Source: Clostridiales bacterium (lineage in GTDB: Bacteria > Bacillota > Clostridia > Christensenellales > DTU072). Taken from it: a stretch of 37,026 bases of DNA. The stretch lies in the NCBI GenBank assembly GCA_012800525.1, contig JAAZJD010000040.1, forward strand, positions 1 to 37,026. The letters are read 5' to 3'. Positions 1 to 37,026 of this stretch are shown here, in pieces; position 1 is the stretch's first letter; the number at the start of each line of letters is the position of its first letter. Made by a program: the position numbers and the translations under genes. The notes under the pieces were generated by a model. That model searched no databases. It was not told the DNA's origin and worked only from the letters and a program-made list of their open reading frames with translations.

Positions 1-17
1 ATATAAAAAGGATAATT

Positions 18-440
18 ATGGCAATAAAAATACCACATGAAGTTATCGCTTCAATTGAAAATAAAAAATTTACTTTTGGCGGTAAAAACTATAGGCTAAA
101 GTCTTTGGCAAAAAATCCTAAAAATCGAGATGGAGCGATGCAAGTAAGGATGAATATGCCACAACAACAAGCTCCAATAGCATCATTGGCACCGATGCCA
201 GCACCTATGGGAGGGTTGATGCCAGGAGTTGCTGGATTTGCTCCAACTTATATTCAAGGACCACCACCAGAATTAGTCCTTGATCCAATTATTACAGTTG
301 GACCTCATCCTAGTGGTGGTATAAGTGTCTTTATTGATCCCAACGCTATATTATATCAAAATGGTATGGCCATTGATGTAGATGCAAGGTATGCAGGCGA
401 CGAACCAGTGTTGCCACCACAAAATCCATATCCTTATTAA
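18..440 (+). CDS. Hypothetical Pro/Met-rich small protein
   Basis: This 140-residue protein is not one I recognise. The start is supported by an AAAAGGA ribosome site about 5 nt upstream of the ATG. Residues 1-45 are basic and Lys/Asn-rich. Residues 46-85 are low-complexity, rich in Pro, Met, Ala and Gly (for example PMPAPMGGLMPGVAG). The remainder is Pro/Ile/Val-rich and ends in NPYPY. There is no signal peptide and no membrane segment. A strong intrinsic terminator follows 35 bp after the stop, so this is the last gene of a transcript that begins outside the window. The composition resembles spore-coat or surface-associated low-complexity proteins, but that is only a resemblance and no function is claimed. 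Coding status is likely given the ribosome site, the terminator and the absence of a competing frame. Confidence 0.7.
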   Translation: MAIKIPHEVIASIENKKFTFGGKNYRLKSLAKNPKNRDGAMQVRMNMPQQQAPIASLAPMPAPMGGLMPGVAGFAPTYIQGPPPELVLDPIITVGPHPSGGISVFIDPNAILYQNGMAIDVDARYAGDEPVLPPQNPYPY

Positions 441-474
441 AAATATTTATAACTTTTAGGTGCAATTTACATTT

Positions 475-513
475 AGAGTAAAAGTCAGAAAATATAGGCT
501 TTTACTCTTTTTT
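475..513 (+). terminator. Intrinsic terminator after the Pro/Met-rich gene
   Basis: A perfect 10-bp stem is formed by AGAGTAAAAG (475-484) and CTTTTACTCT (499-508), with a 14-nt loop and a run of T residues to 513. It separates the first gene from the transporter. Confidence 0.85.
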
Positions 514-568
514 AAAATATTAAACTATGATAACATATAAACATTGTTGTTTTAACGAGGGAATGAGG

Positions 569-2341
569 ATGTCAAAAATAGATGATAATAATTTTAAGGA
601 TATAAATGTTTCAGAAAATGCTGAAATATTAGAAAATGCTGAAATATTAGAAAAGCCAACATTAAAAGGGAAAATTAAAGCTTTGCTTGGAAAAGTGAAA
701 GAGCTTTTTTCTTTTGTCAAGGCACACTGGAAAAAACCACCTCACGGAAAATATCTTAGTTTTAAAGAAATTGCTAGTTACTGTGTCGGTGGAATGGGTG
801 TTCATGGTGGAACTGTACTCATTACTTATGTGACATTAACTTATGGCTTCTATATTGCAGTCTCTTTAGGCTTTACAAACAACCAAATATTATGGGCTGG
901 AATAATTAGTGGTCTCATTACAATCTTAAGATCACCAATTATTAGTATGATAGTTGATAATGTGCAAACTAAAATGGGTAAGTTTAGGCACTGGTTAATT
1001 TGGCTTGCAATTCCCATAGTCGTTTGTTTTGTTTTATTAGGTTGGGTTCCCATTTACATAAATGCTATGATTCCAAGGCTTGTGGTATTTTTGATTATTT
1101 TTAATGTTTTACAATTTTTGCAAGGAATTTATACTTTATCATATACAACAATGGTTCAAGTTATATCACCTTTGGAAGAAGAAAGAACACAACTCATGTC
1201 AGTTGGTGCTTTTATCTATTCATTAGGTCCTTCAATTACCACTATGCTATTTCCTTTGGTTGCAAACTTAGCTTTTTCATATGATGGAAATAGTGCAAAT
1301 GGAATAAATCACATTAATTCATATAAGTATATCCTACCAGTTATAGCATTGGCATTTTTTGCACTAGGCATATTGGCTGCTACTGGCACAAAAGAAAGAA
1401 TGGTTGTGTCAGTTAAAACTAAAAACAGGGTTAAATTTCTTGAAGGTGTTAAAAGTACATTTTCCAATAAGTTTTTTTGGTTATTAAATCTTAGTTCATC
1501 GCTTGCTGTTATGAAAATGATTGTTACAGCAAAGCAAGTGTGGGTTTATACATATATGATGAACAATGCTTTTGCTCAAACAATATTTACTGCCATACTT
1601 GGATTTTCAAATGTTCCAGGAATGCTTCTTGCACCATTATTAATTAAAAAATTAGGCAAGAAGAGGCTAGTTATACTATCTAACCTTTTGATAGCTGTAT
1701 TTTCGATACCTTTGTTTTTTATTGTTGGTATGCCAGGAGGAGCAGCGCCTTATCTCATTATAGTAGTATTTTTCTTTATGACTGCCGTCAATGCCGTTCA
1801 AGTTGTCACGCTACCTGCTATGACAGCACAAATGTATGATTATCAACAGTATAAAACTGGTGAAAGGTTAGAAGGCTTTTTATCTCAATTTGGTGCTATT
1901 ATTACAAGTGCAGTAGGACTTGGAGCCGCATTTATTGAACCAAGCATATTTAAGGTATTTAACTATAATGCTGAAGATAGAGATGCATTATATAATCCAG
2001 ATTTATTAAATCCTATATTAAAATCGCTTACTGGTTTAAGTTTAGCTTCTGCTGTAGCTGCAGCTATTCCAATCTTTTTCTGGGATTTAACAGAAAAAAG
2101 ACATTCCGATATTATGGAAATTTTGGCTGTTAGGGCAAAGCGTGAAGAAGGAAAAATCGCAGATGATGTAGCCGCAGATTTAATTGAAAGATTGGAAAAT
2201 GGGGAATCTGGAATAGCAAAGACTTTATTTGATGAAATGTTTTTAGATGAATCTGAGTTAACAGAAGAACGTAAGGCTGAAATGGAAAGTTTTGAGGAAA
2301 GTCTTGGCGAAGAAAAAATAGAAGAAAAAATAGAAGAATAA
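569..2341 (+). CDS. GPH-family sugar:cation symporter (MFS superfamily)
   Basis: This is a membrane transporter of the glycoside-pentoside-hexuronide:cation symporter type, expected to bring a sugar or glycoside into the cell with Na+ or H+. The frame is open from ATG 527, but GAGGG at 557-561 sits 7 nt before ATG 569, so I choose 569 (590 aa). About twelve hydrophobic segments lie between residues 66 and 505. The family's first cytoplasmic-loop signature is visible as DNVQTKMGKFRHW (130-142), and the loop SPLEEERTQLMSVG (200-213) also fits. The protein is longer than the usual 450-500 aa. It has a charged N-terminal extension of about 60 residues containing a tandem NAEILE repeat, and an acidic cytoplasmic tail of about 80 residues ending in EEKIEEKIEE. 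The substrate cannot be read from the sequence; the nearest genes do not give it away. Confidence 0.85.
   Translation: MSKIDDNNFKDINVSENAEILENAEILEKPTLKGKIKALLGKVKELFSFVKAHWKKPPHGKYLSFKEIASYCVGGMGVHGGTVLITYVTLTYGFYIAVSLGFTNNQILWAGIISGLITILRSPIISMIVDNVQTKMGKFRHWLIWLAIPIVVCFVLLGWVPIYINAMIPRLVVFLIIFNVLQFLQGIYTLSYTTMVQVISPLEEERTQLMSVGAFIYSLGPSITTMLFPLVANLAFSYDGNSANGINHINSYKYILPVIALAFFALGILAATGTKERMVVSVKTKNRVKFLEGVKSTFSNKFFWLLNLSSSLAVMKMIVTAKQVWVYTYMMNNAFAQTIFTAILGFSNVPGMLLAPLLIKKLGKKRLVILSNLLIAVFSIPLFFIVGMPGGAAPYLIIVVFFFMTAVNAVQVVTLPAMTAQMYDYQQYKTGERLEGFLSQFGAIITSAVGLGAAFIEPSIFKVFNYNAEDRDALYNPDLLNPILKSLTGLSLASAVAAAIPIFFWDLTEKRHSDIMEILAVRAKREEGKIADDVAADLIERLENGESGIAKTLFDEMFLDESELTEERKAEMESFEESLGEEKIEEKIEE
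613..648 (+). repeat. 18-bp tandem repeat in transporter N-terminus
   Basis: Two exact copies of AGAAAATGCTGAAATATT lie head to tail, followed by a 6-bp partial third copy. They encode the duplicated peptide NAEILE ahead of the first membrane segment. A 12-bp repeat (GAAGAAAAAATA, twice plus a partial copy) occurs at 2309-2341 in the same gene's tail. Confidence 0.9.
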
Positions 2342-2365
2342 ATAGTTTGAATATAAAATGATAAT

Positions 2366-2404
2366 AAAAAATACCAGAAATGGTACATCAATCATTTCTG
2401 GTAT
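2366..2404 (-). terminator. Terminator for the minus-strand gene, possibly bidirectional
   Basis: A perfect 12-bp stem is formed by ATACCAGAAATG (2371-2382) and CATTTCTGGTAT (2393-2404), with a 10-nt loop. Read on the minus strand, the stem is followed by TTTTTTATTAT, which fits termination of the gene ending at 2475. The plus-strand side lacks a good T-run, so any use for the transporter gene would be weaker. Confidence 0.75.
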
Positions 2405-2474
2405 TGCTAACTTTATGGGGCCATAATAAAATTTTGTTTTCTGATATTTTTTATTTAATAGTTGAATTGAACAG

Positions 2475-2897
2475 TTATTTAAGATATTTTTCTACTAACT
2501 CAATTGCTTTATGAACTATATGCACACATGGTCTTTCTTCATAATATTCTTTGGTTCTTGGTGATGGGATAATTGAGTCATCTTCAATGAAATTTAGTAA
2601 AACTCTACATTCTGTTGAATTAAATAGATTTTCAAAATCATTCATATAAGCTCTAGATATTTCATAAATTTCAGCTTTGTTTAAGTGCCTATTTTTATAT
2701 CCAATTGCCATTAAGCCACCAGTTAATGCACCACATGTTTTTCTAGATCTTGCAATACCACCACCAAAGGGTGCAGCAATTGCTAGTGCATCTTCTTTAT
2801 TAAAGCCAATTTTATCAGCTAAAGCTGCAAACACTGATTGAGCACAATTGTATTCTTCTAAAAATAGTTTAATTCCTTCGTCTTCATATTTTTTCAT
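2475..2897 (-). CDS. C_GCAxxG_C_C family protein (putative redox-active)
   Basis: This 140-aa protein belongs to the C_GCAxxG_C_C family, small proteins common in anaerobes and presumed redox-active; their exact reaction is not established. The frame can start at 2915, but an AAGGA ribosome site lies about 8 nt before the ATG at 2897, and that start gives the family-like beginning MKKYEDEGIKLF. The conserved cysteines are Cys18 (EEYNCAQ), Cys55 in CGALTGG (the family core), Cys97 and Cys124. A Gly-rich stretch, PFGGGIARS (43-51), precedes the core. There is no signal peptide, so it should be cytoplasmic. It lies 82 bp downstream of the glycerophosphodiesterase gene on the same strand. No strong terminator separates the two, so co-transcription is possible. 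Confidence 0.85.
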   Translation of the reverse strand: MKKYEDEGIKLFLEEYNCAQSVFAALADKIGFNKEDALAIAAPFGGGIARSRKTCGALTGGLMAIGYKNRHLNKAEIYEISRAYMNDFENLFNSTECRVLLNFIEDDSIIPSPRTKEYYEERPCVHIVHKAIELVEKYLK

Positions 2898-2979
2898 GGT
2901 TATTTTCCTTTTCATTTAAGCGATGTTTTATATCTTTACTTGTTGATTTTAATTTGTTTTTATGAAAACAGCAAGCATA

Positions 2980-3693
2980 CTAATCTAGCCGACTTTTTAA
3001 CTTATTTTTATATGAGTAATCTGTTGTAATATAATCAACACCTAATTTAACAAATATTTTTGCTCCTATTAAAGATCTTATAGTCCAAACGTTGACTTCT
3101 CTATTCAATTTTCTAGCTTTTTTTAAAAGTGAAGGGCTGAATGTAAATGCCATATGGTCTATGTCAAGTCCCATGTTTAAATATTTATTTCCACCATAAG
3201 GAGATTTGCATAAAACTTGAACTTTGGCATTGGGTCTTATAGCTTTAATTCTAAGAAGATCTTTTGCACTGTAACCGATATATATCACTTTGCCAGCACA
3301 AATTTTATCTGCTAATTCAACAAGATTTTTTATTGAATCATCATCTATGTCTTTACACTTTAATTCAATAATTGGGGTCATTCCATATTTTGCATTAATT
3401 TCAAGATATCGTTCATAGGTGCAAAGATAAACCGGACCATTCCATTTCGCCATTCCTTTTTTGCTTTTTTTTAATTCCGAAGATAGGGCAACATCTATAT
3501 TAACTTTGGAAACCCTTAAGCTATTATTTCTAAATGGATTATCGTCATGGCAACAAACCCAAACCTTATCTTTAGTAAGTCTAACATCCGTTTCTACTCC
3601 AAAGAAAAAGTTTTCTTCACCAGCTTTAATAAAAGCTTCTTCACTGTTTTGATAATATTTTGCACTATATCCTCTATGCGCAATAAATCTCAT
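2980..3693 (-). CDS. Glycerophosphodiester phosphodiesterase family protein
   Basis: This 237-aa GDPD enzyme is predicted to hydrolyse glycerophosphodiesters to glycerol-3-phosphate and an alcohol, in the cytoplasm because no signal peptide is present. The catalytic and metal set of the family is visible: His6-Arg7 in AHRGYS, Glu34 and Asp36 in VETDVRLTKD, His49 in CCHDD, and Glu110 in PIIELKCKD. The usual PENT motif appears as QNSEEAF, a mild departure. A GGAGG ribosome site precedes the ATG at 3693. The gene is divergent from the PHP gene, across a 186-bp region that holds a promoter for each. It is of normal length for the short bacterial (UgpQ-like) members. Substrate choice is unknown. 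Confidence 0.88.
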   Translation of the reverse strand: MRFIAHRGYSAKYYQNSEEAFIKAGEENFFFGVETDVRLTKDKVWVCCHDDNPFRNNSLRVSKVNIDVALSSELKKSKKGMAKWNGPVYLCTYERYLEINAKYGMTPIIELKCKDIDDDSIKNLVELADKICAGKVIYIGYSAKDLLRIKAIRPNAKVQVLCKSPYGGNKYLNMGLDIDHMAFTFSPSLLKKARKLNREVNVWTIRSLIGAKIFVKLGVDYITTDYSYKNKLKSRLD

Positions 3694-3744
3694 TTTATGC
3701 CTCCTATAAATTGAAAATCAAAAATGTTAAAATGTTCTAGTATT

Positions 3745-3773
3745 ATTATGTAATCTTTTATCAATATAGTCAA
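3745..3773 (-). promoter_or_regulatory. Promoter for the glycerophosphodiesterase gene
   Basis: On the minus strand, TTGACT (3768-3773) and CATAAT (3745-3750) are separated by 17 bp. This predicts a start near 3738 and a leader of about 45 nt. Confidence 0.6.
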
Positions 3774-3828
3774 TGTCAAAATATTAAAGTAAAATAATAT
3801 TAAAGTATAATTTAAGATTTAAAAGGTC

Positions 3829-3857
3829 TTTGATTGCTTATTTCAATTTGTTATAAT
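3829..3857 (+). promoter_or_regulatory. Promoter for the PHP gene, extended -10
   Basis: TTTGAT (3829-3834) is followed after 17 bp by TATAAT (3852-3857), which is preceded by TG one base upstream, an extended -10. Transcription would start near 3864, only about 16 nt before the ATG and just ahead of the AAAGGAG ribosome site. Confidence 0.65.
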
Positions 3858-3879
3858 TGAGCTATAAAAGGAGAGTGAT

Positions 3880-4650
3880 ATGGTTAACTTTGAGAATTTT
3901 AAAGTTTACGGTGATTACCATACACATACTAGGTATAGTGATGGATTTACTACGGTAGAGGATAATCTAATAGCTGCTACAAATAGAGGTTTAGATGTTA
4001 TCGGATTTTCTGATCATGGATTTGCAAATCCTTCCTTTGCATCACTTACTAAGGAAAAGGCCAAAAGACAAAAAGATGAAATAGATTCACTTAGAGGAAA
4101 GTATCCTAATCTAACTATTTTTCAAGCGATAGAAGCTGATTTAATTAGTGTGGATGGTGATTTAGATATGGAAGAAGGTGATTTTGAGCTTTTTGATTAT
4201 GTCATAGTTGGAGTTCATAGATTTGCTAAAACACCGTCTTTTCATTCATGGTGGCATTTATATAAAAGAGCTTTTTTTCGCATGCTCCCTAAACCCTCTC
4301 CACAAGAATTAGCAAGAAATACAAACACATGGATAAAAATGCTAGAGCGTCATAAAATTGCTATTTTAGCTCATTTTAATAGCATATTTTATGCAGAAGC
4401 AAAGCCAGTAGCAGAATGTTGTGCTGCAAACAATGTGCTTTTTGAAATTAATTCTAAGCATCTATCAGAAATAAAGCCAGTTTTTGAAGATGTATTAAAA
4501 ACGGATGTCAAATTTATATTATCAAGCGATGGGCATAGAAAAAAAGAGATTGGTAATTTTGATAAAATTAAAGATTTTTTAAAAAAATATCCAGAAGCCT
4601 TGGAAAGAATAGTTAATTTAAAACCAGATGAAATAAAGTTTAATAAATAA
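3880..4650 (+). CDS. PHP-domain phosphoesterase
   Basis: This 256-aa metal-dependent phosphoesterase has a single PHP domain, like the YcdX group. The metal-binding motifs are in order: DYHTHTRYSDG (His14, His16, Asp21), FSDHG (Asp45, His46), Glu85 in AIEAD, the histidine of VGVHR, the histidine of LAHFN, and SSDGH near the C-terminus. A strong AAAGGAG ribosome site precedes the ATG. The length is typical of stand-alone PHP phosphatases. It is too short to be a DNA polymerase X or PolC exonuclease domain. HisK-type histidinol phosphatases share the fold, but no histidine biosynthesis gene is nearby to support that role. It is expected to be soluble. The physiological substrate is unknown. Confidence 0.85.
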   Translation: MVNFENFKVYGDYHTHTRYSDGFTTVEDNLIAATNRGLDVIGFSDHGFANPSFASLTKEKAKRQKDEIDSLRGKYPNLTIFQAIEADLISVDGDLDMEEGDFELFDYVIVGVHRFAKTPSFHSWWHLYKRAFFRMLPKPSPQELARNTNTWIKMLERHKIAILAHFNSIFYAEAKPVAECCAANNVLFEINSKHLSEIKPVFEDVLKTDVKFILSSDGHRKKEIGNFDKIKDFLKKYPEALERIVNLKPDEIKFNK

Positions 4651-4654
4651 TTAA

Positions 4655-4696
4655 AACTTCTTTGGGTTAGCATTATGGGTCTAACTTCTTTTGGGT
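4655..4696 (+). repeat. Short direct repeat behind the PHP gene
   Basis: AACTTCTTTGGGT (4655-4667) recurs as AACTTCTTTTGGGT (4683-4696). It lies in the 81-bp gap between the convergent PHP and glnN genes. No convincing terminator is visible there; a weak 7-bp hairpin (4707-4733) overlaps the glnN stop codon. Confidence 0.5.
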
Positions 4697-4731
4697 CATC
4701 TTAATGAAAATCCTTTATCATAATATGGGTT

Positions 4732-6840
4732 TTATTTAACGCTATATAACAAATCTGCATATGTTGGAAATGGCCAATAGGGTTTAGATACTAAAGTTTC
4801 TAAAATATCAGCCTCTTTTCTAACTTGTTCCATTACTGGAATAATTTTTTCTTTAAAATACGCTGCAGTCTTTAAAGGATCGCTATTTGAAGGAGGTGCT
4901 TGTGTTAGATTAAACTCCAATGTATGCGTTCTAGAATGAAGTATTTTTGTAGATTTTGTTAATTTTGTTATCAACTCTTTTTCTACAGAAACATCAAAAT
5001 GAGGATCAATTTGAGTTTTCTTTAAAGCTAAATCTACGGGAATTCTTTCGTATGATAACACTGCAGGAAGAATTTGCTTTTTTACCATTTCTATCATTGT
5101 TAAAGCTTGTATATTAATTGTCTTTGAATAGTTATCAAGTAAGATGTCCCGTCTTGAGAAAACTTCTGTTTTTCTCAAAATGCCATGTTTTTCAAAAAGT
5201 CTAATGTTTTTATCTTCAGCAAACAATGAAAGAGCGTCCACTGTTGTAGGGAGATTTAAGAGGTTTCTTTTTTTTGCTTCTTTTTTCCATTCTTCTGAAT
5301 AATTATTTCCATTAAATACAATGTTTTTATGATTGTTGTATGTTTTAACAATCAAATCAAACACAGCCAAATTAAATGTTTCACTATTTTTTGTTTTGTC
5401 TTTTAATTCTTCATAAAATTCTGAAAAAACATCTGCAACAATTGTGTTTATTATATAGTTTGTACAAGCAATACTCATGCTTGAACCTAGCATTCTAAAT
5501 TCAAATTTATTTCCAGTAAAAGCAAAAGGTGAAGTCCTATTTCTATCTGCTGTATCTTTTGGAATAGTTGGGATAATATTTGTTCCCATATTCATGGAAG
5601 TTGCAAAAGCTCTTTTGTATTTGACATTTTCGCAGTATGCATCAAATATCCCAGTTAAATCTTCACCAAGAGATACGGAAATAATGGCAGGTGGAGCTTC
5701 ATGTGCTCCAAGTCTCAAATCATTACCAGCAGAAGCTGCAGATATTCTAAGTAAATCTTGATGCTGATCGACTGCTTTTATAACAGCAACCATTAATAGC
5801 AAAAATTGCAAGTTTTTATGAGGCTTTTCCCCGGGTTCAAATAAATTTATGCCAGTATCTGTTTGTAAAGACCAGTTGTCATGTTTCCCGCTGCCATTGA
5901 CAGCAGCAAAGGGTTTTTCATGCAACAAACAAGATAATCCGTGTTTTGCAGCAAGACTTTTCATCATTTCCATAGTTAATTGATTTTGATCTGTAGCTAA
6001 ATTAATTGTTGAATAAAAAGGCGCAAGCTCATGTTGTGAAGGTGCAGTTTCATTGTGCTTTGTAATAGATGGAATCCCAAGCTTCCAAAGCTCATTGTCC
6101 AAGTCTTTCATAAATTTGCTAACCTTGTATTTTATTGCACCAAAATAATGATCATCCATTTCTTGACCTTTTGGAGGTTTTGCTCCAAATAAGGTGCAGC
6201 CACAATGAACTAAGTCCATTCTACTTTCAAACATAGTTTTATCTATTAAAAAATATTCTTGTTCAGCACCGCAAGTTGCATCAACTCTAGTGACATCTTC
6301 ATTTCCAAAAAGTTTTAAAAGTTTTAAAGCTTCTTTGTTAAGAGCATCCATAGAGCGGAGTAACGGCGTTTTTTTATCTAAAGTGTCACCGCTATAAGTG
6401 CAAAAGGCCGTTGGAATGCAAAGTGAGTTATCCTTAATAAAGGCATATGAAGATGGATCCCATGCAGTATATCCTCTAGCTTCAAAAGTTGCTCTAAGTC
6501 CACCAGAAGGTAGTGAGCTTGCATCAGGCTCTCCTTTTACTAAAGCTTTTCCTGAAAAATCTAATATAACTTTACCATCAGATGTGGGTCTTAAAAAACT
6601 ATCGTGTTTTTCAGCAGTAACACCAGTCATAGGTTGGAACCAGTGAGTATAATGTGTTGCACCTTTTTCAACCGCCCAGTCTTTCATTGCTTTTGCAACG
6701 TCTTCAGCAACTTCCAATGTTAAAGGAATTCTATTGTCTATAGTGTTTTTTAAAGCTTTGTATGTTGCACTAGAAAGCCTTTCTTTCATGACTTTATCGT
6801 TAAAGAGTAAACTACCATATTTTTCTTGAATATCTATCAT
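4732..6840 (-). CDS. glnN: Glutamine synthetase type III
   Basis: GSIII makes glutamine from glutamate, ammonia and ATP. At 702 aa it has the length of this large class, against about 450 aa for type I. The GSIII-specific N-terminal block is clear at residues 50-83, including KGATHYTHWFQP and TAEKHDSF. Catalytic-core motifs follow: CGAEQEYFLID (190-200, metal glutamates), KHNETAPSQHELAP (261-274), and NGSGKHDNW (315-323, nucleotide/glutamate loop). An AAGAGG ribosome site precedes the ATG. The gene starts 75 bp after gatB on the same strand with no clear terminator between them. It may therefore be read through from the aspS-gatCAB operon, and its product, glutamine, is the amide donor used by GatCAB. 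No type I or II glutamine synthetase gene is seen here. Confidence 0.96.
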   Translation of the reverse strand: MIDIQEKYGSLLFNDKVMKERLSSATYKALKNTIDNRIPLTLEVAEDVAKAMKDWAVEKGATHYTHWFQPMTGVTAEKHDSFLRPTSDGKVILDFSGKALVKGEPDASSLPSGGLRATFEARGYTAWDPSSYAFIKDNSLCIPTAFCTYSGDTLDKKTPLLRSMDALNKEALKLLKLFGNEDVTRVDATCGAEQEYFLIDKTMFESRMDLVHCGCTLFGAKPPKGQEMDDHYFGAIKYKVSKFMKDLDNELWKLGIPSITKHNETAPSQHELAPFYSTINLATDQNQLTMEMMKSLAAKHGLSCLLHEKPFAAVNGSGKHDNWSLQTDTGINLFEPGEKPHKNLQFLLLMVAVIKAVDQHQDLLRISAASAGNDLRLGAHEAPPAIISVSLGEDLTGIFDAYCENVKYKRAFATSMNMGTNIIPTIPKDTADRNRTSPFAFTGNKFEFRMLGSSMSIACTNYIINTIVADVFSEFYEELKDKTKNSETFNLAVFDLIVKTYNNHKNIVFNGNNYSEEWKKEAKKRNLLNLPTTVDALSLFAEDKNIRLFEKHGILRKTEVFSRRDILLDNYSKTINIQALTMIEMVKKQILPAVLSYERIPVDLALKKTQIDPHFDVSVEKELITKLTKSTKILHSRTHTLEFNLTQAPPSNSDPLKTAAYFKEKIIPVMEQVRKEADILETLVSKPYWPFPTYADLLYSVK

Positions 6841-6915
6841 AAATACCTCTTTTTAGATTTTTCAACTTCATTTTTATGCATTTAAGTATAAAGTTTTATA
6901 TGTTTAAGTTTGTAT

Positions 6916-8328
6916 TTATCTAATAAGTTCTAATATTTTATTTTCTGTATAAACAGGATCTGCTTTGCCTTTTGTTGCTCTCATAACATAACCAACGATA
7001 GCTTTTAATGCTTTTTCTTTGCCAGATTTATAGTCTTCTACAGCTTTTGGCATTGCTGCAATTCCTTCTTGGCAAAGCTTGTCTATTTCTGTATTATCAA
7101 ATCCTTCCAAATCTTCTTTGGTAAGATATGCTGTATGTGGGTTTCCATCTTTAAGCATTTTAGGAATAATAGAGTATGCAATATGTGCAGTAATTTTATT
7201 GTTTTTCTGTAGAAGAGAAAGGGCACCTAGGTCATTTGCTGAAATTTTAATGTTAAATTGTTCTTTCTCTTCCTCTGTTTCAAGGAATCTAAATATTTCG
7301 CCAAGTATATAGGTTGCTAATATTTTACTATCTCCAAATGTTTTTGCAGATAAGTAATAATCAGATACATTCTTATATTTAACTAATAAATCAGCTGCCT
7401 TTTCATCTATACCATCTTGAATTAACTCTGATTTAATTTCTGCAGGTAATTTTGGCAAAGTTTTTTTAATATTTTCTACAAATTTAGAATCTAATCTTAA
7501 AACAAGAAAATCTGGATCTGGGAAGTACCTATAGTCTTGGGCATCCTCCTTTTCTCTCATTGATTCAGTTGAATCTGTTTTCTCGTCATATCTTCTAGTT
7601 TCTTGAATAATTTGATTTTTTTGACCACTTTCTATTAAATCAACATGTCTATCATATTCATAACTGATAGCCTTTTCAATAAAGGATATTGAATTCATAT
7701 TTTTGATTTCTGTTCTCGTTCCTAATGGTTCGCCTTCTTTGTTAACAGAAATATTTACATCACATCTCATGGAGCCTTCTTGCATTTTACAGTCAGAAAC
7801 TCCTATATGTCTTAAGATTGCTTGAAGTTTTTCAATATATTCTCTTGCTTCTTCTACACTTGCAATATCTGGTTCAGTGACAATTTCTATAAGAGGAGTG
7901 GAGCCACGGTTATTATCAATATATATATTTTGTGCATCGTGTATAAGTTTGCTTGCATCTTCTTCTATGTGTATATGATTAATTCTAATTTTTTTCCCAC
8001 TATCTAAAGTTAAAAAACCTTCAAGACAAATTGGTCTAGCGCTTTGTGTTGTTTGATATGATTTTCCAAGGTCTGGATAAAAATAATGCTTTCTATCCAT
8101 AGACATTATTTGTGGTATTTTGCAATTTAAAGAAAGTCCAGCTTTAATGGCATATCTAACGACTTCTTTGTTGAGCTGTGGAAGAGTTCCAGGTTCTCCT
8201 AGACAAATAGGGCAACAATGCGTATTTGGCTCGCCGCCAAATTCGTTTGCACAAGAACAAAAAATTTTAGTTTTAGTATTTAATTCTACGTGGGTTTCAA
8301 ACCCAACAACAAGATTATATTTACTCAT
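6916..8328 (-). CDS. gatB: Asp/Glu-tRNA amidotransferase subunit B
   Basis: GatB is the tRNA-binding and kinase/transamidase subunit of GatCAB, which converts Asp-tRNA(Asn) or Glu-tRNA(Gln) to the amidated form. The 470-aa protein has the standard N-terminus, VGFETHVELNTKTKIFC. Zn-site cysteines fall in CSCAN and HCCPICLGEPG, followed by the MDRKHYFYPDLGKSYQTTQ block that lines the transamidation site. The C-terminal YqeY-like tail ends in VGYVMRATKGKADP. An AAGGAA ribosome site precedes the ATG. It is the third gene of gatC-gatA-gatB, 12 bp after gatA, in one operon behind aspS. The length and motifs are normal. Confidence 0.96.
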   Translation of the reverse strand: MSKYNLVVGFETHVELNTKTKIFCSCANEFGGEPNTHCCPICLGEPGTLPQLNKEVVRYAIKAGLSLNCKIPQIMSMDRKHYFYPDLGKSYQTTQSARPICLEGFLTLDSGKKIRINHIHIEEDASKLIHDAQNIYIDNNRGSTPLIEIVTEPDIASVEEAREYIEKLQAILRHIGVSDCKMQEGSMRCDVNISVNKEGEPLGTRTEIKNMNSISFIEKAISYEYDRHVDLIESGQKNQIIQETRRYDEKTDSTESMREKEDAQDYRYFPDPDFLVLRLDSKFVENIKKTLPKLPAEIKSELIQDGIDEKAADLLVKYKNVSDYYLSAKTFGDSKILATYILGEIFRFLETEEEKEQFNIKISANDLGALSLLQKNNKITAHIAYSIIPKMLKDGNPHTAYLTKEDLEGFDNTEIDKLCQEGIAAMPKAVEDYKSGKEKALKAIVGYVMRATKGKADPVYTENKILELIR

Positions 8329-8340
8329 ATTTTCCTTAAA

Positions 8341-9762
8341 TTAATTTAACACTTTGTATCCAGAGTGCTTTTCAAAGTTTTCTGCAACTGAAAGTAGTGC
8401 GTTATCAAAGTTTCTTTTTCCTGTTAGTAACATCCCAATGGGCATATTGTCGCTAGATACTCCAAAAGGTATCGAAATTGATGGTAGCCCTATAAGGTTT
8501 GCTGGAAGGGCAAAAATATTTGTCAAAGCACTTTCTTGAATTGATTCATGCTTGTAATCTTTTCTAAATGCGGCAGTTGGAGTAGTCGGTGATAAAATAA
8601 AATCACACTTACTAAATACGTTTAGATAATAATCTTCAACTAAATCATTTCTCATTTTTAGTGCTTTATAGTAGAATTTTTCCATGTTTTCTCCTGTGAG
8701 CATATGATTACCAAACATAATTCTAGTTTTTACTTCATTACTGAAAGCCTCAGACCTTGATTTTTTAATAAAATCATTTGTGTCAATATATTTTGATTTA
8801 GTGCTATACCCAAAATCTATTCCTGTGTATCTACCCATATTTGAGGCAATTTCTGCATAAGCTAAAATATAATATAATTTAGCATAAATATCGTTATATT
8901 TAGATTTTATTTTGACTGTTTTATACCCTAATTTACTGCATGCCTTAATTGCTTTTTCAAAAACAGCCAAAGTGTCTTTATCTGCTGTTTTTTCAACATG
9001 ATCTTCGTCTATTCCAATTATTGGATTTTGTCTAGTTGTTCTTGGAATTTCGAAAGCGGTTTGATCAAATTCATCTTTTCCTTTGATAACATTGAAAATA
9101 ATCTTAGTATCTCCAACATTTTTAGCCATAGGTCCAATTTGCTCAAAAGATGATGCAAGTGCAATCAGCCCATTTCTAGAAACAGCGCCATAAGTTGGCT
9201 TAAATCCAACAATGCCACAATATGATGCAGGTTGCCTAATAGAACCTCCAGCATCAGTGCCTAGTGAATATACGCATGTATCTTGAGCAATGCTTGCAGC
9301 GCTTCCTCCAGAACTGCCACCAGTCACTCTATTAGTGTCATATGGATTTGATGCTTCTCCAAAGAAACCATTTAAGCAGCTTGAGCCCATAGAAAATTCA
9401 TCCATATTGGTTTTTCCAAGTAAAACCGCTCCATTGTTTAGCAGTTTAGTATAAACAGTTGAATTATATGTTGGAATGTATTTAGCTAACATTTTTGAAC
9501 ATGCTGTAGTTGGCATATCAATGGTCATAATGCTATCTTTTAACGACATTGGAATTCCTGTTAATACAGAAGGTGCGCCTTTTGCTATGATTTGATCAGC
9601 CTTTTTTGCTTGTGATAAAGAAACTTCCTCATTTGTAAACACGTAAGCATTAGTTTTTTTATTTAATTTTTTTATCTTTTTCAAATATTCAGTTGTTAGT
9701 TCAACTGAAGAAATTTCTTTTCGTTGCAATTGTGTTGCAAGGCTTATTAAATTATTTGGCAT
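8341..9762 (-). CDS. gatA: Asp/Glu-tRNA amidotransferase subunit A (amidase)
   Basis: GatA is the glutaminase subunit: it releases ammonia from glutamine for transfer by GatB. The 473-aa protein shows the amidase-signature catalytic triad: Lys75 in SLKDSIMT, the cis-Ser Ser150 in TGGSSGGSAASIA, and the nucleophile Ser174 in TDAGGSIRQPAS. AGGAG lies about 9 nt before the ATG. The gene begins 2 bp after the gatC stop, consistent with translational coupling. The C-terminal half (residues 390-470) contains the usual ANLIGLPSISIPFG segment. It is expected to be cytoplasmic, in a complex with GatB and GatC. Confidence 0.96.
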   Translation of the reverse strand: MPNNLISLATQLQRKEISSVELTTEYLKKIKKLNKKTNAYVFTNEEVSLSQAKKADQIIAKGAPSVLTGIPMSLKDSIMTIDMPTTACSKMLAKYIPTYNSTVYTKLLNNGAVLLGKTNMDEFSMGSSCLNGFFGEASNPYDTNRVTGGSSGGSAASIAQDTCVYSLGTDAGGSIRQPASYCGIVGFKPTYGAVSRNGLIALASSFEQIGPMAKNVGDTKIIFNVIKGKDEFDQTAFEIPRTTRQNPIIGIDEDHVEKTADKDTLAVFEKAIKACSKLGYKTVKIKSKYNDIYAKLYYILAYAEIASNMGRYTGIDFGYSTKSKYIDTNDFIKKSRSEAFSNEVKTRIMFGNHMLTGENMEKFYYKALKMRNDLVEDYYLNVFSKCDFILSPTTPTAAFRKDYKHESIQESALTNIFALPANLIGLPSISIPFGVSSDNMPIGMLLTGKRNFDNALLSVAENFEKHSGYKVLN

Positions 9763-9764
9763 AT

Positions 9765-10040
9765 TTATTTTCTCCTTGCAAATTGGATGTATCCATTTTT
9801 ACTTTTAGCGGCATTTTTTAAAACATCCTCTTGAGACAGACTATCTTTTACAATATCTTCTCTTAATTCATCAATGTTTGCCATATCGAAATCATAGATT
9901 TCATTACCAGATTTTATATTACATATGTCAGAAACATATGTTTCCATGTCTTCTAGTTTTTTCGTTATTTCATCTAGTTCATCTTTACTAAACTCAAGTC
10001 CTGATAATTCTGATAATAATATTGTTGTATGTTTTTTCAT
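9765..10040 (-). CDS. gatC: Asp/Glu-tRNA amidotransferase subunit C
   Basis: GatC is the small clamp subunit that wraps around GatA and GatB and stabilises the complex. The frame is open from 10067, overlapping aspS, but AAGGAA lies about 6 nt before the ATG at 10040. That start gives MKKHTTILLSELSGLEFS and a normal 91-aa protein. The helical N-terminal half (LSELSGLEFSKDELDEITKKL) and the C-terminal tail YIQFARRK are typical. It sits 23 bp after aspS and 2 bp before gatA, so the order aspS-gatC-gatA-gatB is a tightly packed operon. Confidence 0.93.
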   Translation of the reverse strand: MKKHTTILLSELSGLEFSKDELDEITKKLEDMETYVSDICNIKSGNEIYDFDMANIDELREDIVKDSLSQEDVLKNAAKSKNGYIQFARRK

Positions 10041-10063
10041 GATAATTTCCTTAAGAGTATTAA

Positions 10064-11809
10064 TCAACGAATTTTTATATGTATTTCCCTCAATTGTTGT
10101 TCTGTTACTTCACTTGGAGCTCCCATCATTGTATCTTGAGCAGATTTATTCATTGGAAAAGCAATAACCTCTCTAATGTTATTTTGGTTAGTTAATAACA
10201 TAATTATTCTATCTATTCCAGGGGCCATACCAGCATGAGGAGGGGCGCCAAATTTAAAAGCAGTATATAGAGATGTAAACTTTGTTTCTAAAATCTCTCT
10301 TGAATAACCTGCAATCTCAAATGCTTTTATCATAGTTTCGACTTCATGGTTTCTAACAGCACCACTAGATAATTCTACTCCATTACATACAATGTCATAT
10401 TGATATGCAAGTATCTCGTCTGGTCTTTTTTCATTTAAAGCTTTTAAACCGCCTTGTGGCATTGAAAAAGGATTATGCGTGAAGGCCCAGTTTCCATTGT
10501 CATCTAATTCGTACATTGGGAAGTCAACGATATAGCAAAATTCAAACTTGCTTTTATCTATTAGATTTAGTTTTTCTCCAAGTTCAGTTCTAATTTGTCC
10601 TGCGTATTTTGAAGCATTTACCTCATCATCTGCTATAAAAAACAATAAATCATTAGCTTTTAAATTCATAATTTCTTTTAATTCAACCTTTTGTTGGTCT
10701 GGGATAAATTTGTCAATAGGTCCTTTATAAGTCATATCATCATTAACTGTTATATACCCAAGTCCTCCCATTCCAATGCTGGTTGCAAACTCTAACATAT
10801 CTGCATGGAATTTTTTAGATAAAGAGGCTCCTTTCTCAACTTTTATTGCTCTAACACAGCTGTTTTGAAATGGTTTAAATGTGCATTTATTGAAAAATTC
10901 AGATAAATCTTTAATTCTTAATGGATTTCTCAAGTCAGGTTTATCACTACCAAAATTTAGCATTGCTTCTGCATATGTAAATCGCTTAAATGGTGGTTTA
11001 GACACTTCAAGTGTGCTAAATGTTTTAAATGTGTCATATAAAACTTCTTCTGCTAAAGTTAAAACATCTTCTTGAGTAGCAAAAGACATTTCAAAATCCA
11101 ATTGGTAAAATTCGCCAGGAGCTCTATCAGCTCTAGCATCCTCATCTCTAAAGCATGGGGCTATTTGAAAATATCTATCAAAACCGCTTACCATTAGGAT
11201 TTGTTTAAATATTTGTGGTGCTTGTGGAAGAGCATAAAACTTGCCTTTATGCTTTCTACTTGGCACTAGGTAATCTCTTGCACCCTCAGGTGAGGATGCT
11301 GTTAGTATAGGGGTTGTGATTTCTGTAAATCCATTTTTTTGCATTAAAGCTCTTAGATGAGAGATAATTTTAGAGCGTAAAATAATGCGATCATGTAAGG
11401 CTTTTCCCCTAAGATCTAAATATCTATACTTTAACCTAAGTTCTTCTCTTATCTCTTCATTAGAGTTTACTTCAAAGGGCAGTTGCTCTATGACATCGCC
11501 TAAAACTTTTATGTCTTTTGCGACAAGTTCGACGGTGCCTGTGGCTATTTTTTCATTAAATGTTGTTTTGTCGCGCATCCTAATTTGGCCTGAAATACTA
11601 ACGGTTTGTTCTTTTTTGATGCCATTAAGCATTGAAGCGGACTCAAAAACAATTTGTAGTGTTCCAAAATGATCTCTAAGATCTAAAAAAGAAATTCCAC
11701 CATGATCTCTAATTGTATCTACCCATCCTGCAACTCGAATAGAGTTGCCGACTAAATTTTCATTTATCATCGAAGTATTGTGGCTTCTATAAATATTTTC
11801 CTTTAACAT
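10064..11809 (-). CDS. aspS: Aspartyl-tRNA synthetase, likely non-discriminating
   Basis: This is a bacterial-type class II AspRS of 581 aa with an OB-fold anticodon domain (about 1-110), catalytic core, inserted GAD domain (about 285-420) and C-terminal catalytic remainder. Motif 2 is visible around 211-240 (RYFQIAPCFRDEDARADR), and motif 3 is GAPPHAGMAPGIDRIIMLL near the end. The anticodon-domain loop reads RDHGG with His36. As I recall the literature, His at this site is typical of non-discriminating AspRS (Pseudomonas aeruginosa and Helicobacter pylori types), while E. coli AspRS has Leu. With gatCAB directly downstream, charging of both tRNA(Asp) and tRNA(Asn) is a reasonable inference. 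GAGGA lies 5 nt before the ATG, and a good promoter lies upstream. Confidence 0.95.
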   Translation of the reverse strand: MLKENIYRSHNTSMINENLVGNSIRVAGWVDTIRDHGGISFLDLRDHFGTLQIVFESASMLNGIKKEQTVSISGQIRMRDKTTFNEKIATGTVELVAKDIKVLGDVIEQLPFEVNSNEEIREELRLKYRYLDLRGKALHDRIILRSKIISHLRALMQKNGFTEITTPILTASSPEGARDYLVPSRKHKGKFYALPQAPQIFKQILMVSGFDRYFQIAPCFRDEDARADRAPGEFYQLDFEMSFATQEDVLTLAEEVLYDTFKTFSTLEVSKPPFKRFTYAEAMLNFGSDKPDLRNPLRIKDLSEFFNKCTFKPFQNSCVRAIKVEKGASLSKKFHADMLEFATSIGMGGLGYITVNDDMTYKGPIDKFIPDQQKVELKEIMNLKANDLLFFIADDEVNASKYAGQIRTELGEKLNLIDKSKFEFCYIVDFPMYELDDNGNWAFTHNPFSMPQGGLKALNEKRPDEILAYQYDIVCNGVELSSGAVRNHEVETMIKAFEIAGYSREILETKFTSLYTAFKFGAPPHAGMAPGIDRIIMLLTNQNNIREVIAFPMNKSAQDTMMGAPSEVTEQQLREIHIKIR

Positions 11810-11837
11810 GTTTATCCTCGTAATATTTTAATACACG

Positions 11838-11867
11838 TAATATATCATTTATTAGCTTACATAGTCA
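11838..11867 (-). promoter_or_regulatory. Promoter for the aspS-gatCAB operon
   Basis: On the minus strand, TTGACT (11862-11867) and TATATT (11838-11843) are separated by 18 bp, predicting a start near 11830 and a leader of about 20 nt. It lies between the CYTH gene and aspS, so the operon can be expressed independently of CYTH. Confidence 0.6.
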
Positions 11868-11914
11868 ATCTAATATATAAAATTTTATATGCTTGGGCTG
11901 ATACAGCAATAGAG

Positions 11915-12415
11915 TTAAAGTTTATTTTTTAATATTTTTAGTTTTTTTGCAATTGAAATATTAGAAAATGCCTTATCTTCTGTAACCTCTTCAATTATTT
12001 TTATGTAGTTAGGTAATGAAATTATATCGTGTTGTTTTAAGTTTTCTATTTCTAAAATTGCAAAATTCTTCCAAAATGGGAAAATATCAATTTCTAGGAT
12101 ATGCTCATTATATTTTATGCAATATCTTGTCTTATCTAAAGTGTCTGTGATTGCTTCGCTTAGCAGAGTTTTGTATTCGGCATAGCTAATTTCTTTTTCT
12201 TGTTCTTCTCTCGTATATGCATCAATGTCTTTTTTGCATGTATAACAGTATGATTCTTTGCCATTAATTAAACTTTTTCTAACCCTCCTAGTTTCAGTAT
12301 TTGATGTTGTTTTAAGATATGTTTGAGAAACAAGCATGGTTTTATACGAAAGCTTAGATATAGTTTTGATATCTGGAAATTCGATTTTAAATTTTCTCTC
12401 GATTTCTAATGACAT
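11915..12415 (-). CDS. CYTH-domain phosphatase (triphosphate tunnel family)
   Basis: This 166-aa CYTH-domain protein has the diagnostic ExExK signature near the start (EIERKF, residues 4-9). Charged residues that line the triphosphate tunnel follow: RRVRK, KTRYC, EIDIF and LEIEN. Family members hydrolyse inorganic triphosphate or thiamine triphosphate, or act as class IV adenylate cyclases. The sequence alone does not decide, though short bacterial stand-alone forms are most often triphosphatases. The start has a weak GAGAAA ribosome site. The gene lies upstream of aspS on the same strand, but a separate promoter intervenes, so a functional link to tRNA charging is not implied. Confidence 0.82.
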   Translation of the reverse strand: MSLEIERKFKIEFPDIKTISKLSYKTMLVSQTYLKTTSNTETRRVRKSLINGKESYCYTCKKDIDAYTREEQEKEISYAEYKTLLSEAITDTLDKTRYCIKYNEHILEIDIFPFWKNFAILEIENLKQHDIISLPNYIKIIEEVTEDKAFSNISIAKKLKILKNKL

Positions 12416-12442
12416 AATTTTCTCAATGTGTTTGATAAGTTA

Positions 12443-12471
12443 ATTATATGTTAAATTATCATCTTTTGAAA
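12443..12471 (-). promoter_or_regulatory. Possible promoter for the CYTH gene
   Basis: On the minus strand, TTTCAA (12466-12471) and a consensus TATAAT (12443-12448) are separated by 17 bp. The -10 is good and the -35 weak. Confidence 0.4.
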
Positions 12472-12568
12472 GGCATTTCGATTTTGATGATGTCAATATT
12501 TATACAAATAGTTGTTTTAGCTGTTTTGATAATAAAGTGAAAAAACAAAAACAATATATTGCTGCCTT

Positions 12569-12592
12569 ATTTTGTATCTGCAGATACAAAAT
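12569..12592. promoter_or_regulatory. 24-bp perfect palindrome, putative operator
   Basis: ATTTTGTATCTG is followed immediately by its exact reverse complement CAGATACAAAAT. The core GTATCT-NN-AGATAC recurs upstream of glgP at 19908. This site lies in the 320-bp divergent gap between the CYTH gene and the ispE/glgB unit, about 95 bp upstream of the -35 of the latter. Apart from this palindrome and the two promoters, I see nothing else in that gap. The cognate regulator is unknown. Confidence 0.6.
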
Positions 12593-12686
12593 TTTGAGAA
12601 AAATAGTAGTTGTAGTAAAATTTTCATAGTTTACCAAAATGAGTTAATTAATGAATTACTATACTAATTATTATCACTCATCAGTC

Positions 12687-12715
12687 TTGAATACAAAGTT
12701 TATATGTTATATAAT
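12687..12715 (+). promoter_or_regulatory. Consensus promoter for ispE-glgB
   Basis: TTGAAT (12687-12692), a 17-bp spacer and a perfect TATAAT (12710-12715). The predicted start, near 12722, falls at the ribosome-binding site (GGAGGAG, 12721-12727), so the leader would be only about 14 nt. Confidence 0.75.
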
Positions 12716-12735
12716 AAACGGGAGGAGAAACTTCA

Positions 12736-13566
12736 TTGAACTTAGATAGTGTCGTTTTAAATGCTGATAGTAAAATTAATCTTTTATTAAATGTTTATGG
12801 AAAGGCGGAAACAGGACTTCACTATTTAGAGAGTGTTGTCATCCCAACACCTATTTTTGATAAGGTTACATTAAAAAAACGCAAAGATAGCGAAATTAAA
12901 GTTTATTATTCAAACAATTTGCACTTTGAAAATGATAATGTATTAAAAATTGCAACAAAAATACAAGATTGCTACAAAACTGGCGGTATTGATGTTTATA
13001 TAGAAAAAAATATCCCAATTGGTCAAGGTCTTGGGGGTTCTAGTTCAAATGCTGGAGCAGTAGCTAGGGGAATGAAGATCCTATATGGACTTGATGAGAT
13101 AGAATCTTCCATTTTATTTGATGTAGGCAGTGATGTTACATATATGTATTATGGGGGCACTAAAATCATTAAAGGTTTAGGAGAAACTGTCATACCTCTA
13201 GAATTAGAACCCAGGTATATTTGTATATTATATGATGGGTTTAATTCATCTACACAAAAGGTATACGAGGTGTTTGATAACATCGGTGGAGATAATTATC
13301 TGTTAGAAAAATTTTTAAAGACAGGAAAATTATCGAATGCTTTACAAAAAGCAGCATTGTTAGTTGAACCAAGAATACAAAAAAACCTAGATTTATTAAC
13401 TGAGGCTGGCTTTAGTAATATAGCTGTAACAGGCAGCGGTTCTGCTGTAATAGCATCTAGTTTTGATAAGCAAGATTTTTTTAATTGCGTGAAAAAATTA
13501 AAAGAGAATACAAAATTAAATTTAATTACTTATCATTATAGTGCTGAAAAATTAACTGTAATATAG
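12736..13566 (+). CDS. ispE: IspE-like GHMP kinase (CDP-ME kinase)
   Basis: This is predicted 4-diphosphocytidyl-2-C-methyl-D-erythritol kinase, the ATP-dependent step of the MEP isoprenoid pathway. The 276-aa GHMP kinase has the N-terminal DSKINLLLNVYGK (Lys13 matches the IspE catalytic Lys), the ATP loop IPIGQGLGGSSSNAGA (93-108), the GSDVTYMYYGGT block (131-142, with catalytic-position Asp133) and a C-terminal VTGSGSAVIAS. The start is TTG, supported by a strong GGAGGAG site 8 nt upstream. The usual DGYHxLxS substrate motif is altered to TGLHYLES, and the protein is a little short. It is therefore a diverged IspE, or less likely a GHMP kinase with another substrate. It is the first gene ahead of the glycogen genes, an unusual neighbour. 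Its last codons lie inside a tandem duplication. Confidence 0.75.
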   Translation: MNLDSVVLNADSKINLLLNVYGKAETGLHYLESVVIPTPIFDKVTLKKRKDSEIKVYYSNNLHFENDNVLKIATKIQDCYKTGGIDVYIEKNIPIGQGLGGSSSNAGAVARGMKILYGLDEIESSILFDVGSDVTYMYYGGTKIIKGLGETVIPLELEPRYICILYDGFNSSTQKVYEVFDNIGGDNYLLEKFLKTGKLSNALQKAALLVEPRIQKNLDLLTEAGFSNIAVTGSGSAVIASSFDKQDFFNCVKKLKENTKLNLITYHYSAEKLTVI

Positions 13567-13748
13567 CAAAAAAATGGTTTAGAATGAGTTTAAACACTGA
13601 GAAGTGATGAAAATAAAATGGCACGAGGAATAATAGTTTTATGTGGTGCTGAAAAATTAACTGTAATATAGCAAAAAAATGGTTTAGAATGAGTTTAAAC
13701 ACTTAGAAGTGATGAAAATAAAATGGTACGAGGAATAATAATTTTATG
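13541..13748 (+). repeat. 103-bp tandem duplication across the ispE/glgB junction
   Basis: Positions 13541-13643 and 13646-13748 match at 100 of 103 bases (mismatches: G/T, C/T and G/A), with a period of 105 bp. Each copy carries the ispE tail (last seven codons plus TAG), a spacer with GTTTAAAC, the ACGAGG ribosome site and an ATG. In copy 2 the ATG is the glgB start. In copy 1 it opens a three-codon frame (Met-Trp-Cys-stop). Confidence 0.95.
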
Positions 13749-15629
13749 GCAAAACTAGATTATCCAATTTACTTATTCAAAGAAGGAACAAATAGTGAGG
13801 CATACGAGCTTTTTAAACCTACATATGTGTTGAAAGCAGGGATTAAATGTTGGCGTTTTAGATGTTGGGCACCCAATGCAAAATCAGTTTCAGTAGTTGG
13901 TGACTTTAATGGATGGAATCGCGATATAAACCAAATGTACAAGATAGATGGCGATATTTGGGAAATTTACATTGAAGGACTCAAAAGGTTTGACATATAC
14001 AAGTTTAGTGTTGAGCAAGTGAATGGAAATATTGTCAATAAAGCAGATCCATTCGCTTTGCATACTGAAACTCCGCCTGCAAATGCAAGCAAAATTTATG
14101 ACATAGGTGGATATGAATGGCAAGATGCTGAGTATCAAAATTCAAAAGGCGGAGATTTAAGAAAAAAACCAATCAATATATATGAGCTGCATTTAGGCTC
14201 ATGGGGTAGGCATCAAGATGGTAACTATTATTCATATAGAGATATGGCAGAAATAATAGTTGATTATGTAAAATCCATGGGGTATACGCACATAGAAATA
14301 TTACCAGTAACAGAGCACCCCTTAGAGGGAAGCTGGGGATATCAAAGCACTGGCTTTTTTGCTCCTACTTCTAGATTTGGTACACCACATGATTTTATGT
14401 ATTTTATAGATAAATGTCATCAAGCGGGTATAGGAGTTATACTAGATTTAGTTTTATCGCATTTTCCAAAAGATGAGTTTGGATTATTTAATTTTGATGG
14501 GACACCACTATATGAATATGCAGATCCTCTAAAAAATGAACATAAAAGTTGGGGCACAATGGTTTTTGACTATTCTTCTGGGGGCGTTAGATCTTTTCTT
14601 TATTCAGTTGCTTGTTTTTGGATTGAAATGTATCACATAGATGGTATTAGATTAGATGCGGTAGCTAGCATGCTATATTTAGATTATGATAGAGAACAGG
14701 GTGAATGGCGACCAAATGAAAAGGGTGGGAACTATAATCTAGAAGCTATTTCGTTTTTACAAACTTTAAATAAAACAGTTTTAAATAAATATCCTCATAC
14801 AATAATGATTGCTGAAGAAAGTACAGCTTTTCCGATGGTAACTATGCCCCCAAGTATTGGTGGACTAGGCTTTAATTTCAAGTGGAATATGGGTTGGATG
14901 AATGATGTGTTAGAGTATGTTGGAATAGATCCATTTTTTAGAAAGGGAGCTCATAATAAATTAACTTTTGGAATTACATATGCTTTTTCTGAAAACTATA
15001 TTTTGCCATTTTCACACGATGAGGTCGTGCATGGAAAATGCTCTATGATAGGTAAAATGCCAGGGAAGTATGCGGATAAATTTGAATCTCTTAAATCAGT
15101 TTATTCATTTATGATAGCTCATCCTGGAAAAAAGCTAAACTTTATGGGAAATGAAATCGCTCAATTTATAGAATGGGATTTTACAAGGCCAATAGATTGG
15201 TTCTTACTAGATTATGATACCCATAAAGGTCTTCATGAATATGTTAAAGCTCTAAACTTTTTGTATAAAGACAATAGTGAATTACATGAACTTGATTGTG
15301 AGTATGATGGCTTTAAGTGGATTGTAGTTGATGATAATATACAAAATATTGTCTCATTTTATAGGGCAAATTCTAATGGAGACAAGATAGTAGTAATAAT
15401 TAATTTTTCAGATATGGATAGGCAAAATTATAAATTTGGTGTCCCTGATGCTGGAAGATATGATGTAATTTTAAATTCAAAAGATCCTAAATTTGGAGGA
15501 ACAACTAAAGTGAAGTCATTTTATAGAACAAAAAAAGAAGCTTCACATGGTTTTAAAAATTCTTTGAGTATAAATTTAGAAGGAAATGGAAGTTTATTTT
15601 TAAAATTACGAAAATTAACAAAAAATTAG
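13746..15629 (+). CDS. glgB: 1,4-alpha-glucan branching enzyme
   Basis: GlgB makes the alpha-1,6 branches of glycogen. The 627-aa GH13 enzyme has an N-terminal CBM48 domain (about 30-125, including WAPNAKSVSVVGDFNGW), a catalytic barrel (about 140-520) and a C-terminal beta domain. Branching-enzyme motifs are clear: DLVLSHFPKDEFGL (234-247), DGIRLDAVASM (nucleophile Asp304), MIAEEST (acid/base Glu357) and FSHDEVVHGK (Asp425). The motif WRPNEKGGNYNLEAI (321-335) is specific to this subfamily. ACGAGG lies ahead of the ATG. The start, ribosome site and upstream region are exactly duplicated 105 bp upstream. It heads the glgB-glgC-glgD-glgA series. Confidence 0.95.
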   Translation: MAKLDYPIYLFKEGTNSEAYELFKPTYVLKAGIKCWRFRCWAPNAKSVSVVGDFNGWNRDINQMYKIDGDIWEIYIEGLKRFDIYKFSVEQVNGNIVNKADPFALHTETPPANASKIYDIGGYEWQDAEYQNSKGGDLRKKPINIYELHLGSWGRHQDGNYYSYRDMAEIIVDYVKSMGYTHIEILPVTEHPLEGSWGYQSTGFFAPTSRFGTPHDFMYFIDKCHQAGIGVILDLVLSHFPKDEFGLFNFDGTPLYEYADPLKNEHKSWGTMVFDYSSGGVRSFLYSVACFWIEMYHIDGIRLDAVASMLYLDYDREQGEWRPNEKGGNYNLEAISFLQTLNKTVLNKYPHTIMIAEESTAFPMVTMPPSIGGLGFNFKWNMGWMNDVLEYVGIDPFFRKGAHNKLTFGITYAFSENYILPFSHDEVVHGKCSMIGKMPGKYADKFESLKSVYSFMIAHPGKKLNFMGNEIAQFIEWDFTRPIDWFLLDYDTHKGLHEYVKALNFLYKDNSELHELDCEYDGFKWIVVDDNIQNIVSFYRANSNGDKIVVIINFSDMDRQNYKFGVPDAGRYDVILNSKDPKFGGTTKVKSFYRTKKEASHGFKNSLSINLEGNGSLFLKLRKLTKN

Positions 15630-15751
15630 TCTTTTTGTGAAAAAAGTAAAATAAAATGTTAGAATGATATTGAGGTGTAAAACCATTTTCAAACTGACAT
15701 ATTAAAAAATATAAAACAATAAATAAAAAAAGGATGCAGGAGGGCAAACTT

Positions 15752-16933
15752 ATGTCAACAAAAAAAGAATGTGTAGCTCTACTTTTAGCAGGTGGGCAAG
15801 GCACACGATTAGGGGTGCTTACGCAAAAAGTAGCAAAGCCCGCAGTTCCATTCGGAGGAAAGTATAGGATAATTGATTTTACTTTATCAAATACCATCAA
15901 TTCAGATATAGATACGATAGGGGTATTGACTCAGTATCAACCATTTGAATTGAATCAGTATATTGGTAATGGTCAACCTTGGGATCTTGATAGATTGGAT
16001 GGTGGTGCCTTTGTTTTACCTCCTTATGTAACAGCTAAATCTGGTGAGTGGTACAAAGGAACAGCAAATGCGATTTATCAAAATATTGACTTTGTAGATA
16101 GATATGATGCTGACTATGTGTTAATTTTATCGGGTGATCATATTTACAAAATGGATTATAATAAAATGCTTCAAGCGCATAAACAAAAGGGAGCAGATTG
16201 TACAATTGCAGTTTTAGAAGTTCCTTTATCAGAAGCATCAAGGTTTGGAATATTGAACACAGATGCGGATGGAAAAATTTATGAATTTGAAGAAAAGCCA
16301 AAAAATCCCAAATCAACCAAAGCAAGTATGGGTATATATATTTTCAACTGGAAAAAACTAAAAGAATATTTGATTGCAGATGAGGCAAACAAAAATTCTA
16401 GCAATGACTTTGGTAAAAATATTATTCCAAATATGTTAAATGCTAACGAGAAAATGTATACTTATGATTTTGAAGGTTATTGGAAAGATGTTGGAACCAT
16501 TTATTCTCTATGGGAAGCAAATATGGATTTATTAGATGGAGAAAGTGGCTTAGGTTTAGATGATAGTCGTTGGAAAATTTATTCAAGAAATGAAGCTGAA
16601 CCACCGCACTATGTTGGGACTAGAGCGACAATATCAAATGCAATTGTTAGTGAGGGTTGTGAGGTTGATGGCAAAATTATTAATTCTATAATTTCAAGAG
16701 GCTCTAGAGTTGAAGCGGGGGCTGAAATTTATGATAGTATTTTAATGCCTAATACAGTGGTCAAAAAGGGTACAGTTATTCGACATTCAATTGTTGGTTG
16801 GAATGCTAAAATTGGAGAAAATGTTCAAATAGGCACTGATCAATCGAAAGTTAAAGAGAAAGAAATAGCTGTTGTAGGACCTTTCAAAAATATAAAGGAT
16901 AAATCAGTGATCAAAGCTGGTGAAATGGTGTAG
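15752..16933 (+). CDS. glgC: Glucose-1-phosphate adenylyltransferase, catalytic subunit
   Basis: GlgC makes ADP-glucose from ATP and glucose-1-phosphate, the committed step of glycogen synthesis. The frame opens at 15734, but AGGAGGG lies 7 nt before ATG 15752, giving 393 aa. The nucleotide-binding motif LAGGQGTRL (12-20), [15 protein letters not shown] (29-43), [12 protein letters not shown] (100-111), GDHIYKMDY (128-136) and the glucose-1-phosphate region FEEKP (179-183) are intact, and YWKDVGT follows. The C-terminal part is a left-handed beta-helix with allosteric function. It is separated from glgB by 122 bp without a convincing terminator, and from glgD by 8 bp. It probably forms a mixed complex with GlgD. 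Confidence 0.95.
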
Positions 16934-16941
16934 GAGGAGAT

Positions 16942-18060
16942 ATGGTTAATAAAAAAATGATGGCAATATTATTTGCTAGTGGAACCGATAACAAGCTAAG
17001 TGAGTTGACAATTCACAGAACAGCCGCTTCTTTGCCGTTTTGTGGTAGATATCGCTTAATTGACTTTATACTTTCGAGCTTAGTGAACTCTGGAGTCAAT
17101 AGAGTTGGAATAATTACAAAAAACAACTATCAGTCTTTAATGGATCACATTAGAATGGGACGTGATTGGGATTTAAATAGAAAAAATAGTGGTATTGCTG
17201 TTTTTCCTCCTTTTGTTTTAAATACAGCAAGAGACATGTATAGGGGAAAGATAGAGGCTTTATATACTGTTTTAGACTATATTGAAAAATCGCCTGAAGA
17301 CTATGTGGTTATAAGTGATTGCAATATCGTTGCAAATATTGATTTTAATAAAGTTTTAGATGAGCATATTGCAAGAGAAGCCAATGTTACTATCTTATGT
17401 CATAGTAATTATGCTACTACTTCAAAGAGGATGATGGTATCTTGTAATAGTGAAGGTCTAGTAACTGATTTAAATTTTGCAGAGATGCCTACAGCGGAAA
17501 AGAAAATAGTATCAACAAATATATATGTAGTGACAAAAAAATATCTAATTGAAGAAATTGAAAAAGCATATTCTAGGGCTTTATTCGATTTTGAAAAAGA
17601 TATACTGTTTCAATCCTACAAAGATGGGAAGATTTTTGTGCATCAACTAGAAGGCTTTACAGCAATTATTGATGATATCAAAAACTACTTTAATGAGAAT
17701 ATGAAGATTTTAGAAGAACCAATCAGAGAGCAACTTTTTGATGTAACAAGAAAAGTTTACACAAAAGTTAAAGACTCTGTTCCAACTCTATACGGACCAA
17801 AGAGCGAAGTTGTAAATTCACTAGTTGCAGATGGATGTGTTATTGAAGGTCGTGTAGAAAATAGTATTCTGTTTAGAAATGTTCATATAGCCAAAGGTGC
17901 AAGTGTTAAAAATTGCATAGTAATGGAAAGTGGACAAGTTTTAGAAGGAAGTAGACTTTCTTATATAATAACCGATAAAGAAGTGGTGATTACCGAAGGA
18001 AGAGAACTTGCTGGATTTAAGACTTATCCATTAGTAATTGCAAAAAACAAAACAGTTTAA
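16942..18060 (+). CDS. glgD: Glucose-1-phosphate adenylyltransferase subunit GlgD (regulatory)
   Basis: GlgD is the GlgC paralogue found in Firmicutes. It is generally regarded as non-catalytic and as modulating the GlgC/GlgD complex. The 372-aa protein keeps the fold motifs HRTAASLPFCGRYRLIDF and VNSGVNRVGIITKNNYQSLMDH. The pyrophosphorylase GGxGTRL motif is replaced by ASGTDNKL, and GDH is replaced by DCN (ISDCNIVANIDF), so catalysis is not expected. A GGAGGAG site precedes the ATG, 8 bp after glgC. The C-terminal beta-helix is present but short. The following 144 bp before glgA contain a stem-loop and no gene. Confidence 0.93.
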   Translation: MVNKKMMAILFASGTDNKLSELTIHRTAASLPFCGRYRLIDFILSSLVNSGVNRVGIITKNNYQSLMDHIRMGRDWDLNRKNSGIAVFPPFVLNTARDMYRGKIEALYTVLDYIEKSPEDYVVISDCNIVANIDFNKVLDEHIAREANVTILCHSNYATTSKRMMVSCNSEGLVTDLNFAEMPTAEKKIVSTNIYVVTKKYLIEEIEKAYSRALFDFEKDILFQSYKDGKIFVHQLEGFTAIIDDIKNYFNENMKILEEPIREQLFDVTRKVYTKVKDSVPTLYGPKSEVVNSLVADGCVIEGRVENSILFRNVHIAKGASVKNCIVMESGQVLEGSRLSYIITDKEVVITEGRELAGFKTYPLVIAKNKTV

Positions 18061-18143
18061 AGTGAGTTTAATTTGGTAAAATGCTAAATTAATGTAATAA
18101 ATAAATGCTCATAAATACACAAATTGAGTATTTAGCTAGTAAG

Positions 18144-18191
18144 ATGGTGCTCTAATCAAGCTTTTGCTTTAGTTAAATTTAAAAGCGCCAT
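18144..18191 (+). other. Stem-loop directly upstream of the glgA ribosome site
   Basis: ATGGTGCT (18144-18151) can pair over 8 bp (one G-U) with AGCGCCAT (18184-18191), enclosing a smaller AAGC-TTTT-GCTT hairpin. The structure ends 2 nt before the GAGAGG ribosome site and has no T-run, so it is not an intrinsic terminator. It could be a processing or translational element. Confidence 0.4.
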
Positions 18192-18204
18192 AAGAGAGGT
18201 GTAT

Positions 18205-19638
18205 ATGAAAATATTATTTGTGGCTTCGGAATCTGGCCCGTTTATTAGAACTGGGGGCTTAGGAGATGTTGTTGGATCTTTGCCAAAAACTATATCTCAA
18301 TTAGGAGAAGAAGTGGCTGTTGTTTTACCGTTATATGAGGAGATTTCAGCTGATTATAGAAACAAAATGGAATTTATCGGTTCTTCCGTTGTTCCTCTTG
18401 GCTGGAGACAACAATATGGTGGATTGTTTAAATTAGAGTGGGAAAATGTCAGTTTCTTTTTTGTGGATAACGAATATTACTTTAAAAGAAAAGGTTTGTA
18501 TGGTCATTTTGATGATGGCGAAAGATTCGCTTTTTTCTCAAAGGCAGCTTTAGAATTGTTGCCATTTATGAATTTTGGGAAGAAAAAAGGCGCTCCAGAT
18601 ATTATTCACTGTAATGACTGGCAAACAGGTTTAGTTCCCGTCATGTTAGATGCTTTTTATAGACATTTAGATTTTTACAAAAATATAAAAACCGTGATGG
18701 CTATACACAATATTGAGTTTCAAGGTGAAATGGATAAGTATGTAATAGACAATGTTTTTGGTATACCTGCTTCTCATGCTGCTATTGTTGAATATAAGGG
18801 TAATGCAAATATGTTAAAAGCTGGGATCGAATCAGCTAATAAAGTAGTTACGGTTTCACCAACATATGCCAAAGAAATTATGGATCCATTTTTTGCAAAT
18901 GGTTTAGAAGATATATTAAAAGCAAGGTCTTTTAAAATTTCTGGTATACTCAACGGTATAGATGTAGATTTATATAATCCTGAGAAAGATAAGGCTTTAT
19001 TTGTGAAGTTTTCTGCAAGTACCCCAGCAAAGAAGGCTGGCAACAAAAAAGGATTACAAAAATTATTTAATCTTCCACAGAAAGAAGGAGTCCCGCTTAT
19101 TGGGATGGTCACAAGATTAACGTCGCAAAAGGGAATAGATCTTGTCATTAGAGTAATTCATGAAATACTATCTTTAGATTTACAACTTATTGTTTTAGGT
19201 ACTGGGGATTGGAAATATGAGAATGCTTTAAATGATATCGCAAACCAATATCCCACCAAAATGGCATCTGCAATATATTTTTCAGCTGATGTAGCATCAA
19301 AAATTTATGGGGGCGCTGATATGTTTTTAATGCCTTCAAAATTTGAACCATGTGGTTTGTCTCAAATGATGTCAATGCGTTATGGAACAATTCCAATAGT
19401 AAGAGAGACTGGTGGACTAAAAGACTCTGTTGCTCCATTTAATCCAGAAACAAAAGAAGGTGTTGGATTTACATTTGTAACATATAATGCTTATGATATG
19501 CTAGATGCAATAAGGAGAGCTGTTGGCACATTTGCAAATAAAGAAGAGTGGAGTGCTTTAATGAAAAATGCAATGGAGAAGGATTGGTCTTGGGCTAGAA
19601 GTGCAAGAGAATATATTGCATTGTATAAATCAATATAA
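18205..19638 (+). CDS. glgA: Glycogen synthase (ADP-glucose)
   Basis: GlgA is a GT5 glycosyltransferase that extends alpha-1,4-glucan from ADP-glucose. A GTG at 18199 overlaps the GAGAGG ribosome site, so the ATG at 18205 is the start, giving 477 aa and the standard MKILFVASESGPF. Two Rossmann-like domains are evident, with HCNDWQTGLVP in the N-terminal half. In the C-terminal half are TRLTSQKGIDL and the nucleotide-sugar site MPSKFEPCGLSQMMSMRYG, followed by ETGGLKDSV. The conserved ADP-glucose-binding Lys of the KxGGL motif is Arg15 here (RTGGLGDV). The length is normal. It is the last gene of the glgBCDA series, with a terminator inside a repeat element 31 bp downstream. Confidence 0.95.
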   Translation: MKILFVASESGPFIRTGGLGDVVGSLPKTISQLGEEVAVVLPLYEEISADYRNKMEFIGSSVVPLGWRQQYGGLFKLEWENVSFFFVDNEYYFKRKGLYGHFDDGERFAFFSKAALELLPFMNFGKKKGAPDIIHCNDWQTGLVPVMLDAFYRHLDFYKNIKTVMAIHNIEFQGEMDKYVIDNVFGIPASHAAIVEYKGNANMLKAGIESANKVVTVSPTYAKEIMDPFFANGLEDILKARSFKISGILNGIDVDLYNPEKDKALFVKFSASTPAKKAGNKKGLQKLFNLPQKEGVPLIGMVTRLTSQKGIDLVIRVIHEILSLDLQLIVLGTGDWKYENALNDIANQYPTKMASAIYFSADVASKIYGGADMFLMPSKFEPCGLSQMMSMRYGTIPIVRETGGLKDSVAPFNPETKEGVGFTFVTYNAYDMLDAIRRAVGTFANKEEWSALMKNAMEKDWSWARSAREYIALYKSI

Positions 19639-19668
19639 AGTTAAATTCCCAAAAACTTAAAGATTTAA

Positions 19669-19799
19669 GGGGCTGTTAAGAAACTCAAAAAAATCTTAAC
19701 AGCTTTTTTGTTGTCGAAACACAAACACATTTAGAGAAGTGTTATTTTGACATTAGCTATTTATATGTTGTAGTTATTTAAATATTTCTTAACAGCCCC
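19669..19799. repeat. MITE-like inverted-repeat element, copy 1
   Basis: This 131-bp element is bounded by perfect 15-bp inverted arms, GGGGCTGTTAAGAAA (19669-19683) and its complement (19785-19799). It carries no ORF. The interior has an extra complement of the left arm at 19694-19703, so the left arm can fold locally or with the far end. A homologous element lies behind glgP (22523-22661). Similarity covers both ends and an interior stretch around ACAAACAC and TTTTGAYATTA. No clear target-site duplication is visible. Confidence 0.75.
19672..19709 (+). terminator. Intrinsic terminator of the glgBCDA transcript
   Basis: A 10-bp perfect stem is formed by GCTGTTAAGA (19672-19681) and TCTTAACAGC (19694-19703), with a 12-nt loop and TTTTTT at 19704-19709. 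It lies at the left end of the inverted-repeat element. The far arm (to 19799) is also followed by TTTTT, a possible second terminator. Confidence 0.85.
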
Positions 19800-19907
19800 T
19801 TTTTATTTTATAAAATTAAACAAATGATTTTTAAGTTGGGTAAATGTAAGCATGCGCAAGCCTTTTGTAGCGAAGGATTCAATAAGTATTAAAAACCCAC
19901 AATAATT

Positions 19908-19921
19908 GTATCTATAGATAC
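19908..19921. promoter_or_regulatory. Palindrome matching the ispE/glgB operator
   Basis: GTATCTATAGATAC is a perfect 14-bp palindrome. With its flanks (TTGTATCT-AT-AGATACCAAA) it closely matches the site at 12569-12592. It lies about 55 bp upstream of the proposed glgP -35. The 453-bp gap between glgA and glgP otherwise holds the repeat element, the terminator and the glgP promoter; I see no gene in it. Confidence 0.6.
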
Positions 19922-19975
19922 CAAAAGTTAAGCTTTTGTGTAATTTTAAGGCGATTCTTAGAGATATAAATATGC

Positions 19976-20004
19976 TTTACAGTTTTAGTAGTATTTGTTA
20001 TTAT
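19976..20004 (+). promoter_or_regulatory. Probable glgP promoter
   Basis: TTTACA (19976-19981), a 17-bp spacer, then TATTAT (19999-20004). The predicted start is near 20011, giving a leader of about 80 nt. The region is very AT-rich, so other hexamers are possible. Confidence 0.45.
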
Positions 20005-20091
20005 ATATCCGAATTTTCTATTTTATTTATTTAATTTTATTAAAAAATAATAGTACAATTATTAGTATATAAAACTTTTAGTGAGGACAAG

Positions 20092-22512
20092 ATGATTAAA
20101 GTTGACAAGACAGAATTTAAAAAATTAGTAGAGAGGAAATTAACAAACAATTTTGGATTGAAAATTGATGAAGCTACTGACAAAATGATGTTTAGATGCG
20201 TGGCTTTGGTTGTTAAAGATTTATTGACACAACAAAGAGTTGATTTTAAAAAGATTTGTAGAGAAAAAGGAAAAAAACAAGTTTACTATATGTCTATGGA
20301 ATTTTTGCTAGGTAGGTCATTAAAGACCCACCTTTTCAATACAGGCCTATTAGATACGGCAAAAGCAGCAGTGAAAGAATTAGGTTTTGATTTAGATGCT
20401 TTAATTGAAGAAGAGCCAGATGCAGGTTTAGGTAATGGTGGGCTTGGGAGATTAGCTGCCGCTTATTTAGATGGTTTAACAGCTTGTGGTTATCCAGCAA
20501 GCGGATATTGCTTAAAATATGATTATGGTATTTTTGAGCAAAAAATTATTGATGGATGGCAAGCGGAGCTTCCAGATCAATGGCTTAAAGGTGGAGATGT
20601 TTGGTTAAATCCAAGAAGTGAAACATTTGAAGTTAAGCTTGGTGGACAAATTGAGGAAGATTGGTCGACAGGTAAATTAAAGGTTAAACATGTCAATGCT
20701 ACAAGTGTTATTGCTCAACCATTTGATATGAATATCACTGGATATGGCTCTAATGTTGTTAATGTTTTAAGATTGTGGAGTGCTAAAGCACCAGTTGAGC
20801 TAGATATGAAGGCTTTTTCAAGAGGGGAATATGTAAAGGCAATTGAAGAAAAAGCAACTGCGGAAGCAATATCAAAAGTTTTATATCCAGCAGATGACCA
20901 TATTGAAGGAAAGAGTCTACGTCTAAAGCAACAGTATTTCTTTGTTTCAGCAAGTATACAAAATATAGTCAAAAGACATCTTAGAGATCATGATAATTTA
21001 GATAATTTAGGCGATTTTGTAGCAATACACATAAATGATACTCATCCAACTTTGTGTATTCCAGAATTGATGAGAATAATGTTAGATGAATACGATTATT
21101 CATGGGATGATGCATGGAAAGTTGTTACTGAGACAATGAGTTATACTAACCACACCATTATGTCAGAAGCTTTAGAAAAATGGCCAATTCATTTATTTGA
21201 ATCATTGCTTCCAAGAATTACTCAGATAATTAGAGAGATTAACCAAAGAAGTTGTGCTGATTTATGGAATTTCTTCCCTGGAGATTGGGATAGAATTAGT
21301 AAAAATGCTATCATGAGTGGCAGTGAAATAAGAATGGCAAATTTATGTTTAACAGCTTCTCATACAATCAATGGTGTATCTGCATTGCATAGTAATATTT
21401 TGAAAAATATAACATTTGCAGATTATTATAAAATGACTCCTGAAAAGTTTACAAATGTAACGAATGGTATTACATATAGACGTTGGCTTTGCGAAGCAAA
21501 TCCTAAATTATGTAAATTGGTCACAGAGTTAATAGGAGATAAGTTTTTAAAAAATGCAGATGAACTAGAAAACCTTATGAAATATCAAGGCGATAAAAAG
21601 GTTTTAAATCAATTAGCAAGCATAAAAAGAGACAATAAGGCTCGTCTTGCAAATTATATTGAAAAAGCAAATGGTGTAGTTTTAAATCCAGATTCAATTT
21701 TTGATGTTCAAGTTAAAAGATTGCATGAATATAAGCGTCAATTATTGAATGCTATGCACATACTTCATTTGTATAACAAAATTAAGACTGATCCTAACTT
21801 TGATATGGAGCCAAGAACATTTATTTTTGGTGCAAAATCTGCAAGTGCATACTATATGGCAAAACTTATTATTCGTTTAATTTATATGATTGGAGAAATG
21901 GTTAATAATGATCCAGATTGCAAAGATAAACTTAAAGTTGTATTTATTGAAAATTATCGAGTAAGTCTTGCTGAAATTATTATGCCTGCAGCGGAAATAA
22001 GTGAACAAATTTCTACAGCTGGTAAAGAAGCTTCTGGAACTGGGAATATGAAATTTATGATTAACGGTGCTGTAACCATTGGAACAATGGATGGTGCAAA
22101 TGTAGAAATACATGAAAGAGTAGGCGATGAAAATATATTTATATTTGGTCTATTAGCAGATGAGGTTGAAAAATTAAGGCCACATTATAATCCAACAGAA
22201 TATTATACTCATGATCAAAGAATACAAGACGTAATTCAATTGCTAATTGATGGAATTAATGGCGTGTGCTTTAAAGAAGTCGCAGATTCCCTTACTTTAG
22301 GGAGAACTGGTCAAGCTGACCCATATATGTTACTTGCTGACTTTGCAAGTTATGTTAGTGCTCAAGAAGCAGTACAAAGTGCATATAGAGATAAACATCG
22401 TTTCCAAAGAATGTCCTTAATCAATATCGCTAAAGCTGGATTTTTCTCAGCTGATAGAAGTGTTGAAGAGTATGCAAGTCGTATTTGGAGATTAAGTAAA
22501 GTCAAAATTTAA
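20092..22512 (+). CDS. glgP: Glycogen/starch phosphorylase
   Basis: GlgP releases glucose-1-phosphate from alpha-1,4-glucan ends using phosphate and pyridoxal phosphate. The 806-aa length is normal. Family motifs are intact: MSMEFLLGRSL (67-77), PDAGLGNGGLGRLAA (109-123), NDTHPT (315-320), VKRLHEYKRQ (541-550) and the cofactor block EASGTGNMKF with PLP-binding Lys654. GTGAGGA lies ahead of the ATG. The gene has its own promoter region, with a palindrome shared with the ispE/glgB unit. It is followed 11 bp after its stop by the second inverted-repeat element, which supplies a terminator. It degrades the polymer made by glgBCDA. Confidence 0.97.
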   Translation: MIKVDKTEFKKLVERKLTNNFGLKIDEATDKMMFRCVALVVKDLLTQQRVDFKKICREKGKKQVYYMSMEFLLGRSLKTHLFNTGLLDTAKAAVKELGFDLDALIEEEPDAGLGNGGLGRLAAAYLDGLTACGYPASGYCLKYDYGIFEQKIIDGWQAELPDQWLKGGDVWLNPRSETFEVKLGGQIEEDWSTGKLKVKHVNATSVIAQPFDMNITGYGSNVVNVLRLWSAKAPVELDMKAFSRGEYVKAIEEKATAEAISKVLYPADDHIEGKSLRLKQQYFFVSASIQNIVKRHLRDHDNLDNLGDFVAIHINDTHPTLCIPELMRIMLDEYDYSWDDAWKVVTETMSYTNHTIMSEALEKWPIHLFESLLPRITQIIREINQRSCADLWNFFPGDWDRISKNAIMSGSEIRMANLCLTASHTINGVSALHSNILKNITFADYYKMTPEKFTNVTNGITYRRWLCEANPKLCKLVTELIGDKFLKNADELENLMKYQGDKKVLNQLASIKRDNKARLANYIEKANGVVLNPDSIFDVQVKRLHEYKRQLLNAMHILHLYNKIKTDPNFDMEPRTFIFGAKSASAYYMAKLIIRLIYMIGEMVNNDPDCKDKLKVVFIENYRVSLAEIIMPAAEISEQISTAGKEASGTGNMKFMINGAVTIGTMDGANVEIHERVGDENIFIFGLLADEVEKLRPHYNPTEYYTHDQRIQDVIQLLIDGINGVCFKEVADSLTLGRTGQADPYMLLADFASYVSAQEAVQSAYRDKHRFQRMSLINIAKAGFFSADRSVEEYASRIWRLSKVKI

Positions 22513-22522
22513 TTGTATCATT

Positions 22523-22661
22523 GGGACTGTTAAGAAACTAAAAAATTTTTAACAGTTTTTTCTTTATAAAAAACAAACACGATGAGGGAGAAGACTGCTT
22601 TTGATATTAATTGAAACATAAATGCATTTATGAGTCATCTTCGAAGCTTTCTTAACAACCC
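22523..22661. repeat. MITE-like inverted-repeat element, copy 2
   Basis: This 139-bp element is homologous to 19669-19799. The left arm is GGGACTGTTAAGAAA and the right arm is TTTCTTAACAACCC, which pair imperfectly at the outer end. The first 40 bases match copy 1 with few changes. The interior ACAAACAC...TTTTGATATTA matches too. Both copies are followed by TTTTTAT. There is no ORF. Like copy 1, it begins just after the stop codon of a glycogen gene. Confidence 0.75.
22526..22561 (+). terminator. Intrinsic terminator of glgP
   Basis: The 8-bp stem ACTGTTAA (22526-22533) and TTAACAGT (22549-22556) is extendable by two pairs. It is followed by a T-run. It is formed by the left end of the inverted-repeat element, as behind glgA. 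Confidence 0.75.
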
Positions 22662-22681
22662 TTTTTATACATCAAGATGTA

Positions 22682-24472
22682 ATGAAAGTAATATATAATT
22701 CAAGAGATTTAAATTTTAAAAAACCTTTTGGTGCAGTAAAAACTGGACAAAAGGTTTTTATTAAACTTAAGCTACAAACTATGAAAGAAGTAACGGGTGT
22801 AAGTTTGTTTTTAAGATCTGATTCATATAAAAATAAATTTTCTCTAACTCCATTAAAAAATAAAGAATATAGCTTGGAATTTAGCGTTGATGATCCAGAG
22901 ATTTATTATTATCGATTTGAAGTTTACACACATAATAAAACATATTATGTTGGCCACAATGGCCAAGGTATAGCGATTGTTGGCGAGTGGCTTCCAGAGT
23001 GGCAATTAACAGTTTATGATAAAAATTTTGCAACTCCCGAATGGTTAAAAGGTGGCTTAATATATCATATTTTTCCTGATAGATTTGCAAGAGTTTCAGA
23101 TGGAATAAAGGTAGAAAAAGAAAATGCAATAATTAGATCATGGTATCAAGAGTTATCAATTCAGGATGCCGAAGGTAAATATTTTGCCAATGACTTTTAT
23201 GGTGGAAATATAAAAGGAGTTATATCAAAACTTGAATATTTAAGAGATTTAGGGGTAAGTGCAATTTATTTTTCACCGATATTTAAAAGTTCTTCAAATC
23301 ATAGATATGATACTGGCGATTATTTTGAAATAGATCCCTTGTTTGGAACGGAAGAAGAATTTAAGCTTCTTTTGAAAGAAGCAAAAAAACTGGGCATAGA
23401 AATAATACTAGATGGGGTATTTAATCATACAGGAGCAGATAGTGTTTATTTTAATAAATTTGGAAATTATAATTCTGTCGGAGCATATCAATCAACCTTT
23501 TCTGAATACTATGATTGGTATACTTTTTACAATTATCCAAATGATTATCATTGTTGGTGGGGCGTTACTGTTTGTCCAACTATATCGAGAAATGCCAAAG
23601 GATTTCAAGATATGATAGCAGGCCCTGGTGGTGTCATTGAAAAGTGGAGTTTGATGGGCGTAAAAGGATGGCGGCTTGATGTAGTTGATGAAATTTCAGA
23701 TGCTTTTGTTGAAAAAATACGCGAAAGAAGCAAAAAACATGGTGATGTTGTAGTTATTGGAGAAGTTTGGGAAGATGCTAGCACAAAAATATCTTATGAC
23801 GAAAAAAGAAAATATCTACTTGGAAAAGAATTAGATGGTGTAATGAATTATCCCTATAAAGAAGCAATTATAGATTTATTAAAAACTGGTGATATGCAAA
23901 GTTTTATAAACCAAGTATATACAATTGCTGAAAACTATCCAAAAGAAGCATTAGATTGTTCAATGACATTACTTGGTACTCATGATACCGTGAGAATAAT
24001 TAATGTCTTGTCTGGAGTTATCCCTCCAGCAACCAAAAAGGAAAGGTTAGCCTATAGATTGTCTGATATAGATTATGAAAGAGGGCGAAAACTTTTACGA
24101 GTTGCTTCACTGATTCAATATTTTTTACCAGGAGTTGCAACAGTTTATTATGGTGATGAAGTTGGAGTAGAGGGATTTGAAGATCCAATAAATCGAAGAC
24201 CTTTTCCAAAAACTGGTGGTGATAAAATATTATTAGCTCACTATCAAAGTCTTGGGAAAATGAGAAAACAATATAGAGAAAAATTTAAAGGAAAATTTAA
24301 GATAAATATTGAAAATGATATTTTAGTAATTGATAGGGAAGGATTGAAGGCTATGGTTAATCTATCTCAAGAGACCATTAGAATTAAACCTCAAGAGGAT
24401 ATTTTAAGCAAGAAAGTTGTATCAAAACTAAATCGATATGATTTTATAGTTGTAGATAGTCTTATGTTATAA
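22682..24472 (+). CDS. GH13 alpha-glucan hydrolase (cyclomaltodextrinase/neopullulanase-like)
   Basis: This 596-aa alpha-amylase-family enzyme is predicted to cut alpha-glucans or maltodextrins in the cytoplasm, as no signal peptide is present. An N-terminal beta-sandwich domain (about 1-115) precedes GLIYHIFPDRFA (125-136). The barrel motifs are DGVFNHTG (244-251), GWRLDVVDE (329-337, nucleophile Asp333), VIGEVWED (358-365, acid/base Glu361) and LLGTHDTVR (430-438, Asp435). The N-terminal domain and the MPDRF-like motif point to the cyclomaltodextrinase, neopullulanase or maltogenic amylase group; specificity cannot be settled here. The ATG has only a weak ribosome site, being close behind the repeat element, and no separate promoter is obvious. 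Its place after glgP fits glycogen or maltodextrin breakdown. Confidence 0.88.
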   Translation: MKVIYNSRDLNFKKPFGAVKTGQKVFIKLKLQTMKEVTGVSLFLRSDSYKNKFSLTPLKNKEYSLEFSVDDPEIYYYRFEVYTHNKTYYVGHNGQGIAIVGEWLPEWQLTVYDKNFATPEWLKGGLIYHIFPDRFARVSDGIKVEKENAIIRSWYQELSIQDAEGKYFANDFYGGNIKGVISKLEYLRDLGVSAIYFSPIFKSSSNHRYDTGDYFEIDPLFGTEEEFKLLLKEAKKLGIEIILDGVFNHTGADSVYFNKFGNYNSVGAYQSTFSEYYDWYTFYNYPNDYHCWWGVTVCPTISRNAKGFQDMIAGPGGVIEKWSLMGVKGWRLDVVDEISDAFVEKIRERSKKHGDVVVIGEVWEDASTKISYDEKRKYLLGKELDGVMNYPYKEAIIDLLKTGDMQSFINQVYTIAENYPKEALDCSMTLLGTHDTVRIINVLSGVIPPATKKERLAYRLSDIDYERGRKLLRVASLIQYFLPGVATVYYGDEVGVEGFEDPINRRPFPKTGGDKILLAHYQSLGKMRKQYREKFKGKFKINIENDILVIDREGLKAMVNLSQETIRIKPQEDILSKKVVSKLNRYDFIVVDSLML

Positions 24473-24510
24473 GTTGTATTTATAGATATAAAATTTTATA
24501 GTTAAATTCG

Positions 24511-24540
24511 TTGACATATATAACTATTATGTTTTAGAAT
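24511..24540 (+). promoter_or_regulatory. Promoter of the BCAA operon
   Basis: Consensus TTGACA (24511-24516), an 18-bp spacer and TAGAAT (24535-24540). The predicted start is near 24547, about 23 nt before the leader-peptide start codon. Confidence 0.75.
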
Positions 24541-24569
24541 AAATAAAAGCAGCAAAAGGAGCAAAGATC

Positions 24570-24653
24570 GTGAGAAGATTTGTCCAAAAAAGAAATGTGT
24601 TACTTCTTATAGTGATAATTATTCTCGTCGTTATAGGTATAGCGGGGTGTTAA
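24570..24653 (+). CDS. BCAA leader peptide (27 aa), attenuator control
   Basis: This short ORF starts with GTG. It has a strong AAAAGGAG ribosome site (24554-24561) at 8-nt spacing and lies just downstream of a consensus promoter. It begins MRRFVQKRN. Residues 10-22 (codons 24597-24635) are then 13 consecutive Val, Leu or Ile residues, followed by GIAGC and TAA. In all, 15 of the 27 residues are branched-chain. I infer that it is the sensor of a transcription attenuator: ribosomes starved for Leu, Ile or Val tRNA would stall in the run. Its last codons (24642-24651) can pair with the 5' arm of the following terminator. The peptide could instead be read as a tiny membrane or lipoprotein-like peptide, since IAGC resembles a lipobox. 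The position and RNA pairing favour a regulatory role. Confidence 0.8.
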   Translation: MRRFVQKRNVLLLIVIIILVVIGIAGC

Positions 24654-24713
24654 TTTTGGTGCAAAGCAAGACAATATTCAATAGGAAATAATAATCAAAA
24701 TCAAATACCTCGC
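24642..24713 (+). promoter_or_regulatory. Antiterminator pairing in the ilv leader
   Basis: GCGGGGTGTT (24642-24651, the last leader codons) is complementary over 10 contiguous bp, including two G-U pairs, to AATACCTCGC (24704-24713). That segment is the 5' arm of the terminator. The two foldings are mutually exclusive. A ribosome at the leader stop codon would mask 24642-24651 and let the terminator form. Confidence 0.7.
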
Positions 24714-24734
24714 AAAATACGACGAGGTATTTTT
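24703..24734 (+). terminator. Attenuator terminator before ilvN
   Basis: A perfect 10-bp stem is formed by AAATACCTCG (24703-24712) and CGAGGTATTT (24723-24732), with a 10-nt loop and a T-run ending at 24734. It lies between the leader peptide and ilvN (ATG 24755), inside the operon leader. It is therefore a conditional rather than an operon-ending terminator. Confidence 0.85.
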
Positions 24735-24754
24735 CAATAAAAGGGAGATGCCAA

Positions 24755-26285
<1,531 letters not shown>

Positions 26286-26313
26286 TAGCATTTGTTAAAA
26301 TCAAAACCAAAAA

Positions 26314-26340
26314 TCCAGGGCTAGAAAATCTAGCTCTGGA
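26314..26340 (+). other. Intercistronic hairpin between ilvC and leuA
   Basis: TCCAGGGCTAGA (26314-26325) pairs over 12 bp (one G-U) with TCTAGCTCTGGA (26329-26340) around an AAA loop. No T-run follows, so intrinsic termination on the plus strand is unlikely. A second, weaker hairpin, AATCACA...TTGTGATT, lies at 26359-26378. RNA processing or stability control is a possibility. Confidence 0.6.
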
Positions 26341-26415
26341 ATATAGAAAATAATTTAAAATCACATGCTTTTGTGATTCGTATTCATATAGGTATGTTGA
26401 TTTAGAAGGTGTATT

Positions 26416-27963
26416 ATGAAATTGGTAAAAATATTAGATACGACACTAAGAGATGGTGAACAATCACCAGGTTGCAGTATGAATATTAGCGAAAAGATTA
26501 ATTTGGCAAAACAAATTGATAAGCTTGGAGTTGATATTATTGAGGCAGGTTTTGCCATAGCTTCCCCTGGCGATTTTACGGCAGTTTCAGAAATTGCAAA
26601 AGTAGTAGAAAATGCATCAGTATCATCTTTGGCAAGAGCGGTGGAAAAAGATATAGACGCTGCATATGATGCTGTTAAATATGCAAAAAAGCCACGTATT
26701 CATGTATTTTTAGCAACTTCAGAAATACATATGAAATATAAGCTAAAAATGACAAGAGAACAAGTTTTAGAACGTGCAGCAAAAGCAGTTGCTTACGCAA
26801 AATCCAAGTGTGATGATATTGAGTTTTCTGCAGAAGATGCGTCTAGAACTGATAGGGAATTTTTAGTTCAAGTTTATGAAGCAGTAATTAAAGCAGGTGC
26901 AACTGCAATAAATGTGCCAGATACCGTTGGTTATTCAACCCCAGAAGAAATGTATGATCTAATTAAATATTTACATGAAAATGTTAAAGGGATTGAAAAT
27001 GTAAATGTTTCGGTACATTGTCATAATGATTTAGGCCTTGGAGTTGCAAATTCTCTTGCTTCAATGCAAGCTGGAGCAAATATCATAGAATGTACTATCA
27101 ATGGAATTGGCGAACGTGCGGGTAATGCGGCATTGGAAGAAATTGTAATGGCATTACATACTAGAAAAGACAAGTATAATGCATATACAAACATTGATAC
27201 GACTGAAATTTATGCAACTTCAAAACTTTTGTCTAAAATTACTGGTATAAAAGTTCAACCTAATAAAGCAATTGTTGGTGATAATGCATTTGCCCATGAA
27301 TCAGGAGTGCATCAACATGGTGTTTTAGCAAATAGAGAAACGTATGAAATTATGTCTCCAGAAACGATTGGATTGAAATCAAACAAACTTGTTTTAGGGA
27401 AACATTCAGGAAAGCATGCTTTAAGGGATAGAATAAAAGAATTTGGTTATATAGTAGATGAAGAAGAGTTAGAAAAGATTTTTGTAGAATTTAAAAAACT
27501 TGCAGATAGACTAAAGCTTGTTTCTGATGCAGATATAGAAGCTTTGTTATATCAAAATAGAGCTACTGAAATTCCAGAAGAATTTAAATTAGATTATTAT
27601 TTAGTTTATGTTGGAAACACAGTCACATCTGTTTCAAGTGTCAAAGTAACAAACTCAAAAGGTGAGTCTAAAGAAACAACTGCAATGTCTAAATTTGGAC
27701 CTATCGATGCTTCATATAAAGCAATATCTGAAGTGGTTGGTGAACAGTTTGATTTAGTGGACTTTAAAATAGAAGCTATTACTGGTGGCACTGATGCTCA
27801 AGGAGTTGTAACTCTAAAACTTAATAGCAATGGCAAAACATTTAATGGTCATGGTGTCGGTGTTGATATCATTGAAGCCGCTATCACTGCATATATAGTA
27901 GCAATTAACAATATTTTCTATGATAGAAAATTAACTCAAAAGACTATGGAAGAAAACAAATAA
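26416..27963 (+). CDS. leuA: 2-isopropylmalate synthase
   Basis: LeuA condenses acetyl-CoA with 2-ketoisovalerate, the first leucine-specific step. The 515-aa protein has the DRE-TIM barrel with LDTTLRDGEQSPG (7-19), the metal-binding HCHNDLGLGVANS motif, and VGDNAFAHESGVHQHGV. A C-terminal regulatory domain (about 390-510, with GGTDAQGVVTLKL) is the site of leucine feedback in the family. An AGAAGG ribosome site precedes the ATG. It lies 130 bp after ilvC, behind a hairpin, and 34 bp before cimA. Having leuA and cimA as adjacent paralogues is informative: leuA has the IPMS-type EQSPG motif and cimA has AQGEG. Confidence 0.95.
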   Translation: MKLVKILDTTLRDGEQSPGCSMNISEKINLAKQIDKLGVDIIEAGFAIASPGDFTAVSEIAKVVENASVSSLARAVEKDIDAAYDAVKYAKKPRIHVFLATSEIHMKYKLKMTREQVLERAAKAVAYAKSKCDDIEFSAEDASRTDREFLVQVYEAVIKAGATAINVPDTVGYSTPEEMYDLIKYLHENVKGIENVNVSVHCHNDLGLGVANSLASMQAGANIIECTINGIGERAGNAALEEIVMALHTRKDKYNAYTNIDTTEIYATSKLLSKITGIKVQPNKAIVGDNAFAHESGVHQHGVLANRETYEIMSPETIGLKSNKLVLGKHSGKHALRDRIKEFGYIVDEEELEKIFVEFKKLADRLKLVSDADIEALLYQNRATEIPEEFKLDYYLVYVGNTVTSVSSVKVTNSKGESKETTAMSKFGPIDASYKAISEVVGEQFDLVDFKIEAITGGTDAQGVVTLKLNSNGKTFNGHGVGVDIIEAAITAYIVAINNIFYDRKLTQKTMEENK

Positions 27964-27997
27964 TTAGAATTTAGATGATAAAGATAAAGGTAAAGAT

Positions 27998-29584
27998 ATG
28001 AAAAAGATAACATATTTAGATTCGACATTAAGAGATGGAGCTCAAGGTGAAGGTATAAGCTTTTCAACTCAAGATAAGCTCAATATTGTTAAGCTATTAG
28101 ACGAGTTAAAAATAGATTATATCGAAGCAGGTAATCCCTTTTCAAATCCAAAAGATATGGAGTTTTTTGAAAAACTTGCTGATGTTAAACTTAGTCATTC
28201 TAAAATAGCTGCCTTTGGTTCGACAAGAAGAAAAAATATAAAAGCTGAAGATGATGCAAATTTGAAAGCTTTAGTTTCTTGTGGTGCAGATATACTTGTG
28301 ATTTTTGGAAAAAGCTGGGATCTTCATGTGACGGACGTTTTAAATACAACATATGAAGAAAACTTAAATATGATTTTTGATACAGTAAGCTTTTTGAAGA
28401 AAAATGGTAAAAAAGTCATATATGATGCAGAGCATTTTTTTGATGGATATAAAAACAATAATAAATATGCTTTAGAAACATTGAAGATGGCTCATAAAGC
28501 TGGTGCAGATCATCTTTGTTTATGTGACACTAATGGTGGAAGTTTAACTTTAGAAATCATAGAAATCATGGAAGTTGTAAAAAAGGAATTACCAGATGCT
28601 AAAATTGGAATTCATACCCATAATGATAGTGAAATGGCAGTGGCAAATTCAGTTGTTGCAGTTCAACATGGAGCAACAATGGTGCAAGGAACTTTGCTAG
28701 GAATTGGCGAACGTTGTGGCAATGCAAACTTGCTTGCCATAATACCCACTTTGCAAATCAAACTAGGATATAAAGGTATTCCTACTGAGGCTTTAGAGTC
28801 ATTGACAACATTTGCAATTAAAGCTGCAGAAATTATGAATATAACTATACCAAATGGTATGGCATATGTTGGTAAATCTGCTTTTGCACATAAAGCTGGA
28901 ATGCACATTGATGGTGTAACTAAACTTTCTTCTAGCTTTGAGCATATTAATCCTGAAAAAGTTGGAAATAATAGAAGATTTTTAATGAGTGAAGTTGCAG
29001 GACGTAGCACTTTAATCAAAGCAATTCAAAAAGTTGATAAAAATATTAAACGTACAGATGCAATAACCGATGAAGTCATTAAATTGATAAAAGAAAAAGA
29101 ACACAGGGGCTATCAGTATGAAGGTGCAGATGCTAGTTTAGAACTTTTAATTAGAAAAAAACTAGGTTTGTATAAATCATATTTTGAATTGGTTACTTTT
29201 AGAACCATAACTGAGCAACACACTAAAGGCGGATATTTCCCTGCAACTGCAATTGTTAGAATTAAAGTTGATGACACCATTGAGCTATCAGTAGGTGATG
29301 GCCAAGGTCCAGTTGACGCTTTAGATAAGGCACTTAGAAAAGCACTTGAAAAGTTTTATCCAAATTTGAAAAACTTTAAGTTAACAGACTATAAAGTTCG
29401 AATTTTAGATTCGGAAAAAGCATCTTCTGCTACGACAAGGGTAATAATAGAATCAAGAGATGAAAAAAATATCTTTACGACAGTTGGTGTCTCAGATGAC
29501 ATAATTGAAGCTAGTTTTAAAGCATTAGTTGATGCAATAGAATATAAATTGCTTCTTGATGAAAATAATGGATTAAAAAAATAA
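27998..29584 (+). CDS. cimA: (R)-citramalate synthase
   Basis: CimA condenses pyruvate with acetyl-CoA to (R)-citramalate, giving 2-ketobutyrate for isoleucine without threonine deaminase. The 528-aa protein is a leuA paralogue of the CimA subgroup. The active-site motif is LDSTLRDGAQGEGISFS (7-23), followed by IHTHNDSEMAVANS and YVGKSAFAHKAGMHIDGV. The C-terminal allosteric domain (about 400-520) contains VGDGQGPVDALDKALRKAL. AAAGGT lies ahead of the ATG. Its place between leuA and leuCDB fits the pathway, because LeuCD and LeuB also act on citramalate-derived intermediates. No ilvA is present in this window. Homocitrate synthase is a less likely alternative given the context. Confidence 0.92.
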   Translation: MKKITYLDSTLRDGAQGEGISFSTQDKLNIVKLLDELKIDYIEAGNPFSNPKDMEFFEKLADVKLSHSKIAAFGSTRRKNIKAEDDANLKALVSCGADILVIFGKSWDLHVTDVLNTTYEENLNMIFDTVSFLKKNGKKVIYDAEHFFDGYKNNNKYALETLKMAHKAGADHLCLCDTNGGSLTLEIIEIMEVVKKELPDAKIGIHTHNDSEMAVANSVVAVQHGATMVQGTLLGIGERCGNANLLAIIPTLQIKLGYKGIPTEALESLTTFAIKAAEIMNITIPNGMAYVGKSAFAHKAGMHIDGVTKLSSSFEHINPEKVGNNRRFLMSEVAGRSTLIKAIQKVDKNIKRTDAITDEVIKLIKEKEHRGYQYEGADASLELLIRKKLGLYKSYFELVTFRTITEQHTKGGYFPATAIVRIKVDDTIELSVGDGQGPVDALDKALRKALEKFYPNLKNFKLTDYKVRILDSEKASSATTRVIIESRDEKNIFTTVGVSDDIIEASFKALVDAIEYKLLLDENNGLKK

Positions 29585-29628
29585 AACATAAATATTAGAC
29601 AAAATATACGATTAAGGAGAAAAAATCT

Positions 29629-30888
29629 ATGGGAATGACAATGACACAAAAAATTCTAGCAAATGCTGCTGGATTAGACAAAGTTGAAGCAGGTCAATTA
29701 ATAATGGCAAAATTAGATTTGGTATTAGGTAACGATGTAACCACTCCTGTTGCAGTACCAGAATTTAATAAGATTGGCAAAGATGTTTTTGACAAAACTA
29801 AGATTGCAATTGTGCCAGATCACTTTACACCAAACAAAGATATTAAAACTGCAGAACAATGTAAGCTTATTAGAGAGTTTGCTATTGATCACAAAATAAA
29901 AAATTATTTTGAAATTGGTGAAGTTGGCATTGAGCATGTGCTTTTGCCGGAAAAAGGTTTGGTTGTGGCTGGTGATGTTGTGATTGGAGCAGACTCACAT
30001 ACTTGTACATATGGAGCTTTAGGGGCTTTTTCAACTGGGGTTGGAAGTACAGATATGGCTGCTGGAATGGCTACAGGGAAAGCTTGGTTTAAAGTTCCAG
30101 AGGCAATAGGATTTGAATTAACGGGTAAATTTTCAAGTGAATATGTATGTGGAAAAGATTTGATTTTACATATTATAGGCATGATTGGTGTAGATGGTGC
30201 TTTATATAAAAGTATGGAATTTTTTGGTCCTGGAGTTAAAAATCTTTCTATGGATGATAGATTTACAGTTGCAAATATGGCAATAGAAGCAGGTGGAAAA
30301 AATGGGATTTTCCCAGTAGATGAAAAAACAATTGCATATATGAAAGAGCATTCCACAAAAGAGTACAAAATTTTTGAAGCTGATAAAGATGCAAAGTATG
30401 AAAAGATTTACAAAATTGATTTAGCTACAATTAGACCGACTGTTGCATTTCCACATCTTCCAGAAAATACTAAAACAATAGATGAGGTTAAATCTATAAA
30501 AATTGATCAAGTTGTAATTGGTTCATGTACAAATGGAAGAATGGAAGACTTAAGAATGGCAGCTAAGATTTTAGATGGAAGAAAAGTGAAAAAAGGAATT
30601 AGAACTATCATAATTCCAGGAACACAAAAGATCTATTTGCAAGCAATAAAAGAAGGTCTAGTTGAAATATTTATTAATGCAGGTGCAATTTTTTCTATGC
30701 CAACATGCGGACCATGCTTAGGTGGACATATGGGAATTTTAGCAGCGGGGGAAAGAGCTGTTTCAACCACAAATAGAAATTTTGTAGGTAGAATGGGACA
30801 TCCAAAATCAGAAGTATATTTGGCATCTCCAGCAGTTGCAGCAGCTTCAGCGATTATGGGTGAAATATATAATCCTGAAAAATTATAA
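29629..30888 (+). CDS. leuC: 3-isopropylmalate dehydratase large subunit
   Basis: LeuC carries the [4Fe-4S] cluster of isopropylmalate isomerase and, with LeuD, converts 2- to 3-isopropylmalate; in the CimA route it also isomerises citramalate. The 419-aa length matches the shorter clostridial/archaeal (HacA-like) form. Cluster cysteines are Cys300 in IGSCTNG and Cys360 and Cys363 in [30 protein letters not shown] (120-140) is the family signature. An AGGAG ribosome site lies 9 nt before the ATG. It is followed by leuD after 47 bp. Confidence 0.95.
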
Positions 30889-30935
30889 AGATTATTTTAA
30901 GACGGTTAGTCAATACAAAGAATTAGAGGTAAATT

Positions 30936-31427
30936 ATGAAAGCAGAAGGAAGAGTTTTTAAATATGGTGATAATGTTGATACAGATGTAATTATTCCAGC
31001 AAGGTACTTAAATACATCAAGTCCTGATGAACTTGCAGCACATTGCATGGAAGATATAGACAAAGATTTTATCAATAAAGTTCAAAAGGGCGATATTATT
31101 GTAGCAGACAAAAACTTTGGATGTGGTTCATCTAGAGAGCATGCTCCGATAGCGATTAAAGCAGCTGGAGTTTCTTGTGTTATTGCTTCAACATTTGCAA
31201 GAATTTTTTATAGAAATTCTATTAACATTGGCCTACCTATATTAGAATGTGAAGAAGCGGTCAAAAACATTAAAACTGGTGATATTGTCAGTGTTGATTT
31301 TAAAGAAGGCAAAATAACAAATAAAACAACTGGAAAAGTATTTTATGCACAAGGTTATCCAGAGTTTATGCAAAAGTTAATTGCTGGCGGTGGTTTGGTA
31401 GAAAGTATTAAGAAAAACACGATATAG
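30936..31427 (+). CDS. leuD: 3-isopropylmalate dehydratase small subunit
   Basis: LeuD is the swivelling small subunit that pairs with LeuC. The 163-aa protein has [19 protein letters not shown] near the start and the conserved [19 protein letters not shown] loop (about 60-78), which forms part of the substrate-binding site. AGAGGT lies ahead of the ATG. The length is that of the stand-alone small subunit, shorter than the roughly 200-aa enterobacterial form, matching the short LeuC. It is 26 bp before leuB. Confidence 0.95.
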
Positions 31428-31453
31428 AAACGATTGAATTATAGAGGGAAATT

Positions 31454-32521
31454 ATGAATAAAAAGAATATTGTTGTAATTGAAGGTGATGGAATAGGTCC
31501 AGATATTGTAGCAGAATCAATTAAAGTATTAAGAAAAATAGAAGAAATTTCAGATGTTAAATTTGAGTTTTCTTATTATGAAGCAGGTGGAGTTGCCATT
31601 GATAAATATGGTCATCCACTTCCTGAAAAAACACTTGAGGCTTGCAAAAAAGCTGATGCTGTAATACTTGGAGCAGTAGGTGGTCCTAAGTGGGATAATT
31701 TAGCTGGCGATCAAAGACCAGAAAAAGCCTTGCTTGGTTTAAGAGGTGGTCTTGGTTTGTATGCAAATTTGCGTCCAGCTATTTTGCATAGGCAATTAAA
31801 AGATGCTTGTCCACTAAAAGATGAAATTATTGGCGATAGCCTTGATATAATGATTGTTAGAGAATTAACCAGTGGAATATATTTTGGCGAAAGAGGCAGA
31901 AATAAAGCTGATAAAAGTGCATATGACACAATGTACTATAACGAAGAAGAAATTGAGAGAATATTAAAGGTCGGGTTTGAAATTTCTTTATCAAGAAATA
32001 AAAAGGTTTGTGTTGTTGATAAAGCTAATATATTAGAGTCATCAAGACTTTGGAGAGAAGTTACTCAAAGAGTTGCAAAAAATTATCCAGAAGTTGAATG
32101 TAACTTTTTATATGTTGATAATGCGGCTATGCAACTTATTAGAAATCCAAAACAATTTGATGTAATTATTACAGAAAATATGTTTGGCGATATTTTATCT
32201 GATGAGGCAAGTATGTTGACAGGATCAATAGGAATGCTTCCTTCAGCATCACTTGGTGGAAAAAATGCACTTTATGAGCCAATACATGGAAGTGCTCCAG
32301 ATATTGCAGGTCAAAATAAAGCAAATCCTATTGCGACAATCTTATCAATAGCTATGATGTTAAGACATTCATTCGGTATGGAAAATGAAGCTCAAAAAGT
32401 TGAGAAAGCAGTTGATGCAGCTTTAACAGCAGGTTATCGTACAGGAGATATATTTAGCAAAGGAATGAAGCTAGTTGGCACAAAAGAAATGGGAGATATA
32501 ATTGCAAATTATATTAAATAA
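31454..32521 (+). CDS. leuB: 3-isopropylmalate dehydrogenase
   Basis: LeuB oxidatively decarboxylates 3-isopropylmalate to 2-ketoisocaproate with NAD+. In a citramalate pathway it also handles 3-methylmalate on the way to 2-ketobutyrate. The 355-aa protein shows [18 protein letters not shown], the substrate-binding arginines around [16 protein letters not shown] and [15 protein letters not shown], the metal-binding [18 protein letters not shown], and [22 protein letters not shown] ribosome site lies upstream. It is of normal length and is followed by ilvE after 47 bp. Confidence 0.96.
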
Positions 32522-32568
32522 AACCATATAAATTTTAAAAATTTGAGCGAATGCTCGAGGAGGAAATT

Positions 32569-33450
32569 ATGAGTTATATATTTATCGATGGCAAATTCTA
32601 TGAAAAAGAAAATGCGAAAATTTCAGTTTTTGATCATGGTCTTCTATATGGAGATGGTGTTTTTGAAGGTATAAGAGCATACAGTGGTCATGTTTTTAAA
32701 TTAAAAGAGCATATTGATAGACTATTTGATGCAGCAAGAGCAATTGATTTAAAAATTCCATATTCAAAAGAAGAAATTATGGACATTGTATGCAAATCGT
32801 GTGCAAAAAATGATATTAAAAATGGATATATAAGATTAGTCGTTACTAGAGGAGTAGGCGATCTTGGTTTATCTCCAACGAACTGTAAAGGAGCAAGCCT
32901 TATTTGTATTGCAGCAAATGTGAAACTATATTCCACAGAAATGTATGAAAAAGGACTTAAGGTTGCTACAGCTTCACAAAGAAGGGCACATGGTGCTATT
33001 TTAGATCCTCAAATTAAATCACTTAACTATCTAAATAATATTATGGCTAAAATGGAAGCAAATAGACAAAACTGTGGTGAAGCTATAATGTTAAATTCGG
33101 AAGGTTGGGTATGTGAGTGTACAGGAGATAATATTTTTATCATTAAAAATAACGTGATATATACTCCGCCAACATATATGGGTTTACTTGCAGGAGTTAC
33201 GAGAAATGTGGTTATTGAAATTGCCACAAAGCTTGGATATGTTGTAAAAGAAGTTCCATTTACACTATTTAATGTCTATTCAGCAGATGAATGTTTCCTA
33301 ACAGGAACAGCTGCAGAACTTATTTCTGTATCTGAAGCTGATGGAAGAACAATCGGTGCTGGGGTTACTGGCCCAGTTACTAAAAAATTGTTGGCTGCTT
33401 TTCGTGAGTATGCAAATGATCCAAAAAATGGAATGCCAATAAAATATTAA
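32569..33450 (+). CDS. ilvE: Branched-chain amino acid aminotransferase
   Basis: This PLP-dependent class IV aminotransferase carries out the last step to Leu, Ile and Val. The frame opens at 32551, but GAGGAGG lies about 5 nt before ATG 32569, giving 293 aa and the family-typical MSYIFIDGKFYEKENAKISV. Further signatures are FDHGLLYGDGVFEGIRAY (21-38), the PLP-binding Lys150 in QIKSLNYLNNI, and CTGDNIFII. It belongs to the shorter archaeal/clostridial branch rather than the 360-aa eukaryotic-like type. D-amino acid transaminase is the nearest alternative, but the EGIRAY motif and the operon context favour IlvE. Confidence 0.93.
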   Translation: MSYIFIDGKFYEKENAKISVFDHGLLYGDGVFEGIRAYSGHVFKLKEHIDRLFDAARAIDLKIPYSKEEIMDIVCKSCAKNDIKNGYIRLVVTRGVGDLGLSPTNCKGASLICIAANVKLYSTEMYEKGLKVATASQRRAHGAILDPQIKSLNYLNNIMAKMEANRQNCGEAIMLNSEGWVCECTGDNIFIIKNNVIYTPPTYMGLLAGVTRNVVIEIATKLGYVVKEVPFTLFNVYSADECFLTGTAAELISVSEADGRTIGAGVTGPVTKKLLAAFREYANDPKNGMPIKY

Positions 33451-33516
33451 AATTTGCAAAAAAAACAGCAAAGACTATATTAAAATAAAATTTTAGAAAA
33501 AAACATAGAGGTAATT

Positions 33517-35172
33517 ATGTATAAGAGTTCACAAGTTACACAAGGAGTGGATAGAGCTCCCCATAGGTCGTTATTTAAAGCATTGGGATGGTCTGATAGC
33601 CAATTTAACAAGCCAATTATTGGAATAGTGAGTGCTCAAAGTGATATTGTTCCTGGACATATGCATATAAATTCACTAGTAGCTGCAGTAAAAGAAGGTA
33701 TTATTTCTGCTGGCGGAAATGCCGTGGTTATACCCTCTATTGGCGTGTGTGATGGGATTGCAATGAATCATGAAGGGATGAAATATTCTTTAGTTACAAG
33801 AGAAATTATTGCAGATTCTGTAGAATGTATGGCAAAGGCACATGCTTTAGATGCATTAGTTTTAATCCCAAATTGTGACAAAATAGTGCCAGGAATGGTT
33901 ATGGGTGCAGCAAGAGTAAATATCCCCTCTATTGTTATTAGTGGTGGGGCAATGCTTGCAGGAAAAGTTGGAGAAAAACGCATAAGTTTGACCGATATGT
34001 TTGAAGCTGTGGGAGCTTGCGCAGTTGGTAAAATGGATCAAGAAACACTAGATGAATATGAAAATGAAGCATGTCCTACATGTGGATCTTGCTCTGGTAT
34101 GTTTACAGCAAATAGTATGAACTGTGTTGTGGAAGCTTTAGGGCTTGCATTACCAGGAAATGGAACTATTCCAGCGGTATTTTCTGAAAGAATAAGACTT
34201 GCTAGAAAAGCTGGTGAACAGATCATATATTTACTTAAAAATGATATAAAGCCAAGTGATATTTTAACTAAGGAAGCTTTTAAAAATTCTTTAACAGTAG
34301 ATATGGCATTATCTTGTTCAACAAATACCTTGCTTCATGTCTTAGCAATTGCAAATGAAGTTAATTTAAAAATTGATGGGCAAATGATAAACGAAATCAG
34401 CAGTAATACACCTAACTTTTGTAAATTAGCACCTGCTGGCAGACATTTTATTTCAGATTTATATTATGCTGGTGGCGTTCAAGCTGTTATGAATGAACTT
34501 TTAAAATTGGGAAAACTAAATGGTAAGTTAATTACAGTAACAGGAAAGACTGTTGCAGAAAATGTCAAGAATGCAAAAGTAAAAGATGAAAATGTAATTC
34601 GATCAAAAAATCCATACTCAAGTACTGGCGGTTTAGCAGTATTATTTGGCAATTTAGCACCAGAAGGATGTGTTGTAAAAAGATCTGCTGTAAGTCCAAA
34701 TATGCTAGTAAACAAAGGAAAAGCAAAAGTTTATGACAGTGAAGAAGATGCTATTAAAGCCATAATGTCAGGTAAAATTAAAAGTGGAGACATCGTTGTG
34801 ATTCGCTATGAAGGCCCTAAAGGGGGTCCAGGAATGCGCGAAATGTTATCCCCAACTGCAACTATTGCAGGTATGGGCTTAGATAATAGTGTTGCTTTAA
34901 TTACAGACGGGAGATTTTCAGGAGCAACTAGAGGAGCAAGCATTGGACATGTTTCTCCAGAAGCAGCTGACGGTGGCCCAATAGCATTTGTAAAAGATGG
35001 AGATATTATTGAAATAGATATGCATAAATATACAATAAGCTTATTAGTTTCAAATGAAGAATTGGCAAAAAGAAAAAAAGAATATAAGCCAGTTGAGAAA
35101 AAGCTTAGTGGGTACTTAAATAGATATGCAAGATGCGTATCATCGGCATCAGAAGGTGCAATTTTAAAATAA
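33517..35172 (+). CDS. ilvD: Dihydroxyacid dehydratase
   Basis: IlvD dehydrates dihydroxyacids to the 2-keto acid precursors of valine and isoleucine. The 551-aa protein has [35 protein letters not shown] (Cys120) and [17 protein letters not shown] (Cys192). The N-terminal segment reads [10 protein letters not shown] (41-50), as in the E. coli-type [4Fe-4S] enzyme. The third cysteine (NPCN) found in air-stable [2Fe-2S] dehydratases is absent. I therefore infer an oxygen-sensitive [4Fe-4S] enzyme, consistent with an anaerobe. AGAGGT lies ahead of the ATG. It lies 66 bp after ilvE and 18 bp before ilvB. Confidence 0.96.
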
Positions 35173-35190
35173 ATATACAAGGGAAATATT

Positions 35191-36864
35191 ATGAAAGATA
35201 AAAAAATAATTAAGAATGGTGCTGAGATTGTAATTAGTGTTTTAATAGAGCAAGGAGTTACAGAGATTTTTGGATATCCTGGTGGAACTATCCTAAATGT
35301 ATATGATGAGTTATATAAAAATCAGGATAAAATAAAACATTATCTTACCGCACATGAACAAGCTGCAACTCATGCAGCAGATGCTTATGCAAGGGTTACG
35401 GGTAAAGTGGGTGTTTGTTTTGCGACAAGCGGACCTGGAGCAACAAATTTAGTTACTGGTATAGCTAATGCATATATGGATTCAATTCCTATTGTTGCTA
35501 TTACTTGTAATGTTGCAAAGTCATTACTAGGTAAAGATAGTTTTCAAGAAGTTGATATTGCAGGTATTACTATGCCAATAACAAAACATAATTATATAGT
35601 TGGAAACATAGAAGAGTTAGCTGATGTTTTAAGAGAAGCTTTTTACATTGCTAAAGAGGGTAGACCAGGACCTGTTTTAATAGACATACCAAAAAATATT
35701 ACAGTTGAAGAAACAGAGTTTATTGAAAAAACTCCAGAAGAATATATTCCAAGTATGGAAAGTTCAAAAGAAGACATTGAAAAAGTTGCAGAAAAAATAA
35801 ATAAAGCTAAAAACATTTTCATTCTAGCAGGGGGTGGAGTTATTACCGCAAATGCATCAAATGAGCTTAGAGAATTGGTAAATAAACTTGATGCTCCTGT
35901 AGCTTTAACTCTTATGGCACAAGGAGCTGTCAGCTCATATGATCCGCATTTTACTGGAATGATTGGTATGCATGGGACTAAATCAAGCAATCTAGGATTA
36001 AAAGCAAGTGATATGTTAATAGCCATTGGAACAAGATTTAGTGATAGAGTTTTAACATCTGCTTCTCAATTTATTAAAAAGATTTCAGTCATTCATATAG
36101 ATATTGATTCAGCTGAAATAAATAAAAATATAGGCTCTAATTATCAATTAATTGGAGATGCTAAAGTGGTGTTAAAAAATCTACTACCTCTAATAAAAGA
36201 AAGAAAAAACCCAGAATTTTTAGAAACTGTGCATGGTTTTTCAAGAGGGGACAAAGTAGATCGCACACAAATGACTCCTTACAATATTATTTCTCACATT
36301 AGTGATATGACTAAAGGTGATGCTATTATTACAACTGAAGTTGGACAACATCAAATGTGGGCAGCAAGATATTATAGATACACTAAGCCTAGAACTTTGA
36401 TTACATCTGGTGGGCTTGGAACAATGGGCTTTGGAACGGGAGCAAGTATAGGAAGTCAAGTAGCAGCAAAAGATAAAAAGGTCATTGCAATAGCAGGAGA
36501 TGGGAGCTTTAGAATGAATAGTACTGAACTTGCAACGATATCTTATTATAACTTGCCTATTATTATAGTCATACTTAACAATAAAACGCTTGGTATGGTA
36601 AGACAATGGCAAACACTATTTTATGAAAAACGCTATTCTCAAACAAACCTAGATAGAGGACCAGATTTTGTTAAATTAGCTGATGCTTACAATATTGATG
36701 GTTATAGAGCAAATACATTAGAAGAATTCAAATCTGTTTTTGATAAAGCTTTAGCAAAAGGTGTTCCAACACTAATAGATGCGAATATAAATATTGATGA
36801 GTGCGTTTATCCAATGGTAGAGGCTGGAAAATCCATAGACAAGATGATTACGAGTTTAACATAA
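35191..36864 (+). CDS. ilvB: Acetolactate synthase large (catalytic) subunit
   Basis: IlvB is the TPP-, FAD- and Mg-dependent enzyme that makes acetolactate and acetohydroxybutyrate. The 557-aa protein has EIFGYPGGTILNVYDEL (25-41), the catalytic Glu56 in AHEQAATHAADAYAR, the central FAD-domain region (about 195-340), and the TPP motif GDGSFRMNSTELATI through ILNN (436-464). LGMVRQWQ follows. Its Trp473 matches the tryptophan linked to preference for 2-ketobutyrate in anabolic AHAS, so this is a biosynthetic enzyme rather than the catabolic AlsS. AAGGGA lies ahead of the ATG. It is the last gene of the operon, far from its regulatory partner ilvN. Confidence 0.96.
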   Translation: MKDKKIIKNGAEIVISVLIEQGVTEIFGYPGGTILNVYDELYKNQDKIKHYLTAHEQAATHAADAYARVTGKVGVCFATSGPGATNLVTGIANAYMDSIPIVAITCNVAKSLLGKDSFQEVDIAGITMPITKHNYIVGNIEELADVLREAFYIAKEGRPGPVLIDIPKNITVEETEFIEKTPEEYIPSMESSKEDIEKVAEKINKAKNIFILAGGGVITANASNELRELVNKLDAPVALTLMAQGAVSSYDPHFTGMIGMHGTKSSNLGLKASDMLIAIGTRFSDRVLTSASQFIKKISVIHIDIDSAEINKNIGSNYQLIGDAKVVLKNLLPLIKERKNPEFLETVHGFSRGDKVDRTQMTPYNIISHISDMTKGDAIITTEVGQHQMWAARYYRYTKPRTLITSGGLGTMGFGTGASIGSQVAAKDKKVIAIAGDGSFRMNSTELATISYYNLPIIIVILNNKTLGMVRQWQTLFYEKRYSQTNLDRGPDFVKLADAYNIDGYRANTLEEFKSVFDKALAKGVPTLIDANINIDECVYPMVEAGKSIDKMITSLT

Positions 36865-36885
36865 ATTAATTCTATTTATTAAAAC

Positions 36886-36913
36886 AAAAAAACACGCTAT
36901 TTGCGTGTTTTTT
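36886..36913. terminator. Bidirectional terminator ending the BCAA operon
   Basis: AACACGC (36891-36897) pairs with GCGTGTT (36903-36909) around TATTT. The stem is extendable by A/T pairs, with TTTTTT on the right and an A-run on the left that becomes a T-run on the minus strand. It sits between ilvB and a convergent minus-strand gene and can serve both. Confidence 0.9.
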
Positions 36914-36930
36914 ATTTTTAGTGTTGTATA

Positions 36931-37026
36931 TTAGGCTGCTAATGGAAGGTTTTTGTTGTAATTTTCAACAAGTTGTTTGCAGATATGGAAGATGTCAGTG
37001 TTATCAAGGGGAGTTCTGCGGGGAAT
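36931..37026 (-). CDS. C-terminal end of an unrecognised protein (partial)
   Basis: On the minus strand a frame is open from the window edge for 31 codons to TAA at 36931-36933. It contains NTDIFHICKQLVENYNKN and ends in LPLAA. A bidirectional terminator lies 17 bp beyond the stop, supporting a genuine gene end. The fragment is too short to assign; the N-terminal part lies outside the window. Confidence 0.5.
   Translation of the reverse strand: MPRRTPLDNTDIFHICKQLVENYNKNLPLAA

Follow-up and report, generated by a model that had tools for sequence, protein, structure and literature searches.

The region 24511-24754 is, with high probability, a ribosome-mediated transcription attenuator of an ilv-leu operon, a reading based on codon content and modeled RNA folds. 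It lies in a 37-kb stretch of clostridial DNA (the window; GC 32%), part of a 1.78-Mb genome (G000) that is ~95% complete. Directly 3' of the leader are ten genes for branched-chain amino acid (BCAA) synthesis in the order ilvN-ilvC-leuA-cimA-leuC-leuD-leuB-ilvE-ilvD-ilvB. A preliminary description of this DNA had proposed a leader-peptide attenuator before a ten-gene BCAA operon. Each of the ten genes was identified with NCBIfam, and attenuation is supported by the codon run, an exclusive helix, a folding switch and the leaders of relatives.

Leader layout and the predicted switch

The elements first described at the 5' end of the region, a TTGACA-18-TAGAAT promoter and a GTG-started ORF of 27 codons with a well-spaced Shine-Dalgarno sequence, are all present (Table 1), and the promoter is the best-scoring site of the region in a consensus scan. 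The leader stop codon is separated from the terminator hairpin by a 49-nt spacer and from the ilvN start by 101 nt, whereas the terminator ends 20 nt 5' of ilvN. The promoter consensus scan found no promoter-like site between the terminator and ilvN; on this evidence, transcription can reach the operon only by passing the terminator.

Table 1. Positions of the leader elements, the operon genes and the tandem leaders of three other loci. Coordinates are those of the window unless given relative to ilvB.
Feature	Position	Strand	Remarks
Sigma-70-type promoter TTGACA-18-TAGAAT	24511..24540	+	Candidate; 11/12 consensus matches, consensus match only
Shine-Dalgarno AAAAGGAG of leader ORF	24554..24561	+	8 nt 5' of GTG (24570); read directly
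Leader peptide ORF VRRFVQKRNVLLLIVIIILVVIGIAGC	24570..24653	+	27 codons, GTG start, TAA stop 24651-24653
Regulatory run, codons 10-22	24597..24635	+	Unbroken stretch of 13 Val/Leu/Ile codons, rare CTC and GTC among them
CTCGTCG	24624..24630	+	Predicted pairing with CGACGAG 24720-24726 in terminator; can reinforce antitermination
Antiterminator 5' strand	24642..24660	+	Spans leader stop codon
Antiterminator 3' strand	24694..24713	+	Last 10-11 bases double as terminator 5' arm
Intrinsic terminator AAATACCTCG-N10-CGAGGTATTT then TT	24703..24734	+	Stem 24703-24732; overlapping U tract 24730-24734
Shine-Dalgarno AAAGGGAG of ilvN	24740..24747	+	Read directly
ilvN/ilvH, acetolactate synthase small subunit	24755..25303	+	NCBIfam
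ilvC, ketol-acid reductoisomerase	25281..26285	+	NCBIfam
leuA, 2-isopropylmalate synthase	26416..27963	+	NCBIfam
cimA, citramalate synthase	27998..29584	+	NCBIfam
leuC, 3-isopropylmalate dehydratase large subunit	29629..30888	+	NCBIfam
leuD, 3-isopropylmalate dehydratase small subunit	30936..31427	+	NCBIfam
leuB, 3-isopropylmalate dehydrogenase	31454..32521	+	NCBIfam
ilvE, branched-chain aminotransferase	32551..33450	+	NCBIfam
ilvD, dihydroxy-acid dehydratase	33517..35172	+	NCBIfam
ilvB, acetolactate synthase large subunit	35191..36864	+	NCBIfam
L133 tandem leaders	-395..-296 and -189..-90		Relative to ilvB start
L143 tandem leaders	-433..-298 and -232..-88		Relative to ilvB start
L144 tandem leaders	-401..-302 and -188..-89		Relative to ilvB start

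Codons 10-22 all encode Val, Leu or Ile, as had been noticed at the outset. This unbroken 13-codon run is unique in the window, and 60 dinucleotide-shuffled versions of it, read in six frames, contained none as long. In the genes of the window, CTC accounts for 1.7% of the Leu codons and GTC for 8.6% of the Val codons, so both are uncommon, as first described. Both may have been kept because CTCGTCG (24624-24630) can pair with CGACGAG (24720-24726).

The peptide could instead be a functional small membrane protein that happens to precede the operon, with the hairpin acting as a plain terminator, and its charged N-terminal VRRFVQKR segment followed by a hydrophobic stretch does resemble a single transmembrane segment. 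However, the longest Val/Leu/Ile run in the 530,184 amino acids of long reading frames (window and fetched loci) is 12, so that a pure run of 13 is absent from them. Peptides at the like place in relatives are BCAA-rich yet share little sequence, and the end of the leader pairs specifically with the terminator arm. A plain terminator with no later promoter-like site would also shut the operon off. We regard a membrane protein as very unlikely and favor attenuation.

The terminator stem (24703-24732) has a predicted stability of -11.5 kcal/mol against -1.0 +/- 2.0 for shuffled sequences, with none of 200 as good, in agreement with the intrinsic terminator first placed before ilvN. Its U tract is short and partly taken up by the stem. 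Mutually exclusive with the terminator is an antiterminator helix in which 24642-24651 pairs with 24704-24713 and 24653-24660 with 24694-24701, at about -17.0 kcal/mol compared with -11.8 kcal/mol for the terminator. The preliminary description had reported this exclusion correctly but gave the helix 10 bp; it extends to 18 bp, and the ten pairs originally listed include two G-U pairs. Its picture of a compact attenuator likewise holds for the two states, but 'one alternative pairing' is too simple, as the CTCGTCG:CGACGAG pairing and a local hairpin are also predicted. In that hairpin (24645-24679, approximately -6.6 kcal/mol) the antiterminator 5' strand can first fold with the bases just 3' of it, possibly forming a pause site or a protector hairpin.

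The effect of a ribosome on the leader was modeled by folding the RNA left free codon by codon, at equilibrium and in silico, on the assumption that RNA is free from 12 nt past the first A-site base. The antiterminator is favored (probability 0.85-0.97) while the A site is at codons 1-21, and the terminator (0.96) once it is at codons 22-28. The predicted fate therefore flips between codons 21 and 22, which is the end of the BCAA run; with 9 or 15 nt instead of 12, the border is expected to shift by one codon. Folding of both states, proposed in the preliminary description, thus yields a clean switch, from ~0.97 for the antiterminator to 0.96 for the terminator. When 24624-24702 was shuffled and the terminator kept, the mean terminator probability was 0.90, and 3 of 1000 shuffles were as low as the real sequence. 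With no ribosome in the model, terminator and antiterminator states differ little in energy (-39.5 and -39.2, respectively), so that super-attenuation of the classical kind is not a clear prediction.

In the proposed mechanism, transcription would start near 24547 and a ribosome would follow, translating the leader ORF. Scarcity of charged Val-, Leu- or Ile-tRNA would stall this ribosome in codons 10-21, leaving the RNA from 24642 free. Pairing of 24642-24660 with 24694-24713 would then capture the terminator 5' arm, and RNA polymerase would go on to transcribe all ten genes, from ilvN to ilvB. With charged tRNA plentiful, the ribosome would get to the stop codon (24651-24653) and cover the antiterminator strand, the terminator would form, and transcription would end 20 nt before ilvN.

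Alternatively, the leader might work mainly on translation or RNA stability, by coupling or by ribosome protection of the mRNA, with little termination. The short U tract would fit this, as would the ability of the leader Shine-Dalgarno region to pair with the antiterminator strand in the fold. However, the ilvN Shine-Dalgarno sequence lies outside both the terminator and antiterminator structures, the terminator is far beyond chance, and the 101 nt and strong hairpin between the leader stop and the ilvN start argue against direct coupling. Such a mode of action is highly improbable beside transcription attenuation.

BCAA leaders before ilvB in related genomes

Related loci were found by contig search with an alignment of relatives; IlvN alone as query found no relative. 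The relatives belong to genera other than that of the source, and the exact leader was compared with those only. In the family's other genera ilvB is the first gene of the operon, and most of these ilvB-first operons have a BCAA-rich leader and then a terminator before ilvB, e.g., MLASILAVIIIIISVGVIVLLDSAVSHVLPIKL. BCAA-rich leaders with matched antiterminators precede ilvB in ~40 related loci, and a like design is found in many clostridial MAGs and also in Lentisphaerae and Verrucomicrobia. Given the divergent leader sequences, matched antiterminators and terminators of the related clostridial genomes, the design appears to be common in this group. This bears out the suggestion of the preliminary description that relatives should carry BCAA-rich leaders of varying sequence.

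It had further suggested that the pairing should persist as the sequence changes, and most related leaders do have their own matched helix. For 42 leaders, the gapless helix of the leader's last part was scored with its own and with the others' terminator arms. Matched pairs win, with mean rank fractions of 0.13 and 0.12 compared with 0.5 expected (Wilcoxon p ~1e-8, a statistic that ignores relatedness), and the window's own pairing scores above every one of the 41 mismatches, whether leaders or arms are exchanged. Bases have changed on both sides of the helix, as in TGTACTGCC/GGCAGTACA, GGTTTTGCC/GGCAAAACC, GAGTTTTACCG/TGGTAAAACTC and TTAATGCCTA/TAGGCATTAA. Whole-arm RNAduplex energies of the relatives are only moderately significant against shuffles (mean z -1.2), a less clear result than that of the gapless helices. 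The equilibrium ribosome scan gives a switch in 5 of the 42 leaders; for most relatives it favors the terminator over the antiterminator even when the ribosome is stalled. These leaders would consequently have to work kinetically, and the equilibrium scan is indecisive for them. In the fold model, the leader of the window is unusual among them in that it switches at equilibrium.

Homology of this leader to the ilvB leaders of the family was considered but is not claimed, as nothing aligns save a loosely similar terminator (ACCT.CG.CAAA). The ilvB leaders (L051-L061, L111-L119 and others) likewise combine a BCAA-rich peptide, an antiterminator strand at the ORF end and a terminator before the first ilv gene. 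However, their operons begin with ilvB rather than ilvN, the distance from stop to terminator is ~25 nt rather than 50, and their IlvC belongs to a different clade. Many of their peptides also have Leu-Pro near the C terminus, encoding the pairing strand, which is absent from the peptide of the window. This Leu-Pro recurs in many peptides among L051-L057, L072 and L120-L135, and it looks like a peptide motif because its codons (TTTGCC) pair with the GGCAAA of the terminator.

Two further observations concern the Lentisphaerae and Verrucomicrobia. Three MAG loci (L133, L143 and L144) have tandem BCAA-rich leader ORFs before ilvB (Table 1), each followed after 23-33 nt by its own terminator of -16 to -24 kcal/mol, and are candidate double attenuators. 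In addition, the ilvBNCD operons of Lentisphaerae (Oligosphaera and others; L120, L122-L125, L130, L132-L133, L135 and L143-L144, compared with L111-L119) encode an IlvN with ~64-71% identity to the clostridial query, and their leaders are similar in kind. Judging by these similarities, the operon may have passed from one phylum to another along with its attenuator.

Different sensors at orthologous operons

Amino acid operons are classically controlled by T-boxes in Firmicutes and by leader peptides in Proteobacteria. In the window no Rfam family reaches its gathering score, and the covariance search for a T-box or riboswitch that had been proposed as a check found no T-box or other Rfam family in the leader. 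A weak match to PsrR1, on the other strand and below the gathering score, was put down to chance. In G000 we found no T-box (RF00230) even at E 10, with all 52 candidates scored, and no match to CodY; the genome being ~95% complete, missing contigs could hide either one. T-boxes number 0-5 per genome in the family of G000, whereas genomes of the order's other families have as many as 20; the lineage of G000 seems to have lost its T-boxes. As for other leader peptides in G000, a His-codon run was not found and the matches of a Trp search were unspecific.

Two genomes from another family of the order, G359 and G237, have their genes arranged as in the window from ilvN as far as ilvD, where their contigs end. 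Their IlvC and LeuC are 76-77% and 77-80% identical to those of the window. An IlvC tree places the window with G359 and G237 (support 100/99) and away from the other members of its family. AspS encoded on the same contig gives a different picture, with 69-72% identity to the nearest own-family sequences and 41-42% to those of G359 and G237. From this disagreement the operon appears to have moved between families. Its GC content (0.33) matches that of its surroundings (0.32), as opposed to 0.62 and 0.50 at the G359 and G237 loci (L211 and L212), so the move appears not to have been recent. G000 has two AspS genes that are 42% identical, one in the window (10064-11809, minus strand) next to an amidase-family gene resembling gatA and one elsewhere (G000:C32:56046-57752), which suggests a division between discriminating and non-discriminating AspRS.

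Both orthologous operons have a T-box before ilvN. That of G237 scores 96.8 bits, above the gathering score, and that of G359 scores 76.0 bits, below it, with an E of 1.2e-16 and a GGGTGGTAACGCG core. Their specifier, read from the alignment, is probably CUC (Leu). As in the window, control before ilvN is terminator-based, but these T-box leaders sense uncharged tRNA directly, without a leader peptide. These T-boxes, together with those of ilv operons in other families of the order, could point to a T-box or an undescribed riboswitch in the window as well, with the short ORF incidental. This is hardly credible, because the only Rfam match is the weak one on the other strand, no candidate in G000 passes even E 10, and the ORF and antiterminator occupy nearly everything between promoter and terminator, with little space for a stem I. 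With a leader-peptide attenuator preferred for the window, it is conceivable, if on the doubtful side, that a T-box-controlled, ilvN-first BCAA operon moved from one clostridial family into a lineage without T-boxes or CodY, where control passed to a leader-peptide attenuator that has an unusually stable antiterminator and switches at equilibrium.

Within the family of G000 itself, one genome (G035) has a T-box before ilvB in place of a leader peptide (locus L050, 3446-3675), so that sensors are mixed there too. Across a single clostridial order, T-box and leader peptide thus stand in for one another, orthologous operons included. In this group, where CodY was not detected, BCAA-specific control appears to rest mainly on leader peptides. 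Replacement of a T-box by a leader peptide within Firmicutes has been reported for hisS (PMC2965389), so the ilv case extends a known pattern. These loci form a natural set for studying how one RNA sensor replaces another.

Relation to known attenuators

The classical enterobacterial attenuators have a multi-segment design (1:2, 2:3, 3:4), in comparison with which protector pairing is weak or uncertain in the window. The ilvGMEDA, ilvBN and leuABCD attenuators (PMC6123439), although from a different phylum, share with it a leader peptide rich in BCAA codons and mutually exclusive helices. Leader-peptide attenuation of BCAA genes has been predicted in Lactococcus, Streptococcus and Corynebacterium, and a review calls such attenuation common in Gram-positives (PMC6123439). 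The rarity outside enterobacteria implied by the preliminary description is therefore weakened, since Listeria (PMC5864092) and Staphylococcus (PMC5794164) provide tested cases and the design appears common in these Clostridia; the contrast with T-boxes holds at the orthologous operons. The principle of the attenuator is well known, and the less expected part is the different sensor at an orthologous operon. For this clostridial group, we found no report of such leaders in the open-access literature.

The closest tested systems are from Firmicutes. Ribosome-mediated attenuation by Rli60, the ilv-leu leader of Listeria monocytogenes, was tested with Shine-Dalgarno, start codon and terminator mutants (PMC5864092). 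Like the window, Rli60 has a BCAA-rich leader peptide (13 residues) and an antiterminator/terminator pair before an ilv-leu operon, but the first gene is ilvD and CodY acts on top (PMC5864092). Its terminator is the more stable structure (-17.1 versus -10.3 kcal/mol; PMC5864092), whereas in the window it is the antiterminator. The ilvD leader of Staphylococcus aureus, where BCAA attenuation was tested by mutation, also lacks a T-box and encodes a 26-residue peptide with Ile and Leu codons (PMC5794164). S. aureus has CodY (PMC5794164), whereas none was detected in G000. The proposed S. aureus antiterminator pairs with the U tract (PMC5794164), whereas that of the window is predicted to pair with the terminator 5' arm. 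The distance from stop codon to terminator is 52 nt in S. aureus (PMC5794164) and ~50 nt in the window.
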